Source of the DNA: Paraburkholderia sp.
GTDB taxonomy: Bacteria; Pseudomonadota; Gammaproteobacteria; Burkholderiales; Burkholderiaceae
DNA: 64,000 nt
Direction of reading: 5' to 3'
Assembly: GCF_004298475.1 (NCBI RefSeq)
Contig: NZ_SCRP01000023.1
Location: 61,426-125,425, forward strand
The notes beneath the pieces are model-generated. The model was not told where the DNA came from. It saw only the letters and a program-made list of their open reading frames with translations, and did not search any database. Below, piece after piece: positions 1-64,000 of this stretch. Within the stretch, counting starts at the first letter, position 1, and each line of letters begins with the position of its first letter. A program made the position numbers and the translations under genes.

Positions 1-2
1 TC

Positions 3-1094
3 GGTGTCGGGCCGATGGCGCCGTCCGCCGAAATCACGCTCATGCCGAGCCGCGGCAACGGCATCACGCTGCTCGCCGACGAGCGCGGCAGCATCACCGG
101 CAACATCCTGAACACGGCCGTCATCACCGTGCCGGTGACGGCCACCGGAACCTTCGTCGCGGGCCTGATGCCGAGCTTCGGCGGCTACGAGGTGCAGCAG
201 TCCAACCTGATGCTGACGCTTACGCACAACCTGCTCTACGACTTCTCGGATCCGGGCAGCTACGTGGGCCTGGGCTGGAACTGGACGCCCAGCGGCAGCA
301 AGTGGGCGTGGAAGTTCATGATCGCCAACGAGCAGTACCGCACGAATGGCGCGGTCACGCAGACCGGCTCGAACTCGCTGCCCTTCCCGCTCACCCAGGA
401 CCCGATCACGAGGAGCAACAGAATCCCGACGTTCACCGCGCGTGCCGACTACACCTGGTCCAGCGCACTGGATATCGGTGGTTCGTTCAATATCGGACGC
501 CAGACGCTGGGAGCCGGCACCAATCCGTTTACGGGCAACCAGGGCTTTGGCCCGGGTGCGAATGCAACGACTTCGGGCGGCTACTTCTTCTTCGGCGAAC
601 TGGATGCGACCTACACGCTCGCGGATCTGCAGTACAACGCCGAACTCGACTACGGCCAGCAGCAGCACGCGGCGTTCAACGGCGGCAACGCGCAGTGGTA
701 CGGTTTCTCGCTGCTCGCGCACCGCAAGTTCAGCATGCCGGGGCTGGGCCGCATGGGTGCGACCGTACGCTACGACCTGCTCGCCAACAGCAAGAACGGT
801 GGCGGCGGCGGCGGCATCGTGCTCAACGGGAACGGCATGGACGTGAACAACGGCTTCGGCGTGGGCGCGGACTGCCTCGTGAACTCCGTGAACAATGGCC
901 GCGCCGGTCTGGAGTGCAAGGGCGCAACGCGCCAGGACGTGGCACTCGATCTGCTGTTCTTCCCGACACAGCAGATCACGGTCAAGGTCGAGTATCGCCA
1001 CGACTGGGCCACGCAGCGGGTGTTCCTGCGCAGCGACGGGTCGTACAGCAAGAACAACGACCTGATCGGCACGCAGCTCATCTACTCGTTCTGA
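3..1094 (+). CDS. Outer membrane beta-barrel protein, DUF3138-like (5' partial)
   Basis: The reading frame is open from the first bases of the window, so the true start lies upstream and only the C-terminal part is seen. The protein is rich in alternating aromatic and polar strands, in Gly and Asn, and ends in ...IGTQLIYSF. A terminal Phe with alternating hydrophobics is the classic beta-barrel assembly signal. The overall look matches the DUF3138 family of Burkholderiales outer membrane proteins; that assignment is from memory of the family and no pore specificity can be read. A Gly6 run and a Cys pair (DCLVN...LECKG) suggest a surface loop with a disulfide. A strong terminator follows 10 bases after the stop, so this is the last gene of its unit. 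Confidence 0.75.
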   Translation, partial: GVGPMAPSAEITLMPSRGNGITLLADERGSITGNILNTAVITVPVTATGTFVAGLMPSFGGYEVQQSNLMLTLTHNLLYDFSDPGSYVGLGWNWTPSGSKWAWKFMIANEQYRTNGAVTQTGSNSLPFPLTQDPITRSNRIPTFTARADYTWSSALDIGGSFNIGRQTLGAGTNPFTGNQGFGPGANATTSGGYFFFGELDATYTLADLQYNAELDYGQQQHAAFNGGNAQWYGFSLLAHRKFSMPGLGRMGATVRYDLLANSKNGGGGGGIVLNGNGMDVNNGFGVGADCLVNSVNNGRAGLECKGATRQDVALDLLFFPTQQITVKVEYRHDWATQRVFLRSDGSYSKNNDLIGTQLIYSF

Positions 1095-1104
1095 CGAGGC
1101 CGTG

Positions 1105-1138
1105 GCGGACGGCGGCTGGTGCGGCGCCGTCCGCTTTT
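1105..1138 (+). terminator. Rho-independent terminator after the outer membrane protein gene
   Basis: A perfect 10-bp stem (GCGGACGGCG / CGCCGTCCGC) with a 10-base loop is followed directly by TTTT. It separates the outer membrane protein gene from the oxidoreductase pair, whose start lies 18 bases downstream. Confidence 0.85.
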
Positions 1139-1155
1139 CATTTCGACATTCACCC

Positions 1156-2448
1156 ATGCTCAAATTCGCCAATCAGCCTCACGCCGAATCCTGGTACGCG
1201 GCCACCGCCAACGACGCCACCCGCCATCCCGTCCTGGAAGGCACGATCGACGCCGATGTCTGCGTGATCGGCGCCGGACTCACCGGCGTTTCGGCGGCGC
1301 TCAATCTCGCCGAACGCGGCCATCGCGTGGCGCTCGTCGAGGCATCGAAGGTCGGATGGGCCGCGAGCGGACGCAACGGGGGGCAGCTGATCGGCGGCTT
1401 CGCCTGCGACATCGACACGTTCGCGGCCTTCATGTCCGAGGACGAAATCAGGCAGATCTGGGCCATGGGCCTTGAAACGCTCGACATCGTGAAATCGCGC
1501 GTGGCGAAGCACAAAATCGATTGCGCGCTCACGCAAGGTTATTTCACCGCCGCCAACAAGCCGCGCGATATCGATTCCCTCAAGCGCTGGCGCGACGAAG
1601 CCGCCACGCGCTTCGGCTACGACAAATTCCGCTATGTCGACGCGCAAGGCGTCGGCCAGTACGCACAGTCGTCGCGCTATCCGGGCGGTCTCTACGATCC
1701 CGATAGCGGCCACCTGCACCCGCTCAACTACACGCTGGGCCTCGCGCGCGCCGCCGTGGAAGCCGGCGTGCGCGTATTCGAAGACAGCGCCGTGACGCGC
1801 GTTCGCGACGAGAACGGCGGCCATGTCGTCGATACCGCGCGCGGCACGGTGCGCGCGAAGTTCGTTGTGCTCGCATGCAATACCTGGCTCGGCGCGCTCG
1901 CGCCCGAACTCTCGCGCAAGATCATGCCGGTCGGCACCTACGTCATTGCAACCGAGCCGCTCGGCAAGGAACGCATGGCCGCGCTCATGCCCGCGCAAGC
2001 GGCCGTGTGCGACAGCCGCTTCGTGCTCGACTACTTCCGGCCCGCGCCCGACACGCGTCTCCTCTGGGGCGGCAAGGTGAGCTACTCGACATTCGCGCCG
2101 CCCAATCTCGGCGAAGCCATGCGGCGCGACATGCTGAAGACTTTTCCGCAACTCGCCGACATGAAAGTCGATTACGCGTGGGGCGGTTACGTCGACATCA
2201 CCATGAATCGCGCACCGCATTTTGGCCGGCTCAAGCCGACCGTCTATTTCGCCCAGGGCTTTTCGGGGCACGGCGTCAACACGACAGGGCTCGCCGGCAA
2301 GCTGATCGCCGAGGCCATCGACGGCCAGGCCGCGCGCTTCGACCTGTTCGGCAAGATCCGTCACCGCGATTTTCCCGGCGGTGCCGCGCTGCGCACCCCT
2401 GCCCTCGTACTCGCCATGGCCTGGTATCGAATGAAGGATCTGCTCTGA
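1156..2448 (+). CDS. FAD-dependent amine oxidoreductase (DAO/PuuB-OrdL type)
   Basis: A 430-residue flavoprotein of the D-amino-acid oxidase fold. The N-terminal dinucleotide-binding motif VCVIGAGLTGVSAALNLAERG and the motif SGRNGGQLIGGF are typical of gamma-glutamylputrescine oxidase (PuuB/OrdL) and related amine oxidases, as is the C-terminal GFSGHGVNTTGLAGKLIAEAI. It should oxidise an amine or N-substituted amino acid with O2 in the cytosol, but the substrate is not shown by the sequence. I chose ATG 1156 (MLKFANQPHAESW) because homologues start with this NSYY/ESWY-type segment and the upstream extension overlaps the terminator. The stop overlaps the next start (TGATG), so the two genes are translationally coupled. 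Confidence 0.85.
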   Translation: MLKFANQPHAESWYAATANDATRHPVLEGTIDADVCVIGAGLTGVSAALNLAERGHRVALVEASKVGWAASGRNGGQLIGGFACDIDTFAAFMSEDEIRQIWAMGLETLDIVKSRVAKHKIDCALTQGYFTAANKPRDIDSLKRWRDEAATRFGYDKFRYVDAQGVGQYAQSSRYPGGLYDPDSGHLHPLNYTLGLARAAVEAGVRVFEDSAVTRVRDENGGHVVDTARGTVRAKFVVLACNTWLGALAPELSRKIMPVGTYVIATEPLGKERMAALMPAQAAVCDSRFVLDYFRPAPDTRLLWGGKVSYSTFAPPNLGEAMRRDMLKTFPQLADMKVDYAWGGYVDITMNRAPHFGRLKPTVYFAQGFSGHGVNTTGLAGKLIAEAIDGQAARFDLFGKIRHRDFPGGAALRTPALVLAMAWYRMKDLL

Positions 2449-3752
2449 TGACTGCACGCCTCGACGCCCACGCTCACGCCCTCGGCCGCAACTCGTATTA
2501 CGAGGCTTCGGTCGCGCGTCCCGCCAACGACGCCCCCGTGCTCGAAGGCACGCTCGATGCCGATGTCTGTGTGATCGGCGCGGGCTTTGCCGGCTTGTCG
2601 GCCGCACTCGAATGCCGCGCACGCGGCTTGTCGGTGATCGTGCTCGACGCGCACCGGCCCGGCTGGGGCGCATCGGGACGCAACGGCGGGCAAACGCTCG
2701 TCGGTTTTGCAAAGGACGAAGTGCTCGAAAAGCAGCTCGGCGCGCAAGGCGTGCGCGCGGCATGGGCGCTATCGGTCGAAGGCATCGCGCTCGTGCGCGA
2801 GCGCATCGCGCACTATGGAATCGACTGCGATTTCACGGCGGGCTACGTTACGGTCGCGACGAAGGCCAAGCGCGTGCCCGATCTGCGCGCATGGATGGAC
2901 GCCGCGCGCACGCGCTGGGGCTATGACCGGCTCGAATGGCTCGATACCGCAGCGACGCGCGCGCGTGTCGCTTCGGAGCGTTATCTTGCAGGCGTGTTCG
3001 ATCCCGTCTCCGGCCATCTGCATCCGCTCAAATACTGCCTCGGTCTCGCCGACGCCGCGCGCCGCGAAGGCGCGCAACTCTTTGCGCATTCGCGCGCGCT
3101 GAAGGTCGTGCGCGGCGTGCGTCCGGTCGTGAAGACCGCGCGCGGCGAAGTGCGATGCCGCTTCGTCGTGGCGTGCTGCAATGCCGTGCCGGGCGGCGTG
3201 CTGCCCGAGAGCGTCGCCGCACGTATAGCGCCGATTGCGTCGTACATCATCGCGACCGAACCGCTCGGCCGCGCACGCGCCGATGCGCTGATTCCCGGGC
3301 GCGCCGCCATCTGCGACAACAATTTCTTCCTCGATTACTTTCGCCTGAGCGCCGACGACCGCCTGCTGTTCGGCGGGAGGGCGAATTCGGCAGGGGCTGC
3401 GCCTGCAGAGCTAACCGAGGCGATGAAAAAACGCATGGTCGATGTGTTCCCGCAACTCGCGGGCACACGCGTGGATTATGCGTGGGGCGGTTTCGTCGAC
3501 GTCACGCGCAACCGCGCGCCGGACTTCGGCGCGATCGATCCGAATTATTACTACGTGCAGGGCTTTTCGGGGCATGGCGTTGCACTGACCGGCATTGCCG
3601 GTCGCTCCGTTGCGCAGGCGATTGCGGGCGAAAGCGCGGCGTTCGATCTGTTCGCGCGGCTGCGGCATGCGCGCTTTCCCGGCGGACCCGCGTGGCGGCG
3701 GCCCGCGCTCGAAATCGGCATGCTGTATCACCGGGTGATGGAGATGCTTTGA
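2448..3752 (+). CDS. FAD-dependent amine oxidoreductase, tandem paralogue
   Basis: This 434-residue protein is a close relative of the preceding one across its whole length. It has the same NSYYEASV start, VCVIGAGFAGLSAALECRARG nucleotide motif, ASGRNGGQTLVGFAKDE, TEPLGRARADALIPGRAAICD, DYAWGGFVDVTRNRAPDFG and GFSGHGVALTGIAGRS blocks. The pair looks like an ancient tandem duplication that has diverged considerably. Substrate is unknown; gamma-glutamylputrescine or a methylated amino acid would fit the family. No aldehyde dehydrogenase or glutamine-amide hydrolase of a Puu pathway lies beside it, which argues against calling it puuB. Confidence 0.83.
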   Translation: MTARLDAHAHALGRNSYYEASVARPANDAPVLEGTLDADVCVIGAGFAGLSAALECRARGLSVIVLDAHRPGWGASGRNGGQTLVGFAKDEVLEKQLGAQGVRAAWALSVEGIALVRERIAHYGIDCDFTAGYVTVATKAKRVPDLRAWMDAARTRWGYDRLEWLDTAATRARVASERYLAGVFDPVSGHLHPLKYCLGLADAARREGAQLFAHSRALKVVRGVRPVVKTARGEVRCRFVVACCNAVPGGVLPESVAARIAPIASYIIATEPLGRARADALIPGRAAICDNNFFLDYFRLSADDRLLFGGRANSAGAAPAELTEAMKKRMVDVFPQLAGTRVDYAWGGFVDVTRNRAPDFGAIDPNYYYVQGFSGHGVALTGIAGRSVAQAIAGESAAFDLFARLRHARFPGGPAWRRPALEIGMLYHRVMEML

Positions 3753-3807
3753 TGTTGTGCGTTGTGCGGCGTCCCGGATTGCCCGACGCCGTGATCGGAT
3801 AACCGCT

Positions 3808-5010
3808 TTATTCGAGTCTCAACGCACTCACGCGACCAACACAAAGCAATACGACGGTGACGACACAGAAGATTGCACTGGCATAAAACGTCGCACCGGG
3901 TCCAAAACGATCCCACAGTTCACCGGCAACGAGGCTGGCCGCCAACGTGCCCACTCCCCCCAGCAGGTTGAAAAAACCGAACGCGGTACCGCGCAGTTGC
4001 GCGGGCGCAGTACATGAAACCATGGTGGCAAGCAGCCCTTGCGTGATGCCCATATGGAGCCCCCAGATGGCGACACCCACCACCACGATGCTCCAGTCGT
4101 TTGCGTTGGCGAGCACGACATCGGCGGCAATCAGCACAGCGAGCCCTGCAATCAGCAGGCGAAAATGGCTCATCGAGTCGGCGAGTTTTCCGAACGGATA
4201 GGCCGCCGCCGCAAACACGATATTCATCGCAAACATCACGAGCGGAACCAGCGCGACGGGTACGCCGCTTTTCATTGCGCGCAGAACGAGAAAGGCATCG
4301 CTGAACCGTGCGAGCGAAAAAAAGGTTCCTACCGCAACGACCCACCAGTAGTTCGCGCCCAATTGCCTGAGGTTGTGCCAGCGTGCCGGATTACGCTGCT
4401 TCGCGCCGGGCTCCCAGGCAGGCTCCTTGATGCCGAACGTCAGCAGCGCGACCGCAATGAGACCGGGAATGACGGCGAGCCGAAACGCGAGGCGGAAGTC
4501 GTCCACCCATCTGAGCATGATGAGGACCGCCAGCAGCGGTCCGAGGAAAGCACCCACCGTGTCGAGCGACTGCCGCAGCCCAAACGCCGCTCCTCGCAAT
4601 TGCGACGGCGTGACATCGGCGATCAGCGCATCGCGCGGCGCGCCGCGAATCCCCTTGCCCACCCGGTCGACGATACGCGCCGTCACCACGACGCCGACCG
4701 TCGACGCAACAGCAAAAAGCGGCTTGCTCAATGCGCCAAGACCATATCCCGCCACGGCAAGCCACTTGCGATTGCCGAGATAGTCGCTCAGCGCGCCCGA
4801 AAACAGTTTGACGACCGGCGCGGTGGCCTCGGCGATGCCCTCGATAACGCCAATCGTGGCCGCACTCGCACCGAGGCTTGCCATGAGAAACATCGGCAGC
4901 AGGCTATGGATGATTTCGGATGAAACATCCATCAATAGACTGACGCAGCCAAGAATCCAGACGCTGCGTGGAATCTGGCGCAATACGCTGGCGTGCGGTT
5001 CGGTATCCAT
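3808..5010 (-). CDS. MFS transporter
   Basis: A 400-residue membrane protein with about 12 hydrophobic segments and MFS landmarks: DYLGNRKWL in the loop between helices 2 and 3, DRVGKGIRGAPRDALIAD, and the second-half equivalent around GLHMGITQGLLATMV and RGTAFGFFNLLGGVGTLAAS. The RGAPRDALIAD block is shared with a broad group of uncharacterised proteobacterial MFS exporters. Direction and substrate cannot be read. It is convergent with the FAD oxidoreductase pair (55 bases between stops), so no functional link is implied. Confidence 0.85.
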   Translation of the reverse strand: MDTEPHASVLRQIPRSVWILGCVSLLMDVSSEIIHSLLPMFLMASLGASAATIGVIEGIAEATAPVVKLFSGALSDYLGNRKWLAVAGYGLGALSKPLFAVASTVGVVVTARIVDRVGKGIRGAPRDALIADVTPSQLRGAAFGLRQSLDTVGAFLGPLLAVLIMLRWVDDFRLAFRLAVIPGLIAVALLTFGIKEPAWEPGAKQRNPARWHNLRQLGANYWWVVAVGTFFSLARFSDAFLVLRAMKSGVPVALVPLVMFAMNIVFAAAAYPFGKLADSMSHFRLLIAGLAVLIAADVVLANANDWSIVVVGVAIWGLHMGITQGLLATMVSCTAPAQLRGTAFGFFNLLGGVGTLAASLVAGELWDRFGPGATFYASAIFCVVTVVLLCVGRVSALRLE

Positions 5011-5359
5011 GGGGCGGCTTTCGGGAGATTTGAATAGTTGGCGCCCGTAACGCCCGATTCAACGGGGCGGAAAATCTTCGGCTCTGAAATGGACGAATAC
5101 TAGATCAGGCCCGGTCGATGTCAAGTTGCGTGAGCAATGATTATTCGGCACATGCAACCTGCCCGACGACACAAACCCGCCCGAAGCGCCACGACGAAAA
5201 GCGCAGCCATTACTGGAATCGGCGGCCGGATCTGTTGTGTCGATGCTGTGTGGCGCATCGTGTCGTTGTCCGGCTCGCCGTCATGGGTAGCAGGAACGCG
5301 ATTGTTGTATTTATTCGTATTTAATCGCGTTGAGTCGTATTGAATTGTATTGAATCGTT
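5011..5359. other. Intergenic region with imperfect TCGTATT/TGTATT repeats
   Basis: No gene is supported here. The stretch 5300-5360 is AT-rich against its surroundings and carries reiterated TTCGTATT, AGTCGTATTGAA and TTGTATTGAA units, an imperfect 10-11 base periodic repeat. The rightward part of the MFS promoter (the gene reads leftward from 5010) must lie in 5011-5110. Otherwise I see nothing. Confidence 0.5.
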
Positions 5360-5575
5360 TCAGGCGGGCCGCGTGCGGGCAGCACGTGCGCCGTACACGG
5401 CGCCCAGGACGGCGCCAAAAATGAGGTGCAGCACCAGCGTCATGACCGGTCCCGCCATGCCGAGATTCAGACCAAAGAACCCGGCGCCCGCCATCGGCAT
5501 CATGACGATCATCATCACCAACCAGGGCGCGATGGAAAAGAGCATGCCCCTGAGCCAGAATGCACCCGGGAGCAT
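5360..5575 (-). pseudogene. Remnant of a DUF6789-type membrane protein (N-terminus missing)
   Basis: The 71-codon frame from ATG 5575 encodes two strong transmembrane segments (WLVMMIVMMPMAGAGFFGL and MTLVLHLIFGAVLGAVYG). These look like the last third of the DUF6789/YagU-like family of about 150-residue membrane proteins, in which GAGxFGL...LHLIFGxxLGxxYG is the C-terminal signature. The N-terminal half is absent: upstream, the coding frame belongs to the neighbouring hypothetical gene, whose stop is only 6 bases before this ATG. Either a deletion joined the two, or it is a very short expressed relative. The family identification is from memory. Confidence 0.5.
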
Positions 5576-5580
5576 GTGGC

Positions 5581-6321
5581 TTAGTGGACCGTGCGCGTGG
5601 TGGGTACGCCGGAGTACGAACGCACCGGCGAAGAAATCCAGTATCCGGCGTCGGCATCGTAGACCGTCCAGTGATCGCTCGCATATTCCGCGCGCGTCAC
5701 CAACGCAGCCTGTAGCGCAACGCCGAGCGCGTGTGCGAACGTCACGTCGTCCATTGCATCGATACGTTCGATCGACTGCGGGTAATCGTAGGCGCCGATG
5801 TGTTCCCATTGTTCGCGCATGACGTCGAACGCGCCCTGGCTGAAGTTGAAGACGGCGCCCTCGACCGGATTGGGCACGTTGAATGTGAGTTCGACGAAGC
5901 GCAGGCGCGGCGCGCCGTTCGCGATGATCAGCGCGCCCGTTGCATCGCATTCGAAGCTGAATGCCATGGCGCATTTGAGCGGCCCGTCGGCCTCCCGAAT
6001 ACACCCGCACAGATCGAATGCCGACAACGGTATGCATTGCCAGCCGTCCGATTCGCCGCGCGTATGGTCGATATTGCGCAGCGTGGCGTAGAGATAGGCG
6101 TGAAGGCGCGAGACGAAAACGACCAGATCCCGATGGTCCTCGCTGCGCACCCATGCGGGCTCGGTATGGTGCGAGCCGTCGGCGAGGCGCATGTGACGAA
6201 TGACGATCCAGAGAGCAAAAGGGGCGATATAGTCGGTCGGCATGGGGAAAACACGTTGAATGGCGGGGTTCACCGAACGATACGTCGGCACAAAAACAGG
6301 CGCTTGATAAATGGCCGACAT
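5581..6321 (-). CDS. Conserved hypothetical protein
   Basis: A 246-residue soluble protein with no signal peptide or membrane segment and no domain I recognise. It has normal codon bias and a mixed alpha/beta composition (FALWIVIRHMRLADGSHHTEPAWV, LTFNVPNPVEGAVFNFSQG, ASDHWTVYDADAGYWIS). The start is uncertain: ATG 6321 gives the longest form, while ATG 6243 (MPTDYIAPF) drops a basic N-terminal segment. Neither has a clear ribosome binding site. It lies directly upstream of the membrane protein remnant. Confidence 0.6.
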   Translation of the reverse strand: MSAIYQAPVFVPTYRSVNPAIQRVFPMPTDYIAPFALWIVIRHMRLADGSHHTEPAWVRSEDHRDLVVFVSRLHAYLYATLRNIDHTRGESDGWQCIPLSAFDLCGCIREADGPLKCAMAFSFECDATGALIIANGAPRLRFVELTFNVPNPVEGAVFNFSQGAFDVMREQWEHIGAYDYPQSIERIDAMDDVTFAHALGVALQAALVTRAEYASDHWTVYDADAGYWISSPVRSYSGVPTTRTVH

Positions 6322-6736
6322 GCAAGACGGAGGCTACGGTTGCTGGCCAGTATCACGGGGCCTGTCTTCGCTGGCCTCGCCCATAACCGCCGGCTCCGAA
6401 GAGCCCTCGTCTCCTGCCCCATTTATTCAATGTGGACTGCAAATGATGTCACAGATCTTCGCCTATGCGAGATATTGTTAGCCGGATGAAAGATAACATA
6501 CAAGACCGCGCTTTCGCGGTCTCGATTTATGGCGCTTAAGCGTCGGCGCTTCGAAGTCGTCGCGCCGCACCAGCCGCGAACAACCGGTGGCTCCATGACT
6601 TCGTGCGGTCCTGGCTCTGGCAGCGGCGTCGCGGTTCGCTTACGCTCGACGTTGTCGCCGGCCGGAGAGCCGCGACGCCGCATGCCGCATGCCGCATGCC
6701 GCGGAACATACCCAGAACAAACCGAGGAGAACACGC
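6322..6736. other. Intergenic region with hairpin and heptamer repeat
   Basis: No gene is supported. It contains a small perfect hairpin at 6504-6521 (GACCGCG, CTTT loop, CGCGGTC) followed by TCGATTT, which could be a weak terminator. At 6677-6702 the heptamer GCCGCAT is repeated 3.7 times. A GAGGAG ribosome binding site at 6724-6729 serves the acetyltransferase that starts at TTG 6737. Confidence 0.6.
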
Positions 6737-7234
6737 TTGAGCGATACCGTCGAAATCCGCCCCGTCACACCCGCCGACTACGAAGCCTGGCTGCCGCTGT
6801 GGGACGGCTACAACCGCTTTTACGGCCGCTTCGGGCCGACGGCGCTGCCAGAGGCGATCACGCGCACGACGTGGTCGCGCTTCTTCGACGGCCTCGAACC
6901 GATGCATGCACTCGTCGCCGTACGGGGTGGCCACAGCGGCGGCCATAGCGGCGGCCATAGCGGCGGCAACATCGTCGGGCTCGTGCACTACCTCTTTCAC
7001 CGCAGCACGACGCTGCAGGGTCCGACCTGCTATCTGCAGGATCTCTTCACCGCCGAATCCGAACGCGGCAAGGGCGTGGGGCGCGCGCTGATCGAAGGCG
7101 TCTACGCGGCGGCAAAGGCGGCAAACGCATCGCGCGTGTACTGGCACACGCACGAAACGAATCACACGGCCATGCGCCTTTATGACGGCGTCGCCGACAA
7201 GCCCGGCTTCGTCATGTACCGCAAGGACGTGTGA
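6737..7234 (+). CDS. GNAT family N-acetyltransferase
   Basis: A 165-residue protein with the GNAT fold: start IRPVTPADYEAWLPLW, strand 4 and acetyl-CoA loop LQDLFTAESERGKGVGRALI (Q/R-x-x-G-x-G/A motif as RGKGVG), then VYWHTHETNHTAMRLYD. The acceptor substrate is unknown. I chose the TTG start because it follows a GAGGAG ribosome binding site by 7 bases and puts IRPVTPADYE at the family's usual position; the upstream ATGs have no such site. A perfect in-frame 12-bp tandem repeat inserts GGHSGGHSGGHSGG between strands 2 and 3, an unusual flexible His/Gly loop. Confidence 0.88.
   Translation: MSDTVEIRPVTPADYEAWLPLWDGYNRFYGRFGPTALPEAITRTTWSRFFDGLEPMHALVAVRGGHSGGHSGGHSGGNIVGLVHYLFHRSTTLQGPTCYLQDLFTAESERGKGVGRALIEGVYAAAKAANASRVYWHTHETNHTAMRLYDGVADKPGFVMYRKDV
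6929..6964 (+). repeat. 12-bp in-frame tandem repeat in the acetyltransferase gene
   Basis: Three copies of GGCCAYAGCGGC (copy 1 with CAC, copies 2 and 3 with CAT) encode Gly-His-Ser-Gly units. The copies are head to tail, and a change of one unit keeps the reading frame. Confidence 0.9.
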
Positions 7235-7241
7235 CGCGGCG

Positions 7242-7823
7242 TCAGTCGAGGTCGCTGGCGAGCGCCGCGCGCGTAGCGGCGTCGATGGTCTGAACAGGCA
7301 CGCGATAGTTCGGATGATCGCAGCCGATCATGAGCGCGGCACCATCGCGCAAGCGCGCCTTCATCGCGGGCGTGAGTTCGAAGCGCACGAAATGCACCGC
7401 CGAGGTTTTCTCGGCGGTCTCGCGTTCGAGATCTTCATCGGCGATGGCATAGACCGGCGCTTCGCCCTCCACCTGCAGGAATACGCGGTCCTCGATGCCG
7501 ATGAGCCGCCCGAGCGCCGCACGGCGCTCGATCTCGCTCTGGTACTCGATCTGCATCGTCGCCTTCAGGTTGCTGCCGTCGGGTACGAGCGGCTGATACA
7601 CGTCCAGTTCGCTCTGGATGCCGTCTTCGTCGAAGATCTTCTCGATGTGCAGCATCTCCTGGATCTGATAGCGGATCGTTGCTTCGTCCTCGAACAGGAA
7701 CGTGAGGTGATTGCCGAGCGCAACGGCACGCCGCTTCTTGTGTTCGATGATGCGAGCGCGCATGTCGTCGCGCACCTTCGCGTAAGCCTCCAGCGTCAAC
7801 AGCGAATTTCTCGCGATCGTCAT
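7242..7823 (-). CDS. DUF3501 family protein
   Basis: A 193-residue soluble protein starting MTIARNSLLTLEAYAKVRDDMRARI and containing HLTFLFEDEATIRYQIQEML, the hallmark of DUF3501. The family's biochemical role is not established. It is regularly found with a rubrerythrin and a heterodisulfide-reductase-like FeS protein, and both are present upstream on the same strand. That suggests a three-gene unit for peroxide reduction or iron handling, with this gene last. ATG 7823 is preferred: the extension in front of it runs into the upstream gene. Convergent with the acetyltransferase. Confidence 0.85.
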   Translation of the reverse strand: MTIARNSLLTLEAYAKVRDDMRARIIEHKKRRAVALGNHLTFLFEDEATIRYQIQEMLHIEKIFDEDGIQSELDVYQPLVPDGSNLKATMQIEYQSEIERRAALGRLIGIEDRVFLQVEGEAPVYAIADEDLERETAEKTSAVHFVRFELTPAMKARLRDGAALMIGCDHPNYRVPVQTIDAATRAALASDLD

Positions 7824-7863
7824 CGTCGGTGCCTCATGCAGTGAGTGGGTGAGCGAAGCCGCC

Positions 7864-9210
7864 TCAAATGCCATAGGCGCGTCGCAAGAGCGTGAGCGGA
7901 TGCGCGAGCGGCGGCTCGCCAAGCTGCATTTCGCCGATGCCCTGTGCAATGTGATGGCCCGCCAGCGCGCAGTCCGATGCAATGAAGCCCGGTTCGCCCT
8001 GCGCCATCAGCCGGAAAACCGGTGTGCCGATTTTCATCGCCATCGCGTGAAATTCCTTCTTCACACCGAATGTGCCCGCATGCCCCGAGCAACGTTCGAC
8101 CACGTTGACCTGCGTGTCGGGCACGAGCGAGAGCAGCTCGGACGTCTTGCGTCCGATGTTCTGCACGCGCGCGTGGCACGGAACGTGATACGACACGTTG
8201 CCGAGCGGCGTGCGGAAATCCGTCTTCAGCAAGCCGTCGCGGTGCCGCGAAATGAAGTATTCGAACGGATCCCAGAACGCGTCGCTCACGGCGCGCGTTT
8301 CGGCATCGTCGGGAAACATGAGCGGCAGCTCGTGCTTGTACATCAGCACGCAGCTCGGCACCGCGCCGATCAGCGCGTAACCCTCGCGCGCATATTGCGC
8401 GAGCACCGGCATGTTGTGCGCTTTCTTTTTCGCCACGCCTTCCAGATTGCCCTGTTCGAGCAGCGGCATGCCGCAGCACGCTTCGCTCTTGACGAGCACC
8501 CAGTCAATCTCATTGTGATCGAGCACCGCGAGCAGATCGTGGCCGATGCCCGGCTCGTTGAAGTTCACGTAGCACGTCGCGTAGATCGCCACCTTGCCCG
8601 GCGTGCGCTCGCCATTGCGCACTTCGCGTGCCTTATTCGGCGACGCGCGCTTCGCTGCGCTGCGGAACTTGTGCGGCGCGAAGTCGGGCAGCCACGCCTT
8701 GCGGTCCACACCGAGCGCTTCCTCCATCACGCCGCGCATGGCCTTCGTATGATTCACGGCGTTGACGGTCTGCGTGACCACCGGAATGCCCGCGAGATGA
8801 CCGAGCACATCCGTGTTCGACAGCACGCGGTCGCGCAGCTTCACGTCGCCATTGCGGTAATCGATGGCTTTCGCGCGCAGCATCAAATGCGGAAAGTCCA
8901 CATTCCACGGATGCGGCGGCACATAAGGGCATTTCGTCATGTAGCAGAGGTCGCACAGATAACACTGATCGACCACCTGCCCATACTTCGATTTGTCGAC
9001 GTCATGCGCCTCGCCGGAATCGGTCGCGTCGACGAGATCGAACAGCGCGGGAAACGCGCCGCACAACGATACGCAGCGGCGGCACCCCGCGCAGATGTCG
9101 AATACGCGCGCCAGTTCGGCGTCGCGTTTTTCCGGGTCGTAGAACGCTTCGGACGTCCAGTCGAGCGGATGCCGCGTCGGCGCTTCGAGGCTGCCTTCCT
9201 TATGGGGCAT
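7864..9210 (-). CDS. Heterodisulfide reductase-related iron-sulfur protein
   Basis: A 448-residue protein with two N-terminal ferredoxin-type cysteine sets, CAGCRRCVSLC and CYLCDLCYMTKCP (two [4Fe-4S] clusters). Two CCG-like domains follow, seen as EACCGMPLLEQGN and ERCSGHAGTFG. This is the GlpC/HdrD/LutA-type electron-transfer arrangement. In the conserved rubrerythrin-FeS-DUF3501 cluster it is presumed to pass electrons to rubrerythrin; the actual donor is unknown. The start at ATG 9210 (MPHKEGSLEAPTRHPLDW) follows the family; the longer frame reaches into the intergenic gap. Confidence 0.88.
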   Translation of the reverse strand: MPHKEGSLEAPTRHPLDWTSEAFYDPEKRDAELARVFDICAGCRRCVSLCGAFPALFDLVDATDSGEAHDVDKSKYGQVVDQCYLCDLCYMTKCPYVPPHPWNVDFPHLMLRAKAIDYRNGDVKLRDRVLSNTDVLGHLAGIPVVTQTVNAVNHTKAMRGVMEEALGVDRKAWLPDFAPHKFRSAAKRASPNKAREVRNGERTPGKVAIYATCYVNFNEPGIGHDLLAVLDHNEIDWVLVKSEACCGMPLLEQGNLEGVAKKKAHNMPVLAQYAREGYALIGAVPSCVLMYKHELPLMFPDDAETRAVSDAFWDPFEYFISRHRDGLLKTDFRTPLGNVSYHVPCHARVQNIGRKTSELLSLVPDTQVNVVERCSGHAGTFGVKKEFHAMAMKIGTPVFRLMAQGEPGFIASDCALAGHHIAQGIGEMQLGEPPLAHPLTLLRRAYGI

Positions 9211-9357
9211 GACGTCTCCGGTTCTGCGTTTCCAGTTTCTGGTTATCGGGGCGCGAGCGCAGTCAGGCAGCCATGCGCTCGCCTCGCGCCGGCGCAAAAC
9301 CGGCGCGAATACAGCACGAAAGCGAAACAAAACCGGCGCAAAACCTGCACCACGCAA

Positions 9358-9780
9358 TCAGTCCGCGAGCACGTCCAGCGCCTTCGTATAGCGGTTCGCG
9401 TGGCTGCGCTCCGCCTTCGCCAGCGTCTCGAACCAGTTCGCGATTTCGTCGAAGCCCTCTTCGCGCGCCACCTTCGCCATGCCGGGATACATGTCGGTGT
9501 ATTCGTGCGTTTCGCCTGCAATCGCCGACTGGAGGTTCAGCCGCGACGAGCCGAACGGCAGGCCGGTAGCCGGGTCGCCAACCGCTTCCAGATACTCGAG
9601 GTGGCCGTGCGCGTGGCCCGTTTCGCCTTCGGCGGTCGAGCGGAACAGCGCGGCGACGTCGTTCTGGCCTTCCACGTCGGCCTTCGCCGCGAAGTAAAGA
9701 TAGCGGCGATTCGCCTGCGATTCGCCGGCAAATGCATCCTTGAGGTTTTGTTCCGTCTTCGAGCCCTTTAGCTGTGCCAT
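9358..9780 (-). CDS. Rubrerythrin (diiron domain only)
   Basis: A 140-residue four-helix diiron protein. [15 protein letters not shown] supplies the first helix ligand Glu, [15 protein letters not shown] the EExxH-type helix, and IAGETHEY plus [12 protein letters not shown] the second half. The C-terminal rubredoxin domain of classical rubrerythrins is absent, so it is of the short type also called erythrin or sulerythrin. It likely reduces H2O2 to water in the cytosol using electrons from a separate protein, plausibly the FeS protein encoded 147 bases downstream on the same strand. First gene of the three-gene unit. Confidence 0.92.
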
Positions 9781-10073
9781 CTGTGCCTCCTTCCATCAGC
9801 GTCATTGTGGGGACGCAGCGCTGCCCGCGATTCTTGCAGTGCAACAGGCCATGGATGCGGGTACGCCGCAACTATCAATCTAGGAGGTGACCGGTGCCTT
9901 CCCAATTGTGATTTTCAATCCCGCCGATAGCCGCGCCACGCAAGCAAGAGCTTGATATATGTCTACTGCGAACGCATCGCGCTGCCCAATATGTGGAATT
10001 CCTCCTTGCAGTCGTACGCACGCGACCTACAGTGAGTAATTGCCACCCCTGAACACGCTCTAACGGAGCTGAC
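9781..10073. other. Divergent promoter region between rubrerythrin and a hypothetical gene
   Basis: No gene is supported. The rubrerythrin ribosome binding site is at its left end (reverse complement of TGCCTCC around 9784). A TAGGAGGTGA string at 9882-9891 on the plus strand looks like a ribosome binding site but is not followed by a usable ORF. No clear operator was found. Confidence 0.4.
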
Positions 10074-10433
10074 ATGCGACTTACGATCCTGATCAACGGT
10101 TCCGACCCGACCGTCAATCACGACTACGCCGTCCTGTGGCTCGACACCGATCAGCACCGCTGGTCGCGCGAGTCGCACGATGGGATTGCCCTGCCGGAGT
10201 GGGGCGAGTTACACGACACGAACGGCGTGACATCGCTGTGCGCGCCGCTCGATGATTCACCGCTTTGCACCTTGCGCGGCTTGCATGTAAACCGCCGCCA
10301 GGAAATCAGTTCTGCACATGGCGACGCGACCTGGTCGTGCGAGTCGTCGCATTCGCCCATGGAAGGTCAATGGCGGCTGCAAGCCGTCGACCGCCAGATC
10401 GTGCACGCCGAAAACGCGTTGTTCGCGGGCTGA
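10074..10433 (+). CDS. Hypothetical protein
   Basis: A 119-residue acidic soluble protein (MRLTILINGSDPTVNHDYAVLWLDTD...) with no recognised domain, no signal peptide and no membrane segment. The start ATG follows CTAACGGAGCTGAC, whose CGGAG is a fair ribosome binding site. Monocistronic. It may be a lineage-specific Burkholderiaceae protein. Nothing in the neighbours suggests a role. Confidence 0.55.
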   Translation: MRLTILINGSDPTVNHDYAVLWLDTDQHRWSRESHDGIALPEWGELHDTNGVTSLCAPLDDSPLCTLRGLHVNRRQEISSAHGDATWSCESSHSPMEGQWRLQAVDRQIVHAENALFAG

Positions 10434-10760
10434 CGACGCAGCGCGTCGCGCAGTCCCGCTTCGGTTCCGCCCGGAATCACCTTCGAATCCACATGCACGC
10501 GGCGCTGTCCAGACAGCGCCGCGTCGCGTCTTGCGTGCATGTTTTGCGTGAATGTCTCGCGTGGATGTATTGCTTACATGCGATGCGCGCGCAATCCGTC
10601 CGATGAATAAGGCCGATGACCAGAACCAATAGGGCCGCCAGGGCCGCGCCGCGCACATGACACGCGTGGCGCAACGCGACGGCATCACTGGCCGTGCGCA
10701 AACGTGCCCGCTATACTTCCAGGCCGCCTTCAACCGCCCTGCGTTTTGCCTACCCTGCCG
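10434..10760. other. Intergenic region between a hypothetical gene and a nuclease gene
   Basis: No supported gene. Apart from the strong hairpin listed separately, a degenerate run of GCGT(C/G) and TGTxTxGCGTG units lies at 10525-10566. The nuclease promoter must lie in the right half. Confidence 0.4.
10497..10524 (+). terminator. Long GC-rich hairpin, possible terminator
   Basis: A perfect inverted repeat with 13-base arms (ACGCGGCGCTGTC / GACAGCGCCGCGT) separated by only CA, 64 bases after the preceding stop codon. It has no T-tract, so it may be a processing or stability element or a factor-assisted terminator. Confidence 0.55.
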
Positions 10761-11537
10761 ATGAAGAAGCTGTTTGCCTGTCTCCTGATGGCTGTCGCGA
10801 GCCACACGTTTGCCGCACCGGCCTGCGCCGACTTCGTCCCCGATGGTCAGTTCCCGAAGCTCACGAATCCGCGCATGGCGCCGAAAACGCGCATGCTCTG
10901 CTACTCGGATTTCGTGGTGCTGCATTCGGGCATCACCCATGGCCCGCTGTGGTCCGCAGAACATCTCACGCGCGAGAGGCTCGAAGCGGCGAAGGACATG
11001 ACGCGCACGAACCGCTTTTTCGCGGACGAGCGCCTTCCGGAAGGCGAAGGCGCGACGCTCGCCGACTACAGGCGCAGCGGTTTCGATCGCGGCCATATGA
11101 GCCCGGCAGGCAATCGCTGGAATGAGCAGGCGATGGCGGAGTCGTTCTCGCTGGCAAATATCGTGCCGCAGAATCGTATTAACAATCAGCGTCTGTGGTC
11201 GCATATCGAAACGGCCGTGCGCCGGCTCACGATGAAATACGGCGAGGCCTGGGTCGTGACCGGCCCGCTCTTCACGGGCGCGCAGTTGCAGACGATCGGC
11301 GCGTCGCGCGTGCTCGTGCCGACGCAGATTTTCAAGGTCGTGTACGTGCCGTCGCAGCAGCTCGCATTCGCCATCGTCGCCGACAACACGACCGCCGACC
11401 ATTACGAGGTGCGCTCGGTGCGCGCGCTCGAACAGCAAAGCGGGATCAGCTTTCCCGGCATTCCCGCGAACGCCGCCAGCCAGACGCGGGTATCGTTCAA
11501 CGGGCACGGGTTCGGCGTAAGCAGGTGGGGCGGATAA
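10761..11537 (+). CDS. DNA/RNA non-specific endonuclease (NUC1/EndA family), secreted
   Basis: A 258-residue protein with a cleavable signal peptide (MKKLFACLLMAVASHTFAAPA, cut near residue 19-20). The active-site motif DRGHMSP at residues 109-115 has its catalytic His at 112, and the metal-binding Asn region follows (NIVPQNRINNQRLW). It should cleave single- and double-stranded nucleic acid in the periplasm or outside the cell with Mg2+. ATG 10761 begins the signal peptide; the upstream extension is not credible. Length matches the family. No immunity protein or secretion gene is adjacent, so a scavenging or DNA-processing role fits better than a toxin. Confidence 0.92.
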   Translation: MKKLFACLLMAVASHTFAAPACADFVPDGQFPKLTNPRMAPKTRMLCYSDFVVLHSGITHGPLWSAEHLTRERLEAAKDMTRTNRFFADERLPEGEGATLADYRRSGFDRGHMSPAGNRWNEQAMAESFSLANIVPQNRINNQRLWSHIETAVRRLTMKYGEAWVVTGPLFTGAQLQTIGASRVLVPTQIFKVVYVPSQQLAFAIVADNTTADHYEVRSVRALEQQSGISFPGIPANAASQTRVSFNGHGFGVSRWGG

Positions 11538-11606
11538 GTTACAAACAAGCGCCGAATAAGCGGCTCGCTATACTGCCCGCCATAACGGACGTTCGAGGAG
11601 GATCAC

Positions 11607-11870
11607 ATGGTGTTCGAAGCCTACGCAAACGATGACGACGTCCTCAATGTCGAGGGCGATGCGCTCACGCTCACGAACGGCACGACGCGCGTAACGCTCG
11701 CCGGTACGCTCGCGCTGACGCGCGACAAGCGCGGGCTTGCGGCCGCACTCGCGCTCAAGGCGGCGCTCGACAGCGTCGTGCGGACCTTGCAGGCGGACCC
11801 GCATTTGCCCGCCAGGATTACCGACGAACCGGATGAAAAACCCGGCGTGGTCGATAACCCGTTCTCCTGA
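11607..11870 (+). CDS. Small hypothetical protein
   Basis: An 87-residue protein (MVFEAYANDDDVLNVEGDALTLTNGTTRVTLAGTLALTRDKRGL...) preceded by a clear GGAGGA ribosome binding site (11596-11601). The first half alternates beta-strand-like segments; a helical LAAALALKAALDSVVRTLQ follows. No family recognised. The good ribosome binding site and codon bias support that it is real. Confidence 0.6.
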   Translation: MVFEAYANDDDVLNVEGDALTLTNGTTRVTLAGTLALTRDKRGLAAALALKAALDSVVRTLQADPHLPARITDEPDEKPGVVDNPFS

Positions 11871-11919
11871 TCCGCACCGGTTCAGTATCGGTTCCGCCTT
11901 GATCCGGTTCGCGCAGCCG

Positions 11920-12561
11920 TCAACGCGTGTCGGTTGCGCCCGCAACCACGAGCGGCGGCAACGCCGCAGTCCCGCGTATCCACGCATGATCGGCAAGCTC
12001 GGCCATTTCGCGGTCGCCGCGGCTGTCGCCATACGCATAGAGCGTGGCGGGCGCGCGCTCGCCCCACCATGCACGCAGCCGCGCGACCTTCTCCGGCCCC
12101 CAGCAGTTGAGCCCCGCGAGCCGACCCGTATAAACGCCGTCACGCCATTCCAGTTCGCTCGACAACACCGTCCCGATGCCGACCGTCGCCGCCCATTTGC
12201 GCAGATACACCGAAGGCGACGCGCTCACGAGCACGACCTCGTGACCGAGCGCCTGGTGTTCGCGAACGCGCGCGAGCATCTCGGGGCGCAAGAGCGCGGG
12301 CAACCGCGTATCGACGAAACGCTGCGCCGCCGCTTCGATCGTCTCGCGCCGCACGGGGCCGAGCATGGCGTACATGAATCGCGCCTTGGTCGGCCCGCGT
12401 TCGGACCAGCCGGGCGCGATGCCGACAAGCCACGGCAGGCAGCGCACCGCTGCAAGCGCGAAGCGCAGCGCGCCGCCCGTATCGAGCAGGAATGCGCGGA
12501 AGCTGTCCGTGGTGGTGAGAGTGCCATCGAAATCGAATGCGGCAACGACGCGATCGCTCAT
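11920..12561 (-). CDS. HAD-IB family hydrolase (SerB-like phosphatase)
   Basis: A 213-residue haloacid dehalogenase phosphatase. Motif I is FDFDGTLTT (Asp10 nucleophile, Asp12 acid/base), motif II VVLVSASPS, motif III with Lys in GPEKVARL, and motif IV YAYGDSRGDREM. The helical cap after motif I and the ELEWRDGVYTGRLAG segment are typical of subfamily IB, which includes phosphoserine phosphatase and CicA-like lipid or head-group phosphatases. True substrate unknown; a glycerol- or lysophospholipid-type phosphate is possible in this subfamily. Confidence 0.88.
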   Translation of the reverse strand: MSDRVVAAFDFDGTLTTTDSFRAFLLDTGGALRFALAAVRCLPWLVGIAPGWSERGPTKARFMYAMLGPVRRETIEAAAQRFVDTRLPALLRPEMLARVREHQALGHEVVLVSASPSVYLRKWAATVGIGTVLSSELEWRDGVYTGRLAGLNCWGPEKVARLRAWWGERAPATLYAYGDSRGDREMAELADHAWIRGTAALPPLVVAGATDTR

Positions 12562-12703
12562 GAATCAGAAGCCGGAAGGCGGAAAAGGTGGGAGGAAAAA
12601 TTGACGCCGTGTGCGGCGAAACCGCGGTCATTGTCGGCGCAGGCTGTGAACGGTTGCAAGCGGTTGCATAACCGTGAACAGGCCGACGCGTTCAAGTTAC
12701 GTC

Positions 12704-13597
12704 CTACCGCGAAAGCCTCACATAGCGCGCGCTATGCAGCGCCGTAAGCGCAACGGCAATCCAGATCGGCACGTAAGTCGCAAGCTGACCTGGGCCCAGA
12801 TGCTCGCCGAGCACCGTCACCGAGATGATCACGAGCAGCACCGGTTCGACGTAACCCAGGATGCCGAAGAGCGCCATCGGCAGCAGGCGGCTCGCCTTGA
12901 GATAGGACGCGAGCGCGACCGTGCTGATCACGCCCAGCCCCGGCAGCAGCGCGAACGTCAGGAACGGGCGTCCGCCGAGTAGTGCGAACGAACCGCCTGC
13001 CCACGCATACGCAATCGCAACAGGCAGCAACAGGATCATCTCGACGGCGAAGGTCGTGAGCGAATCCGCGTTGATCTTGCGGCGCAGCACGAAATACGGC
13101 GGATAGCCGAACACCACGAGCAGCGTCGGCCACGAAAACGCATGCGTGGCCCAGAGTTCGTGGGCCACGCCGACCGCCGCGCACCCCACGGCGAGCCACT
13201 GGAGCGTTTCGAGCCGCTCGTGATAGTAGAAGCGCCCCACCACCACCATCGCGAGCGGCAGCAGGAAATAGCCGAGCGACACTTCGAGCACGCGCCCGTG
13301 CAGCGGCGCCCAGAGAAACACCCAGAGCTGCGAGCCCAGCAGCGCGGCGCACATGGCCAGCGAAAGCGCGGTGCGCGGCTCCTTCACCATGCGTGCAGCG
13401 AGTGCGCCCAACTGCGCACCCCGCCCGCGCAGCAGCAAAACGCCGAGCGCGCCAGGCGTCGTCCAGATCACGCGCCAGGCAAAGATATCGAGGCCGCCGA
13501 GCGGCTTGAGCAGCAGTGCATAGATCGACATCAGCGCGAACAGCGCCGACGCGCCCGTGGAAAGCGTAATGCCGCGTCCCGGCTCGTACTGGTTCAT
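12704..13597 (-). CDS. rarD: EamA family transporter RarD
   Basis: A 297-residue inner membrane protein with about 10 hydrophobic helices. It starts QYEPGRGITLSTGASALFALMSIYALLLKPLGGLDIFAWRVIW, the RarD signature of an EamA repeat beginning with a K-P-L-x-x-x-D-I-x-A-x-R block. The family belongs to the drug/metabolite transporter superfamily; its substrate is not settled. Divergently transcribed from egtD across a 427-base gap. Confidence 0.85.
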   Translation of the reverse strand: MNQYEPGRGITLSTGASALFALMSIYALLLKPLGGLDIFAWRVIWTTPGALGVLLLRGRGAQLGALAARMVKEPRTALSLAMCAALLGSQLWVFLWAPLHGRVLEVSLGYFLLPLAMVVVGRFYYHERLETLQWLAVGCAAVGVAHELWATHAFSWPTLLVVFGYPPYFVLRRKINADSLTTFAVEMILLLPVAIAYAWAGGSFALLGGRPFLTFALLPGLGVISTVALASYLKASRLLPMALFGILGYVEPVLLVIISVTVLGEHLGPGQLATYVPIWIAVALTALHSARYVRLSR

Positions 13598-14024
13598 CGG
13601 CGTGCAGTCGTGCCGACGACGCGCAAGAATCGGGAAAGGCGGGCAGCGTGTCTCCCCTCCGGCAGTACCGCACGGGGCGCGGGTGAATTCGTTGTCATGG
13701 TTATCGGCTATTGGTATGTGCGGGTATGTGCGGGTATGTGCGGTTATCTGCGGCGGCCAGCGCGCATTCTAGTCTGGTTCGCGCGCCCCGGCATGGCGGG
13801 CACGCGCGATGCTGAGTTTCTCGTTTGCGGCGATACTGGCGATGGCTCCGCGCGGATTTAGTCCGTGCAGATTGCACCGCAATGGACTAGAACATAATTC
13901 TCGCCACGGAGCCGCCGTCCGGCCGCTTTGCGTTGCGCCGTGCTCGCCCCGGGCCTCGCACCGTCCGCCGCCCGCCGCCCGCCGCCCGCCGCTGCCCCAC
14001 CCATTCAACCCACCAGGAGCCCGC
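13598..14024. other. Divergent intergenic region with two tandem repeats
   Basis: No gene is supported. At 13714-13753 a decamer GTATGTGCGG is repeated three times with a fourth degenerate copy. At about 13966-13993 the heptamer CCGCCCG is repeated roughly four times, just ahead of the egtD ribosome binding site (AGGAG near 14015). Promoters for rarD and egtD must lie here. Confidence 0.6.
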
Positions 14025-15011
14025 ATGAGCCGACTCGCGCCCCGCCCTGCCGACGCCCGGCTGACTCCCGATCTTGCCGCTTTCGCATCCGAAGTCCGTA
14101 ACGGCCTCACGCACGCGCCGCAAAAGGAGTTGCCCTCGAAGTATCTGTACGACGATATCGGCTCGGCATTGTTCGAGGCGATCACCGTATTGCCCGAATA
14201 TGGCTTGACGCGCTCCGAAGACTGCCTGCTCACACGCTATGCCGCCGAAATCGTCGAGGCGCTGCCTGCCGGTGTCACCGTCGCCGAACTCGGCAGCGGC
14301 AGCGGCCGCAAGACGCGCCGCATTCTCGAAGCACTGTGCCGCAAGCGCCCGATATCGTATTGTCCGATCGAGATTTCACGCACGGCGCTGCAAGTGTGCC
14401 GCCGCGAACTCGCCGATATCGAGCGCATCTCGATCGTCGGCTACGAACGCGACTATCTCGCGGGCCTCGCCGAAGTGAGCCGTCAGCGCGCCGCGGGCGA
14501 GCAGCTTTGCGTGCTTTTTCTCGGCAGTACGATCGGCAATTTCGCGCGGCTCGCGGCCACGCGCTTTTTGCGCGAGATCCGCGCGATGCTCGAGCCCGGC
14601 GATATGCTGCTGCTCGGCACCGACCTCATCAAGCCCGTGGAGACGCTGCTCGCGGCCTACGACGACGCCATCGGCGTGACAGCCGCGTTCAACCTGAACC
14701 TGCTCGCGCGCATCAACCGCGAACTCGACGGCGACTTCGACCTCACGGCCTTCGAGCACGTCGCGCGCTTTAACCGCGATGCGCGCAGCGTCGAGATGCA
14801 CCTGCGCGCGAAAACGCGCATCGAGGCGCGTGTGGGCGCAGCGAACCTCACGGTCGCGCTCGAAGCGGGCGAGACGATCTGGACCGAAAGCAGCCACAAG
14901 TACCACGCGGACGAGATCCCCGCGATTGCCGCCGATGCGGGCTTCGTCTGCGCGCATCAGTGGGTCGAGAAAGAGTGGGGATTCGCGGAAAGCCTGCTGG
15001 TGTCGGCTTGA
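14025..15011 (+). CDS. egtD: L-histidine N-alpha-methyltransferase (EgtD family)
   Basis: A 328-residue SAM-dependent methyltransferase with the EgtD signature: KYLYDDIGSALFEAITVLPEYGLTRSE near the N-terminus (substrate-binding Tyr), AELGSGSGRKTRRIL as SAM motif I, LFLGSTIGNF with the substrate-binding Asn, and TESSHKY toward the C-terminus. The enzyme trimethylates histidine to hercynine, the first step of ergothioneine synthesis. The sulfoxide synthase EgtB, usually beside it, is not in the window. ATG 14025 has an AGGAG site and gives the standard family length; the longer frame reads through a repetitive GC tract. Confidence 0.85.
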   Translation: MSRLAPRPADARLTPDLAAFASEVRNGLTHAPQKELPSKYLYDDIGSALFEAITVLPEYGLTRSEDCLLTRYAAEIVEALPAGVTVAELGSGSGRKTRRILEALCRKRPISYCPIEISRTALQVCRRELADIERISIVGYERDYLAGLAEVSRQRAAGEQLCVLFLGSTIGNFARLAATRFLREIRAMLEPGDMLLLGTDLIKPVETLLAAYDDAIGVTAAFNLNLLARINRELDGDFDLTAFEHVARFNRDARSVEMHLRAKTRIEARVGAANLTVALEAGETIWTESSHKYHADEIPAIAADAGFVCAHQWVEKEWGFAESLLVSA

Positions 15012-15116
15012 TTTGCGGCTTGATTTGCGGATCAGGCTGCGGAGCGGTGTGCCGATTGACGTGAATGCCGATTAACGTGAATCGGCCGGCAAGCCGCTCC
15101 GCACCCGACGTGACGT

Positions 15117-15413
15117 TCAGTGCTGTTCGAAGCGCTCGTAGCGCTTTTCGGTGAACCGTTCTTCGCTGACCACTTCCGCGACGCGCGCCGCAGGCGGCCC
15201 GTGACGCAGCCACGACAGCATGCGGTCCACCTGGTTGGCCGTGCCCTGAATCACGGCTTCGACTGAGCCGTCCTCCATGTTGGCGACATAGCCGCGAATA
15301 CGCAGCGCATGCGCCTGGCGCACGGTTGCCTGCCGGAAACCCACGCCCTGCACTGTCCCGCGTACACGCACGTAATACGTTTCGACACGCGAATCCAGAT
15401 CCGGTCCGGTCAT
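15117..15413 (-). CDS. acyP: Acylphosphatase
   Basis: A 98-residue protein with the acylphosphatase signature VRVRGTVQGVGFRQATVRQAHAL (the GxVQGVxFR loop holding the catalytic Arg) and GYVANMEDGSVEAVIQG (catalytic Asn). It hydrolyses acyl-phosphate bonds in the cytosol. It is convergent with egtD, and the 105 bases between them contain a short direct repeat (GCTTGATTTGCGG region). Confidence 0.95.
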   Translation of the reverse strand: MTGPDLDSRVETYYVRVRGTVQGVGFRQATVRQAHALRIRGYVANMEDGSVEAVIQGTANQVDRMLSWLRHGPPAARVAEVVSEERFTEKRYERFEQH

Positions 15414-15679
15414 CGTTCAATCTCCTGGTTCAGTCTGGTTCAGTCCTGGCATCTGGGCGGCATTGTAGACGCCATCGCGGATGAGCGCCGCGCGTCCTTG
15501 ACGCGAACGCAGCCTCACGTGCGGCCCGCAGCGCCATGCGGGCTGCACACCCGGGCTGCACACCCGGGCCACACATACGCGCCTCACGCCACGTACAATC
15601 CGTGCGACGCGGGCGGCAAGACCGCCCGCTTGCAACACGATTGCAATCCCACTGCAACCCATCAGGAAACTCATCCCGT

Positions 15680-16690
15680 ATGACCGCCAACCAACGCGAT
15701 CTCGTGCTGATCACCGGCGCATCCGGCTTCGTCGGCTCGGCCGTCGCCCGCATCGCGCAGGACAAGGGCTATGCCGTGCGCGTGCTGGTGCGCCCGACAA
15801 GCCCGCGCACCAACCTCGCCACGCTCGACGCCGAAGTCGTCACCGGCGACATGCGCGACGTCGCGTCGATGCGCGCGGCCCTGCGCGGCGTGCGCTACCT
15901 GTTCCACGTCGCCGCCGACTATCGCCTCTGGGCACCCGATCCGCACGAAATCGAGCGCGCGAATCTCGAAGGCGCCGAGGCCACCATGCGCGCGGCGCTC
16001 GAAGCGGGCGTCGAACGCATCGTCTACACGAGCAGCGTGGCGACGCTCAAGGTGACGAGTTCGGGCGCGTCCTCCGACGAAACCCGGCCGCTCACCGCCG
16101 AGCAGGCCATCGGCGTGTACAAGCGCAGCAAGGTGCTGTCCGAGCGCGCGGTCGAACGCATGATCGCGAATGACGGCCTGCCCGCCGTGATCGTCAATCC
16201 GTCGACGCCGATCGGCCCGCGCGACGTGAAGCCGACGCCCACGGGCCGCATCATCGTCGAGGCGGCGACGGGCAAGATCCCCGCGTTCGTCGATACGGGC
16301 CTGAATCTCGTGCACGTCGACGACGTCGCAAACGGTCATTTTCTCGCGCTGGAGCGCGGGCGCATCGGCGAGCGCTATATCCTCGGCGGCGAAAATCTGC
16401 CGCTGCAGCAGATGCTCGCCGATATCGCAGGCATGGTCGGCCGCAAGCCGCCGACGATCGCATTGCCGCGCTGGCCGCTCTATCCGCTGGCGCTCGGCGC
16501 GGAAGCCGTCGCGCGCTTCACGAAGCGCGAGCCGTTCGTCACCGTCGATGCGCTGAAGATGTCGAAGAACAAGATGTATTTCACCTCGGCGAAGGCGGAG
16601 CGCGAACTCGGCTATCGCGCACGGCCGTATCGCGAAGGGCTGAAAGACGCGCTCGACTGGTTCAGGCAAGCAGGCTATCTGAATGTATAA
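15680..16690 (+). CDS. hpnA: Hopanoid-associated sugar epimerase HpnA
   Basis: A 336-residue short-chain dehydrogenase/reductase of the extended type: nucleotide motif ITGASGFVGSAVARI, catalytic Ser-Tyr-Lys region TSSVATL and GVYKRSK, and C-terminal REGLKDALDWF. It is the HpnA subfamily of NAD-dependent epimerases found in hopanoid clusters and presumed to act on the sugar added to bacteriohopane polyols; its exact substrate is not established. The start at ATG 15680 follows the family (MTANQRDLVLITGASG). It opens the hopanoid region of the window. Confidence 0.9.
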   Translation: MTANQRDLVLITGASGFVGSAVARIAQDKGYAVRVLVRPTSPRTNLATLDAEVVTGDMRDVASMRAALRGVRYLFHVAADYRLWAPDPHEIERANLEGAEATMRAALEAGVERIVYTSSVATLKVTSSGASSDETRPLTAEQAIGVYKRSKVLSERAVERMIANDGLPAVIVNPSTPIGPRDVKPTPTGRIIVEAATGKIPAFVDTGLNLVHVDDVANGHFLALERGRIGERYILGGENLPLQQMLADIAGMVGRKPPTIALPRWPLYPLALGAEAVARFTKREPFVTVDALKMSKNKMYFTSAKAERELGYRARPYREGLKDALDWFRQAGYLNV

Positions 16691-16904
16691 CTGCGCGCGC
16701 ACCTGAGTACATAACTGCGCGCATAACCGGGCACGATGCATTCGCACCGTGTTATCCGGCACTTTTTTCGTGCCGGTTTTCCCGGTGTTTTTCCGGGTGA
16801 ATTCGCATTTTGTTACAACTTTTGTTGCGACATGCGTGCAACGCCGGAAGGTCAATTCATGCGTGCTGTGGGTAAAATCCCAAGCCTTACCTGAGAAGCC
16901 TCGC

Positions 16905-17450
16905 ATGAATCTACACGACCAGATCGGCGCGCTCGAAGCCGCTGTCGATCAACTCCTCGTGGCCGCCACCCCGCACGCCGCGTGCACGGCAGAGGCGGCG
17001 AACGCGGACCACCCTGTTGCGGATGCAACGGCGGATGTAACGGATACCGCCGCTGCAGCCGAAGCGCAGCCCGAAGTCACGGCGGCTGAACCCGCCGCGG
17101 CTGAATCCGCCGCTGCCGAATCCACCGGGCCGACGCTGAATCTCGCCCGTCCGTCGCAGAACGCCATCACGATGACGATCGGTGACCAGACGGTTACGCT
17201 GCATCCGCTTCAGGTCGGTCAAATGATCGAGGAACTGTCGAATGCGCGCGCGTCGATGGAACCCGAGGTGCCGCCCGGCATTCCGGGTGGCTGGCGTTTC
17301 GTGTCGACGAAAAATCCGGTCATGGCCGTGCAGAAACAGCCGAACGGCGACCGCCTGCTGGTGCTGCGCCATACGGGCCATGGCTGGGTGCCGTTCACGT
17401 TTTCGCCGGAAACGGTCATCGAGATGTACATGTTGCTCACGCAACGCTAA
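16905..17450 (+). CDS. Hypothetical Ala/Glu-rich protein with conserved C-terminal domain
   Basis: A 181-residue soluble protein. Residues 20-75 are low-complexity Ala/Glu/Thr/Pro (TAAAAEAQPEVTAAEPAAAES). Residues 80-181 form a conserved-looking globular domain (ITMTIGDQTVTLHPLQVGQMIEELSNARASM ... HTGHGWVPFTFSPETVIEMYML). No family recognised. It sits between hpnA and hpnB, is followed by a strong bidirectional terminator, and may be co-transcribed with hpnA, though the 214-base gap leaves room for its own promoter. Confidence 0.65.
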   Translation: MNLHDQIGALEAAVDQLLVAATPHAACTAEAANADHPVADATADVTDTAAAAEAQPEVTAAEPAAAESAAAESTGPTLNLARPSQNAITMTIGDQTVTLHPLQVGQMIEELSNARASMEPEVPPGIPGGWRFVSTKNPVMAVQKQPNGDRLLVLRHTGHGWVPFTFSPETVIEMYMLLTQR

Positions 17451-17497
17451 TTCGCGTTTGCCCATCAAACCGCACGCAAAACCGCAGGCCGAAATAG

Positions 17498-17527
17498 AAA
17501 AGCCGTCGCATGAAACGACGGCTTTTT
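17498..17527. terminator. Bidirectional rho-independent terminator
   Basis: The stem GCCGTCG / CGACGGC is flanked by AAAA on the left and TTTTT on the right, so it can end transcripts from both sides. It lies between the convergent hypothetical gene and hpnB. Confidence 0.92.
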
Positions 17528-17571
17528 CTTTTTGCGCCAGCCCGTGACAGCAGCAAGTGCGCGCGATTCGC

Positions 17572-18750
17572 TCAGCGCCCCTGTGCGGGCGCCTGCACGC
17601 GCGCCTTCCATTGCCCGCCCTTGCCGCGCCAGAAGCGCCACGCGGAGGCGAACGTTGCGCCCACATAGAACAGCGCGACGAGCGGCAGGAACGGCGCCCA
17701 CAGCGGCGAGCGGCGATAGTACGCCAGCATGGGCGCATAGGCGCAGCACATGAGCGCCCATGCGATCCACGCCGGCCAGCCCGCCGCACCGAGCACGAGC
17801 GCCACCACGGGCGGCGTGAGATAGATGACCGTCATGCCGAGAATCGTCCCCGCAAGCTGCCACGCGGAATAGTGCAGTTGCGTGAACGCGGTGCGCGCGA
17901 TCATGTTCCAGATATCGCGCCACGAATCGTAAGGGCGCAGCGACACGCTTTTCGCAGCAACATCGAGCCGGATCGGATGGCGCCCGTCGCCGCGATGCTT
18001 GATGCGCGCGGCGAGGCTGCAATCGTCGATGAGTTCGGCGCGGATCGACTCGATACCGCCCGCTTCCTCCAGCGCCTTGCGGCGCACGAGCATGCAGCCG
18101 CCCGCTGCGGCGGCCGTCTTGTTGCGCGGATTGTTGACCCACGAAAACGGGTACAGCTTCGCGAAGAAAAACACGAATGCAGGAATCAGCGCCTTTTCCC
18201 AGAACGAGTCGCAGCGCAGCCGCACCATCAGCGAAACGAGGTCGCGCCCCTCGGCCTGCGCGCGCACGATGAGTTGCGCGAGCGCGTCGGCGGGATGGCC
18301 GATGTCCGCGTCGGTGAGCAGCAGATAGTCCGCATCGAGTCCGAGCGTGTGCACCGCTTCGATGCCCTGCGACTGCGCCCACACCTTGCCCGACCAGCCT
18401 GCGGGCAGCGGCTTCGCCGCCACGACCGAGAGCTTTTCCGGGCACTGCAGCGCCAGCGCCGCGGCGCGCGCGGCTTCGGCCGTGCCGTCGGTGCTGTGAT
18501 CGTCGATCACGATCACATGGAAATCGCCCGCGTAATCCTGCGTGAGAAGCGAACTCACGGCTTCGCCGATTGCGTCCGCCTCGTTGCGGGCGGGCACCAC
18601 GGCGCAGACGGCGGGCCAGCCCTGCGCGGGCTCGACGAGCGGCAGCGGCGCGGCGGGCCGCGCGCGCCAGAAGCCGCCGCGCGCGAGCAGCAAGACGATC
18701 CAGATCAACAGGGAAAGACAGGACAGGACAAACAGGATGGTCGTCATCAT
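17572..18750 (-). CDS. hpnB: Hopanoid biosynthesis glycosyltransferase HpnB
   Basis: A 392-residue membrane-bound family 2 glycosyltransferase. It has an N-terminal transmembrane segment (ILFVLSCLSLLIWIVLLLARGGF), the GT-A nucleotide motifs VPARNEADAIGEAVSSLL and VIDDHSTDGT, the metal motif LLTDADIGH, the acceptor-site segment IRAELIDDCSLAARIK and C-terminal hydrophobic helices. HpnB is inferred to transfer a sugar to the hopanoid side chain. The start is set at the MM pair (18750 or 18747); the longer upstream frame is a shadow. Confidence 0.88.
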   Translation of the reverse strand: MMTTILFVLSCLSLLIWIVLLLARGGFWRARPAAPLPLVEPAQGWPAVCAVVPARNEADAIGEAVSSLLTQDYAGDFHVIVIDDHSTDGTAEAARAAALALQCPEKLSVVAAKPLPAGWSGKVWAQSQGIEAVHTLGLDADYLLLTDADIGHPADALAQLIVRAQAEGRDLVSLMVRLRCDSFWEKALIPAFVFFFAKLYPFSWVNNPRNKTAAAAGGCMLVRRKALEEAGGIESIRAELIDDCSLAARIKHRGDGRHPIRLDVAAKSVSLRPYDSWRDIWNMIARTAFTQLHYSAWQLAGTILGMTVIYLTPPVVALVLGAAGWPAWIAWALMCCAYAPMLAYYRRSPLWAPFLPLVALFYVGATFASAWRFWRGKGGQWKARVQAPAQGR

Positions 18751-19267
18751 GCGTTGTTGCTCTCGATCGACGGCGTGCGCACGACGCTGCATGGCGCGTG
18801 CCCGAAGCGGCCCGGCCGACGCCGCACGAGCGGCAAGTTGTCGTATTGGTGGACTTCCATCACAGCGTCCAGAATGGGTCAAGTCGCCAGCGCCGGGCCC
18901 GGGTGAATCCCCGGGTGAATCCGGTATGAGTCCCGTGTTACCCACGCCTGGCTCCCGGGTGGACCCGCTAGTTTAAGGGTTCCGGCGCCATGTTGCAGCG
19001 CCGCGCGGCGTCGAAATCCTGACAAAAAGCCTTCATTTACACCCGCCGCACGCCGCCTGCCGCCGTCTCTGTACCGCGCGCACCACAGCCAACGGGCAGC
19101 GAAGGGGTTACGCAGCAAATGGGCGGCGAAGGGGTTAAAATGCGCGTCTAGTTTCGGTCCGGCCTATCCTGGCCGGATTTATGCACGTAATTAATATGAT
19201 GGTCGCGGCGATCAAGTCACTCTTACCGGTTTCTTCGGTACCCGCGTCAGCCGGAGTTCGCCATCCC
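18751..19267. promoter_or_regulatory. Divergent hpnB / ispH-hpnH regulatory region with 17-bp direct repeats and a hairpin
   Basis: No gene is supported. Two near-identical 17-mers, GGGCAGCGAAGGGGTTA at 19094-19110 and GGGCGGCGAAGGGGTTA at 19121-19137, start 27 bases apart. At 19158-19177 a perfect 7-bp stem (TCCGGCC / GGCCGGA, loop TATCCT) is followed by TTTA, about 90 bases ahead of ispH. The repeats look like operator half-sites and the hairpin like an attenuator or leader structure; both are inferences. Confidence 0.55.
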
Positions 19268-20212
19268 ATGCGAGTCATCCTTGCCCAGCCCCGCGGCTTT
19301 TGTGCGGGGGTTGTCCGCGCTATCGAAATCGTCGATCGCGCATTGCTGAAGCACGGCGCACCCGTCTACGTTCGGCATGAAATTGTCCACAATCGTCATG
19401 TGGTCGAAAACCTGCGCAATAAAGGCGCGCATTTCGTAGAAGAACTCGATGAAGTGCCCACGGGCGCCGTCGCGATTTTCAGCGCGCACGGTGTTGCGAA
19501 GAAAGTCGAACAGGCTGCGGAAGTGCGCAGTCTCGACGTGCTCGACGCCACCTGCCCGCTCGTGACGAAAGTCCACGTGCAGGGCCGCCAGTACGTCGCC
19601 CAGGGCCGCACGCTGATCCTGATCGGCCACGCCGGGCACCCGGAAGTGGAAGGCACGATCGGCCAGATCGAAGGCACCGTGCTGCTCGTGCAGAGCGAGG
19701 CCGACGTCGCGAAGCTCGACCTGCCGCTCGATGCGCCGCTCGCGTACGTCACGCAGACAACGCTCTCCGTCGACGACACGCGCGGCGTCATCAATGCGCT
19801 GCTGGCGCGTTTCTCCGACATCGTCGGCCCGGATACGCGCGACATCTGCTACGCGACGCAGAACCGCCAGGCCGCGGTGCGCGATCTGTCCACGCACGTG
19901 GACGTGCTGCTCGTGGTGGGCGCAACGAACAGCTCGAACTCGAACCGTCTGCGCGAGATCGGCAGCGAGTCGGGCGTGGCGAGCTATCTCGTCGCCGACG
20001 GCTCGGAGATCAAGCCCGAGTGGTTCGACGGCGTGACGACGGTGGGCCTGACGGCCGGCGCGTCGGCGCCGGAAGAGATGGTCGAGAACGTGATCGACGC
20101 GCTGCGCGCGTTGGGGCCTGTCGAGGTGTCGACGATGGCGGGCCGTGAAGAAAAAGTCGAATTCAAGCTGCCGTCGAAGCTGTTGAAGCCACTCGTCGAA
20201 CGCGAAGTTTAA
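19268..20212 (+). CDS. ispH: 4-hydroxy-3-methylbut-2-enyl diphosphate reductase, hopanoid-linked copy
   Basis: A 314-residue IspH (LytB). It has the [4Fe-4S] ligand Cys12 ([13 protein letters not shown]), the second Cys in [12 protein letters not shown] and the third in [10 protein letters not shown], together with [14 protein letters not shown] and [10 protein letters not shown]. It makes isopentenyl and dimethylallyl diphosphate in the last step of the MEP pathway. Its position 11 bases before hpnH ties it to hopanoid synthesis, feeding extra isoprenoid precursor. Bacteria of this family normally have a housekeeping ispH elsewhere. ATG 19268 fits all homologues; the upstream frame has no ribosome binding site. 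Confidence 0.93.
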
Positions 20213-20223
20213 GGAGGACACTC

Positions 20224-21384
20224 TTGTCTATTCCGCTGCTCCAGAAAGTCCGCGTTGGCGCCTATATCACTCGCCAGCATTTCAGCGGCAACAAACGCTA
20301 CCCGCTCGCGCTCATGCTCGAGCCGCTGTTCCGCTGCAATCTCGAATGCAACGGCTGCGGCAAGATCGACTATCCCGATCCCATCCTGAACCTGCGCCTG
20401 TCGCTGCAGGAATGCCTCGACGCCGTCGACGAGTGCGGCGCGCCGGTCGTGTCCATCGCGGGCGGCGAGCCGCTCCTGCACAAGGACATGCCGGAGATCG
20501 TCAAGGGCATCATGGCGCGCAAGAAGTTCGTGTATCTGTGCACGAACGCGCTGCTGATGGAAAAGAAAATGGACGAGTACGAGCCGAGCCCGTACTTCGT
20601 CTGGTCGGTTCACCTCGACGGCGACCGCGAAGCGCACGATCACTCGGTGTCGCAATCCGGCGTGTACGACAAGGCCGTCGCGGCGATCAAGGAAGCGAAG
20701 CGCCGCGGCTTCCGTGTAAACATCAACTGCACGCTGTTCAACGACGCGATCCCCGAGCGCGTGGCGAAGTTCTTCGATACGCTGGGACCGATGGGCGTGG
20801 ACGGCATCACCGTCTCGCCTGGCTACGCGTACGAACGCGCGCCGGATCAGCAGCACTTCCTGAACCGCGACAAGACCAAGCAGTTGTTCCGCGAAATCTT
20901 CAAGCGCGGCAACAACGGCAAGAACTGGTCGTTCAGCCAGTCGGGCCTGTTCCTCGACTTCCTCGCGGGCAACCAGACCTATGAATGCACGCCGTGGGGC
21001 AACCCGGCGCGCACGGTGTTCGGCTGGCAAAAGCCGTGCTATCTGGTCGGCGAAGGTTACGTGAAGACCTTCAAGGAACTGATGGAAACGACCGAGTGGG
21101 AAAAGTACGGCACCGGCAACTACGAGAAGTGCGCCGACTGCATGGTCCACTGCGGCTTCGAAGCCACGGCCGTGATGGACACCGTCGCGCATCCGCTCAA
21201 GGCGCTCAGGATTTCGATGAGCGGCCCGCGCACCGAAGGCGCGTTCGCGAAGGACATTCCGCTCGACAACCAGCGTCCTGCCGAATATATGTTCTCGCGC
21301 CACGTCGAGATCAAGCTCGACGAAATCAAGCACGCCATGAAGTCGGGCAAGGCTGTGACTGTCGCCGCGCATCAGGACGTGTGA
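20224..21384 (+). CDS. hpnH: Adenosyl-hopene transferase HpnH (radical SAM)
   Basis: A 386-residue radical SAM enzyme with the cluster motif CNLECNGC (Cys38, Cys42, Cys45). The SAM-binding GGEP is in VSIAGGEPLLHKDMPEIV, and extra conserved cysteines sit toward the C-terminus (KCADCMVHCGFEA), as expected for HpnH. It couples the 5'-deoxyadenosyl radical to diploptene to give adenosylhopane, the first step of side-chain extension. It starts at TTG 20224 behind a perfect AGGAGG, 11 bases after ispH, so the two form an operon. A strong terminator follows. Confidence 0.96.
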   Translation: MSIPLLQKVRVGAYITRQHFSGNKRYPLALMLEPLFRCNLECNGCGKIDYPDPILNLRLSLQECLDAVDECGAPVVSIAGGEPLLHKDMPEIVKGIMARKKFVYLCTNALLMEKKMDEYEPSPYFVWSVHLDGDREAHDHSVSQSGVYDKAVAAIKEAKRRGFRVNINCTLFNDAIPERVAKFFDTLGPMGVDGITVSPGYAYERAPDQQHFLNRDKTKQLFREIFKRGNNGKNWSFSQSGLFLDFLAGNQTYECTPWGNPARTVFGWQKPCYLVGEGYVKTFKELMETTEWEKYGTGNYEKCADCMVHCGFEATAVMDTVAHPLKALRISMSGPRTEGAFAKDIPLDNQRPAEYMFSRHVEIKLDEIKHAMKSGKAVTVAAHQDV

Positions 21385-21426
21385 CAGCGCGGGCGCCGCG
21401 GGTGCCCGTGCACCGCTTCAATACAA

Positions 21427-21464
21427 GGGCGTAACGGCTCAGGCCGTTACGCCCTTTCTCTTTT
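21427..21464 (+). terminator. Rho-independent terminator of the ispH-hpnH operon
   Basis: A perfect 12-bp stem (GGGCGTAACGGC / GCCGTTACGCCC), TCAG loop, followed by TTTCTCTTTT. It ends the operon 42 bases after the hpnH stop. Confidence 0.95.
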
Positions 21465-21488
21465 CGGCGGCGCTTCAACAGCAGCGCA

Positions 21489-21695
21489 TCAGCAGCACTT
21501 GCCGGTGCGGGACGCGTATCGCGCGTCCTGCCGCTCCCGGAAGAATTCTTCGTAAGTCATCACCGGACGATCCGGATGCGTCGCGCGCATATGCTCGACG
21601 TAGCCTTCGTAGTCCGGCAAACCGATCATCAGACGCATCGCCTGGCCCAGATAGCGGCCAGCCGTCTGCACGTTGTCGCGAAGTTCCGAGAACAT
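21489..21695 (-). CDS. YbdD/YjiX family small protein
   Basis: A 68-residue protein ([36 protein letters not shown]...) with the YbdD/YjiX pattern R-x-M-x-G-x-P-D-Y-x-x-Y-x-x-H and [15 protein letters not shown]. It ends GKCC; the C-terminal Cys pair is typical. The family always accompanies CstA-type pyruvate/peptide carriers, and the gene sits 13 bases downstream of cstA on the same strand. ATG 21695 gives the family length; the longer frame overlaps cstA. Confidence 0.93.
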
Positions 21696-21708
21696 AGGCG
21701 CCTCGCTC

Positions 21709-23793
21709 CTAGTGTGCCGCGCGCTGCGCGATGGCTGCATCGGCCGGCATCGGCTCGAACGGCGTTTCCTGAACCGTCGGATGGTTGATGCGGCGTGCGC
21801 GTGCAATCGCGATCAGGCCGTACACGAGGATGCTCACCACCACCACGATGAACAGACCCGAGAGCGCCGCATCGACGTAGTCGTTGAAGATCATGCGCTG
21901 CATCTGCTCGACCGTCTTCGCCGGCCCGACGATCTTGCCTTCAGCAAGCGCCGCCGACAACTTCTGTGCGTGCGCAACGAAGCTCACCTTCGGGTTGCTG
22001 TCGAAAATCTTCTGCCAGCCAGCCGTCAGCGTGCAGATGAGCAGCCACAGCGTCGGCAGGCCCGTCACCCATGCGAACTTCTCGCGCTTCATCTTGAAGA
22101 GCACGACGGTTGCGAGCGTCAGCGCAATGCCCGCCAGCATCTGGTTCGAGATGCCGAAGAGCGGCCAGAGCGTGTTGATGCCGCCAAGCGGATCGACCAC
22201 GCCCTGATACAGGAAGTAGCCCCACGCCGCCACGCACAGTGCCGTGGCAACCAGGTTGGCCGGCAACGAGTCCGTGCGCTTGAGCGACGGATGGAACGTG
22301 CCGAGCAGATCCTGCAGCATGAAGCGGCCTGCACGCGTGCCGGCGTCGACAGCGGTCAGGATGAAGAGCGCTTCGAAGAGGATCGCGAAGTGATACCAGA
22401 AGGCCATCATCGCTTCGCCGCCGATCACCTGGTGCAGGATCTGCGCCATGCCGACCGCCAGCGTCGGAGCGCCGCCGGCGCGTGCGACGATGGTTGTCTC
22501 GCCAACCGCCTGCGCAGTGTGCGTGAGCATCTCGGGCGTCAGCACGAAGCCCCACTGGCCGACCGTATGCGCAACCGCGTCCGGCGTCGCGCCAAGCACG
22601 GCGAGCGGCGCGTTCATCGCGAAGTACACGCCCGGCTCGATCACCGAAGCGGCGACCAGCGCCATGATTGCGACGAACGATTCCATCAGCATCGCACCGT
22701 AACCGATGAAGCGCGCGTTGGTTTCGTTATCGAGCATCTTGGGCGTCGTGCCCGACGAGATCAGCGCGTGGAAACCGGACACCGAACCGCACGCGATCGT
22801 AATGAAGAGGAACGGGAACAGATTGCCCGACCAGACCGGCCCCGTGCCGTCGATGAACTTCGTGAAGGCCGGCATCTTGAGTTCCGGCGCAACGATCAGA
22901 ATGCCGATTGCGAGCGCGAGGATCGTGCCGATCTTCAGGAACGTCGAGAGGTAGTCGCGCGGGGCGAGCAGCAGCCACACCGGCAGCACCGAAGCGACGA
23001 AGCCATAGCCGATCAGGATCCACGTAAGCTGCGTGCCCGTGAACGTGAACCAGGCGGCGAGCGTCGGCGAATCGTGCACGACCTGGCCGAACGCGATCGA
23101 CGCCATCAGCAGGATGAAGCCGATGATCGAGATCTCGCCGATCTTGCCCGGACGGATATAGCGGACGTACAGGCCCATGAAGATCGCGATGGGAATCGTC
23201 GCGGCGACGGTGAACGTGCCCCACGGCGAGTTCGTCAGCGCCTTCACGACGATCAGCGCGAGCACCGCGAGGATGATGATCATGATGAGGAACGTGCCGA
23301 ACAGCGCGATCACGCCGGGCACCGGGCCCAGTTCCATCTTCACGAGGTCGCCGAGCGAGCGGCCGTCGCGGCGCGTGGACAGGAACAGCACCACGAAGTC
23401 CTGCACGGCGCCCGCGAACACCACGCCCGCGAGAATCCACAGCATGCCGGGCATGTAGCCCATCTGCGCGGCCAGCACCGGGCCGACCAGCGGGCCTGCA
23501 CCCGCAATCGCCGCGAAATGGTGGCCGAACAGCACGTACTTGTTGGTGGGCACGTAGTCGAGCCCGTCGTTGTGGCGCACGGCCGGCGTCATGCGCAGGC
23601 CGTCGAGCTGAAGCACGGTGCTGGCGATGAAGCGGCTGTAGAAACGGTACGCGATCAAATAAACGCAGATCGCGCAAATCACGATCCACAATGCGCTGAC
23701 ACGCTCGCCGTGGGCGAGCGCGATGGTGCCGAACGCGAATGCACCTAGCAGCGCGATGGCTGTCCACACAACGAAACTGGATGCCCGATTCAT
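21709..23793 (-). CDS. cstA: Carbon starvation protein CstA (pyruvate/peptide transporter)
   Basis: A 694-residue inner membrane protein with about 16-18 hydrophobic segments and the CstA signature blocks: [42 protein letters not shown], then [22 protein letters not shown], and [17 protein letters not shown]. Characterised relatives (CstA, BtsT/YjiY) import pyruvate and possibly peptides under carbon limitation. It forms a unit with the small YbdD-like gene and is divergent from a two-component system that probably controls it, by analogy with BtsSR-BtsT. Confidence 0.95.
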
Positions 23794-24061
23794 GGCGTCT
23801 CCTGTTTGTATTTATAAGAATTACCGGCTCGAGGACCGGTTCCGTCACGCCTTCGATCCACGGAGAATCGTTGCGAATCTCGTCGTGAATTTCGCGGTGA
23901 ATTTCACTGTGAATTTCGCTGTGACTCGCGTCGTGAACCGGCGGCGCATTGCATGACGCGGTTGTGCCATGCTTTGGCCGTGTAGTATTCGCTTTCACAA
24001 TTCATACGGCAAGCGCACAACTACGTAAGTGCTCTACGTGGAATTACGTAGACCCTGTCAA
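23794..24061. promoter_or_regulatory. cstA / sensor kinase divergent control region
   Basis: Four tandem 12-mers of the GTGAATTTCGCK type run at 23885-23932, the fourth degenerate. Three copies of CTACGT follow just upstream of the kinase: CTACGTAA at 24021-24028, CTACGTGG at 24034-24041 and TTACGTAG at 24044-24051. The outer two form an 8-bp inverted repeat centred 26 bases before the kinase ATG. The inverted repeat is a reasonable operator for the adjacent NarL-type regulator; this is inference. Confidence 0.5.
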
Positions 24062-25507
24062 ATGACAATGACTCTCAAAACGAAGATCTTTTTGCTCGCG
24101 GTCGTGCCGTTTCTGGCGGCAATCGCAGGCATCGGGATCGGCGTGCGCCAGCAGGCCACCGCGCTTGCGCAGACGCAGCACGCGACGATGCAGAAAGCCT
24201 ACCTGTCGAGCAAGGAACTTGAACTGCGTCATTACGTTGAACTCGCAACGAGTGCGATTGCGCCGCTCTACAACGCGAGCCGCGACGCTTCGCCTGCCGA
24301 AGTCGCCGGGCGCCAGCGCGAAGCGCTCGCCGTGCTTCAGAAAATGGATTTCGGCCCGGACGGCTATTTCTTCGTCTACGACATGCATGGCCGCTCGCTC
24401 ATGCATCCGCGCGAGCCCGATCTGGTCGGCCGCAACCTGTGGGACCTGCGCGATCCGCAAGGCGCGCTCACGATCCAGCGGCTCATTGCCACAGCCGCGC
24501 AAGGCGGCGGCTACGTGCGCTACACGTGGCTGCGGCCGTCGACGGGCAAGCTCGCGCCCAAGCTCGGCTTCGTCGTGCCGCTCGAACGCTGGGGCTGGAT
24601 GATGGGCACCGGCATTTATATGGACGACGTAGTGTCGACGCTCGCGCATATCGACGAACGCGCATCCGCCAACATCGAGCGCACGCTGCAGTGGCTCGGC
24701 GTGATCGCGCTCGCGGGCGTCGGCGTGATCGCGCTCTGCGCGCTCGTGCTCAACGTCAGCGAGTACCGCAGCACCGACGCCAAGCTCAAGCGCCTCGCGC
24801 AACAGGTGGTGGAATCGCAGGAACACGAGCGCGCGCGGCTCTCGCGCGAACTGCATGACGGCATCAGCCAGATGCTCGTCTCCGTGAAGCTGCTGCTCGA
24901 ATCGGCGCTGGCGCGGCTCGAACGCGGCGAAACGCGCATCCCCGCAGCAGAAGCGTCGCTCGCCACCGGGCTCACGCGTCTATCGGAAACGCTGCGCGAA
25001 GTACGCCGCATTTCGCACGCGCTGCGCCCGTCGATGCTCGACGACCTCGGGCTCGCGGCAGCGCTCGAGCAGCTCACGCGCGAGTTCGGCGAGGAATCGG
25101 GCATCAAGATCGACTTCACCCAGTCGATCTCGCCCGGCGGCGAGCCATCGAAAGCACGCACCACCGCATTGCCCGATACAGTGAACACCGTCCTCTTTCG
25201 CATCGCCCAGGAGGCGCTCACGAACATCGTGCGCCACGCCAACGCGGCGCGCGCGGCGCTCACGCTCGATGTGGCCGCAAGCGGCGTCACGCTGACCGTC
25301 GCCGACAACGGCCACGGCTTCGACGTCGCGCACGCCCAGTCCGATCCGCGCGCGGGGCTCGGGCTGCGCAACATGCGCGAGCGGCTCGAATCGCTCGGCG
25401 GCCAGTTCACGCTCAACTCGCGTCCCGGGCATACGGTTCTCACCGCCTGGGTGCCGATCAAGGCGGGCGCCGCGGCTGCAACATCCCGAACAGGCAGTAA
25501 CCGGTAA
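24062..25507 (+). CDS. Cache-domain sensor histidine kinase (HisKA_3 type)
   Basis: A 481-residue membrane kinase. TM1 (KIFLLAVVPFLAAIAGIGIGV) and TM2 (LGVIALAGVGVIALCALVL) enclose a periplasmic single Cache domain, recognisable by FGPDGYFFVYDMHGRSLMHP and WGWMMGTGIYMDDV. A HisKA_3 dimerisation helix follows with His265 in LSRELHDGISQML, then HATPase with ADNGHGFD and GLGLRNMRERLESLGG. It probably senses a small carboxylate and phosphorylates the regulator encoded 13 bases downstream. The start is uncertain between ATG 24062, ATG 24068 and GTG 24029. Confidence 0.9.
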   Translation: MTMTLKTKIFLLAVVPFLAAIAGIGIGVRQQATALAQTQHATMQKAYLSSKELELRHYVELATSAIAPLYNASRDASPAEVAGRQREALAVLQKMDFGPDGYFFVYDMHGRSLMHPREPDLVGRNLWDLRDPQGALTIQRLIATAAQGGGYVRYTWLRPSTGKLAPKLGFVVPLERWGWMMGTGIYMDDVVSTLAHIDERASANIERTLQWLGVIALAGVGVIALCALVLNVSEYRSTDAKLKRLAQQVVESQEHERARLSRELHDGISQMLVSVKLLLESALARLERGETRIPAAEASLATGLTRLSETLREVRRISHALRPSMLDDLGLAAALEQLTREFGEESGIKIDFTQSISPGGEPSKARTTALPDTVNTVLFRIAQEALTNIVRHANAARAALTLDVAASGVTLTVADNGHGFDVAHAQSDPRAGLGLRNMRERLESLGGQFTLNSRPGHTVLTAWVPIKAGAAAATSRTGSNR

Positions 25508-25520
25508 AGAAAAAGACATC

Positions 25521-26159
25521 ATGAAACACACTGGCAAGCGGGCGCGCCTCGTGCTCGTCGACGATCATCCGCTCGTGCGCGACGGCCTGCGCGCCCGGCT
25601 CGAAGCGGTCACGGGCTTCGAGGTCGCCGGCGAGGCCGGCAACGCGGACGAAGCGCTCGCGCTCGCCGCCGCGGTCGAGCCCGATCTCGTGCTGATGGAT
25701 GTCGGCATGGCCGGGATGAATGGCATCGCGCTCGCGGGCATCTTCCACGACCGCTTCCCGGCGATCCGCGTGCTGATGCTCTCGATGCACGACAACGTCG
25801 AATACGTGACCCAGGCCGTGCGGGCAGGCGCGAGCGGCTACGTGCTGAAGGATTCGCCGTCGACGGAAATCGTGCGCGCCATCGAAGCCGTGCTGGCAGG
25901 ACAGACGTATTTCAGCGCGGGGCTTGGCGTGCGGATGATCCAGGCGTCGGCGATGGGCATGCCTGTCGAGCGGCTGACGCCGCGCGAACGCGACATCCTC
26001 GACGCGCTCGCCGAAGGGCTGTCGAGCAAGCAGATCGCGCAGCGCGCGGGGCTTTCGGTGCGCACGGTGGAGACGCACCGGCTCAATCTCAAGCGCAAGC
26101 TCGATATCGAAGGTCAGGCGGAACTGATCAAGTTCGCGGTAGAGAACCGCAGGAAATGA
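25521..26159 (+). CDS. NarL/FixJ family response regulator
   Basis: A 212-residue two-domain regulator. The receiver domain carries VLVDDHPLVRDGL and the phosphoacceptor Asp60 in LVLMDVGMAG, with Thr/Ser replaced by Ser in LMLSMHDN and Lys in YVLKDSP. The C-terminal LuxR-type helix-turn-helix is LTPRERDILDALAEGLSSKQIAQRAGLSVRTVETHRLNLKRKL. Partner of the adjacent Cache kinase. Genomic placement opposite cstA suggests control of pyruvate/peptide uptake, although the operon lies inside the hopanoid region. A GC-rich hairpin follows the stop. Confidence 0.95.
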   Translation: MKHTGKRARLVLVDDHPLVRDGLRARLEAVTGFEVAGEAGNADEALALAAAVEPDLVLMDVGMAGMNGIALAGIFHDRFPAIRVLMLSMHDNVEYVTQAVRAGASGYVLKDSPSTEIVRAIEAVLAGQTYFSAGLGVRMIQASAMGMPVERLTPRERDILDALAEGLSSKQIAQRAGLSVRTVETHRLNLKRKLDIEGQAELIKFAVENRRK

Positions 26160-26164
26160 CCGGG

Positions 26165-26191
26165 CGGGCGGCCATGCCAGCCGCCCGGTTT
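26165..26191. terminator. Probable terminator between convergent response regulator and hpnM
   Basis: The stem CGGGCGGC / GCCGCCCG with a 7-base loop is followed by GTTTC. The T-tract is short, so termination may be partial. Confidence 0.6.
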
Positions 26192-26226
26192 CGATGCATA
26201 TGCAACGTCAACTGCGGTCAGCTGTA

Positions 26227-26826
26227 TTAGCTGCGCGCGTTGTGATCGACGAGAAACTTGATGAGCCCGTCGATGCCGCCCTTGGCGATCTGGTCGGCGA
26301 ACTGCGTCTGGTACACCTGGATCAGCCAGGCGCCCATCATGTTGATGTCGTAGATCTTCCAGCCCGTCGGCGTGTGCGTGAGGCGATAGTCGATCGCATC
26401 GTCGCCGCCGCTGCTGATCACGTGCGACTGCACGACCGTGTCCTTCGCACCGGTAGCCGTACTGGACGGCTGGAACTTGAAGGTCACCGCCGTATCGCGC
26501 AATTGCGACAGCGATGCCGCGTAGGTTTTCACAAGCAGGAGTTGAAATTGCTCATAGAGCTTTTGCTGCTGCTCGGGCGTGGCCGTCGCCCACGGCTTGC
26601 CGATGGCGATGCGCGTGGTGCGCTGGAAGTCGGTGGCCGGAACAAAATGGGTTTGGACCACCTGGGTGATCCTGGCCATGTCGCCGCCGCGCGCCTGTGG
26701 GTCGGCCTGCATCGCCTTCACGGTGCCTTCCACGGCGGCTTTGACCGTGGCATCGGCGGAACTCTGGGCCCATGCAGCGCCCGAGACGAAAGCGGCTGCG
26801 ACAAATGCTGTGAAGTAACGTTTCAT
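26227..26826 (-). CDS. hpnM: HpnM / MlaC-family phospholipid- or hopanoid-binding periplasmic protein
   Basis: A 199-residue secreted protein. A signal peptide (MKRYFTAFVAAAFVSGAAWAQ, cleavage near 20) is followed by the Tol-Ttg2/MlaC fold, seen in QRTTRIAIGKPWATATPEQQQKLYEQFQLLLVKTYAASL and GWKIYDINMMGAWLIQVYQTQFADQI. MlaC proteins carry lipids across the periplasm. In hopanoid clusters the homologue is called HpnM and its divergent neighbour is the RND transporter HpnN, exactly as here. MlaA is encoded just beyond HpnN, giving a plausible lipid-shuttling set. Confidence 0.9.
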   Translation of the reverse strand: MKRYFTAFVAAAFVSGAAWAQSSADATVKAAVEGTVKAMQADPQARGGDMARITQVVQTHFVPATDFQRTTRIAIGKPWATATPEQQQKLYEQFQLLLVKTYAASLSQLRDTAVTFKFQPSSTATGAKDTVVQSHVISSGGDDAIDYRLTHTPTGWKIYDINMMGAWLIQVYQTQFADQIAKGGIDGLIKFLVDHNARS

Positions 26827-27004
26827 ACGCTCATCGGAACAGTGGGATTCAAGCGCCGCACCGCAGCGGGTCTACGGAACGGCGGATCCAGTATAACGGC
26901 TTAAGGGCGAAACCCGTGTGCGTGAGCCGCGCCTATATGAGCCAGGCCGGTATACTTATGCGCTTCGCCAAGAACAACGCCATCGTCAGGGCTCCCTCGC
27001 CTGT

Positions 27005-29632
27005 ATGCTGAAGCCATTCATCATCCAACTCGTCGCGTGGTCGGTGCGCCGTGCGGCGTGGGTCGTCGCACTCTCGGTCGTACTGGCCGTGCTATGCGGC
27101 GTCTACGTCGCCAAACATTTCGAGATCAACACCGACGTGAGCGGCCTCGTCGAGAACGACGCGAAGTGGGCCTCGCTCGGCGACGCCATCGACAAGGCCT
27201 TCCCGCAGCGCGGCCAGGCGCTGCTCGTCGTCGTCGAAGCGCAGGCGCCCGAACTCGCCGACGCCGCCGCCAACAAGCTCGCCAGCGCGCTCAGGAAAGA
27301 TTCCAGCGAATTCGGCGCGGTCTCGCAGCCTGCGGGCGGGGCGTTCTTCGAGCATAACGGCCTGCTGTTCCTGCCCGCCGCGACCGTGCTGTCGACCACG
27401 GGCCAGCTCGTGCAGGCGCGCCCGCTCGTGAACCAGCTCGCAAGAGACCCGAGCCTCACGGGCCTCGCCAGCACGCTCACGACCACGCTGTTGCTGCCGC
27501 TGCAGATGGGCCAGGTCAAACTGCCGCAGATGGCGACGCTGCTCGGCAGCGCCGCCGATGTCGTCGATCGGGTCGTGGCAGGCAAACCCGCTGCGTTCTC
27601 GTGGCGCGGGCTCGTCGACAAGGATTCGGCCGCGCAGCCCGCGTTCTCGTTCCTCACCGTGCAGCCGGTGCTCAACTTCGGCTCGCTCAAGGCGGGTGCG
27701 AACGCGTCCGAGGCGATCCGCGCGACGGCTGCGTCGCTGCATCTCGATACGGAATTCGGCGCGCACGTTCGCCTGACAGGCGAGCAACCGCTCGCGGACG
27801 AGGAATTCTCCTCGGTGCAGGACGGCGCCGCGTTCAACGGCGCGCTGACGGCCATCGTCGTGCTCGTGATCCTGTGGCTCGCGCTGCGCTCGGGCAAGCT
27901 GATCGGCGCCGTGCTCATCACGCTCGCGATCGGCCTCGTCATCACGGCCGCGCTCGGCCTCATGATGGTCGGCTCGCTGAACATGCTGTCGGTCGCGTTC
28001 ATGGTGCTGTTCGTCGGCCTCGGCGTGGACTTCGGCGTGCAGTTCGGCGTGAAGTACCGCGAGGCGCGCCATCAGGACGACCGGCTCGATGCCGCGCTGC
28101 TCAAGACCGCGCGCGTGATCGGCGTGCCGCTCACGCTCGCCGCCATCGCGGTCGCGGAAAGTTTCTTTTCGTTCCTGCCCACGGCATACAAAGGGCTTTC
28201 GGAACTCGGCCAGATCGCGGGCGTGGGCATGTTCGTCGCGTATTTCGCCAACATGACCTTGCTGCCCGCGCTCATCAGCGTGTTCAAGCCGGCTGGCGAG
28301 GCGGGCTCGCCGGGGTTTGCATTTCTCGCGCCCGTCGACAAGTGGCTCGCCGATCATCGCAAGCCGGTGCTGATCGGCACGCTCATCGTCGTGCTCGGCG
28401 CGACGCCGCTCCTGCTGCATCTGCGCTTCGACTTCAATCCGCTGCACCTGAAGGACCCGCACACGGAGTCGATGGCGACGCTCATCGCACTGAAGAATTC
28501 GCCGGTCATATCGCTGAACAACGTGAGCGTGCTCGCGCCGTCGCTCGAAGAAGCCGACCGGATCGCGGCGAAGCTCGCGAAGCTGCCGGAAGTCGCGCGC
28601 GCCACGACGTTGAGTTCGCTGATTCCCGACGACCAGCCGCAAAAGCTCACGCTGATTGCGGGCGCTGCGCAGCAGCTGCTGCCCGCGCTCACGCAGCAGC
28701 CCGCCGCGCCGGTGACCGATGCAGTTCGCGTCGAAACGCTCAAGCGCGCGGCCAACCAGCTTGCGCTCGCCGCCGACGATCACCCGGGCCCGGGCGCCGC
28801 GCAGGCGAAGCATCTGTCCGAGGCGCTGACGAAGCTGGCAAGCGCCGACGCGGCCACGCGCGAGCGTGCCGAGCAGGCCTTCAGCCTGCCGCTGCGGCTC
28901 GCGCTTGCGCAGCTTGCGAACCTGCTGCAGCCCGCGCCGGTCACGCGCGAATCGCTGCCGCCCGTGATGGTGCGCGACTGGGTGGCGCCGACCGGCGAGG
29001 CGATCGTCGACATCGCGCCGCACGTGCCGGCGGGCGTCGATCCGAACGACGACCAGATGCTCGCGCGCTTTTCCCACGCGGTGAAGGCGGCCGCGCCGGG
29101 CGCGATTGGCGGGCCCATCTCGATCCTGCATTCGGCGAACGTGATCATTCTCGCGTTCCTCCAGGCGGCGGGGTGGTCGGTGCTGCTCATCACGCTGCTC
29201 CTGTGGATCACGCTGCGCCATTTCGGCGACGTGCTGCGCACGCTGATTCCGCTGCTGGTCTCGGCGCTCGTGACGCTGGAGTTGTGCGTCGTGCTCGGCA
29301 TCCAGCTCAATTTCGCGAACATCATCGCGCTTCCCCTGATGCTGGGCGTTGGCGTCGCGTTCAAAATCTACTTCGTGATGGCGTGGCGCGAAGGCCAGAC
29401 GGGCCTCCTCCATTCGAGCCTCACGCACGCCGTGCTGTTTTCCGCCGCGACAACCGCCACCGCGTTCGGCAGCCTGTGGCTCTCGCATCATCCAGGCACG
29501 TCGAGCATGGGCAAGCTGCTCGCACTCTCACTGTTCTGCACGCTCATCGGCGCTGTCGTATTCCAGCCAGTGCTGATGGGCAAACCGCGCGTCACGCGAC
29601 GCGCAAGACCGCAATCCCAAGGGACCGATTAA
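27005..29632 (+). CDS. hpnN: Hopanoid transporter HpnN (RND/MMPL superfamily)
   Basis: An 875-residue inner membrane protein. One helix (residues about 12-35), a periplasmic domain beginning [18 protein letters not shown] and a five-helix bundle ([27 protein letters not shown] onward, with [18 protein letters not shown]) are repeated in a second half. The family exports hopanoids to the outer membrane (shown for Rhodopseudomonas HpnN). ATG 27005 ([16 protein letters not shown]) starts directly with the first helix as in homologues. Its stop overlaps the mlaA start (TAATG), implying translational coupling. Confidence 0.93.
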
Positions 29633-30594
29633 TGAAAAACAAGCAAGCCGCGCTGACCATGGCCGCGGCAAGCCTCGCACTCCTCGTGACGTCCGGGTGC
29701 GCCACGGGCCCCGACCGCAAGCCGGGCGATCCGTTCGAGCCCGCCAACCGCGTGATCTTCAAGTTCAACGACACGATCGACCGCGCCATCGCGCAGCCGG
29801 TTGCGAAGGGCTACCAGAAGATCACGCCGCACCCGGTGCGCCAGGCGATCAGCAACTTCTTCTCGAACCTCAGCGACGTCGGCAACCTCGCGAACAACCT
29901 CCTTCAGTTGAAGATCACCGACGCCACCGAAACGCTCATGCGTATCGCGATGAACTCGACCTTCGGCCTCGGCGGCCTGATCGACTTCGCGACGCCCGCG
30001 GGTCTGTCGAAACATCCCGAGGACTTCGGCCTCACGCTCGGCCGCTACGGCGTGCCGGCCGGTCCGTACCTCGTGCTGCCGCTGTTCGGGCCAAGCTCGG
30101 TGCGCGACGGCATCGGCATGGGCGTCGACGTGAAGTTCAATGTACTCAACTACATCGACCCTGCCGTGCGCAATCCGATGTACGTGGCGCAGTTCGTCAG
30201 CGTGCGCTCGGATCTGCTCGGCGCAACCGATCTGCTTTCGCAGGCGGCGCTCGACAAATATTCGTTCGTGCGCGATGCCTACCGCCAGCAACGCGAGTCG
30301 CGGGTGCACGGATCGTCGGGCAATCAGCCGCTGCCGAACTACGGCGATCCCGATCAGTCCGGCGGATCCGGTAATTCGAACGACGCGCCGAACTACGAGG
30401 ATCCGGGCGATTCCGGTGATTCCGGCGGCGCGGGCGCCGCGGGCGCCGCAGCAGCTGCCGTGACGGCATCGGCTGCGGTTTCGGCATCCGCCGCGCAAGC
30501 GCCCGTGTCCGCTTCCGCACCCGTGCCTGCATCGGCGGCCAAGGCCGCGCCGAACGCCGCTGCGTCGGCCCCGGTGCCCGCTTCGGCTCCCTGA
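29632..30594 (+). CDS. mlaA: MlaA/VacJ-family outer membrane lipoprotein with Ala/Ser/Pro tail
   Basis: A 320-residue lipoprotein precursor with lipobox LLVTSGC (Cys about 23). The core is classic MlaA: DPFEPANRVIFKFNDTIDRAI, FFSNLSDVGNLANNLLQ, EDFGLTLGRYGVPAGPYLVLPLFGPSSVRDGIG, DLLSQAALDKYSFVRDAY. Normal MlaA ends soon after this block. Here about 90 residues follow: first Asn/Asp/Gly/Pro (NYGDPDQSGGSGN...), then Ala/Ser/Pro repeats (SASAPVPASAAKAAP...), likely a periplasmic linker or peptidoglycan-spanning tail. MlaA removes phospholipid from the outer leaflet; here it is coupled to hpnN. A strong terminator follows. Confidence 0.93.
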   Translation: MKNKQAALTMAAASLALLVTSGCATGPDRKPGDPFEPANRVIFKFNDTIDRAIAQPVAKGYQKITPHPVRQAISNFFSNLSDVGNLANNLLQLKITDATETLMRIAMNSTFGLGGLIDFATPAGLSKHPEDFGLTLGRYGVPAGPYLVLPLFGPSSVRDGIGMGVDVKFNVLNYIDPAVRNPMYVAQFVSVRSDLLGATDLLSQAALDKYSFVRDAYRQQRESRVHGSSGNQPLPNYGDPDQSGGSGNSNDAPNYEDPGDSGDSGGAGAAGAAAAAVTASAAVSASAAQAPVSASAPVPASAAKAAPNAAASAPVPASAP

Positions 30595-30627
30595 AGCGCA
30601 CGCCGCGACCCGCTTCACGACAAAAAA

Positions 30628-30658
30628 CCCCGCCAGGCATCACGCCTGGCGGGGTTTT
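30628..30658. terminator. Bidirectional terminator after mlaA
   Basis: A perfect 11-bp stem CCCCGCCAGGC / GCCTGGCGGGG with an ATCAC loop, preceded by AAAAAA and followed by TTTT. It serves mlaA and probably the convergent thioesterase. Confidence 0.95.
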
Positions 30659-30691
30659 GCTTTCCGGGTTCCTCGCGAAGAGGCGCGGGAT

Positions 30692-31132
30692 TTAGTGCTT
30701 CGCCGTCTCGTCGCCTGCGTCAGCCGCCTGCGCGTTCTGACGATAGTGCTCGTAGGCCTCCTCGGCGTAGCGGATGCGCTCGCGTCCGTGCGGCACAGGC
30801 TTGCCGTCCTCGCCCATGTTCACGAACACCATCTTCTCGATGGTCAGGATGCTCTCGCGCGTGATCTTGCTGCGCACCTCGCAGCGAAGCGTGATCGACG
30901 TGCGGCCGAAGTGCGTGGCCGTCATCCCGAGTTCGATGACGTCGCCCTGACGCGCCGAACTGACGAAGTTGATCTCCGAGATGAATTTCGTCACGACGCG
31001 CTTGTTGTCGAGCTGGCAGATCGCGTAGATCGCCGCTTCTTCGTCGATCCAGCGCAGCAGGCTGCCGCCGAAGAGCGTGCCGTTCGGATTCAGGTCTTCA
31101 GGCTTGACCCATTTGCGGGTGTGGAAATTCAT
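30692..31132 (-). CDS. Acyl-CoA thioesterase (YciA-like hotdog fold)
   Basis: A 146-residue hotdog protein: NPNGTLFGGSLLRWIDEEAAIYAICQL is the characteristic helix-strand block with the catalytic Asp/Glu region, and GRTSITLRCEVRSKI and VFVNMGEDGKPVPHGRERI complete the acyl-CoA hydrolase pattern. It should hydrolyse acyl-CoA esters in the cytosol. I selected ATG 31132 (MNFHTRKWVKPEDLN) because homologues begin here. It sits between mlaA and hpnG; a direct hopanoid role is not implied. Confidence 0.9.
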   Translation of the reverse strand: MNFHTRKWVKPEDLNPNGTLFGGSLLRWIDEEAAIYAICQLDNKRVVTKFISEINFVSSARQGDVIELGMTATHFGRTSITLRCEVRSKITRESILTIEKMVFVNMGEDGKPVPHGRERIRYAEEAYEHYRQNAQAADAGDETAKH

Positions 31133-31248
31133 GGCTGGCAACCCTGGTAAAGTGATCCATCCCCAAGCCATGGAGACGACTCAGGGTAAACGCGGAGATG
31201 TTACCAGAGATAAGGGTTTCCCCTGGGTATTCCAATAGCCCGGGCGGG

Positions 31249-32001
31249 TTATTGGGGAAAAAACTGGGGAAAAAACGCGCCGGATGCCACCAGCACTTGC
31301 CGCGCGGCGGCGAGCGATTGACGCGCCGCGCGGGCGTCGGCGGCAATGCGCAGCAGGCCGCCCAGTTGCGAGGGCTCGCGCGCGAGTTCGCGCAGAACCG
31401 GCCAGATCGCCGTGGTGCCGTCGTCGCGCAGACCAGCCATCGCGGCTTTGGGCAAGCTGCGCCAGGCCGGATCGACGATCGCGCGGCACACCGCGAACGG
31501 CAGGCCGCGCGCGGCGGCGGCGGCCGCCGCCATGTGCGATTCCATATCGACTGCGAGCGCACCGCCCGTCGCGGCATGCAGCACGGCCTTGTCCGCCGCG
31601 CCGGTGAGCGGCGCTCCGGCCGCCGCCTCGACGCCGCGCCGCATCTGCGCCGCGAGCGGGGAGGCCAGCAGCGCCTCGGCGAGCCGCGCCGACCACGCGG
31701 CATCGGTTTCGATACGGCCAAACGGGCCGTCCACGGCATCGGCGATGACCAGCGTGCCCGGCTCCAGATCGGGCGCGAGTCCGCCCGCCGTGCCGAAACT
31801 GATCACGCCCGACGCTCCGCGATCGAGCGCGGCCGTGAGCGCGCGGTCGAGCAGATCGGCGCGCGCCGCATACACCGCCGTGACGTTGTCGCGCCCGTCG
31901 CCTTGCGCGACGCGCGCCTCGAAGGCCATGCCCGCGACGACGACCACGGGCCGCGCGCCGCCATGGGCTGCGCGCGTCGATGCAGTCGCGCTCACCGTCA
32001 C
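31249..32001 (-). CDS. hpnG: Hopanoid-associated nucleoside phosphorylase HpnG
   Basis: A 250-residue member of the PNP/UDP phosphorylase family: VVVVAGMAFEARVA, GVISFGTAGGLAPDLEPGTLVIAD (phosphate/ribose loop), VDMESHMAAAAAAARGLPF (base-binding Met-Glu-Ser) and a C-terminal helix. HpnG releases adenine from adenosylhopane to give ribosylhopane, directly after HpnH. It starts at GTG 32001, overlapping the shc stop by four bases (GTGA), which is why I rejected the much longer upstream frame. Last gene of the hpnD-hpnE-shc-hpnG operon. Confidence 0.9.
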   Translation of the reverse strand: MTVSATASTRAAHGGARPVVVVAGMAFEARVAQGDGRDNVTAVYAARADLLDRALTAALDRGASGVISFGTAGGLAPDLEPGTLVIADAVDGPFGRIETDAAWSARLAEALLASPLAAQMRRGVEAAAGAPLTGAADKAVLHAATGGALAVDMESHMAAAAAAARGLPFAVCRAIVDPAWRSLPKAAMAGLRDDGTTAIWPVLRELAREPSQLGGLLRIAADARAARQSLAAARQVLVASGAFFPQFFPQ

Positions 32002-33995
32002 ATCCCGACCGTTACGCGCGTCTCGCCGGACCGCTTGAGATTGCGGTAACGCGCGAGCGCCCATAGCGGGAAGAACTTGCGATAGCCGTGGTAGCGCAGA
32101 TAGAAGACGCGCGGAAAGCCCGTCGCCGTGAAGCGCGTCTCGTCCCACAGGCCGTCCTCGCACTGCGTCTTTTGCAGCCATTCGATGCCGCGCGCGACCG
32201 CAGGATGATTCACCGCACCCGCCGCCATGAGCCCGAGCAGCGCCCAGGCCGTCTGCGACGCCGTGCTTTTCGCGCGCTCGTAACCGCGGTATTCGAGCTT
32301 GTAGCTCGCGCCGTCCTCGCCCCAGCCGCCGTCGTCGTTCTGGATCTTCACGAGCCACTCCACCGAGCGCTTCATGCGCGGCTCGTCGTGCGGGATGCCA
32401 GCGGCGTTCAGCGCGCACAGCGCGGTCCACGTGCCGTAGATGTAGTTCATGCCCCAGCGGCCGTACCAGCTGCCGTCGGGTTCCTGATCCTCGAGGATGT
32501 AGTTGTACGCGCGACGTGCCGGCTCGCTCGCGTCCGGCAGCTCGCCGAGCTGCGCGAGCATGGACAGGCAGCGGCCCGACACGTCGACCGTCGGCGGATC
32601 GAGCAGTGCGCCGTGATCCGAGAACGGAATGTTGTTCAGGTAGTACTGCGTGTTCTCGGGTTCGAACGCGCCCCAGCCGCCGTTGCTGCTCTGCATGCCG
32701 ACCACCCATTCGCGCGCGCGCGCGATCGGCTCGCCGTACGCGTTCGTCTTGTCGAGCAGATCGACGCGCTGCATCGCCATCACGACGACCGCCGTGTCGT
32801 CGACGTCCGGGTAGTGCGGATTCGCGTACTGGAACGCCCAGCCGCCCGGACGCACTTCGGGACGGCGCGAGATCCAGTCGCCGCGCACGTCGAGAATCTG
32901 CAGCGGGCGCAGCCATTCGAGGCCGCGCCGCGCCGCGGCTTCGGCGCGCGCATCGCCCGTTTCGAGCAGCGCGTGCGCAGCAAGCGACGTGTCCCAGACC
33001 GGCGAAAGACACGGCTGGCAATACGCCTCGTCTTCGTGGATCACGAGCAGCTTTTCGAGCGACTGGCGCGCGATGGCGCGGTGCGGATGCTCGGGCGGAT
33101 AGCCGAGCACGTCGTACATCATCACGGCGTTGGCCATGGCAGGGAAGATCGCGCCGAGCCCGTCGTCGCCGTTCAGGCGCTCATCGACGAAGGCCACGGC
33201 CGCGTCGATCGAGCGCTGGCGCAGGTAGTTCGGCACGAGCGGATCGGCCACGCGCAGCGCGCCGTCCACGGCGCGAAAGAAGCTGAACCAGCCCTTGCTC
33301 TGGTGCGGCGCGCGCTTGTTCAGCCCCGTGGTCACCGGCGCGCGATGGAACAGTTCGTCGATGCGCACGTTGAGCGGATTCTTCGCCAGCGGGCGCTTCG
33401 CGTTCAGCACGAGCAGCGGCACGATCACCGTGCGCGCCCAGTACGACACCTTCGAGAGGTGGAACGGGAACCACTCCGGCAGCAGCATGATTTCGACCGG
33501 CATGATGGGCACGGCGTACCAGCTCACCACGCCGAAGAGCGCGAGCATCACGCGCGTAAACACGTTGACGGCTTCCGCGCCGCCCGCCGCGAGAATCGCG
33601 TCGCGGGCGCGCACCATGTGCTCGGCGTCTTCCGCGTCGCCGATCGTCTTCAGTGCGAAATACGCCTTCACGCTCGCGCTCACGTCCATCGCGCCATCGG
33701 TGAAGAGCGGCCAGCCGCCCTGGGGCAGCTGGGTGCGGCGCAGGTAGCGCGCGATCTTCTGTTCGAGCTCGCGATTCGGCGTCTCGCCGAGGTAATGGAC
33801 GAGCAGCACGTATTCGGCGGGAATCGTGACGTCGGCTTCGAGTTCGTAGACCCAGTGGCCGTCGTCCTTTTGCACGGCGAGGATCGCGTCGGTTGCGCGC
33901 GCAACGCTGGCGTCCAGCGGGTCGGCAACGGCGGTGGCGAAGCCGCCCGCGAGGTCCCCGGCCGGCATGGCGTGGGATAAATCGTTCATCTGCAT
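31998..33995 (-). CDS. shc: Squalene-hopene cyclase
   Basis: A 665-residue triterpene cyclase with the catalytic acid motif DVDD at residues 397-400 and several QW repeats (QSSNGGWGAF, QEPDGSWYGRWG, QNDDGGWGED, QCEDGLWDE), plus WISRRPEVRPGGWAFQYANPHYPD just before DVDD. It protonates squalene and forms hopene/hopanol on the inner membrane; the PVEIMLLPEWFPFHLSKVSYWAR region matches the membrane channel segment. Length is normal. The start is ATG 33995 or 33989; the latter overlaps the hpnE stop as ATGA. Confidence 0.97.
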   Translation of the reverse strand: MQMNDLSHAMPAGDLAGGFATAVADPLDASVARATDAILAVQKDDGHWVYELEADVTIPAEYVLLVHYLGETPNRELEQKIARYLRRTQLPQGGWPLFTDGAMDVSASVKAYFALKTIGDAEDAEHMVRARDAILAAGGAEAVNVFTRVMLALFGVVSWYAVPIMPVEIMLLPEWFPFHLSKVSYWARTVIVPLLVLNAKRPLAKNPLNVRIDELFHRAPVTTGLNKRAPHQSKGWFSFFRAVDGALRVADPLVPNYLRQRSIDAAVAFVDERLNGDDGLGAIFPAMANAVMMYDVLGYPPEHPHRAIARQSLEKLLVIHEDEAYCQPCLSPVWDTSLAAHALLETGDARAEAAARRGLEWLRPLQILDVRGDWISRRPEVRPGGWAFQYANPHYPDVDDTAVVVMAMQRVDLLDKTNAYGEPIARAREWVVGMQSSNGGWGAFEPENTQYYLNNIPFSDHGALLDPPTVDVSGRCLSMLAQLGELPDASEPARRAYNYILEDQEPDGSWYGRWGMNYIYGTWTALCALNAAGIPHDEPRMKRSVEWLVKIQNDDGGWGEDGASYKLEYRGYERAKSTASQTAWALLGLMAAGAVNHPAVARGIEWLQKTQCEDGLWDETRFTATGFPRVFYLRYHGYRKFFPLWALARYRNLKRSGETRVTVGM

Positions 33996-35254
33996 TCCAT
34001 GTTCTCGGTAAGCAACAGCTCCGCCGCCTTGCGGCCGGAGCGAATCGCGCCTTCAATCGTTGCGGGCAGACCGGTAGCCGTCCAGTCGCCTGCGAGCATC
34101 AGGTTGTTCCAGCGTGTGCGCGTCCCCGGACGGCGCAGTTCTTCATCGGGCACCGCCGCGAACGTCGCGTGCGGCGCCGCCACGACCTGCCACGGCGGCA
34201 GGCGGCCGGCCGGCAGCGACGCCGCCGCGGCCACGTCCTCCCAGACCTTGAGCGCAAGCGTCTCGGCGGGCAGGTCGAGCACGGCGTGCGCATCGTGGAT
34301 CGTCGCCGAAAGGCGCCCTTGCGCCGCGACCAGCCAGCTGGCCGCGCCATTCACGAACGCCATCGGCGACGCAAGCCCGTGCGGCGGCTCGACGGCGAAG
34401 TGCACGGTGGCCATCGCCGTGAAGCGCTGCGGCGTCTGGATCGCGGGCACGAGCGCAGCGGCCGCCTTCGACGTCACGGCCAGCACGACGGATTCGTCGG
34501 GGCCGAGCGCGATGCGACCGGTGGCGAAATCGAGTGCGACGACGCGGCGCGCCGCGTCGTCGTACGCGATCTCGAGGAGCGGCGAACCGAGCCGGATCGC
34601 CGCGCCGCCGTGTTGCAGCATGCGCAGCGCCGGATCGACGAAGGCGCTCGACAAACCGTTTTTGGCAACCAGCGGGCGAAACGCGTCGCCACCGGCCGTG
34701 AGCGCCTCGCGCAGCAGGTTGGCCGCGAGTTCGGCGCTCGCCGCGCGCGGCTCGACGTTGAGCCCCGCCAGAAAGAACGGGCGCAGCAGCCTGTCCCACA
34801 GCGTACCGTCGCAGCGCATGGTCTGCGCGAGCGTGCGTCCCGGCTTCGCGAACAAAAGCGGCAGCAGGCCGAGATAGTCCGCGGTCTTCGTACCCGGCAC
34901 GCGTGCGTTCGCATCGCCGATCCAGAACGGCACGCGGCCGCGCGAAAACCGCACGGCCCAGCGCGCGCGCGACGCGAGATCCATGAACGCGAAGCCCGGA
35001 TCGGCCGGACCGGCCAGCGCCTCGGCCGCGCCGATCGTGCGCGCATATTCGAGTGTCTGCGCATGCCCCGCCAGCACCAGATGATTGCCGCAGTCGAGCG
35101 TCGCGCCGAGCGTGCTGTCGTAAAACGAGCGGCACCGCCCGCCTGCCTGCCCGGCCGCCTCGTAGAGCGCGACCTGCACCCCGCGCCGCTGAAGCCCGAC
35201 CGCCGCCGCGAGGCCTGCGAGCCCGGCGCCGATGACGTGGACGAGCCTTGGCAT
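33986..35254 (-). CDS. hpnE: Hydroxysqualene dehydroxylase / squalene-associated FAD desaturase HpnE
   Basis: A 422-residue FAD-dependent amine-oxidase-fold protein: VHVIGAGLAGLAAAVGLQRRGVQVALYEA, AGGRCRSF, LDCGNHLVLAGH, and C-terminal LAGDWTATGLPATIEGAIRSGRKAAELL. With HpnD (and HpnC, not found here) it converts farnesyl diphosphate via presqualene diphosphate and hydroxysqualene to squalene. ATG 35254 overlaps the hpnD stop by one base. A much longer frame continues upstream but is a shadow of hpnD. Confidence 0.93.
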   Translation of the reverse strand: MPRLVHVIGAGLAGLAAAVGLQRRGVQVALYEAAGQAGGRCRSFYDSTLGATLDCGNHLVLAGHAQTLEYARTIGAAEALAGPADPGFAFMDLASRARWAVRFSRGRVPFWIGDANARVPGTKTADYLGLLPLLFAKPGRTLAQTMRCDGTLWDRLLRPFFLAGLNVEPRAASAELAANLLREALTAGGDAFRPLVAKNGLSSAFVDPALRMLQHGGAAIRLGSPLLEIAYDDAARRVVALDFATGRIALGPDESVVLAVTSKAAAALVPAIQTPQRFTAMATVHFAVEPPHGLASPMAFVNGAASWLVAAQGRLSATIHDAHAVLDLPAETLALKVWEDVAAAASLPAGRLPPWQVVAAPHATFAAVPDEELRRPGTRTRWNNLMLAGDWTATGLPATIEGAIRSGRKAAELLLTENMECR

Positions 35255-36105
35255 CAGAACAGCGCGTAGCGCATGACGATCCACATCAGGCGCGCTTTGG
35301 GTTTGGTGACTTTCGTGCGCGGCAGATCGAAGCCGCGATCGAGCGTTCGCTCGAGCAGCACGCGATACACGCCCGACATGATGCGCGGCGCTTTCACCTG
35401 CGCGCGCGGCGCGGCATCCATGATCGCGTCGGCTTGCGCGAAATGCTGCTGCGCGCGCTCGGCGAGCGTCGCGCATACGCGCGGCAGCGACGGATCGGCG
35501 GCGATCTGGTGCGGGCTCGTCGCCGCGATGCCCTCGCGCGCGAGCAATTCGAGCGGCAGGTAGCTCCGGTTGATGCCCGCGTCCTCGTCGATGTCGCGCA
35601 GGATGTTCGTGAGCTGCAGCGCGCGGCCGAGATGATGCGACAGCCTGCGGCCCGGCTCCTCGGCCATCCCGAATATCCTCACCGATAGACGGCCGGCCGC
35701 GCTCGCCACGCGGTCGCAGTAGAGGTCGAGCGTGGCTTCGTTGGGCGCGCAAATGTCTTCGGCGGCGTCCATCGCCATGCCGTCGATCATCGCGTGGAAA
35801 TCTTCGCGTTGCAGGGCAAACGTATGAATGTGGCGCGTCAGCGCCGCGAGCGCGGCGGGCGGCGTGCCTGCGTAGCACGCGTCGATGTCGGCGCGCCAGC
35901 GGTCGAGCCCCGCCGAGCGCTCGGCGCGCGGCAGCGCGCTGTCCGCGATGTCGTCCACCGCGCGGCAAAACGCGTAGACCTGGTACATGGCGTCGCGCTG
36001 CGCCGCTGGCAGGATACGCATCGCCAGATAAAACGAGCTGCCGGACGAAGCGGCAGCGGCGTCGATTTGTTGTGTATCGTCCACGACAAGGTTGGAAACG
36101 GCCAA
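35254..36105 (-). CDS. hpnD: Presqualene diphosphate synthase HpnD
   Basis: A 283-residue trans-isoprenyl diphosphate synthase of the squalene/phytoene synthase type. First aspartate motif DDIAD at about residues 52-56 (CRAVDDIADS), second DIDED at about 172-176 (LQLTNILRDIDEDAGINRSYLP). I place the start at TTG 36105 because a GGAG lies 6 bases ahead and the next residues (LAVSNLVVDDTQ) look like a natural N-terminus; the ATG start at 36213 adds unlikely basic residues. It is the first gene of the operon, with the usual partner hpnC missing. Confidence 0.9.
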   Translation of the reverse strand: MAVSNLVVDDTQQIDAAAASSGSSFYLAMRILPAAQRDAMYQVYAFCRAVDDIADSALPRAERSAGLDRWRADIDACYAGTPPAALAALTRHIHTFALQREDFHAMIDGMAMDAAEDICAPNEATLDLYCDRVASAAGRLSVRIFGMAEEPGRRLSHHLGRALQLTNILRDIDEDAGINRSYLPLELLAREGIAATSPHQIAADPSLPRVCATLAERAQQHFAQADAIMDAAPRAQVKAPRIMSGVYRVLLERTLDRGFDLPRTKVTKPKARLMWIVMRYALF

Positions 36106-36323
36106 GACGATCTCCGCTGTGGGGCGCCCGCACAGGGGGCTTTCAGATATTCGGGCCCGCATGGAGCGGGTCGCCCGCGCGCGCGGATTACGCGCGAGGC
36201 AACCGGCACGCAAACGTCCTCATGGGGTGGTTGGCGGCCGGAAACGGGCAAAAGTATAGCAACCTTTGCCTGCCACCGCAGTCTCTGTCCGCCGCAAACG
36301 CGCGGCGAGCCGCGCCGGCGCGC

Positions 36324-37268
36324 TCAGGACAATGCAACCGAGCGGTTGCGTCCCTCGCGTTTGGCGCGATACAGGGCCTCATCGGCGTCGTTGATCATGG
36401 CCTCGTAGCCGGCCGCGCCGGGGCGTGCGGCGGCGACGCCGATGCTCGCCGTCACGGGAACGGCCACGCCGAGCACCTCGACAGGCTTCTCGCCGATCGC
36501 CAGACGGATCTTCTCGGCCACGCAGAATGCGTCGGCGAGCGGCGTGAACGGCAGAATCAGGGCGAATTCCTCGCCGCCGAAGCGGCCGAACACATCCTGC
36601 TTGCGCACGACGTTCGAGACGCGCTGCGACATCACGCGCAACACCGCATCGCCGGCAACGTGGCCGAACTGGTCGTTGGTGCGCTTGAAATGGTCGAGAT
36701 CGAACAGCAGCACCGAGAGGTCGCCGCCGCTGCGCTGCCAGCGGGCGAATTCGTCGGCGAGCTGCGTTTCGAAACAGCGCCGGTTCGCAATGCCGGTCAG
36801 GCCGTCGCGGTCGGCGTATTCGCGCAGTTTCTCGACCGCCTCTTCGCGCTCGCGCTGCACGATGCTCACGTGCGTGACGTCCGTAATCGTCACGCAGACG
36901 GCGATCACCTCACGCCCGCGCATGAGCGGCATGAAGGTGCAGTCCTGCTGCATGTAGTCGACGCCGCCCGTGATCGGGCGGTCGTGGTCGAAGCGGAACA
37001 GCCACGGCCGCTGCTCCCACGAGCTGAACGCGAAACTGCCGAGCTGGAACACGCTATTGACCTTGTGCGTGAGCCATCGGCGCGGCAGATCCGGGAACAG
37101 GTCGAAAATCGGGCGGCCTATCGCAGCAGAGGCCGCGATCCCGCTGTGGTCCTGCATGAAGCGGTTCCACATCTGGACGCGCATGTCCCGGTCCAGCACG
37201 AAAATGCCGAAACCGACCCGCTCGACGACGAGGTCCGACAGCGACAACTGGTCGACGGTCGCGTTCAT
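36324..37268 (-). CDS. Diguanylate cyclase with N-terminal PAS domain
   Basis: A 314-residue protein: PAS-like sensor (residues about 10-125, GFGIFVLDRDMRVQMWNRFMQDHSGI), short coiled linker (VQREREEAVEKLREYADRDGLTGIANRRCF) and a GGDEF domain with active site GGEEF in FGRFGGEEFALILPF. Five residues before it RKQD matches the RxxD inhibitory site. It should make c-di-GMP and be subject to product inhibition. No membrane segment, so it is cytosolic. Its ATG overlaps the CheC-like stop by four bases: last gene of a regulator-CheC-GGDEF operon. Confidence 0.93.
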   Translation of the reverse strand: MNATVDQLSLSDLVVERVGFGIFVLDRDMRVQMWNRFMQDHSGIAASAAIGRPIFDLFPDLPRRWLTHKVNSVFQLGSFAFSSWEQRPWLFRFDHDRPITGGVDYMQQDCTFMPLMRGREVIAVCVTITDVTHVSIVQREREEAVEKLREYADRDGLTGIANRRCFETQLADEFARWQRSGGDLSVLLFDLDHFKRTNDQFGHVAGDAVLRVMSQRVSNVVRKQDVFGRFGGEEFALILPFTPLADAFCVAEKIRLAIGEKPVEVLGVAVPVTASIGVAAARPGAAGYEAMINDADEALYRAKREGRNRSVALS

Positions 37269-37888
37269 AGACTATGCAGCAGGGCGTCGATTGCCTGGCT
37301 CACAAGGTGGATCGAGTCTTCGGCCATCAACATGACCAGATGGGCGCGAAAACGCTGGTCTTTCGACGCGAAGTTCACCTCGACGAGCAAGGCGAAATCC
37401 CAGGCGAGCAGGCCCGGCTGGAACACTTCGTCGAGCATGACGTGTTCGCCGAGCAGCCCCGGCTGGGTGAACACGGGCAGCCGCCCGAGCTGGTCGAGCA
37501 TCGCCGACACGCACGCGCCCGTGAGCGCGTTCGCGACGTCGAAGATCAGCTCCGTGTTCATCGGCGATTCGCGGTCCGTCGCGGCGTAGGCTCCGCCGTT
37601 CAACGTATACAAGGCGCCGATCTCGTCGCTGCGGCAGATGACGAGCGCCTCGCCCTTGATCTCCGAGCGAAAACCCTGGCGCACGGCGACCACCGGGCCG
37701 TCGATGCCCGTCATCTCGCGCAGGGCCAGCGCGGCCTCGCGCACCTCGACCACGCGAACGCGCGGCACCGACAGTTCGATGAATTCGTCGAGCAACGCGG
37801 AGAGGCGAGTCGCCGCCTGCCCCATGCCGAGATTGGCGATTTCCTGTAGCGCGTCGCGCTGCACTTCCGTAAGGATTCGATCAGGCAT
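37265..37888 (-). CDS. CheC-family phosphatase (chemotaxis-type)
   Basis: A 207-residue protein with the CheC architecture of two half-repeats. The first active-site helix, DALQEIANLGMGQAATRLS, has the Glu16-x-x-Asn19 pair. The second, LIFDVANALTGACVSAML, carries Asp117-x-x-Asn120 in place of the usual Glu. CheC-type proteins dephosphorylate CheY-like receivers. Here the partner is obvious: the single-domain response regulator encoded immediately upstream, with which the gene overlaps by 8 bases. Confidence 0.88.
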   Translation of the reverse strand: MPDRILTEVQRDALQEIANLGMGQAATRLSALLDEFIELSVPRVRVVEVREAALALREMTGIDGPVVAVRQGFRSEIKGEALVICRSDEIGALYTLNGGAYAATDRESPMNTELIFDVANALTGACVSAMLDQLGRLPVFTQPGLLGEHVMLDEVFQPGLLAWDFALLVEVNFASKDQRFRAHLVMLMAEDSIHLVSQAIDALLHSL

Positions 37889-38249
37889 ACAACCCGTACT
37901 CCTTCAGGATGGGTAGCAGCGCCTCCTGGGTCACCGGTTTCGCGACGAACGCCACTGCGCCGAGGTCGCGCACGCGCGCCTGGGCAAGCGGCTGGACATC
38001 CGCGGAAACGACGATCACGAACGAATTGAGGTCCTCGTGCTGCAGGGTTTCAAGCACCTGGAAGCCCGTCATGTCGGGCATCGTGAGGTCGAGAAACATG
38101 ACCGCCGCGCGGCCCGCGCGGTAGAGATCCAGCGCCTGATGCCCGTTCGACGCATACGAAATCTCGACGTCCCAGTCGCCTGGCAGCGCCTTCGTGAGCA
38201 CCTTTCGGGCAAGCAGCGAATCGTCGGCAATCACGATGGGCAGGGACAT
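37881..38249 (-). CDS. Single-domain response regulator (CheY-like)
   Basis: A 122-residue receiver domain only: ADDSLLARKVLTKAL (acidic pair), phosphoacceptor Asp in VMFLDLTMPDMTGFQVLETL, Ser in IVVSADVQ and Lys in AFVAKPVT. It starts at ATG 38249 (MSLPIVIADDS); the longer frame upstream is unlikely. It leads the operon with the CheC phosphatase and the diguanylate cyclase, suggesting a small phosphorelay that feeds c-di-GMP signalling rather than the main chemotaxis pathway. Confidence 0.92.
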   Translation of the reverse strand: MSLPIVIADDSLLARKVLTKALPGDWDVEISYASNGHQALDLYRAGRAAVMFLDLTMPDMTGFQVLETLQHEDLNSFVIVVSADVQPLAQARVRDLGAVAFVAKPVTQEALLPILKEYGLYA

Positions 38250-38839
38250 GGATATGCTTCTTGAGTGTGCGTGGGACGGACTGCGTTGTGATGGTTTAAC
38301 GGCCGCGCGCGCAGTTTCTTTAGGCCCGGCGCCGGTCACCCGGACTGCCGGCTCGGCACACGCAGCGAACAGGCGTGTCCAGGTGCGTCGCGAACACGCT
38401 CCCGCGTGGCGCAACCCCGAACCGTGCCCATCCTGCTCCACATGAGAAAAGCCACCCCGTCCTGGCTCCGGCATGAAACATCGCCGTGAAAGACGCCTGA
38501 ATTTATTGCGCGTTATTAACTTGGCGTGCCCGGGATTCTCGAATCATTCGAAATGAAATACAACTCACCGATAATGGTGAAACGAAGAGGATTAACTCCA
38601 ATTTGCCAATTTTCTGAAAATATTCGATCCGCCCCTCATTGCAGGCCGAAATTTTTCCTTTTGTGTACGTTTGCGCTTCGTGGATTTTCGCGAATTTGGT
38701 GCATTGAGCAAAATTCACCTTGTGGGATGCCCGTACGCGATAGCGCATAAAAACCGGCCTTTCTGTCATGGCACCGGAGCGCTGGCGCGCTCGTTTATGA
38801 TGTCGGAAGCTTCTGCTGTCCGATTCCGCCCGACCGACG
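38250..38839. other. Long intergenic region with an AT-rich core
   Basis: No gene is supported. About 38490-38770 is clearly AT-richer than the surrounding DNA. It contains a reverse 88-codon ORF of atypical composition (Lys, Ile, Phe rich) without a recognisable domain or convincing ribosome binding site. Promoters for the divergent regulator operon (left) and hybrid kinase (right) must lie here. The base composition suggests acquired or decayed DNA. Confidence 0.5.
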
Positions 38840-41122
38840 ATGATTCCAGACCGGCCCGCACGGCCAGACGATCACATACCCGCGCCGCCCCGCAATGATC
38901 ACGCGCCGTTTCCGGCGGCGCCCGGTCACGACTTCACGGTGCGCCGCCGCACGCTGATCGCGCTCCTGATCGCAGCGATCGTGCTGCCGTGCATCTACGT
39001 CGCCGCCATGGCTTACAACGACCTTCGCACGCGCGAAGCCGACGCGACCGACGCAGCGCTGCGCACGCTGCGCGTTGCCCAGGAGCACGCGCTGAAGGTG
39101 TTCGACATGAACGAGGCGCTCGAGGCCCGCATCGTCGAACTCGTGCATGGCGAGGACGACAACGGCATCCGCGCGAACGAGGCGCAGATCCACAAAAAAC
39201 TCGACATGATCGGCGGCGGTTACCCACAAGTGGCGTCGGTGTCGATTTTCGGACGCGACGGCGACCTGCTGGCGAGCAGCCGGTACTCGCCACCGCCGCC
39301 CATTTCGATTGCGACGCGCGAAGACTTTACAGGCATTCGCGACGATCACGCGATCGATCGCGTCTCGCGCGTGATGGTCAGTCCGGTCAGCCACGAAACC
39401 GTGTTCGATACCGGCATCGAGCGCCGCGACGACGCCGGTGCGTTCGCGGGCCTCGTTTCGATCGCGCTTCGGCCCGAGTATTTCAGCGCGTTCTACCACG
39501 ACCTGCTGGGCGCGGGCTCGCCGATGAACATGGGCCTCGTGCGCAGCGACGGCGCGATCCTCGCGCTCTATCCGCAGCCACGCGGCGGTGCGGCGAATAT
39601 CACGCGGCACACGGCGTTCGACGCGGCACTCGCACGCGGCGCGGAATCCGGCGTCGTGCGCACGCGCTCGCAGGTGGTCGGCGGCGGCTTGATCGTTGCG
39701 TACCAGCGCGTCGGCGCGTATCCGGTCTATGTATCGTGCGGCTATCGCGTGGCGGCAATCTGGGCGGACTGGTGGCGGCATCTGAGCGTGCTGGTCATCT
39801 CGATGTTCACGCCGTCCATTGCGCTCTGGTGCGTGATCTGGCTCTCGCTGCGCCGCCTCGCCGCCGAGGAGGAGGCCTGGGAGCGCTGGCAGGCCGAAGC
39901 CGCAATGCGCCGCTCGATCGAATCGGCCTACCGGCAGTCGCGCAAGATGGAAGCGCTCGGCAACCTTGTCGGCAGCGTCGCGCACGACTTCAATAATCTG
40001 CTGATGATCGTCTCGGCGAATGTGCAGATTGCCCGGCGCCGCGGCGCAGCGGGCATGGAGCGCGAACTCTCGGCCGTCGAGCGCGCGCTCAAGAGCGGAC
40101 AGTCGCTCACGCGCCAGCTGCTCGGCGTCGCGCGCAAGCAGCCGCTGCACACCGAGACCATTCACGTCGGCCGCTGGCTGCCGGCATGCCGCGAACTGCT
40201 GGGCGCGTCGCTCGGCGCGAAAGTCTCGCTCGTGATCGACGTCGCCGATGACGTCTGGCCCGTGCTGGTCGATGTCGCCGAATTCGAGCTTGCGCTCATC
40301 AACCTCGCCGTCAACGCGCGCGACGCCATGCCCAACGGCGGGCGCTTCACCGTTCGCGCCCGCAACATCAGCTTCAGGCCGGGCGAAGGATTCCCGCTCG
40401 ACGGCGACTTCGTGCAGGTCTCGCTGGAAGATACCGGCGTCGGCATGCCGCCCGACGTGCTCGCGCGCGCCTTCGAGCCGCTCTATACGACCAAGCCGAA
40501 GGGCACGGGCACCGGACTCGGCCTGCCGCATGTGTTCGCGTTCTGCGAGCGCTCGGGCGGTCTCGCGGCCATCGACAGCGCGATTGGCGCGGGCACGTCG
40601 GTGCACCTTTACCTGCCGCGCGCGCTGTACGCGCCCGCTGCCCAGCGCCCGCCCGCGCCGCCGAAGGAAGACGCGAGGCCGCGAGAAGGTCTGCGCGTGC
40701 TGCTCGTGGAGGACAACGACGAAGTCGCGGCAGGCACCGAAGCGCTGCTGCGGATGATGGGCCACGAGGTCACCTGCGCCAACGATGCGACGAGCGCCTT
40801 GCCGCTCTTCGAGGCGGGACACGCCGCCGGGCATGGGGACGGCGTATTTGTGCCGCGCTTTGACCTTGTCATCTCCGACATCCACATGCCGGGCGAGATG
40901 AACGGCATCGACCTCGCGGAAGCGGTACAGGCCATCGAGCCGACGCTGCCGGTCATCCTCGTAACCGGCTACGCGGAGGAGCTGGAGCGCGCGCGTCATG
41001 TCGACGTGCGGGTGCTGTCGAAGCCGTTCGATATTGGTCTGCTCGAAAAAATGCTCGAACAGATTCAGCGCGATCGGTCGGAGCGGGCGCGGCACGCGCG
41101 CGATGCGACGCTGGGAGGGTGA
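38840..41122 (+). CDS. Hybrid sensor histidine kinase with Cache sensor and receiver domain
   Basis: A 760-residue protein. TM1 (LIALLIAAIVLPCIYVAAMAY) and TM2 (LSVLVISMFTPSIALWCVIWLSL) bracket a periplasmic double-Cache sensor (IGGGYPQVASVSIFGRDGDLLASSRY ... GLVSIALRPEYFSAFYHDLLG). Then come HisKA with His382 (GNLVGSVAHDFNNLL), HATPase (NLAVNARDAMPNGG, DTGVGMPPDV, GTGTGLGLPHV) and a receiver domain with Asp680 (DLVISDIHMPGEM). The AHDFNNLL form of the H box is typical of hybrid kinases signalling to NtrC-like or phosphotransfer partners. No cognate output regulator is adjacent. Confidence 0.93.
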   Translation: MIPDRPARPDDHIPAPPRNDHAPFPAAPGHDFTVRRRTLIALLIAAIVLPCIYVAAMAYNDLRTREADATDAALRTLRVAQEHALKVFDMNEALEARIVELVHGEDDNGIRANEAQIHKKLDMIGGGYPQVASVSIFGRDGDLLASSRYSPPPPISIATREDFTGIRDDHAIDRVSRVMVSPVSHETVFDTGIERRDDAGAFAGLVSIALRPEYFSAFYHDLLGAGSPMNMGLVRSDGAILALYPQPRGGAANITRHTAFDAALARGAESGVVRTRSQVVGGGLIVAYQRVGAYPVYVSCGYRVAAIWADWWRHLSVLVISMFTPSIALWCVIWLSLRRLAAEEEAWERWQAEAAMRRSIESAYRQSRKMEALGNLVGSVAHDFNNLLMIVSANVQIARRRGAAGMERELSAVERALKSGQSLTRQLLGVARKQPLHTETIHVGRWLPACRELLGASLGAKVSLVIDVADDVWPVLVDVAEFELALINLAVNARDAMPNGGRFTVRARNISFRPGEGFPLDGDFVQVSLEDTGVGMPPDVLARAFEPLYTTKPKGTGTGLGLPHVFAFCERSGGLAAIDSAIGAGTSVHLYLPRALYAPAAQRPPAPPKEDARPREGLRVLLVEDNDEVAAGTEALLRMMGHEVTCANDATSALPLFEAGHAAGHGDGVFVPRFDLVISDIHMPGEMNGIDLAEAVQAIEPTLPVILVTGYAEELERARHVDVRVLSKPFDIGLLEKMLEQIQRDRSERARHARDATLGG

Positions 41123-41276
41123 ATCGCGGGGTAAATCGCGGTTTGAACCGGCGGCGCGAATCTTCACACGAAACGGCGATTGCACGCTCAGCCGGCACGC
41201 CATGCGTGTTGAGCACATTGGGCGCGTTGGGCGCATCATGTGCTGCATGGCGATTCATTCCATCGAGGAGGGAGCC

Positions 41277-41960
41277 ATGAGACAGACCGTGACCGGTCGC
41301 TTCAAGACCTGGAATGACGCGCTGCACGCGCAGGACGTGCTGATGATGAAGGGCTTCGAGGCAAGCGACATCGAAGTCCCCGCACACAGTGAAGGCGTGC
41401 TTGCGGGAATCGAACGCCTCATCGGCGGCTTCTTCGCACACGACCCGCGTGCAGGCGGCGCACACGATGTAGACCCGACACAACAGCAGGCGCCCGAGGA
41501 GACCGTGCTTGTCGGCGTGCACGTCGTCGATGAAGTCCACGCGCTGCTCGCACGCGACACGCTACGCGAAGAGCGCGCACAAAACATCTCGACCCACGGA
41601 TTAGGCTGGGCCTGGCCAGATCCAGGCACGCCCGGCGCGCGCGAGCATTCCGCATTTGAGGAACTGGGGATCGCGCAACTCGCCGATACAGTGCGGCGGC
41701 GCGTTACCGCCGCACGTTCGCATACGCCGCAAGCGGAAACGGAGGCCGCTGCGGATTTACGTCAGCGCGGCAACGAGGTTGAAGCCACGGTGCCGACCTC
41801 GGCTAGCGCGCCGGGTGCGGGTGCCGCGATGGGCCACCATGTGGACGTGCCTGGCGCACCCGAAGCAATGCGGCCCGCCCAAGGCGCTGCGGCGCAGATC
41901 CCCGACGAATTCCTCGAATACGAGGACGACACGCCTTCACATCATCGGACGCTGCACTGA
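41277..41960 (+). CDS. Hypothetical protein with N-terminal stress-protein-like segment
   Basis: A 227-residue soluble acidic protein. The strong GAGGAGGGAG ribosome binding site just before ATG 41277 supports the start. The first 45 residues (MRQTVTGRFKTWNDALHAQDVLMMKGFEASDIEV) resemble the beginning of general-stress/YflT-like domains, in which a strand-helix-strand names a turn after 'dAl.a...L...Gf...di'. The rest is low-complexity Ala/Glu/Pro/His. I do not recognise a complete family. A stem-loop follows the stop. Confidence 0.65.
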   Translation: MRQTVTGRFKTWNDALHAQDVLMMKGFEASDIEVPAHSEGVLAGIERLIGGFFAHDPRAGGAHDVDPTQQQAPEETVLVGVHVVDEVHALLARDTLREERAQNISTHGLGWAWPDPGTPGAREHSAFEELGIAQLADTVRRRVTAARSHTPQAETEAAADLRQRGNEVEATVPTSASAPGAGAAMGHHVDVPGAPEAMRPAQGAAAQIPDEFLEYEDDTPSHHRTLH

Positions 41961-41969
41961 GCGCCGAGC

Positions 41970-42007
41970 CGTGGCAGCACGCTTGTGCGCGCGCTGCCAC
42001 GCGTCTT
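41970..42007 (+). terminator. Probable terminator after the 227-residue hypothetical gene
   Basis: Arms CGTGGCAGC (41970-41978) and GCTGCCACG (41993-42001) form a 9-bp stem followed by CGTCTTT, starting 10 bases after the stop codon. Confidence 0.65.
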
Positions 42008-42052
42008 TGTGGGAGCCGCATTGGCGGCCGATCATATGCAAGCAGAATCGAC

Positions 42053-42113
42053 TGTGGATAAGTCGAAGAGCATGTGTTTTATCCACAATTTTTCTGGATA
42101 ACCTTGTGGACAA
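42053..42113. other. DnaA box cluster
   Basis: Four 9-mers lie within 61 bases: TGTGGATAA (42053-42061, inverse of the consensus TTATCCACA), a perfect TTATCCACA (42079-42087), TCTGGATAA (42093-42101, one mismatch from the inverse) and TGTGGACAA (42105-42113, inverse of TTGTCCACA). The surrounding DNA is AT-richer than average. This is the only DnaA box group I see; it lies on the far side of arsC from parA and about 4.3 kb from the iteron array. A hairpin (AAGGCCCG / CGGGCCTT, 42122-42144) follows. Confidence 0.8.
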
Positions 42114-42222
42114 ATTACGCGAAGGCCCGATACCAACGGGCCTTGCGTGGGATTGGATTGGTAAATTTCCACTGCTCACGTTTTAGGCGTCGTGCATATC
42201 GGCGCGCTGAACGATAAGCTGC

Positions 42223-42582
42223 TCAACGGAAGAGAGCCTCGACGTTCTCAGGCGGGCGGCCAATCACGGCCCGGCCGTTTCGCACCACGATGGGCCGCTG
42301 GAGCAGAATCGGATGGCTCACGATTGCTTCGTAGAACTGACCATCGGCGATATCGGCTGAGTCGAGACCCAGCTCCTTGTATTCGGTTTCGCCAGTGCGG
42401 ATCATCTCGCGCAACGGGCATCCAAGCATGGCGTGCAGTGCCTTCAACTGGTCGACGGTTAGCGGCGTCTTTTGATAGTCGATCACCTCGACCGGTTCAT
42501 TCGTGGCATTGCAGGTCTGAGTAACAAGCTCGCAGGCGGAGCGGGACTTGGAGCAGCGGGGGTTGTGATAGATCGTAATCAT
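42223..42582 (-). CDS. arsC: Arsenate reductase (glutaredoxin-coupled), ArsC family
   Basis: A 119-residue thioredoxin-fold protein. The active site Cys10 is in HNPRCSKSRSA, and a conserved Arg-Pro block follows (RPIVVRNGRAVIGRPPENV), typical of ArsC that reduces arsenate with glutathione/glutaredoxin. No arsR, arsB or acr3 is adjacent, so it is an orphan, and some stand-alone ArsC/YffB-like proteins have other thiol-reductase roles. ATG 42582 is the family start; the upstream frame adds a Cys/Pro stretch with no support. Confidence 0.85.
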   Translation of the reverse strand: MITIYHNPRCSKSRSACELVTQTCNATNEPVEVIDYQKTPLTVDQLKALHAMLGCPLREMIRTGETEYKELGLDSADIADGQFYEAIVSHPILLQRPIVVRNGRAVIGRPPENVEALFR

Positions 42583-42772
42583 GGGTGTGCAAAGACAAGG
42601 GCAAGTGGACGGCGGGCACATACGCGTGGCCAACCGGTCGGCAGGATTTTACCGGGGTCCCCGGGATGCTGCTGGAGCACCTGTCCCCTGGCCGGAGCGA
42701 TGCGTTAGTAGTGAATTGAATTCCGCTCGTGTGAGAGGCGTGTGGCGTTGCACCTGACGATCCGTCCGCCGT

Positions 42773-42790
42773 GCTTTATGCGCATAAAGC
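42773..42790. promoter_or_regulatory. parS centromere site 1
   Basis: A perfect 18-bp palindrome GCTTTATGCGCATAAAGC. The 14-bp core TTTATGCGCATAAA matches, as I recall it, the published chromosome-2 parS of Burkholderia cenocepacia. It should be bound by the ParB encoded 0.9 kb away. Confidence 0.88.
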
Positions 42791-42894
42791 AACCGCCGAC
42801 ACCAGCCAATATCCATTACGAACCGCAACCAGCTCACACGATCAGTTAGCACCGTTATCGACTCTGATCGTCCAGACACATTCTCACGGCGCAC

Positions 42895-42910
42895 CTTTAT
42901 GCGCATAAAC
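42895..42910. promoter_or_regulatory. parS centromere site 2
   Basis: CTTTATGCGCATAAAC contains the same 14-bp palindromic core as site 1, 121 bases further on and 105 bases before the parA start codon. Confidence 0.88.
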
Positions 42911-43014
42911 CTTAGCCAAACGGCTAATCTGCCGCCTGAATGCAACAATAATCGTTGAATTGAAATTTATTCCCGGTAAAATCACTAGCAATTTGCGAAA
43001 CGGGAGAAAACCAA

Positions 43015-43677
43015 TTGGCGGCAGAGATAATCGCAGTCACGCAACAAAAGGGCGGGGTCGGCAAGAGCACGATCGCGATGCATCTCGGTGCCGCATTCCA
43101 TGAGAAAGGGAAGCGAGTCCTCGTCGTCGATGCAGACGGCCAGAACACGCTCATTCATTGGGCCAGTGCTTCAGGTGATGACGAAGCCGGTATCCCGTTT
43201 CCCGTCGTGAATCTCTCCGAGGCCGGAAGCCAGATCCACCGCGAAATCAAGAAATTCATCGGAGACTACGACGTCATCGTGGTCGACTGCCCACCGTCCA
43301 TCACGGAAAAGGTGTCGGGCGTCGTGCTCCTCGCTGCATCGATTGCCATTGTTCCCACATCGTCGTCACCCGCCGACTACTGGTCGAGCGTCGGGTTGGT
43401 CAAATTGATTCAGCAAGCGCAGGTCATGAACGAGGATCTGCGTGCTGTATTCCTGCTCAACAAGACGGAAGAAAAGCGCATGCTCACGCGCGAGCTAAAG
43501 CGAGCGCTCGAGGAACTCGGCTTTCCATTACTCAAGACGCAAATTCCGACCCGTGAGGCGTACAAGCAAGCGATGGCGCTCGGCCAAACGGTTCTGCAAA
43601 TGAGCGACCGCGGCGCGCGACTGGCAGCTCTTGAGATACGCGCCGTCGCCGACGAACTCACGGCGATGCTCCCCTGA
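43015..43677 (+). CDS. parA: ParA-family partition ATPase of the secondary replicon
   Basis: A 220-residue deviant Walker-A ATPase: KGGVGKST (signature Lys at both ends) in IAVTQQKGGVGKSTIAMHLGAAF, Walker A' VLVVDADGQNTLIHWA, Walker B VIVVDCPPSI. It lacks the N-terminal helix-turn-helix of type Ia ParA, so it is a short type Ib-like form that does not itself bind the operator. It positions the replicon with ParB/parS on the nucleoid. TTG 43015 is preferred because the GGGAG site lies 8 bases ahead. Operon with parB, with a parS between them. Confidence 0.95.
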   Translation: MAAEIIAVTQQKGGVGKSTIAMHLGAAFHEKGKRVLVVDADGQNTLIHWASASGDDEAGIPFPVVNLSEAGSQIHREIKKFIGDYDVIVVDCPPSITEKVSGVVLLAASIAIVPTSSSPADYWSSVGLVKLIQQAQVMNEDLRAVFLLNKTEEKRMLTRELKRALEELGFPLLKTQIPTREAYKQAMALGQTVLQMSDRGARLAALEIRAVADELTAMLP

Positions 43678-43693
43678 CTTTATGCGCATAAAG
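43678..43693. promoter_or_regulatory. parS centromere site 3 (between parA and parB)
   Basis: CTTTATGCGCATAAAG begins on the base after the parA stop codon and ends 8 bases before parB. It has the identical core to sites 1 and 2. Binding here could also affect parB transcription. Confidence 0.88.
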
Positions 43694-43701
43694 GACCCTG
43701 A

Positions 43702-44766
43702 ATGAAACCCTCACAATTTGCCAAAGGCTTTCAGGCGCGGCCTGACTCGACGAGCAGCGAAAAGCGTACGGCACTCGACCGCCTCAATGCGATCGATGGG
43801 CTCGTCCAGGATAAATCGCGTCCCCAGGATGACGCGGGCCGCTCGAGCCAGTTTCAGGTCGAAACCGCGATTCCCGCCGATGGTGCGCTCGATCCAGTCG
43901 AAAACGAATCGTCCGAATATCGTACGTGGAGGGCAGAGCACGGCTACCGCACCGGACAGATCATCGAACTGCCATTGAAGGCGATCAAGCCGAGCCCCTT
44001 CAATCCACGATATTTCTACGTGAAGTCGTCGATAGCCGAACTCGCCGTCAATCTCGCTAAGCAAGGCCAGCAACAAGCTATTCACGTCATTCCCGACTAC
44101 GCAGCGCCCGGCAGCTACTACGTCAGCGACGGTGGACGCCGCGTACGCGCACTGAAGGAAGCGAACAAGGAAACGGTCAAAGCGATCGTCGTCGATCTGC
44201 CCGTTGGCATTCAAAGCTACAAGCTCGGCTACGATCTCAACGTCCAGCGAGATTCACAGACCGTTTTCGACAACGCGATCGTGTGGAAGCGGTTTATCGA
44301 AGAGAAATTCTTCCAGAGCCAGCGCGAACTCGCCGAACACCTTGGGCTTGATGAGTCGACCGTTGCGGTCGCACTTTCCATTGCGAAGCTGCCGGAATCG
44401 GTCATGCATGAAATGGTCGCTCGGCCCGACCGCTTCGGTTCGAACATGGCCTATCAGGTCGGCCGCTATCATGGAGCGCGCGGGACAGACGCCACGTTAC
44501 GCCTGATCAACCGGATTCTCGCGGACGATCTCAGCACGCGTCAGGTCGCCGATATCGTCAAGGGCAGGTCGAGCGCACCGGAAAGCCCCAAACCAGCTGG
44601 CCGTCAACGTTACGCCCAGCGACTCGATATTAAGCTGGACGGCGTATCCGTCGGCGATCTCAAATCATATGGGGACGACAGGCTCGAACTCCGGCTCAAG
44701 GGATTATCGAAAGAGCGGCGCGACGCAATCCTGCATCAAATCGAGCAGATTCTGCAGACCCAATAA
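43702..44766 (+). CDS. parB: ParB-family partition protein
   Basis: A 354-residue DNA-binding protein. The N-terminal part contains the CTP-binding ParB/Srx block (IIELPLKAIKPSPFNPRYFYV ... YYVSDGGRRVRALKEANKETVKAIVV). The central helix-turn-helix is SQRELAEHLGLDESTVAVALSIAKLPESVM. A linker rich in Ser/Pro/Lys leads to a C-terminal dimerisation domain (LDGVSVGDLKSYGDDRLELRLKGLSKERRDAILHQIEQIL). The GGRR in the Srx block differs from the GERR of chromosomal ParB and is common in plasmid/chromid forms. It binds the parS sites and works with ParA. Convergent with repA. Confidence 0.95.
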   Translation: MKPSQFAKGFQARPDSTSSEKRTALDRLNAIDGLVQDKSRPQDDAGRSSQFQVETAIPADGALDPVENESSEYRTWRAEHGYRTGQIIELPLKAIKPSPFNPRYFYVKSSIAELAVNLAKQGQQQAIHVIPDYAAPGSYYVSDGGRRVRALKEANKETVKAIVVDLPVGIQSYKLGYDLNVQRDSQTVFDNAIVWKRFIEEKFFQSQRELAEHLGLDESTVAVALSIAKLPESVMHEMVARPDRFGSNMAYQVGRYHGARGTDATLRLINRILADDLSTRQVADIVKGRSSAPESPKPAGRQRYAQRLDIKLDGVSVGDLKSYGDDRLELRLKGLSKERRDAILHQIEQILQTQ

Positions 44767-44899
44767 CGGCAGGATGATTCAAGAGACGACCCTGGCCCAA
44801 CAGGCCGGGGTTCGCATCGCCGGATTGCCCGGCAATGCGCAACTGAGAGCCCACTCAACGCAAACTCAGAACAGGTTCAGAGCAAACCCAGGTCCGGGC

Positions 44900-46252
44900 T
44901 CAAGCTGCGCGCGACTGGCTCAGCGTAAATGCGAGCAGATCGCCGTCGGTCGGCTCACCCCAGGTTTTCCGTGCCAGCCAGTCGAAGAATGCGGTTTCCC
45001 CCAGCTTCGACTCGAGGCCGCGCCGCCGCCAGTCATCGCGCAGATGCGTGCCGAGGCCCGGCAACTCGTCGCTCTCGAACGACTGGCGCGCCAGTTCCCG
45101 CTCCATCTCACCTTGCTCGTCGTACAGCGCACGGGCTTCCTTGCGGCGATACGCCGTGTACTCATCGAGAAGCCGCGCCTTCGGATCGTCCGCGCTCAGT
45201 GCGGCCCCCTTGCCGGCGCCAGCCGGGCCTGAAATCACCGTATCCAGCGGCGGCGCATAGCCCTTCTTGAGCGCATCCTTGAACAGCGCCGCCGCGCTGC
45301 GGACAGGCGGCAGACTCGTACTGCGCATACGCTGCTCCGTGAGCTGGAGAGCAGCGCGAATCCGGTTTTCCTCACTATCGGCGTAGAGCGACTGCGCTTC
45401 CTTCAAAGGAATACCGATCTTCACCATGCGGTCGACGAGCGTGCTGTCGAAGACGTTCGGATGCTCGTCGAGCGCCAGCATGGGTTGCTTGCGCTCGGTG
45501 ACGCGAAACTGGATCTCGGCAACCCGGCGGCCTTCGCGATGTTCGATCAACTCGACGAAGATATTCGTAACCGCATTGACTTCGGCGATGGCGGGCCGAA
45601 GATAGTCGCGCTTGAAATATTTGTATTCGCGCTTGGCCTCGTCGCCAGCCTCGGTATCCGGCGTGCCCGACAGGATCGGCCGCCACCATTCCCACGTTTC
45701 GCGCATCGTGAGATGGCTCGGGTTCGTCAGGTAACGTACGCAGATTTCGTAGAGCGCGAGCCCCGCGCTGCTGCGCAGCTGGCTCTGAAACTGCAGGCTG
45801 AGGCGCGCGTACTGAACAGGATCCAGCAGCTTTTTCTTGATTTTCGGCGCGAACGAGAACTCGACCCAAACGCGTCGCGTGGCTGGATCTTCGAGGATTT
45901 CGGCATCGGCAATCAGCGTTGAAATGCCCCACTTGCGGCCCGGCTTCTGACTCGACGTCCCCTGGCTCCATTCGACCTGCACCGACACCATGCGGCGAAG
46001 GTGTTCCTTCACGAGCGCGGTATCGTTGGAGTCGAACGCCGAATTGGCAACGATGTCGGACAACAGCGCGCGATAGGTATCGCCGGACTCGTCCGCCTGC
46101 TGGGCCACCGCGAGCAGCACGTTGAACAGCTTGCGGGTCAGCAGCGTGATCTTGCCGCTCTTCGGCTGAATCGCAATCGCCTCGACGGCCTTGCGCAATT
46201 CTGCCGAGCTGGGGCTTACCACATCGGTTTTTTTCACGCGCTTCGTGGCCAT
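44900..46252 (-). CDS. repA: Replication initiator RepA (Rep_3-like) of the secondary replicon
   Basis: A 450-residue initiator with two winged-helix regions of the Rep_3/RepB type: LTLLTRKLFNVLLAVAQQ (helix-turn-helix entry), LYEICVRYLTNPSHLTMRETWEWWRPIL, and YKYFKRDYLRPAIAEVNAVTNIFVELIEHREGRRVAEIQFRV, the classic C-terminal winged helix of iteron-binding proteins. A further 150 residues at the C-terminus, ending in a conserved-looking LGETAFFDWLARKTWGEP block, are a Burkholderia-type extension. It should bind the iterons that begin 122 bases upstream of its start, driving initiation and probably repressing its own promoter. Confidence 0.93.
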   Translation of the reverse strand: MATKRVKKTDVVSPSSAELRKAVEAIAIQPKSGKITLLTRKLFNVLLAVAQQADESGDTYRALLSDIVANSAFDSNDTALVKEHLRRMVSVQVEWSQGTSSQKPGRKWGISTLIADAEILEDPATRRVWVEFSFAPKIKKKLLDPVQYARLSLQFQSQLRSSAGLALYEICVRYLTNPSHLTMRETWEWWRPILSGTPDTEAGDEAKREYKYFKRDYLRPAIAEVNAVTNIFVELIEHREGRRVAEIQFRVTERKQPMLALDEHPNVFDSTLVDRMVKIGIPLKEAQSLYADSEENRIRAALQLTEQRMRSTSLPPVRSAAALFKDALKKGYAPPLDTVISGPAGAGKGAALSADDPKARLLDEYTAYRRKEARALYDEQGEMERELARQSFESDELPGLGTHLRDDWRRRGLESKLGETAFFDWLARKTWGEPTDGDLLAFTLSQSRAA

Positions 46253-46373
46253 GCGTCGGGTCGAGGAGTGATTTTCGCGAAAGGATACCGCCTGTGGTGA
46301 TAGGCGTCTATAGGGTCGCTCTCACCGTTGCCGGTGATGCACACGCGCCGCGCGCAACTCACCGCCAGGCGAT

Positions 46374-47791
46374 CCCGAAAAGGCTCACTCATCGCAGCAG
46401 AGCGAGTTCCACGCAAACGTTATGTGCCGTGCGATCCGCACGAATGGCCCCGATCGTGCAGTCAAACAAGCTCGCGAGACGGCTCCCGTATCGTCTCACC
46501 GCAAAAAAATTTGAGGTGCTCCGGCTTCGCATGCGGAATGCCATCCGGGCGCTCCCCCTTGACGCGCTCAGGATGAAGGCAACCCAACGCCTGCGAACGG
46601 GCGCTGCGCCGGCTGCAAATCCGATGGCAAGTGCATCAGACACCGCAACGATGCCTGCGCAAAGTCGTTGATTGTGGCTTCGGACCCGGCATTTTCAATC
46701 GGCATGGTCCGTCAATGCTTCGCACCCGCGTATCACAGGACCCGTCAGGATCGGAGCGGCAAGACTCGAAAGGGCGCTCACCCGTCGGCGTTCGTCACAC
46801 GGCACGCTCTTGCATCTCCCGAAAAACCTCACCGATAGCGTGCGGCCGATGCCGTTCTCATGCTGCCTGCGGCCATTTAGAGGCTGGAAAGCGTCGAATC
46901 AGGCTCCCGAAAATGCTCACCCTTACCAAGATTGGACACCCTGCGGGCACCCGGCAGATACCCAACCGCCACCGGGAAGCCGCCGATCGCAAGCCCCCGG
47001 AAAAGCTCACCGTTAGCCACGCCGCCGGGAAAAAGCCAATGGATTCCGAGGCTTAACCATGTGCCGACGTGGCTCGCATTGCTGTCCGCCTCATCCTGAA
47101 AAAGCTCACCTTTCGGCTGGAATCTGGCGGAAAGCCGGCAACCTGTCTGCCGCGGCAGGTTCCGGTCACACCTCCCGAAAAGGCTCACCTCATGAGATGG
47201 TGCATTTCCGGTTAGCGCTCCCCGAGGTCCTGTGTGTCGCCAGTTTCAGGTGAGTGAACACCAACTCTCTCCTGAAAAGACTCACCTCTACAGGGCGAAC
47301 GCGCCAAAAAAGCCCCCGAAAAACCTCACCATACAGCGGCGATCCACCGCCGGTGCCCAGACACAGCAGCAACATGCCTGACGATAGCTGCCCCCCCTCG
47401 CTCCCGAAAAGACTCACCTAAAGCGTCCCTGAGGCCCCGCCAGGCCTTAAATGTGCCTCCAGCCCCTGAAAAATCTCACCTCAGGAAGCGGATTTGTCCC
47501 GATTCATCTCACCTGGGCCTCCGAAGCCGCCTTTTTCTACCCGAAAATCGTCCCGACACCCGTTCCTGAATTCGCTCACCGTTGCAATTCAGGAAACATT
47601 GAACACGCGCGCGGTGGCGCGGGGGGCGCCGCGATATCCGCTCCCGTAATTTCTCACCGTTGCACCAGTGATGAAAATCCGCTGCTCCCGAACCCGCTCA
47701 CGTCCGTTCCCGAAGCGGCTCACCGGCCTCCCCGAAACCCATCACTGCCGCATCCCGCAGTCCCTCACCCTACATCCCGTAAAGCTTCACC
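46374..47791 (+). repeat. Iteron array, 19 copies of CCYGAAAANNCTCACC-type 16-mer
   Basis: All copies point the same way. Starts: 46374, 46485, 46818, 46906, 46996, 47095, 47174, 47271, 47315, 47403, 47465, 47498, 47565, 47643, 47687, 47709, 47731, 47754, 47776. Copies from 46818 to 47465 keep the CC(C/T)GAAAA plus CTCACC form; those from 47498 on keep CC(C/T)G and mostly CTCACC but vary in the middle. The last five sit 22, 22, 23 and 22 bases apart, and most other gaps (44, 88, 88, 99, 33, 111) are multiples of 11, so sites stay on one helix face. These should be RepA binding sites. Confidence 0.9.
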
Positions 47792-47819
47792 CGAGTGCGC
47801 TGAAACCCTTGCCTGGTAA

Positions 47820-48175
47820 GGGTTTGCCAAGGCGTTAACGTTTTTAACAGGTATCAAGGGTGTTTACTTTTATTACTCTCAAGCACGTCTACCCCGCGCG
47901 TTTCCCGCAAAATCCCCAACAAACGGGCTCATTCGACGACCCGAACCCCGCCAGCCGCCGTGAAACACCATCCAAAAATTCCACCACAACAAAAAATCAC
48001 ATATTTACAGTCACTTATGAAACAAACCTCACTTTGTTTCACGATGCTGCCCTATTCGGGGATAGAGCAGGCGGTGCAAAGAAGCAAATCTTGCCGAATT
48101 GCAGCCCGTGTACGACGCTACCCGTCAGTTCGTAGCGATTAATACGTAATCTGTTATTATTTACGCGTTGCCGTC
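47820..48175. other. AT-rich segment, candidate DNA unwinding element
   Basis: Directly beyond the last iteron the base composition falls sharply, with runs such as GTTTTTAACAGG, TTTACTTTTATTACTC, CAACAAAAAATCACATATTTACAG and TTATTATTTACG. In iteron replicons the melting region sits at one end of the array, which fits. No gene is supported within it. Confidence 0.65.
48018..48041. promoter_or_regulatory. Inverted repeat upstream of the KfrA-like gene
   Basis: A 9-bp perfect inverted repeat, TGAAACAAA / TTTGTTTCA, with spacer CCTCAC, 150 bases ahead of the KfrA-like start. It is a candidate operator for that DNA-binding protein, or part of the origin melting region. Confidence 0.5.
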
Positions 48176-48191
48176 CAATCGCGAGATAACA

Positions 48192-49397
48192 ATGATGCAA
48201 GAGGAAGATCGCCAGAATCTGCGTGACGAACTGGAAACACTCCGCAAAGACGGGGCGCGGCGACAGGAGCTGTCGCTTCATGCATGCAAGCGCCTCTTTT
48301 TCGATTTCGGCATTCGTCCATCCATGGCCACGGTTCGCGACCTGACGCAAACCGGCAGCGCAAGCGACATTCCAAAAGATATCGAAGTGTTCTGGCAGCG
48401 GATCCGCACGGCCTCACGCGTACGCGTCGGCGTAGGCGCCATTCCGCCGATACTCGAAGAGCGTGCGGGCGAACTGCTCGGCGCCCTCTTCCAGGAAGCG
48501 CAGACACTCGCACATCAGGCGCTCGAAACCGAACGCGCCGATCTCGAAACCGGCAAGCATCACGCTGAACAAGCCGTCCGGGATGCCGACGCGCGGCGCG
48601 CCGCGGCCGATGAAATGCTTCAGCGCAGTGAAGCCCGGACCGAAACGGCCTGGGCAAAGGTTCGCGAACTCGAGAGTCAGCTTGCGGCAACGTCGGCGCA
48701 CGGGGCCGTCCATCACGATAGCCTCCAGGCCACCGCACGGCGACTGGAGGCAGAAAACGAAATCCTGACGAAGCGGCTCGACGTCGAACAGACCACCAAT
48801 GCAGGGCTGCGCGATCGTATCGACGCCCTTCATGCGGATCTGCGCACAAGTACCGAGCACTACGCCCAGCAGATCAAGGATGCACTCGCGGAAGCCGAAC
48901 GGCGGGTCAAGCCCATGCTGGTCGAACTCGATTCGTTACGCACGATGTCTTCGACGTGGCAGGCGGCCCAGCGCGATGCCAGCAAAAAAGAGTTCGATTT
49001 CATCCAGCAGCTCGCGACCGCCAAAGCGCGGGCGGATCGTCTCGACGCGCTGCTACGTGAGCGTTCCGATGAAGTCGACGTCCTCACGCGCCAGGTTACC
49101 GGGTTGCGCGGACTGCAAGGTGTCGATGCATCGGTCGCCCAGGTGCTGTGCGCACTCGCCAGCGCGGGTCGACTCAGCGACGAAGAATTCACGCAGCTGG
49201 GCACCGTCGTTGACGGATATGTCAGCTTGCCGGCGCGCTGTCCGAAGTGCCGGGAGGGTGAGCCTGAACTTTCCCAGGTTGATAACCGTTATGAACTCTC
49301 GTGTCCGGAATGCGAGCACACGTCCGGTGCGGGCGGCTCGCGTCTCGAAGCCGTCAGCCGTTTCATGTCTGGAAAGGCGGTGCCCGGCGCTGCTTGA
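48192..49397 (+). CDS. KfrA-like DNA-binding coiled-coil protein with C-terminal zinc ribbon
   Basis: A 401-residue protein. Residues about 20-100 (ACKRLFFDFGIRPSMATVRDLTQTGSASDIPKDIEVFW) are a KfrA_N-type DNA-binding domain, as in plasmid replication regions. Residues about 110-330 form a long alpha-helical coiled coil rich in Ala, Glu, Arg and Gln. Residues 350-385 contain CPKC and CPEC separated by about 20 residues, a zinc-ribbon pattern not found in plasmid KfrA as far as I know. KfrA proteins organise or stabilise plasmids and repress their own promoter. ATG 48192 is chosen over TTG 48168. An inverted iteron begins at the base after its stop codon. Confidence 0.8.
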   Translation: MMQEEDRQNLRDELETLRKDGARRQELSLHACKRLFFDFGIRPSMATVRDLTQTGSASDIPKDIEVFWQRIRTASRVRVGVGAIPPILEERAGELLGALFQEAQTLAHQALETERADLETGKHHAEQAVRDADARRAAADEMLQRSEARTETAWAKVRELESQLAATSAHGAVHHDSLQATARRLEAENEILTKRLDVEQTTNAGLRDRIDALHADLRTSTEHYAQQIKDALAEAERRVKPMLVELDSLRTMSSTWQAAQRDASKKEFDFIQQLATAKARADRLDALLRERSDEVDVLTRQVTGLRGLQGVDASVAQVLCALASAGRLSDEEFTQLGTVVDGYVSLPARCPKCREGEPELSQVDNRYELSCPECEHTSGAGGSRLEAVSRFMSGKAVPGAA

Positions 49398-49448
49398 GGT
49401 GAGCGGTTACGGGAACCGGGGTGACGATAGGAAGTGAGTTTTTACGGG
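49398..49448 (-). repeat. Two inverted iterons between the KfrA-like and recombinase-like genes
   Basis: GGTGAGCGGTTACGGG (49398-49413) and AGTGAGTTTTTACGGG (49433-49448) are reverse complements of the iteron pattern (CCCGTAACCGCTCACC and CCCGTAAAAACTCACT). Start to start they are 35 bases apart. They face the main array across the KfrA-like gene and lie in the short gap between two convergent genes. Confidence 0.8.
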
Positions 49449-49482
49449 AGCCGCCGCGGTGCCTGGGTTGACGCGTGCCTTG

Positions 49483-50475
49483 TCACTCAGGGCCGCGCAC
49501 CCTTTCCGCCGTTGCATGGTCGGCCCACATTTTCCACGCGCGATGCAGCCGGCCAGCTGAAATCGGCTGCATGAAACCGAGCCATTGTCCGACCTGCTCG
49601 GCGTTTATTCCCTGTTCGAAGAGATCCGCGGCAAACGTGTTGCGCAGCGTCTGCGGACTCGCGCGCTGCGTGCGCGTTTCAGCGATGCCTGCTGCCTCGA
49701 CGATCGCGTCGATCGCGCGCAGGATGGTGGCCTTGTGCATCGGCCGTCCCGAGGGGGAGCCCGGAAACACGAGTTGTCCCGGCAATCCTGCTTCGCGCCG
49801 CGATTCGAGCCAGGTGCCCAGGATCTCCACGGCGAAAGGGGCAAGCCGCGTGGAATGCGAAAACACCGGATTGTCGGCTTCAATCGTGAGCCACGCCTGG
49901 CCGGACTTGACGGCGTCGAGCGTCAAGGCAATCGCATCGCCCGTTTTCAGTCCGCCGCCGAGAAACACGGCGACCAGTGCGCGATCACGGTGTTCGCGCC
50001 AGCGCTTTGCGGCCGATTGCTCTTCCAGCGGCGTAAAGAGCTGGGTCAGGATCGCGGCGCGTTCGGCGGCATCGAGAAAGCCGGTGGGTTCGTTATCGCT
50101 CGCGTTGCGCCAGGCCGCTTCGCCGTCCTGGGCGATGAAGCGTGCCGGGTTGGTCGACGCGAGTTCGATCTGCCGGACGTGATCGAGGACGCGCTCGATC
50201 AACCGAAGGTAGCGCAGGCGCTGCGGCCTCTTTATGTCGAGCCCGGCGACGAATTCAGCAATGGTTCCGGTGTCGACCGAGAGAATCGTCTTGTGTCTGA
50301 TCGCGATCCATTCGAGAAAGCAGCCCCACTGGACGCGGTAGACGTCGGCCGATGACTGGCGAAACTGCTGCGAGGCCAGCCAGGCATCAAAGGCGCTGGC
50401 CGGATCGCACTGCCAGTCGGCGCGTTGCTGGTCAAACAGATCGCGTGGGGGTTGGGAGGACGCCATTGCTCTCAT
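49483..50475 (-). CDS. Tyrosine-recombinase-like protein lacking catalytic residues
   Basis: A 330-residue protein with the XerC/D fold: N-terminal core-binding domain (SAFDAWLASQQFRQSSADVYRVQWGCFLEWIA...) and C-terminal catalytic-like domain (HRDRALVAVFLGGGLKTGDAIALTLDAV ... SPQTLRNTFAADLFEQGINAEQVGQWLGF). The normal catalytic set is damaged: the first Arg (GLR) is Lys, the box II His is Gln (SPQTLR), the third His/Trp is Phe (LGFMQ), and no Tyr follows at the nucleophile position (SAGRLHRAWKMW). The beta-hairpin Lys also seems absent. It is therefore predicted to bind DNA without recombining it. Start ATG 50475 or 50466. Confidence 0.82.
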   Translation of the reverse strand: MRAMASSQPPRDLFDQQRADWQCDPASAFDAWLASQQFRQSSADVYRVQWGCFLEWIAIRHKTILSVDTGTIAEFVAGLDIKRPQRLRYLRLIERVLDHVRQIELASTNPARFIAQDGEAAWRNASDNEPTGFLDAAERAAILTQLFTPLEEQSAAKRWREHRDRALVAVFLGGGLKTGDAIALTLDAVKSGQAWLTIEADNPVFSHSTRLAPFAVEILGTWLESRREAGLPGQLVFPGSPSGRPMHKATILRAIDAIVEAAGIAETRTQRASPQTLRNTFAADLFEQGINAEQVGQWLGFMQPISAGRLHRAWKMWADHATAERVRGPE

Positions 50476-50580
50476 TCCGTTAGTTGCATTCTGGGTGTGA
50501 ATTCTAGCGGTAGGCCGAATGGATCGGGAGATTTATTGCCGACCTATGTTCTGGAAGATCGGCATGAGCGTCTTGCGCGG

Positions 50581-50979
50581 CTAGCCGCCCCAGGCACGCA
50601 TCCGCCGCTGGAGCGGACGTTGTTTCGGCGTCTGCGACTGCGCTTCTCCGGTGTCTCGCATTGCGCGTTCGTAAGCGGCAACCGCAAAGGCAAACACAGC
50701 GGGCAACGCGTCAGAGCGCCCGAAATCGGCGGGATCATCGGTTTCCGGATAAGCGAGTTCGCCCGGACGCTGAAAGAGCCCGAGCATGATCGCATCGTGC
50801 CGGCTCGCGAATCCGAGATCCGCAAGCGCTTCGGCCTCGATTGCGTGCAGCAGCCGCCACGTGAGCGGAACCTGCTGCGCGATATACCGCTGCGCGATGT
50901 TACGCACGATCTGCTCAAGGTCGCGCGCGGCCGTCTGAAAGCGTAAGGCGGCTAGTTTTGGCTCGTCAGGGGTCTGCAT
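50581..50979 (-). CDS. Hypothetical protein, probably SOS-regulated
   Basis: A 132-residue soluble, mostly helical protein (MQTPDEPKLAALRFQTAARDLEQIVRNIAQRYIAQQVPLTWRLLHAIEAEALADLGFASRHDAIMLGLF...). It has a basic Gln/Arg-rich C-terminus and no family I recognise. Its start lies 23 bases from a near-perfect LexA box, so it is expected to be induced by DNA damage. The recombinase-like gene follows on the same strand after 105 bases and could be co-transcribed. A role in replication or division control at the origin is possible but unproven. Confidence 0.7.
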   Translation of the reverse strand: MQTPDEPKLAALRFQTAARDLEQIVRNIAQRYIAQQVPLTWRLLHAIEAEALADLGFASRHDAIMLGLFQRPGELAYPETDDPADFGRSDALPAVFAFAVAAYERAMRDTGEAQSQTPKQRPLQRRMRAWGG

Positions 50980-51001
50980 GGCGGCTCCAGTCGATCAATG
51001 A

Positions 51002-51019
51002 ACTGTATAAATATACAGT
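51002..51019. promoter_or_regulatory. LexA box (SOS operator)
   Basis: ACTGTATAAATATACAGT contains CTGT-N8-ACAG with an AT-rich spacer and is symmetric except for the central AA. This is the form of the proteobacterial SOS box. It sits 23 bases upstream of the start codon of the 132-residue hypothetical gene, overlapping where its promoter should be. Confidence 0.85.
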
Positions 51020-51050
51020 AGTCGGCGCGGCGATGCAGCCCCTCGCGCAC

Positions 51051-51707
51051 TCAGCCGTGGATGACGACGAGCAGCGCGCGCGCTTCGCCCTTGCCAGCGT
51101 TGCGGATTGCGTGCGGCTGATCGGCGATGTAGCGCGCCGTGTCCGCGGACTTCAGGCGTTGCGCGGTGCCTGCAGCTTCGATGTCGATGGTTCCCTGCAG
51201 CACGGTCAGGTGCTCGCGCGTGCCCGGTTCATGCGCGCCTGAAACCAGCGCGCCGCCCGGTTTCAACGTCAGTTCATACCATTCGAAACGGCCCGCAAGC
51301 TCGATCGGCCCCCAGACGCGCAACTGGTAACCCGCGTCATGCCCATGCAGCGTCGGGATGTCGTGCGGACCCGCGACGGTGATGGCTTCCGGTGCCTTCG
51401 ACGCAGCAAACAGCGAATCGAGTTTTACGCCCAGCGCGTTCGTGAGCCGCCAGGCCACGGCAATGGTCGGGTTCGCTTTGTCACGTTCGATTTCCGATAG
51501 CATGGACTTCGAGACACCCGCCGCGCGCGACAGGTCGTCGAGGGTCATGCTGCGTTCGTTGCGCAGCCGCTGAATTTGCTCGCCGACACGCGGCGGCGTA
51601 ACTGGCGAACCGGCCGGCGCGGCTGTAACGGCGTGCGTTGATGCGTCTCGCGGCGTCGCGGTGCCCGGCGTGCGTGGTTTGCGGGTGCTTGCCATTTGCT
51701 GCCCCAT
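51051..51707 (-). CDS. XRE-family regulator with C-terminal cupin domain
   Basis: A 218-residue regulator. After a 38-residue low-complexity N-terminus comes a lambda-type helix-turn-helix (GEQIQRLRNERSMTLDDLSRAAGVSKSMLSEIERDKANPTIAVAWRLTNALGV). A cupin-2 sensor follows (WYELTLKPGGALVSGAHEPGTREHLTVLQGTIDIEAAG ... ADQPHAIRNAG). Such proteins control adjacent amino-acid or amine catabolism; the divergent kbl-tdh operon for threonine degradation is the likely target. Start ATG 51707, or 51695 (MASTRK). Confidence 0.9.
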   Translation of the reverse strand: MGQQMASTRKPRTPGTATPRDASTHAVTAAPAGSPVTPPRVGEQIQRLRNERSMTLDDLSRAAGVSKSMLSEIERDKANPTIAVAWRLTNALGVKLDSLFAASKAPEAITVAGPHDIPTLHGHDAGYQLRVWGPIELAGRFEWYELTLKPGGALVSGAHEPGTREHLTVLQGTIDIEAAGTAQRLKSADTARYIADQPHAIRNAGKGEARALLVVIHG

Positions 51708-51720
51708 CGTTTAGAGTTTG

Positions 51721-51754
51721 TTCGATATCTCGAATTTGCGTTCGGAAAAACGAA
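51721..51754. promoter_or_regulatory. Candidate operator between the XRE-cupin gene and kbl
   Basis: Two inverted elements stand side by side: TTCGATATCTCGAA (51721-51734, arms TTCGA/TCGAA) and TTCG-GAAAAA-CGAA (51741-51754). Both share TTCG...CGAA half-sites and begin 20 bases apart, which fits a dimeric XRE regulator binding two helical turns apart. Confidence 0.5.
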
Positions 51755-51837
51755 TATTTCCCGTAAAAGCTAACAGCGACTATAGCAAACCCGGCAAACC
51801 CGGCAAACCGCGGCCAGCCCGGACAGGAGGACGACTG

Positions 51838-53037
51838 ATGAGAACCCCTTACCTTGCGCATCTGCGCGCGACGCTCGACCAGATTCGCGCCGATGGTTTT
51901 TACAAAAGCGAGCGCGTGATCGCGACGCCGCAATCGTCGGATATCCGTCTCGCCGATGGCACCGGCGTACTGAATTTCTGCGCGAACAACTATCTGGGTC
52001 TTGCCGACGACGCGCGCCTCATCGCAGCGGCCAAGGACGGGCTCGATCGCGATGGCTTCGGCATGGCGTCGGTGCGTTTCATCTGCGGCACGCAGACGGT
52101 GCACAAATCGCTCGAAGCCGCACTCGCGCAGTTCTTGCAGACTGAGGACTGCATTCTCTATTCGAGCTGTTTCGACGCGAATGGCGGTCTGTTCGAAACG
52201 TTGCTGGGCGAAGAAGACGCCATCATCAGCGACGAACTCAATCATGCAAGCATCATCGACGGCGTCCGCCTGTCGAAGGCGCGCCGCTATCGTTACAGGA
52301 ACAACGATCTCGCCGATCTCGAAGCGAAACTGCGCGAGGCCGACGAAGCCGGTGCGCGCTACAAGCTGATCGCAACCGACGGCGTGTTTTCGATGGACGG
52401 CATCATCGCCGATCTCAAAGGCATCTGCGATCTCGCCGACCGCTACGACGCGCTCGTGATGGTCGACGACTCGCACGCGGTGGGCTTCATCGGCGAGCAT
52501 GGCCGCGGCACGCCCGAGCACTGCGGTGTCGCGAATCGCGTGGACATCGTTACGGGCACGCTCGGCAAGGCGCTTGGCGGCGCGTCGGGCGGCTATATCG
52601 CGGCGAAGAAGGAAGTCGTCGAATTGCTGCGCCAGCGCTCGCGCCCGTATCTCTTTTCGAACACGCTCACGCCGAGCATTGCGGCAGCGTCGCTCAAGGT
52701 CCTCGAACTGGTCGCGAGCGATGAAGGCGCGCAATTGCGCGCGCGCGTGCGGGCGAACGGCGCGCAATTTCGCCGCGAGATGAGCGCGCTCGGCTTTACG
52801 TTGGTGCCGGGCGAGCACCCGATCATTCCGGTGATGCTCGGCGACGCGCAGGTCGCCTCGAAGATGGCCGATGCGCTTTTGCACGAAGGCGTGTACGTGA
52901 TCGGCTTTTCCTATCCGGTGGTGCCTAAGGGCCGCGCGCGCATTCGCACGCAGATGAGCGCCGCACATACGCCCGAACAGATCGAACGCGCGGTGACGGC
53001 TTTCGCGCGTGTGGGCAAGTCTCTCGGCGTAATCTAG
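51838..53037 (+). CDS. kbl: 2-amino-3-ketobutyrate CoA ligase (glycine C-acetyltransferase)
   Basis: A 399-residue PLP enzyme of the alpha-oxoamine synthase family: [47 protein letters not shown], and the PLP lysine in [16 protein letters not shown]. It cleaves 2-amino-3-ketobutyrate with CoA to glycine and acetyl-CoA, the second step of threonine catabolism after Tdh. ATG 51838 has an AGGAGG 7 bases upstream; the longer frame runs through promoter DNA. Thirty bases separate it from tdh. Confidence 0.97.
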
Positions 53038-53067
53038 CAACGTATCCAGCAAGGTATTCTGGGCAAA

Positions 53068-54096
53068 ATGAAAGCACTCGCAAAACTTGAACGCGCAACC
53101 GGTCTCACGCTGACCGATGTACCGAAGCCCGAAGTCGGCCACAACGATGTGATGATCAAGATTCATCGCACGGCAATCTGCGGGACCGACGTTCATATCT
53201 GGAAATGGGACGACTGGGCGCAGAAGACCATTCCTGTGCCGATGCACGTCGGCCATGAATACGTCGGTGAAATCGTCGAAATGGGCCAGGAGGTGCGCGG
53301 TTTCCAGATTGGCGACCGCGTTTCCGGCGAAGGCCACATTACCTGTGGCTTTTGCCGCAATTGCCGCGCGGGACGCCGGCATTTGTGCCGCAATACGGTG
53401 GGCGTGGGCGTGAACCGCGAAGGTGCGTTCGCCGAATATCTCGTGATTCCGGCCTTTAACGCATTCAAGATTCCGTCCGATATCTCCGACGATCTCGCTG
53501 CGATCTTCGATCCGTTCGGCAACGCGACGCACACCGCGCTCTCGTTCAACCTCGTCGGCGAGGATGTGCTCATTACCGGCGCGGGCCCGATCGGCATCAT
53601 GGCCGCGGCGATTGCGCGGCATGTGGGCGCGCGCAACGTCGTGATCACCGACGTCAACGACTACCGTCTCGAACTCGCACGCAAGATGGGCGCGACGCGC
53701 GCGGTGAACGTTGCGCGCGAATCGTTGCGCGACGTGATGAGCGATCTGCACATGACCGAGGGCTTCGACGTGGGCCTCGAAATGTCGGGTGTGCCGAGCG
53801 CATTTACCGCGTTGCTCGAATCGATGAATCACGGCGGCAAGGTTGCGCTGCTCGGCATTCCGCCCGCGCAAACCGCGATCGACTGGAATCAGGTGATCTT
53901 CAAGGGCCTCGAAATCAAGGGCATTTACGGCCGCGAGATGTTCGAGACCTGGTACAAGATGGTCGCCATGCTGCAAAGCGGACTCGATCTTTCGCCGATC
54001 ATCACGCACCGCTTCGGCGTGGACGACTACGAAAAGGGCTTTGCTGCGATGCTCTCCGGCAATAGCGGCAAAGTCATTCTCGACTGGACCCGATAA
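53068..54096 (+). CDS. tdh: L-threonine 3-dehydrogenase
   Basis: A 342-residue zinc-dependent medium-chain dehydrogenase. The catalytic zinc set is Cys38 ([11 protein letters not shown]) and His63-Glu64 ([11 protein letters not shown]). The structural zinc loop has Cys93, 96, 99 and 107 ([17 protein letters not shown]), and NAD binding is [18 protein letters not shown]. It oxidises threonine to 2-amino-3-ketobutyrate, the substrate of the Kbl encoded just upstream. Full-length and intact. Confidence 0.97.
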
Positions 54097-54117
54097 ACGC
54101 CGCTATACCCCCGGGAT

Positions 54118-54774
54118 TCAGTTTGCCGGGGCGGGCTGTTCGAATTCGGCTTCGATGCGCACGCCGATATCGTCGCCGACAGCGGGGTACCACGTCGACA
54201 GCCCGAACTTCGCGCGGCTGAACCGGCCAGTCGCGGCGAAGCCCACGGTCGGCTGCTTCGTGAGCGGATTCGGCGCATAGCCGTTGAAGGTCACATCGAG
54301 TGTGACCGGCTGCGTGACGCCGTGAATCGTCAGATTGCCGGTGAGCGTGCCGCGCGAATTGCCGGTCTGCTCGAAACGGGTACTGACGAAGCGGATCTGC
54401 GGAAAGCGCGCCACGTCCAGCATCTGCGCGTCTTTCACCTGCTGGTCCAGTTGCGGGTCGTTCGTGTCGAGGCTCGTTGCGTCGATGGTCGCTTCGACCG
54501 TCGCGCTATTCAGCCCGCCTGCGTGCCAGTCGAGTTGCGCCGTAACGCGGTCAAAGCGCATCACGAAGCGCGAATAATGCAGGTGATCGATGTCGAATAC
54601 CACGCTCCAGTGGTGCGGGTCGAGTACGTAGTGTCCTGCAGGCACATCCGCTGCGGCGGTGTTCACGCTGTGCGTGACCACACGCAGCGGCGTGCATGCA
54701 AACATAAGGCATGCCGCGCCGAGCGCCGCAAACCAGGTCCGCCGCCTCAAGCCTGTAACGCCACGTCCGTTCAT
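54118..54774 (-). CDS. YceI family periplasmic lipoprotein
   Basis: A 218-residue protein with an N-terminal Arg-rich hydrophobic signal and a possible lipobox (ACLMFACTP, Cys about 27). A YceI lipocalin-like domain follows: GHYVLDPHHWSVVFDIDHLHYSRFVMRFD, ATIDATSLDTNDPQLDQQVKDAQMLDVARFPQIRFVSTRF, LTGNLTIHGVTQPVTLDVTFNG, FGLSTWYPAVGDDIGVRIEAEF. YceI proteins bind polyisoprenoid lipids such as ubiquinone in the periplasm. Convergent with tdh and unrelated to it. Confidence 0.9.
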   Translation of the reverse strand: MNGRGVTGLRRRTWFAALGAACLMFACTPLRVVTHSVNTAAADVPAGHYVLDPHHWSVVFDIDHLHYSRFVMRFDRVTAQLDWHAGGLNSATVEATIDATSLDTNDPQLDQQVKDAQMLDVARFPQIRFVSTRFEQTGNSRGTLTGNLTIHGVTQPVTLDVTFNGYAPNPLTKQPTVGFAATGRFSRAKFGLSTWYPAVGDDIGVRIEAEFEQPAPAN

Positions 54775-54862
54775 AAGCTCTTTCCACGTGTTGCCTCGAT
54801 ATTAACGCGTCGGGGCGATCATCTATTCCAGGGGCTCTACCGGTTTTATGCTTGACCCCGGA

Positions 54863-54903
54863 GAACGATCGTTCTACATTCTCGCCGTGGAGAACGATCG
54901 TTC
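54863..54903. promoter_or_regulatory. Twin TetR-type operators
   Basis: The 12-bp palindrome GAACGATCGTTC occurs twice, at 54863-54874 and 54892-54903, each preceded by GGA. Starts are 29 bases apart. They lie 60-100 bases upstream of the TetR gene, and the divergent YceI promoter is on the other side, so autoregulation and possibly control of yceI are expected. Confidence 0.8.
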
Positions 54904-54964
54904 CCAGTCGATGCAAATCTCAAGGTCCGGTACGGACCTTCAGCACCGTCACGGAGATTCCAGC

Positions 54965-55642
54965 ATGAGCACGGCCACCGCCCCGCAGCCCGATGCCCGC
55001 GAGCGTTTGCTCGACGCAGCCGAAGCGCTGATTTATACCGGCGGCATTCATGCGACCGGCGTCGACGCGATTGTTCGCGAAGCCGGCGCCGCGCGCAAGA
55101 GCTTCTACACCTGGTTCGGGTCGAAGGACGCGCTCGTTGCCGCCGTGCTGACGCGTCGCGACGAGCGCTGGATGCACTGGTTCGTGGACGGCACGCTCAA
55201 GCGCGGACACACGCCGCGAACACGGCTTCTCGGCATGTTCGACGTTCTGCGCGACTGGTTCATGGCCGAAGGCTTTCACGGTTGCGCGTTCCTGAATGCG
55301 TCGGGCGAGACCGCGTCGGCTGACGATCCCGTCCGGCTCATCGCGCGCGAGCATAAGGCGCGCCTGCTCGCCTTCGTGCGCGAGCAGTGCGATGCCCTCG
55401 TGGTTGCGCATGGCATGGATCGCCGCCATGCCGCGCGCCTCGCGCGCCAGTGGCTGATCCTGATCGACGGCGCAATTGGTGTCGCGCTTGTGAGCGGCGA
55501 CGCCGATGCTGCGCTCGACGCACGCACCGCCGCAAAGTCCTTGCTTGAAGCGCTGGTCGGCACCGGTGCTTTGCGCAGTCGTCACTCGTCGCGGCCGCCC
55601 GCCCGGCGCACCGCGCGTTCTCTGGAGAAAAAACATGACTGA
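54965..55642 (+). CDS. TetR/AcrR family regulator
   Basis: A 225-residue regulator with an N-terminal TetR helix-turn-helix ([53 protein letters not shown]). Its C-terminal ligand domain resembles the TetR_C group ([26 protein letters not shown]). ATG 54965 is preferred over the longer frame, which runs through the operators. It overlaps the next gene by 8 bases, so the two are co-translated. The ligand is unknown. Confidence 0.92.
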
Positions 55643-56114
55643 TGCCGTTGAGGTTCGCCCGCCGCTGCCGCCGTTCACGCGGGAAACCGCCATCCTGAAG
55701 GTGCGCGCGGCCGAGGACGCGTGGAATTCGCGCGACCCGAAGCGCGTCTCGCTGGCCTATACGCCGCAAAGCGTGTGGCGCAATCGTGCGGAATTCGTTA
55801 CGGGCCGCGAAGCGATCGTCGAATTTCTCACGCGCAAGTGGGCGCGCGAACTCGATTACCGTCTCATCAAGGAAATGTGGGCGGTGACGGAAAATCGTAT
55901 CGCGGTGCGATTTGCTTACGAGTCTCATGACGATTCCGGCAACTGGTTCCGCTCTTACGGCAACGAGAATTGGGAATTCGACGAGAACGGCCTGATGGCG
56001 CGCCGCTTTGCCTCCATCAACGACCTGCCGATTCTGGAAAAGGACCGTCGCTTTCATTGGCCGCTCGGCCGCCGTCCCGACGATCATCCGGGGCTCAGCG
56101 AACTCGGTCTTTAA
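55635..56114 (+). CDS. DUF1348 (SnoaL/NTF2-like) protein
   Basis: A 159-residue protein: [58 protein letters not shown] and [23 protein letters not shown]-type ending ([25 protein letters not shown]) are the DUF1348 signature in the NTF2-like superfamily. The role is not known; members often sit beside TetR regulators as here. ATG 55635 lies inside the end of the TetR gene with an upstream GGAG. Confidence 0.92.
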
Positions 56115-56236
56115 CGCGCTGCAGGTGGCGTTTATTGCGGACTTTGTTGCGCAGTTTGTCGCGGTGAACGATGCTGTCGCATCGTTTAAACGGTAATGCC
56201 AGGAAAATCGAAGCGATAAAAATCCATCAAACAAAT

Positions 56237-56296
56237 GGTGAGCTTATCCGGGAGCAGCGGGTTCACGTAGCGTGCGCAATGGTGAGCTTGTTCGGG
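56237..56296 (-). repeat. Two inverted distal iterons upstream of a hypothetical gene
   Basis: GGTGAGCTTATCCGGG (56237-56252) and GGTGAGCTTGTTCGGG (56281-56296) are reverse complements of the iteron pattern (CCCGGATAAGCTCACC, CCCGAACAAGCTCACC). They start exactly 44 bases apart, four helical turns. They lie in a 340-base gap, 8.5 kb from the end of the main array. Confidence 0.85.
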
Positions 56297-56454
56297 ATTA
56301 ACACCTTAAACACCTTAAACCTGCCCGTACACGAATTCGCGCTATAGTGATTTGCGCTGCGATGCAGCAGGGGTGTTTCGCGACGATCCAAAAAGATCGC
56401 ATGCGGCACCCGATTCCCGCCGCGCGCCTGCGCGGTTCGCACCGGAGTCGTGAA

Positions 56455-57474
56455 ATGGGCATTCTCGACAGACTATGGCGGCCGCGACCCAAGGCGATAC
56501 CGGTCACGCCCCAGATTAGCGCGTTGATCGAGCGTCTGATGGTGTTGAGCCCGGCGCTGAAGCTCGCAGATGGTTTTCAGGAGCGAGTCACGCCTGTGCT
56601 GGCCTGCTCGCTCGATTACGTGCGCGGCCTGGTGAACGAGTTGCCGCACGCGCGCGTGGCAAACGCAGCCGCCTGGCTCGACGACCCGTATATTCACGCG
56701 TTTTTCGCGGCGCCTGACGAGGTCGCGCACATTCTCAGCCGTTCGGCCGAAATGCACGTGTGGTTCGACAGCCACCCGCTCGCGCGCGAAGCCTACGCCG
56801 TGCTCAGCATGGCCATGAGCGAGCGCCGCGTGTTTGGCGTCGAGCAGATCGGCGACGTGGTGCACGCCGACGTCGCGCGCACGACGCTCAGTTTCGACGA
56901 TCATCAGGTGCGACTCTGCGGCGAGTCGGAGGACGATCTGCGCGAGCAGATCGTGCAGCGCGTGGTCGAGCAGATTGCGCTTGAAGGTCTTGCGCAGATC
57001 GGCGCTGACGAGTCGCGTCGCGATGCGCTCCTGCAAGACCGCGCGCTGTTGAAGACGCGGCTGCAGTTGCTGACGCGCCAGGGCGCGGGCACACACAAGA
57101 TGCTCGGTGAGCGCGCATCGGCGAACGCGGCGCAACGCATCGGACTGGAGGCCGAGATCGAGGCCAACGCGCGCGCACTGGACGCGCTCGGCCTGCAGAC
57201 CGATGCGCTCGCACGCGACCTCGACGTAATCTGCGATGTGCTCGGTCATCCGGCACGGCACACGAACGTCGAGATGAAGCGTATCCGGCTGAATGCGATG
57301 AACGTGGTGATCGAGGCAAGCGCCTCGCACGACAGCGCGGAAATCGTCTTTCCGCTTGCCCGGCTGCCCGCGAGTCCGCTGGGCGAGCGGGCGTTTTCGC
57401 TGATTCGTTTCGCGCGCACCGATCTCGTGCCGCTGCCAACCGTACTCGACGAGGACAGCCATTTCATGATCTGA
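56455..57474 (+). CDS. Hypothetical protein flanked by iterons
   Basis: A 339-residue soluble protein, helical with two halves. The first (SALIERLMVLSPALKLADGFQERVTPVLACSLDYVRGLVNELPHARV ... FFAAPDEVAHILSRSAEMHVWF) is followed by a coiled-coil-like stretch (RRDALLQDRALLKTRLQLL ... LEAEIEANARALDALGLQTDALARDLD). No family recognised. ATG 56455 has a CGGAG site 8 bases upstream. The gene stands alone with inverted iterons on both sides, so RepA binding could influence it. No evidence ties it to replication beyond position. Confidence 0.75.
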   Translation: MGILDRLWRPRPKAIPVTPQISALIERLMVLSPALKLADGFQERVTPVLACSLDYVRGLVNELPHARVANAAAWLDDPYIHAFFAAPDEVAHILSRSAEMHVWFDSHPLAREAYAVLSMAMSERRVFGVEQIGDVVHADVARTTLSFDDHQVRLCGESEDDLREQIVQRVVEQIALEGLAQIGADESRRDALLQDRALLKTRLQLLTRQGAGTHKMLGERASANAAQRIGLEAEIEANARALDALGLQTDALARDLDVICDVLGHPARHTNVEMKRIRLNAMNVVIEASASHDSAEIVFPLARLPASPLGERAFSLIRFARTDLVPLPTVLDEDSHFMI

Positions 57475-57496
57475 GCCGCGTAACGCTCACGTGAAC

Positions 57497-57809
57497 GGTG
57501 AGCGTTTTCGGGAGCCGTGAGCGCCTGAATTGGCTAAAACAGGCGCAGGCAATATTTCCTGGCAATCCCAGGTTTAGCGAACACAATATTGCTCGAACGC
57601 TGGCGCAACGCGGCTATTCATTGCGCTACGGTTGCGCGAAGTTTGCGTAAAAGCTCGCCTGCCGTCTCAAGGTGAGCTTTTTCGGGAGCGAAGCGAATGT
57701 GCGCTCCGCGCCGCGCGGCAGATGTCGAAATCGCATTTTGGCGGCACCGTAGGCCCATTCGGCGCGTGCGGCGCCAATGCCGGACGCACGAAAGGTGAGC
57801 CTTTTCAGG
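57497..57809 (-). repeat. Three inverted distal iterons downstream of the hypothetical gene
   Basis: GGTGAGCGTTTTCGGG (57497-57512), GGTGAGCTTTTTCGGG (57671-57686) and GGTGAGCCTTTTCAGG (57794-57809) are reverse complements of very good iterons (CCYGAAAANGCTCACC), closer to consensus than many in the main array. Degenerate copies in the other direction face the first two (57476-57491 and 57644-57659), making inverted pairs; AACGCTCAC / GTGAGCGTT at 57482-57506 is a perfect 9-bp inverted repeat. The last site overlaps the end of the modBC gene. Confidence 0.88.
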
Positions 57810-59640
57810 AGTGCGGCGCGGCCCACACTGAAACCCCCTCGCGCCCGATCGAGAAGCGCTGCACACCATCGCTCGTACACGGTGCATCCTCGGCGGCAAT
57901 ATCGAACGCTTCGCCGCCCATATCGATCGTCACGTAGCGGTCGCCATGCCTGAGTGCATGACCGGCTGGCATGCCGGTCCATGCGCCTTCGGGCGTGGCG
58001 CGCAGCGCGCGCGGCGCGACCCGCCACATCACGCGCGTGCCCGGCGCGAAAGGCGTACCGGCGTACGGTAGCCGCAGGCCCTTCGCGGTTTCGATCTCGT
58101 CGCCAGCGCGCACGACACCTTCGCCGACGTTATGCAATCCGAGCAGTTCGGCCACGCGCAGCGACGCGGGCCGCCGGAACACGTCGTTCACGGGACCGGC
58201 CTGCAGCACGCGACCGTGTTCGATGATGAGCACTTCGTCCGCGAGCAGCGCGGCTTCGTCCGGATCGTGCGTGACGATGACGGTCACCGCGTCGATCTCG
58301 CGCTGCAGCGCGCGCAGCGATTGCTGCAGGCGGCGACGGCGCGGCGTGTCGAGCGCGGCGAACGGTTCGTCGAAGAGCAGCAGTTGACTGTGCCGCGTGA
58401 GCGCGCGCGCGAGCGCGACGCGCTGGCGCTGGCCGAACGACAGTGCGTGCGGCAGACGCGCCGTCAGCGTATCGAGGCCGAGATGCGCGAGCCAGTAGCG
58501 CGCGCTCGCGGCATCGGCGCCGACCGGAAATGCCAGTTGCTGCGCGACCGTCATGTGCGGAAAAAGGCCGTAGTCCTGCGGCATGTAACCGATCGGCCGC
58601 CGCTCGGGCGGCAGTGCGCCGAGATTGGCGTCGCCGAGCGTGACCGAACCCGTGTCGTTGTGCTCGAGCCCCGCGATGATGCGCAGCGCGAGCGATTTGC
58701 CCGAACCGGACGGTCCGATGATGGCGAGGCGGCGTGTCTGCGGCCGCCACGTGATGTCGAGGCTGAATGCGCCGAGGCGCCGCTGCGCGTCGAAGGCAAG
58801 CCGAAGGCCGGTCACTGCGCGGGCAGGCGCGGCGCTCGCGAAGCTCGCGGGCTCGTCGCCATTCTCGGAAGGCACGGCGTGCGCGACGCGCGGGCCGCGC
58901 GCGTAGACCGAGAGCACGGCGCAGACGATCGCGATGGCGAGCGTCGGCAACAGGAGCGGCATCATCGCGGGCAGCCCCTGGCCGCCGAACACGACGTAGG
59001 TGTAGACCGGCAGCGAATGCGGATGATAGGCGACCATCATGGTCGCGCCGAACTCGCCGAATGCGCGCAGCCACGCGAGCGCGAGCCCCGCGCGAATGGC
59101 GGGCCAGACGATGGGCAGCGTCACGCGAAAGAAGCGGCTCATGGCGTGATGGCCGAGCGTGGCGGCGACGTCGTCGTAGACGGGCTCGACGGCGGCGAAC
59201 GCCGAGCGCGCGGCGACGATCAGGAACGGCGCGGCAACGAAGGTTTCCGCGAGGACGATGCCTGTGAAGGAATCGGTGAGCCTGCCGCCGAAGAACTGGC
59301 CAATGGTGCTATACGGACCGACCAGAAACAGCAGCAGCACGCCGCTTGTGAGCGGCGGCAATGCAAGGGGTAACTGCACGACAAAGCCGAGCAGCGCGAC
59401 GGCGCGCGAACGCGAGCGCGCGAGCCAGTAGCCGAGCGGCACGCCGCCCGCGAGGATGACGAGCGCGGCGACACTCGCGCTCGTCACCGACACGGCCACG
59501 GCGGACCACGTCGCGCGCCAGTCGACTCCGGCCCAGTCGGCCTGGCCGATCTGCGGGATGCTGGCGACGAACGGTGCGCAGAGATAGACGGCGAGCAGTG
59601 CGCCGAGCCACAGGAGCGGCCGGGCTGCGGGTTGTTTCAC
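57805..59640 (-). CDS. Molybdate/tungstate ABC transporter, permease-ATPase fusion (ModBC)
   Basis: A 611-residue fusion. Residues 1-250 are a ModB/CysT-type permease with about six helices and the EAA-loop RAFGEFGATMMVA. Residues 270-490 form an ABC ATPase with Walker A GPSGSGKS (309-316), signature LSFGQRQ (Gly to Phe relative to LSGGQ), Walker B LLLFDEPFA and switch His in VTHD. Residues about 500-611 hold a TOBE-like regulatory domain (VMWRVAPRALRATPEGAW). With ModA downstream it imports molybdate or tungstate. The N-terminal helix follows directly after ATG 59640. Confidence 0.92.
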   Translation of the reverse strand: MKQPAARPLLWLGALLAVYLCAPFVASIPQIGQADWAGVDWRATWSAVAVSVTSASVAALVILAGGVPLGYWLARSRSRAVALLGFVVQLPLALPPLTSGVLLLFLVGPYSTIGQFFGGRLTDSFTGIVLAETFVAAPFLIVAARSAFAAVEPVYDDVAATLGHHAMSRFFRVTLPIVWPAIRAGLALAWLRAFGEFGATMMVAYHPHSLPVYTYVVFGGQGLPAMMPLLLPTLAIAIVCAVLSVYARGPRVAHAVPSENGDEPASFASAAPARAVTGLRLAFDAQRRLGAFSLDITWRPQTRRLAIIGPSGSGKSLALRIIAGLEHNDTGSVTLGDANLGALPPERRPIGYMPQDYGLFPHMTVAQQLAFPVGADAASARYWLAHLGLDTLTARLPHALSFGQRQRVALARALTRHSQLLLFDEPFAALDTPRRRRLQQSLRALQREIDAVTVIVTHDPDEAALLADEVLIIEHGRVLQAGPVNDVFRRPASLRVAELLGLHNVGEGVVRAGDEIETAKGLRLPYAGTPFAPGTRVMWRVAPRALRATPEGAWTGMPAGHALRHGDRYVTIDMGGEAFDIAAEDAPCTSDGVQRFSIGREGVSVWAAPHS

Positions 59641-59670
59641 AGCGGTTGCTTCACGGTTGTTGCTTCTCGA

Positions 59671-60555
59671 CTATTGTTGCGCGGCGTCGATCACGGCCTG
59701 AACCGACGGCGCAATCGCCTGGGTGCTGCCCTGCACGGCGGGCTTCGTCACGTCGACGCCATGCTCGGCGAGCAGCTTGCGGCCTTCGGCGCTGAGCAGG
59801 AAGTTGACGAAGCGCGCAGCGCCCGCCTGGTTGGGCGCGTCGTTGAGGATCGTGAGCGTGTAGTTCGCCTTGATCTTCAGCTCGGGCGCGGGGCGGATCG
59901 ACGGAATCTTGAGATCGGACGTTTCGGTCGAGTAGAAAAAGCCCGCGTCGAGCTGGCCCGACTGCAGGCGGCCGACCAGCGTTTCTTCCGGCAGGACCTG
60001 CTCGGGATTCTCCGGTGCGCCGAGCGTCTTCTCGACGAGATCCGGCTGGTTATAGACCTGTGCGGCCTTCGTCATGAGTTCGACGGTGAATGCGCCCTTC
60101 GGATCGAGCTTCGGATCGGTACGCCCGAGGCGCAGGCCCGGCTCTCGGAGCACCTGGTCCCACCGCTTCGTCTTGAAGTCGGCGGCGAAGCGGCTCTTCG
60201 GGCTATAGCCGATCAGCAGCGGCGATTCGGCGAAGTTGACGTACCACGAGACGTGATTGCCGTTCGCGTCGCCCATCAGACTCGTGTTGACCTTCGGGCT
60301 CGCGCTGATGAACACGTCGCCGCGGCGCAGCTTGCCCTTGATCTCGTTGGCGATCTTGTTGGAGCCCGCCGCATAGCCCTTGAAGCGCAGACCCGTTTCC
60401 TTCTCGAACGCGGGCCCGACGTCCTTCTCCATCAGGTTCACGAGCGAACCGGCGTACAGCACGTTGACGTCGCTTGCGTCGGCGGCGAAGGCGTTGGCGC
60501 TCGCGCCGAGCACGCCGGTCAACACGACAACCGAGGCAATCAGTTTGCGGATCAT
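59671..60555 (-). CDS. modA: Molybdate/tungstate-binding periplasmic protein (ModA/WtpA-like)
   Basis: A 294-residue periplasmic binding protein. Signal peptide MIRKLIASVVVLTGVLGASANAFA; mature start near DASDVNVLYAGSLVNLMEKDVGPAFEKETG, with GKLRRGDVFISASPKVN and GAARFVNFLLSAEGRKLLAEHGV as expected for the extracellular-solute-binding family that includes ModA and the tungstate protein WtpA/TupA. The oxyanion is molybdate or tungstate. It is the first gene of the modA-modBC operon, 30 bases before modBC, with a probable ModE box upstream. Confidence 0.88.
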   Translation of the reverse strand: MIRKLIASVVVLTGVLGASANAFAADASDVNVLYAGSLVNLMEKDVGPAFEKETGLRFKGYAAGSNKIANEIKGKLRRGDVFISASPKVNTSLMGDANGNHVSWYVNFAESPLLIGYSPKSRFAADFKTKRWDQVLREPGLRLGRTDPKLDPKGAFTVELMTKAAQVYNQPDLVEKTLGAPENPEQVLPEETLVGRLQSGQLDAGFFYSTETSDLKIPSIRPAPELKIKANYTLTILNDAPNQAGAARFVNFLLSAEGRKLLAEHGVDVTKPAVQGSTQAIAPSVQAVIDAAQQ

Positions 60556-60571
60556 GCGTTTTTCCCCGTAC

Positions 60572-60595
60572 CGTTATAAACCGCAATATATTACG
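60572..60595. promoter_or_regulatory. Probable ModE operator upstream of modA
   Basis: An AT-rich imperfect inverted repeat with ends CGTTATAA and AATATATTACG separated by ACCGC resembles the ModE box (CG-n-TATATA type halves around a spacer). It lies 17-40 bases upstream of the modA ATG in otherwise GC-rich DNA. A ModE gene is 0.7 kb away. Identification rests on resemblance to the E. coli consensus as I remember it. Confidence 0.6.
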
Positions 60596-60625
60596 CTGGG
60601 CCTGCAATTTCATGTACCCGTCCGG

Positions 60626-60639
60626 ATGGACTAGTCCAT
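60626..60639. promoter_or_regulatory. 14-bp perfect palindrome between modA and the molbindin gene
   Basis: ATGGACTAGTCCAT is a perfect palindrome in the 178-base divergent gap, about 95 bases from the molbindin start. It could be a second operator; no known consensus fits. Confidence 0.5.
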
Positions 60640-60733
60640 TCGTGGCGTCTGGGCGCGTGGTGGGCGGACGGTTACACTGGGGTTCCATTCATTGTCGGCG
60701 TGCACATTGCGACTGCGCGCCTGGGAGATCTTT

Positions 60734-61162
60734 ATGCGCACGAGCGCCCGTAATCACTTCACCGGTCAGATCAGCGCAGTCAAGGCCGGCGCCGTCAACG
60801 ACGAAGTCACGCTGCGTACCGACGGCGGACTCGACATCGTCGCGATCATCACGCATGGCAGCGCCGCTGCACTCGGCCTCGCGGCGGGCAAGCCGGCGTT
60901 CGCGCTGGTGAAGGCGTCGTCGGTGATCGTGATGGTCGATGGCGACGCTACCCGCGTTTCCACGCGCAACGTCGTCGCGGGCACGGTCGTATCGGTCACG
61001 AAGGGCGCCGTCAACGCCGAAGTCGTGATCGCAGCGCCGGGCGGTGCGTCGATCGCGGCGATCATCACGAACGAGAGCGTCGATCACCTCGGCCTCGCGG
61101 CAGGCAAGGCGGCTGCGGCGCTATTCAAGGCGTCGAGCGTGATCATCGGCGTCGACGCGTAA
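60734..61162 (+). CDS. Two-domain molbindin (Mop/TOBE repeat protein)
   Basis: A 142-residue protein made of two TOBE/Mop domains in tandem: HFTGQISAVKAGAVNDEVTLRTDGGLDIVAIITHGSAAALGLAAGKPAFALVKASSVIVMV, then AGTVVSVTKGAVNAEVVIAAPGGASIAAIITNESVDHLGLAAGKAAAALFKASSVIIGVD. Such di-Mop proteins (ModG) bind and store molybdate in the cytosol. ATG 60734 has a GGGAG site 6 bases upstream. Divergent from modA, upstream of modE. Confidence 0.95.
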   Translation: MRTSARNHFTGQISAVKAGAVNDEVTLRTDGGLDIVAIITHGSAAALGLAAGKPAFALVKASSVIVMVDGDATRVSTRNVVAGTVVSVTKGAVNAEVVIAAPGGASIAAIITNESVDHLGLAAGKAAAALFKASSVIIGVDA

Positions 61163-61233
61163 CGCGCGCTTTCCGGAGCGGGCGGTTTTCCGGATCGACC
61201 TGATCTGCCCGGTCGGCTCAAAGCGCATCGTGT

Positions 61234-61680
61234 ATGCTTGCGCGCATGACCAGCACCGCCAAAGATCGCCTATCCGCCGGGACGCCCGCTTCGGCGCCGA
61301 CCGAAACCGGCCAGCCAGTCCAGCCGGCGTCAGGCGATCCCGAAGTGCGTTTTCGCATGCGCATTCTCCAGGGCGGCACGATTGCGCTGGGTCCCGGCAA
61401 GGTTTCGCTGCTGGAGGCGGTGCGCGAGCACGGTTCGATTTCGGCGGCGGCACGCAGCCTCAACATGTCCTATCGCCGCGCCTGGCTCCTGATGGACGAA
61501 CTGAACCGCTCGCTCAAGTCGCCTGCGACGATTTCCGAGCACGGCGGCCAGAGCGGCGGCGGCAGCATGCTCACCCCCGTCGGCGACGAAATCATCCGGC
61601 TCTATCGCGAGATCGAAGCGCGTGCGGCGGCGGCCTGCGCGTCGGAGATCGCGGCGCTCACGGAACTCGTGAAGCGCTGA
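61234..61680 (+). CDS. modE: ModE-type regulator without TOBE domains
   Basis: A 148-residue protein with the winged-helix ModE DNA-binding domain: LGPGKVSLLEAVREHGSISAAARSLNMSYRRAWLLMDELNRSLKSPATISEHGGQSGGGSMLTPVGDEIIRLYREIE. The C-terminal di-TOBE domain that senses molybdate in E. coli ModE is absent; the length ends after the winged helix and one helix. The neighbouring di-Mop protein could supply sensing in trans. Start ATG 61234, or 61246 (MTSTAK); neither has a clear ribosome binding site. Confidence 0.92.
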   Translation: MLARMTSTAKDRLSAGTPASAPTETGQPVQPASGDPEVRFRMRILQGGTIALGPGKVSLLEAVREHGSISAAARSLNMSYRRAWLLMDELNRSLKSPATISEHGGQSGGGSMLTPVGDEIIRLYREIEARAAAACASEIAALTELVKR

Positions 61681-61866
61681 TGTGCTGATGTGCGTACTGC
61701 GGGCGGCGGGCGGCGGGCGGCGGCGGCTTCCCCGCGCCGCAGGCCGTCGAATCCGGTTCGCAGGTCGCCGCGTGCCGCTTGCACTAGAATGGCCGGCTTC
61801 GCGCGGTTTCCACTTTCCGTTCACCCATTTCATGTCACCGCCCATCGGGGCGGTCAGGAGCGTTCG

Positions 61867-62325
61867 ATGCGCGTAGGCCGTCCCGTAAAGGCGCTGCCCC
61901 AGCCGCTGTGCGACTACTGCGGCGCGAAGGCGCAGCTCGCGCGTTTTGGCGACGAGGCGTACCCGTATCGCGACGACCACGGCACGCTCTGGGTCTGTAC
62001 GCCCTGCGAGGCGTGGATCGGCGTGCCGGCGCGCAGCACGCGCAATGTCCCGCTCGGGCGTCTTGCGAACGCCGCGCTGCGCGATGCGAAGAGCCGTCTG
62101 CACGATGCACTCGAGCCGCTCGTCGCGGCCAAGGTGAGGCGTGACGGCGTGAACGCCTTCGAAGCGCGCGGCAAGGCCATGCGCTGGCTTGCGCAATCGC
62201 TTGGCTTCGACCTGCCCAATCCGTCGATTCACCATCTGACACTCGAACAGTGCGAGCAGGCGATCCGCCACGTCGAGGCGTTCGCCGCCTCCCGGCGCGG
62301 CCACGAACCGGCTGAAGGAAATTGA
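61867..62325 (+). CDS. DUF3268 family zinc-finger-containing protein
   Basis: A 152-residue soluble protein with an N-terminal CxxC pair (LCDYCGAKAQL) and a second (LWVCTPCEAWIG), giving a four-Cys zinc site. KSRLHDALEPLV and helical C-terminus follow, as in DUF3268. Function unknown; the family occurs in phages and plasmids as well as chromosomes. AGGAG lies about 6 bases ahead of ATG 61867. Confidence 0.85.
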   Translation: MRVGRPVKALPQPLCDYCGAKAQLARFGDEAYPYRDDHGTLWVCTPCEAWIGVPARSTRNVPLGRLANAALRDAKSRLHDALEPLVAAKVRRDGVNAFEARGKAMRWLAQSLGFDLPNPSIHHLTLEQCEQAIRHVEAFAASRRGHEPAEGN

Positions 62326-62412
62326 AAGGTTGTTCCCGCAGGGGCGATCGTTACGGTTAGTTACACACACGGGACAATGTGCCGCTCAACCTTCGGCGCG
62401 GCCTGCCGTTAT

Positions 62413-62438
62413 TGCACAAGAACCGTTTCTTTTGTGCA
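62413..62438 (+). promoter_or_regulatory. Stem-loop immediately upstream of a start codon
   Basis: TGCACAA...TTGTGCA arms (62413-62419 and 62432-62438) close over GAA-CCGT-TTC, giving a stem with a small bulge that ends 2 bases before the ATG of the next gene. No Shine-Dalgarno sequence is visible, so the structure may decide ribosome access. Confidence 0.5.
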
Positions 62439-62440
62439 CC

Positions 62441-62902
62441 ATGGCCAAGACCATTCCATTTCCCCAGCAGGCGCACGCGGCCCATGTCCGCCGCAACAAG
62501 GCGATGCTGCTTCCGATGCCGCGCGCCTGCGCAAACGATCTCGCGCTCCAGGTGCACCTCGCGCTCGCGGCGCTGCGCGGCGGCGGCACCAATCACGACG
62601 CCCAGGCGATGCTGCATACGCACGTGCTGGCGATGTCGATCGTCAACGCCGGTTACGGCGCGCTCACGCAGGCGCAGGTGCGCGATGCGGACGCGGCGCT
62701 GCTCGCCTGCTTCGAGCGCGGACGCTCGGACGGCAACTGGCGGCTCGACGCCGCAGAGGCTGACGCGCTGGCGGCGATCGTGACGGTCTACGATCTGCAG
62801 CTGCAGTTCGCGCCGCTCTGGGCGCTCACGGAGGCGAGCGAGCGGCTCGAACAGATGGGCATGGGCGAGACGGGCCAGGCGGCCAAACGCAAGCACGCTT
62901 GA
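62441..62902 (+). CDS. Hypothetical protein
   Basis: A 153-residue mainly helical soluble protein (MAKTIPFPQQAHAAHVRRNKAMLLPMPRACANDLALQVHLALAALRGGG...). The His/Arg/Lys-rich N-terminus resembles DNA-binding tails, but no domain is recognised. It starts directly behind a stem-loop without a Shine-Dalgarno sequence. Codon bias and length support a real gene. Confidence 0.65.
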   Translation: MAKTIPFPQQAHAAHVRRNKAMLLPMPRACANDLALQVHLALAALRGGGTNHDAQAMLHTHVLAMSIVNAGYGALTQAQVRDADAALLACFERGRSDGNWRLDAAEADALAAIVTVYDLQLQFAPLWALTEASERLEQMGMGETGQAAKRKHA

Positions 62903-63393
62903 GCGGTTGTGGGGTTGTGTCCCCTGATCGCGCCGCTTGTTGCCGGACTGTTGCCGGACTGCTGCCGGGCCGCGCTGTGGCGACATTGGCACGAGATTTG
63001 ACGCCGCCAGCGAATCGTGTTGACTTCCGGCAGGCGGCGTGACTAAAATTCGCCCGTCTCAACAAAAGGGGCTGACGCCTTGGACAGTAGCAGTTGTCGA
63101 TCTTCGAAGAGTTTCGCTGCCTGACCGGCAGGACGTCCGCGCTCCCTTTCTCTAGCCGCCGTCTTGCCAGCAGGCAGATGGTGCGCGTCCAGCAGTAAAT
63201 CCTCGTGCATCCTTGTTCGCGTCATCCAGGCGCCGCTCGCGTTCATTCGCGCCGCGCGTGGCTGTGCGTGTGGCTGATATCGCGCCGCGAACCGTCCGTG
63301 TTCGCGGTACAGCGCGTTTGCCCCGCCTCTCAGGTGCGGCACGCGCGCCGCTACCGGCGTCGTTCGTGCGTCGCCGCGCAATAAGGAGTTCAG
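62903..63393. other. Untranslated region upstream of the permease leader
   Basis: No gene is supported. Three 11-base units of the type GTTGCCGGACT lie at 62939-62971, the third degenerate. The promoter of the downstream permease transcript is probably in 62990-63060. Nothing else is recognised. Confidence 0.4.
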
Positions 63394-63465
63394 ATGTCCG
63401 ACAGTGACAGTTATCCGTTATGCCGCTTCCTTTCGATATTCCCGGAGGAAAGCGAGCAGACGTGA
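63394..63465 (+). CDS. Small ORF 1 in the permease leader (23 codons)
   Basis: ATG follows AAGGAG by 6-7 bases. The frame encodes MSDSDSYPLCRFLSIFPEE and four more residues, ending TGA within a long stem-loop. It is too short to identify. The ribosome binding site and its place in a leader suggest a regulatory leader peptide; translation is unproven. Confidence 0.45.
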   Translation: MSDSDSYPLCRFLSIFPEESEQT

Positions 63466-63508
63466 GCCGCTGAGCGCACCGCGCCCAGCCGGTCTGCCGG
63501 CTTTCCTC
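63445..63508 (+). promoter_or_regulatory. Long stem-loop in the permease leader
   Basis: Arms GAGGAAAGC-GA-GCAGAC (63445-63461) and GTCTGC-CG-GCTTTCCTC (63492-63508) give 15 base pairs with a 2x2 internal loop and a 30-base terminal loop. It contains the end of small ORF 1. A second hairpin (GCGTCC/GGACGC, TCAT loop, 63515-63530) follows at once, then the GAGGAG ribosome binding site of small ORF 2. No U-tract follows either hairpin. Confidence 0.7.
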
Positions 63509-63543
63509 GTAACGGCGTCCTCATGGACGCGAGGAGATCCAGC

Positions 63544-63717
63544 ATGAACTTCGGCCTTCTTCTGCCGCATCTGCCGCAAACGCAGCAATGCCTTTGCACC
63601 GTATTCCCCACCGATGTGCATGGCGCCAGCCAGTGCGCGCCGGCTTCGACGTTGAGCCGTCTGTCCGGCCTCGCTGCGCGCTGGCGTGATCTGCCCGCAC
63701 GCGTGTTTCGGGTCTGA
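63544..63717 (+). CDS. Small ORF 2 in the permease leader (57 codons)
   Basis: ATG is 7 bases after GAGGAG. The 57-residue product (MNFGLLLPHLPQTQQCLCTVFPTDVHG...) has no recognised domain and a Leu/Pro-rich start. It lies between the leader hairpins and the permease gene. It may be a translated leader ORF or a chance frame; I lean to real because of the ribosome binding site. Confidence 0.4.
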   Translation: MNFGLLLPHLPQTQQCLCTVFPTDVHGASQCAPASTLSRLSGLAARWRDLPARVFRV

Positions 63718-63881
63718 CCGGCCGATCCGGCGCGCCTTGGCGCGCCGGGCCCTGCACATCATCCAGTTTGTCAGTGCTTCAACATGATCCAGTTCAACTG
63801 CTCAATGCAAGCGACGAAGCGTGCAACGCGCGCACGCGGCGTCCAGCGTAGTACCCGCATAACCGGCACGGGAGGCCAGTA

Positions 63882-64000
63882 ATGGAATTCGGCTTCAACC
63901 TGAACCGCACGGCCAACGCTTCGGCGTGGCGGGTGCTGCCCAATCGCTGGGACTTCGTCGCGTTTCCGCTGATCATCTGCCTGATCGCGATGGCGGCGAT
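63882..64000 (+). CDS. ABC transporter permease, NitT/TauT-like (3' partial)
   Basis: Only 39 codons are inside the window: MEFGFNLNRTANASAWRVL, then PNRWDFVAFPLIICLIAMAAI with the beginning of the first transmembrane helix. This start resembles a two-halved permease of the nitrate/sulfonate/taurine type common in Burkholderia. GGGAGG lies 6 bases before the ATG. A 32-codon frame from ATG 63784 ends in TAATG overlapping this start, but has no ribosome binding site. Confidence 0.7.
   Translation, partial: MEFGFNLNRTANASAWRVLPNRWDFVAFPLIICLIAMAA

Follow-up and report, generated by a model that had tools for sequence, protein, structure and literature searches.

Genes and Iteron-Like Sites in the Analyzed Region

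The DNA analyzed here, hereafter called the window, is a stretch of 64,000 nucleotides from a Paraburkholderia sp. with a genome of 4.25 Mb, in which it forms the terminal part of contig C35. It carries the replication initiator gene repA of the second replicon together with the origin and a distal group of origin-type sites. Sites were located by scanning with a position weight matrix (PWM) that was built from 16 origin sites. The features are as follows:

44900..46252, minus strand: repA, whose product is the replication initiator (Rep_3 type) for the second replicon (Pfam Rep3_N, E=1.1e-11; Rep3_C, E=5.9e-10)
46373..47791, all sites on the minus strand: origin array of 17 sites with a score of at least 14 and two weaker ones (47730, 47753), from the PWM scan and chance tests
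47815..47885, no strand: AT-rich stretch adjoining the 22-bp-spaced iterons, from direct reading of the sequence
48168..49397, plus strand: kfrA-like gene, across the origin from repA (Pfam KfrA_N, E=1.3e-17)
49398..49449, plus strand: inverted site pair directly 3' of the kfrA-like gene (49398, 49433; PWM scores 20.9 and 21.0)
56237..56297, plus strand: sites 56237 and 56281, forming the distal cluster's upstream half (PWM scan; compared with three species, mean identity of 83% for the sites and 48% outside)
56455..57474, plus strand: uncharacterised gene between the cluster halves, product of 339 aa if translated from the ATG at 56455, no Pfam match
57497..57810, plus strand: sites 57497, 57671, and 57794, forming the distal cluster's downstream half, with convergent genes on either side (PWM scan; compared with three species, mean identity of 92% for the sites and 43% outside)

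The RepA protein yielded 45.8 bits for Rep3_N (cut-off 22.4) and 39.7 bits for Rep3_C (cut-off 21.1), which is in agreement with a Rep_3 winged-helix initiator, as well as a weak match to the pi protein 2NRA (E=0.0044). A RepA orthologue with 92–100% identity was identified in all 58 genus genomes sampled. The direct repeats at 47686, 47708, 47730, 47753, and 47775 show a spacing of 22–23 bp and are located near AT-rich DNA that starts at ~47815, which is the layout of a Rep_3-type iteron replicon, whereby the AT-rich stretch 47815..47885 probably serves as the melting region. On the other side of the origin, a further weak site at 51759 lies on the strand opposite to the inverted pair 49398/49433. 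A site pair, 24 bp apart, likewise follows kfrA in B. cenocepacia (L052 25385/25409).

A preceding sequence-only reading of the region had pointed to five 16-mers at 56237, 56281, 57497, 57671, and 57794 that match the origin sites in inverted orientation. All five were recovered in our scan on the plus strand and thus inverted compared to the origin sites; they flank one uncharacterised gene on both sides, and the first two are spaced by 44 bp, as had been stated. Their PWM scores are 21.5, 24.0, 25.6, 27.5, and 26.0 (in the order of position) compared to 16.6–27.0 for the 16 origin sites, so that the last three, which had been described as closer to the consensus than many origin sites, are also stronger than most of these. 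The claim of an exclusively intergenic location applies to four of the sites and has to be corrected for the fifth one (57794-57810), which runs 6 bp into the end of a convergent ORF (57805-59640). Chance had been regarded as a very unlikely source of these matches, and this agrees with 22 matches with a score of at least 20 in the window (origin included) versus 2 in total in 200 random Markov copies. Similarly, the pattern GGTGAGNNNNTTCRGGA with at most one mismatch occurs 23 times in the window (origin included), whereas 0.08 occurrences are expected from shuffles. The gene 56455..57474 itself is probably a bystander; its named relatives belong to Paraburkholderia, with 95% identity in a forest MAG and 78% in P. 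dinghuensis.

Conservation of the Distal Cluster

In all six relatives that were examined first (L039–L044), two to six sites are located before and three to four sites after the distal gene (score of at least 16), each time in uniform orientation, and no origin-like array was detected within 10 kb on either side of this gene in L040–L044. A search with the protein encoded by 56455..57474 resulted in 51 matches, 17 of them with an identity of at least 62%. Eleven of these 17 were examined as orthologues. In every one, sites flank the gene on both sides and are absent from it, whereby L121 and L122 are probably the same genomes as L040 and L044, and L123 is truncated by a contig end. Three of the remaining matches at this level are the window, G010, and G051 (already covered as the window, L039, and L041), and in three others (G015, G038, and G043) exact matches flank the gene on both sides. 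None of the nine paralogues analyzed (39–51% identical; nine of the 34 lower matches) has a site scoring at least 17 within the gene or up to 2 kb away from it.

The three downstream sites could be aligned in five species; the alignment comprises five of the seven loci, with L043 and L044 left out. The mean identities listed above were determined between the window and L040–L042, for the sites versus the rest of the intergenic DNA, and L039 was dropped because it is too close to the window. Site number and spacing at the window cluster vary between species, and the distance between cluster and origin is ~10 kb in the window genome compared to ~62 kb in G051. A conserved block between the downstream sites (57550-57579) contains an inverted repeat, CCTGG...CCAGG, which is present in all five aligned species and may act as a terminator or as a further binding site.

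Distribution and Orientation of the Sites Across Genomes

With up to three mismatches allowed, there are 50 matches in the genome of the window compared to 14 for the reversed pattern, and a second cluster was found on contig C32. It adds six further sites, with which the array runs beyond the window; we place the end of C32 next to the end of the window because the gene order in G051 puts them together. The six C32 sites correspond to six sites of G051 in number and order, with spacings of 179/189/1342/4303/125 and 175/188/1320/4163/125, respectively. The genome of the window has another pair on contig C23, whose counterpart in G020 adjoins a gene of 55% identity. All 58 genus genomes sampled have 8–29 exact matches of the 25-bit pattern versus 0–2 for the reversed pattern, and in these pattern searches the 16-mer did not turn out to be equally common in unrelated intergenic DNA.

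For positional analysis, 16 genomes were mapped by hand, taken from the genus genomes with listed site positions; for many of the sampled genus and family genomes, the listing gives the match count alone. G015 and G038 are outside this map because their contigs are short, and for G014, G033, G041, and G052 the replicon length was estimated from the last site, such that distances are rough. The map assigns 286 of 308 matches to the repA contig and 22 to other contigs (5 of these in the draft genome G050). Single near-consensus sites off the repA contig, for example G051:C5:68174, G036:C3:320865, and G014:C4:222983, are perhaps situated on third replicons or plasmids. G024 carries repA and the site set on contig C1, which accounts for 6,677,280 bases of a 6.7-Mb genome; it possibly represents a fusion of chromosomes 1 and 2 and, with almost all of the genome on this contig, is uninformative on replicon location. 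In G031, distal clusters (C2:600735-639329) are found ~233–272 kb from the origin, which is likely a rearranged version of the usual set on the kfrA side.

As determined with a home-made ORF picker for sites with a PWM score of at least 20, 95 of 120 distal sites are non-coding, compared to 14.6% of the DNA. The 75 intergenic sites are distributed over convergent (32, with 18.5 expected), tandem (35, with 35.1 expected), and divergent intergenic regions (8, with 21.4 expected). The low number of divergent sites shows that promoters are avoided.

The orientation of the sites depends on their position. Within 2 kb upstream of repA, 100 out of 100 matches in the 16 mapped genomes are on the repA strand, whereas on the kfrA side 85 of the 92 matches at a distance of 2–60 kb are inverted relative to the origin. 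Beyond 60 kb the orientation is mixed, with inverted fractions of 19/29 (60–100 kb), 7/14 (100–200 kb), 8/11 (200–300 kb, one genome), and 3/10 (more than 300 kb). On the repA side, each of the 16 mapped genomes has one match within 30 kb, which lies 9–30 kb out and always reads on the repA strand. In the window this is a perfect pattern match at 35667-35683 inside ORF 35254-36213 (minus strand), which encodes a squalene/phytoene synthase (PF00494, 229.8 bits), with the match in the frame SVRIFGMA; it is probably a coding coincidence. From their similar letters, the repA-side matches of the other genomes are taken to lie in the squalene/phytoene-synthase gene as well. Since the repA-side match in 16 of 16 genomes is explained as coding sequence, we rejected a polarity along both arms and claim it for the kfrA side only.

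A Far Cluster Beside an H-NS-Family Gene

Three Paraburkholderia genomes also have a site pair next to a gene of the H-NS family; the pair reads on the repA strand in two of them (G022 and G027) and on the opposite strand in the third (G020). A larger array, which includes runs with ~23-bp spacing, adjoins homologous genes in B. cenocepacia CP091013 and in six genomes assigned to genus g12; the far cluster is common to two genera. From the shared layout of the far cluster, we infer that g12 is Burkholderia. The genome of the window has a single degenerate site at this locus (C32, L049 4820). Where the neighboring gene was checked, the far cluster is ~72 to 205 kb away from the origin. In B. 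cenocepacia CP091013 it is found at 343.7–347.2 kb, ~205 kb from repA, and no site with a score of at least 14 is present between 260 and 310 kb.

The sequence-only reading was aware of no description of such an element for chromosome 2 of Burkholderia. This has to be amended in part, as the legend of a supplementary table names a second c2 iteron cluster in B. cenocepacia J2315, 140 kb anticlockwise of the origin (Du et al., 2016, PMC4948915). The c2 iteron consensus given in the same source is identical to the motif analyzed here, in reverse complement, and the remote cluster is common to both descriptions; the second c2 cluster of Du et al. (PMC4948915) is probably the H-NS-side cluster. 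The J2315 cluster is treated there in a single legend sentence, which is silent on conservation, orientation, and function (PMC4948915). Nothing further was found: in the open-licence literature on Burkholderia and Paraburkholderia iterons, as far as the accessible text of these sources goes, no other paper is evidently concerned with remote clusters (including PMC6090056, PMC11711613, and PMC8729776).

Site Pairs at Chromosome-3 Origins and Comparison With crtS

In 11 of 13 loci, the initiator gene of chromosome 3 is preceded, at a distance of ~1.6 kb, by a chromosome-2-type site pair with a spacing of 33–34 bp (L107 6510/6543, L108 6244/6278, L109 4182/4215, L110 4033/4066, L111 3909/3942, L113 6372/6405, L114 3629/3662, L115 3263/3297, L117 3228/3261, L118 3308/3341, and L119 3242/3275). 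No such pair was found in the two other loci, L116 (B. multivorans) and L112 (B. multivorans-like). Of seven listed Burkholderia chromosome-3 records, five were included (H40 and H42 were left out), and the 13 loci may repeat species. In six loci it was checked that the pair is separate from the iterons of the chromosome-3 origin itself.

The crtS site of Vibrio, as portrayed in the relevant passages of PMC3937223 and PMC11711613, is located on chromosome 1, is a different kind of site, and stimulates initiation at the secondary chromosome; what it shares with the sites analyzed here is that it is a remote site for the initiator of a secondary chromosome. The likeness to crtS that had been suggested goes no further, since the present sites are iterons on the repA replicon, whereas crtS is a chromosome-1 site of a different kind. 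The clusters are situated on the repA contig and consist of the iteron motif. A search with this motif, which a site of different sequence would escape, revealed no cluster on other contigs, and of the single matches found there, the three inspected individually, from g12 genomes (L099, L100, and L101), are inside ORFs. On these grounds, a crtS-like chromosome-1 site was rejected. It would be conceivable, if unlikely, that RepA is the center of a network in which conserved clusters in the origin region gate re-initiation and the Burkholderia chromosome-3 pair lets chromosome 2 time or restrain chromosome 3, which would constitute a cross-replicon checkpoint with an origin independent of crtS.

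RepA Is the Best Candidate for Binding the Distal Sites

Among 120 family genomes sampled, all 50 with a RepA of at least 78% identity contain matches (1–26; 49 genomes with at least three and one genome with one), while the other 70 comprise 11 with one match and 59 with none. The sequence context was compared for 83 distal and 136 origin sites. Both sets are A-rich before and have a G after the scanned 17-mer, and the base compositions of distal and origin sites correlate with r=0.92 (ten columns of the flanks and four of the scanned motif itself), whereby sites from related genomes are not independent. According to the PWM and the flank comparison, the distal sites are of the same type as the origin sites. 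We attribute them to RepA because of the origin-like motif and flanks, the co-occurrence with RepA, the conservation, and the non-promoter intergenic placement on the repA replicon. Judged from sequence, the best candidate for the binding protein is RepA.

It could also be that another protein, for example the KfrA-like protein encoded at the origin, binds the distal sites and organizes the origin region. A kfrA-like gene is present in seven of the relatives searched, and a site pair directly follows kfrA in the window and in B. cenocepacia. Furthermore, the 66-kb replicon of Candidatus Vallotia cooleyia (L054, L055) has neither a kfrA-like gene nor distal sites, apart from a weak match within repA, which would allow for a role of KfrA at such sites. 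However, this replicon has retained RepA, the par genes, and origin sites that share the motif, and since these sites persist without kfrA, RepA seems to be enough there. In addition, full-length KfrA is 48–59% identical between the genera compared to 86–90% for RepA, with the motif unchanged, and the flanks are alike at origin and distal sites. We therefore regard binding by KfrA or another protein as quite improbable.

Possible Function of the Remote Sites

By analogy with the external RctB sites of V. cholerae chromosome II, the distal sites are probably remote RepA iterons that limit re-initiation by titration. As described in the text of Baek and Chattoraj (2014, PMC3937223), origin-type sites ~40 kb from ori2, distributed across 74 kb of that chromosome, have an inhibitory effect on initiation, for which titration of RctB is the most likely cause. 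In both systems, origin-type sites are found tens of kb from the origin on the secondary chromosome that carries it, with early copying and titration as the proposed mode of action. The present sites differ in that they would belong to a Rep_3-type RepA, have another motif, are more numerous, and form conserved clusters, with one orientation preferred near the origin (PMC3937223 for the Vibrio side). With 286 of the 308 matches in the 16 mapped genomes assigned to the repA contig, they are located on the repA replicon, outside the origin, and, if timing is estimated from distance, near enough to be copied early.

Most clusters lie within ~100 kb of the origin, and because of this proximity they would be duplicated soon after the origin fires. 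Each copying would generate more RepA sites, which would take up free RepA, and in a likely additional step the RepA-bound remote arrays would pair with the origin arrays. Such pairing could account for the site orientation. A second initiation would then be blocked until RepA has accumulated anew, which would amount to an inhibitory titration-type control comparable to datA of E. coli. The remote conserved clusters thereby suggest a brake on the re-replication of chromosome 2. The sequence-only reading had proposed remote initiator sites that may titrate RepA or act by handcuffing; the part concerning the sites is borne out by conservation, footprint, and co-occurrence with RepA, and their action is what we infer.

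Titration is the best explanation, but alone it accounts neither for the orientation, with 85 of 92 kfrA-side matches inverted at 2–60 kb, nor for the fixed positions, and the distance from the origin is variable (~10 kb here, ~62 kb in G051, and ~72 to 205 kb for the far cluster). It fits the small 66-kb replicon of Vallotia cooleyia, which has origin sites but no distal ones. Deletion of a single site in V. cholerae raised oriII/terII but was without growth phenotype, according to the respective passages of PMC3937223. Orientation would be required if the RepA sites acted chiefly by architecture, whereby remote clusters and origin would be bridged into loops (handcuffing or an origin domain). 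The strand preference (100 of 100 matches within 2 kb upstream of repA on the repA strand, 85 of 92 kfrA-side matches inverted at 2–60 kb) is consistent with such an arrangement, as are the six C32 sites, which match G051 in number, order, and near-identical spacing, and the ~23-bp spacing of the far array in g12 and B. cenocepacia. However, site number and spacing of the window cluster vary by species, the orientation is mixed beyond 60 kb, the H-NS-side pair flips strand between G022 and G027 on the one hand and G020 on the other, and looping across such distances is a conjecture here, so that we consider a chiefly architectural role rather unlikely.

That the sites are functionless relics of old origin duplications would be in line with their absence from Vallotia cooleyia and with the one degenerate site at the H-NS-side locus of the genome of the window. 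An identity of 83–92% in the sites versus 43–48% in the DNA around them, together with the retention of the H-NS-side cluster in two genera, makes this very improbable. Finally, the sites might be operators through which RepA or another factor regulates the neighboring genes, given that two of them are situated upstream of the uncharacterised gene 56455..57474 and that the far cluster adjoins an H-NS-family gene. However, divergent DNA is avoided and convergent DNA favored (32 versus 18.5 expected), and three of the five window sites lie between convergent genes. Since the sites are mostly non-coding and avoid promoters, which speaks against transcription control, an operator function is extremely improbable and was rejected on account of the 8 divergent intergenic sites versus 21.4 expected.

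Significance for the Replication of Secondary Chromosomes

Extra iterons beyond the minimal origin also occur in the iteron inc loci of plasmids, for example incA of P1, where they lower the copy number by titration and handcuffing. Such loci adjoin the replication gene, whereas the clusters analyzed here are 2 to ~200 kb away. Already known from the accessible text of earlier work are the V. cholerae precedent and the legend of Du et al. (PMC3937223, PMC4948915). New is a system of several loci, conserved and oriented, in a further chromid lineage, as well as the occurrence of c2-type pairs at chromosome-3 origins. To our knowledge, detailed insight into the once-per-cycle replication of secondary chromosomes comes essentially from Vibrio. 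If the titration reading is true, a second chromid lineage, Burkholderia-Paraburkholderia with its Rep_3-type initiator, would also employ external initiator sites, and the precise, deletable loci would offer a test of titration as a general route from a plasmid replicon to a chromosome.
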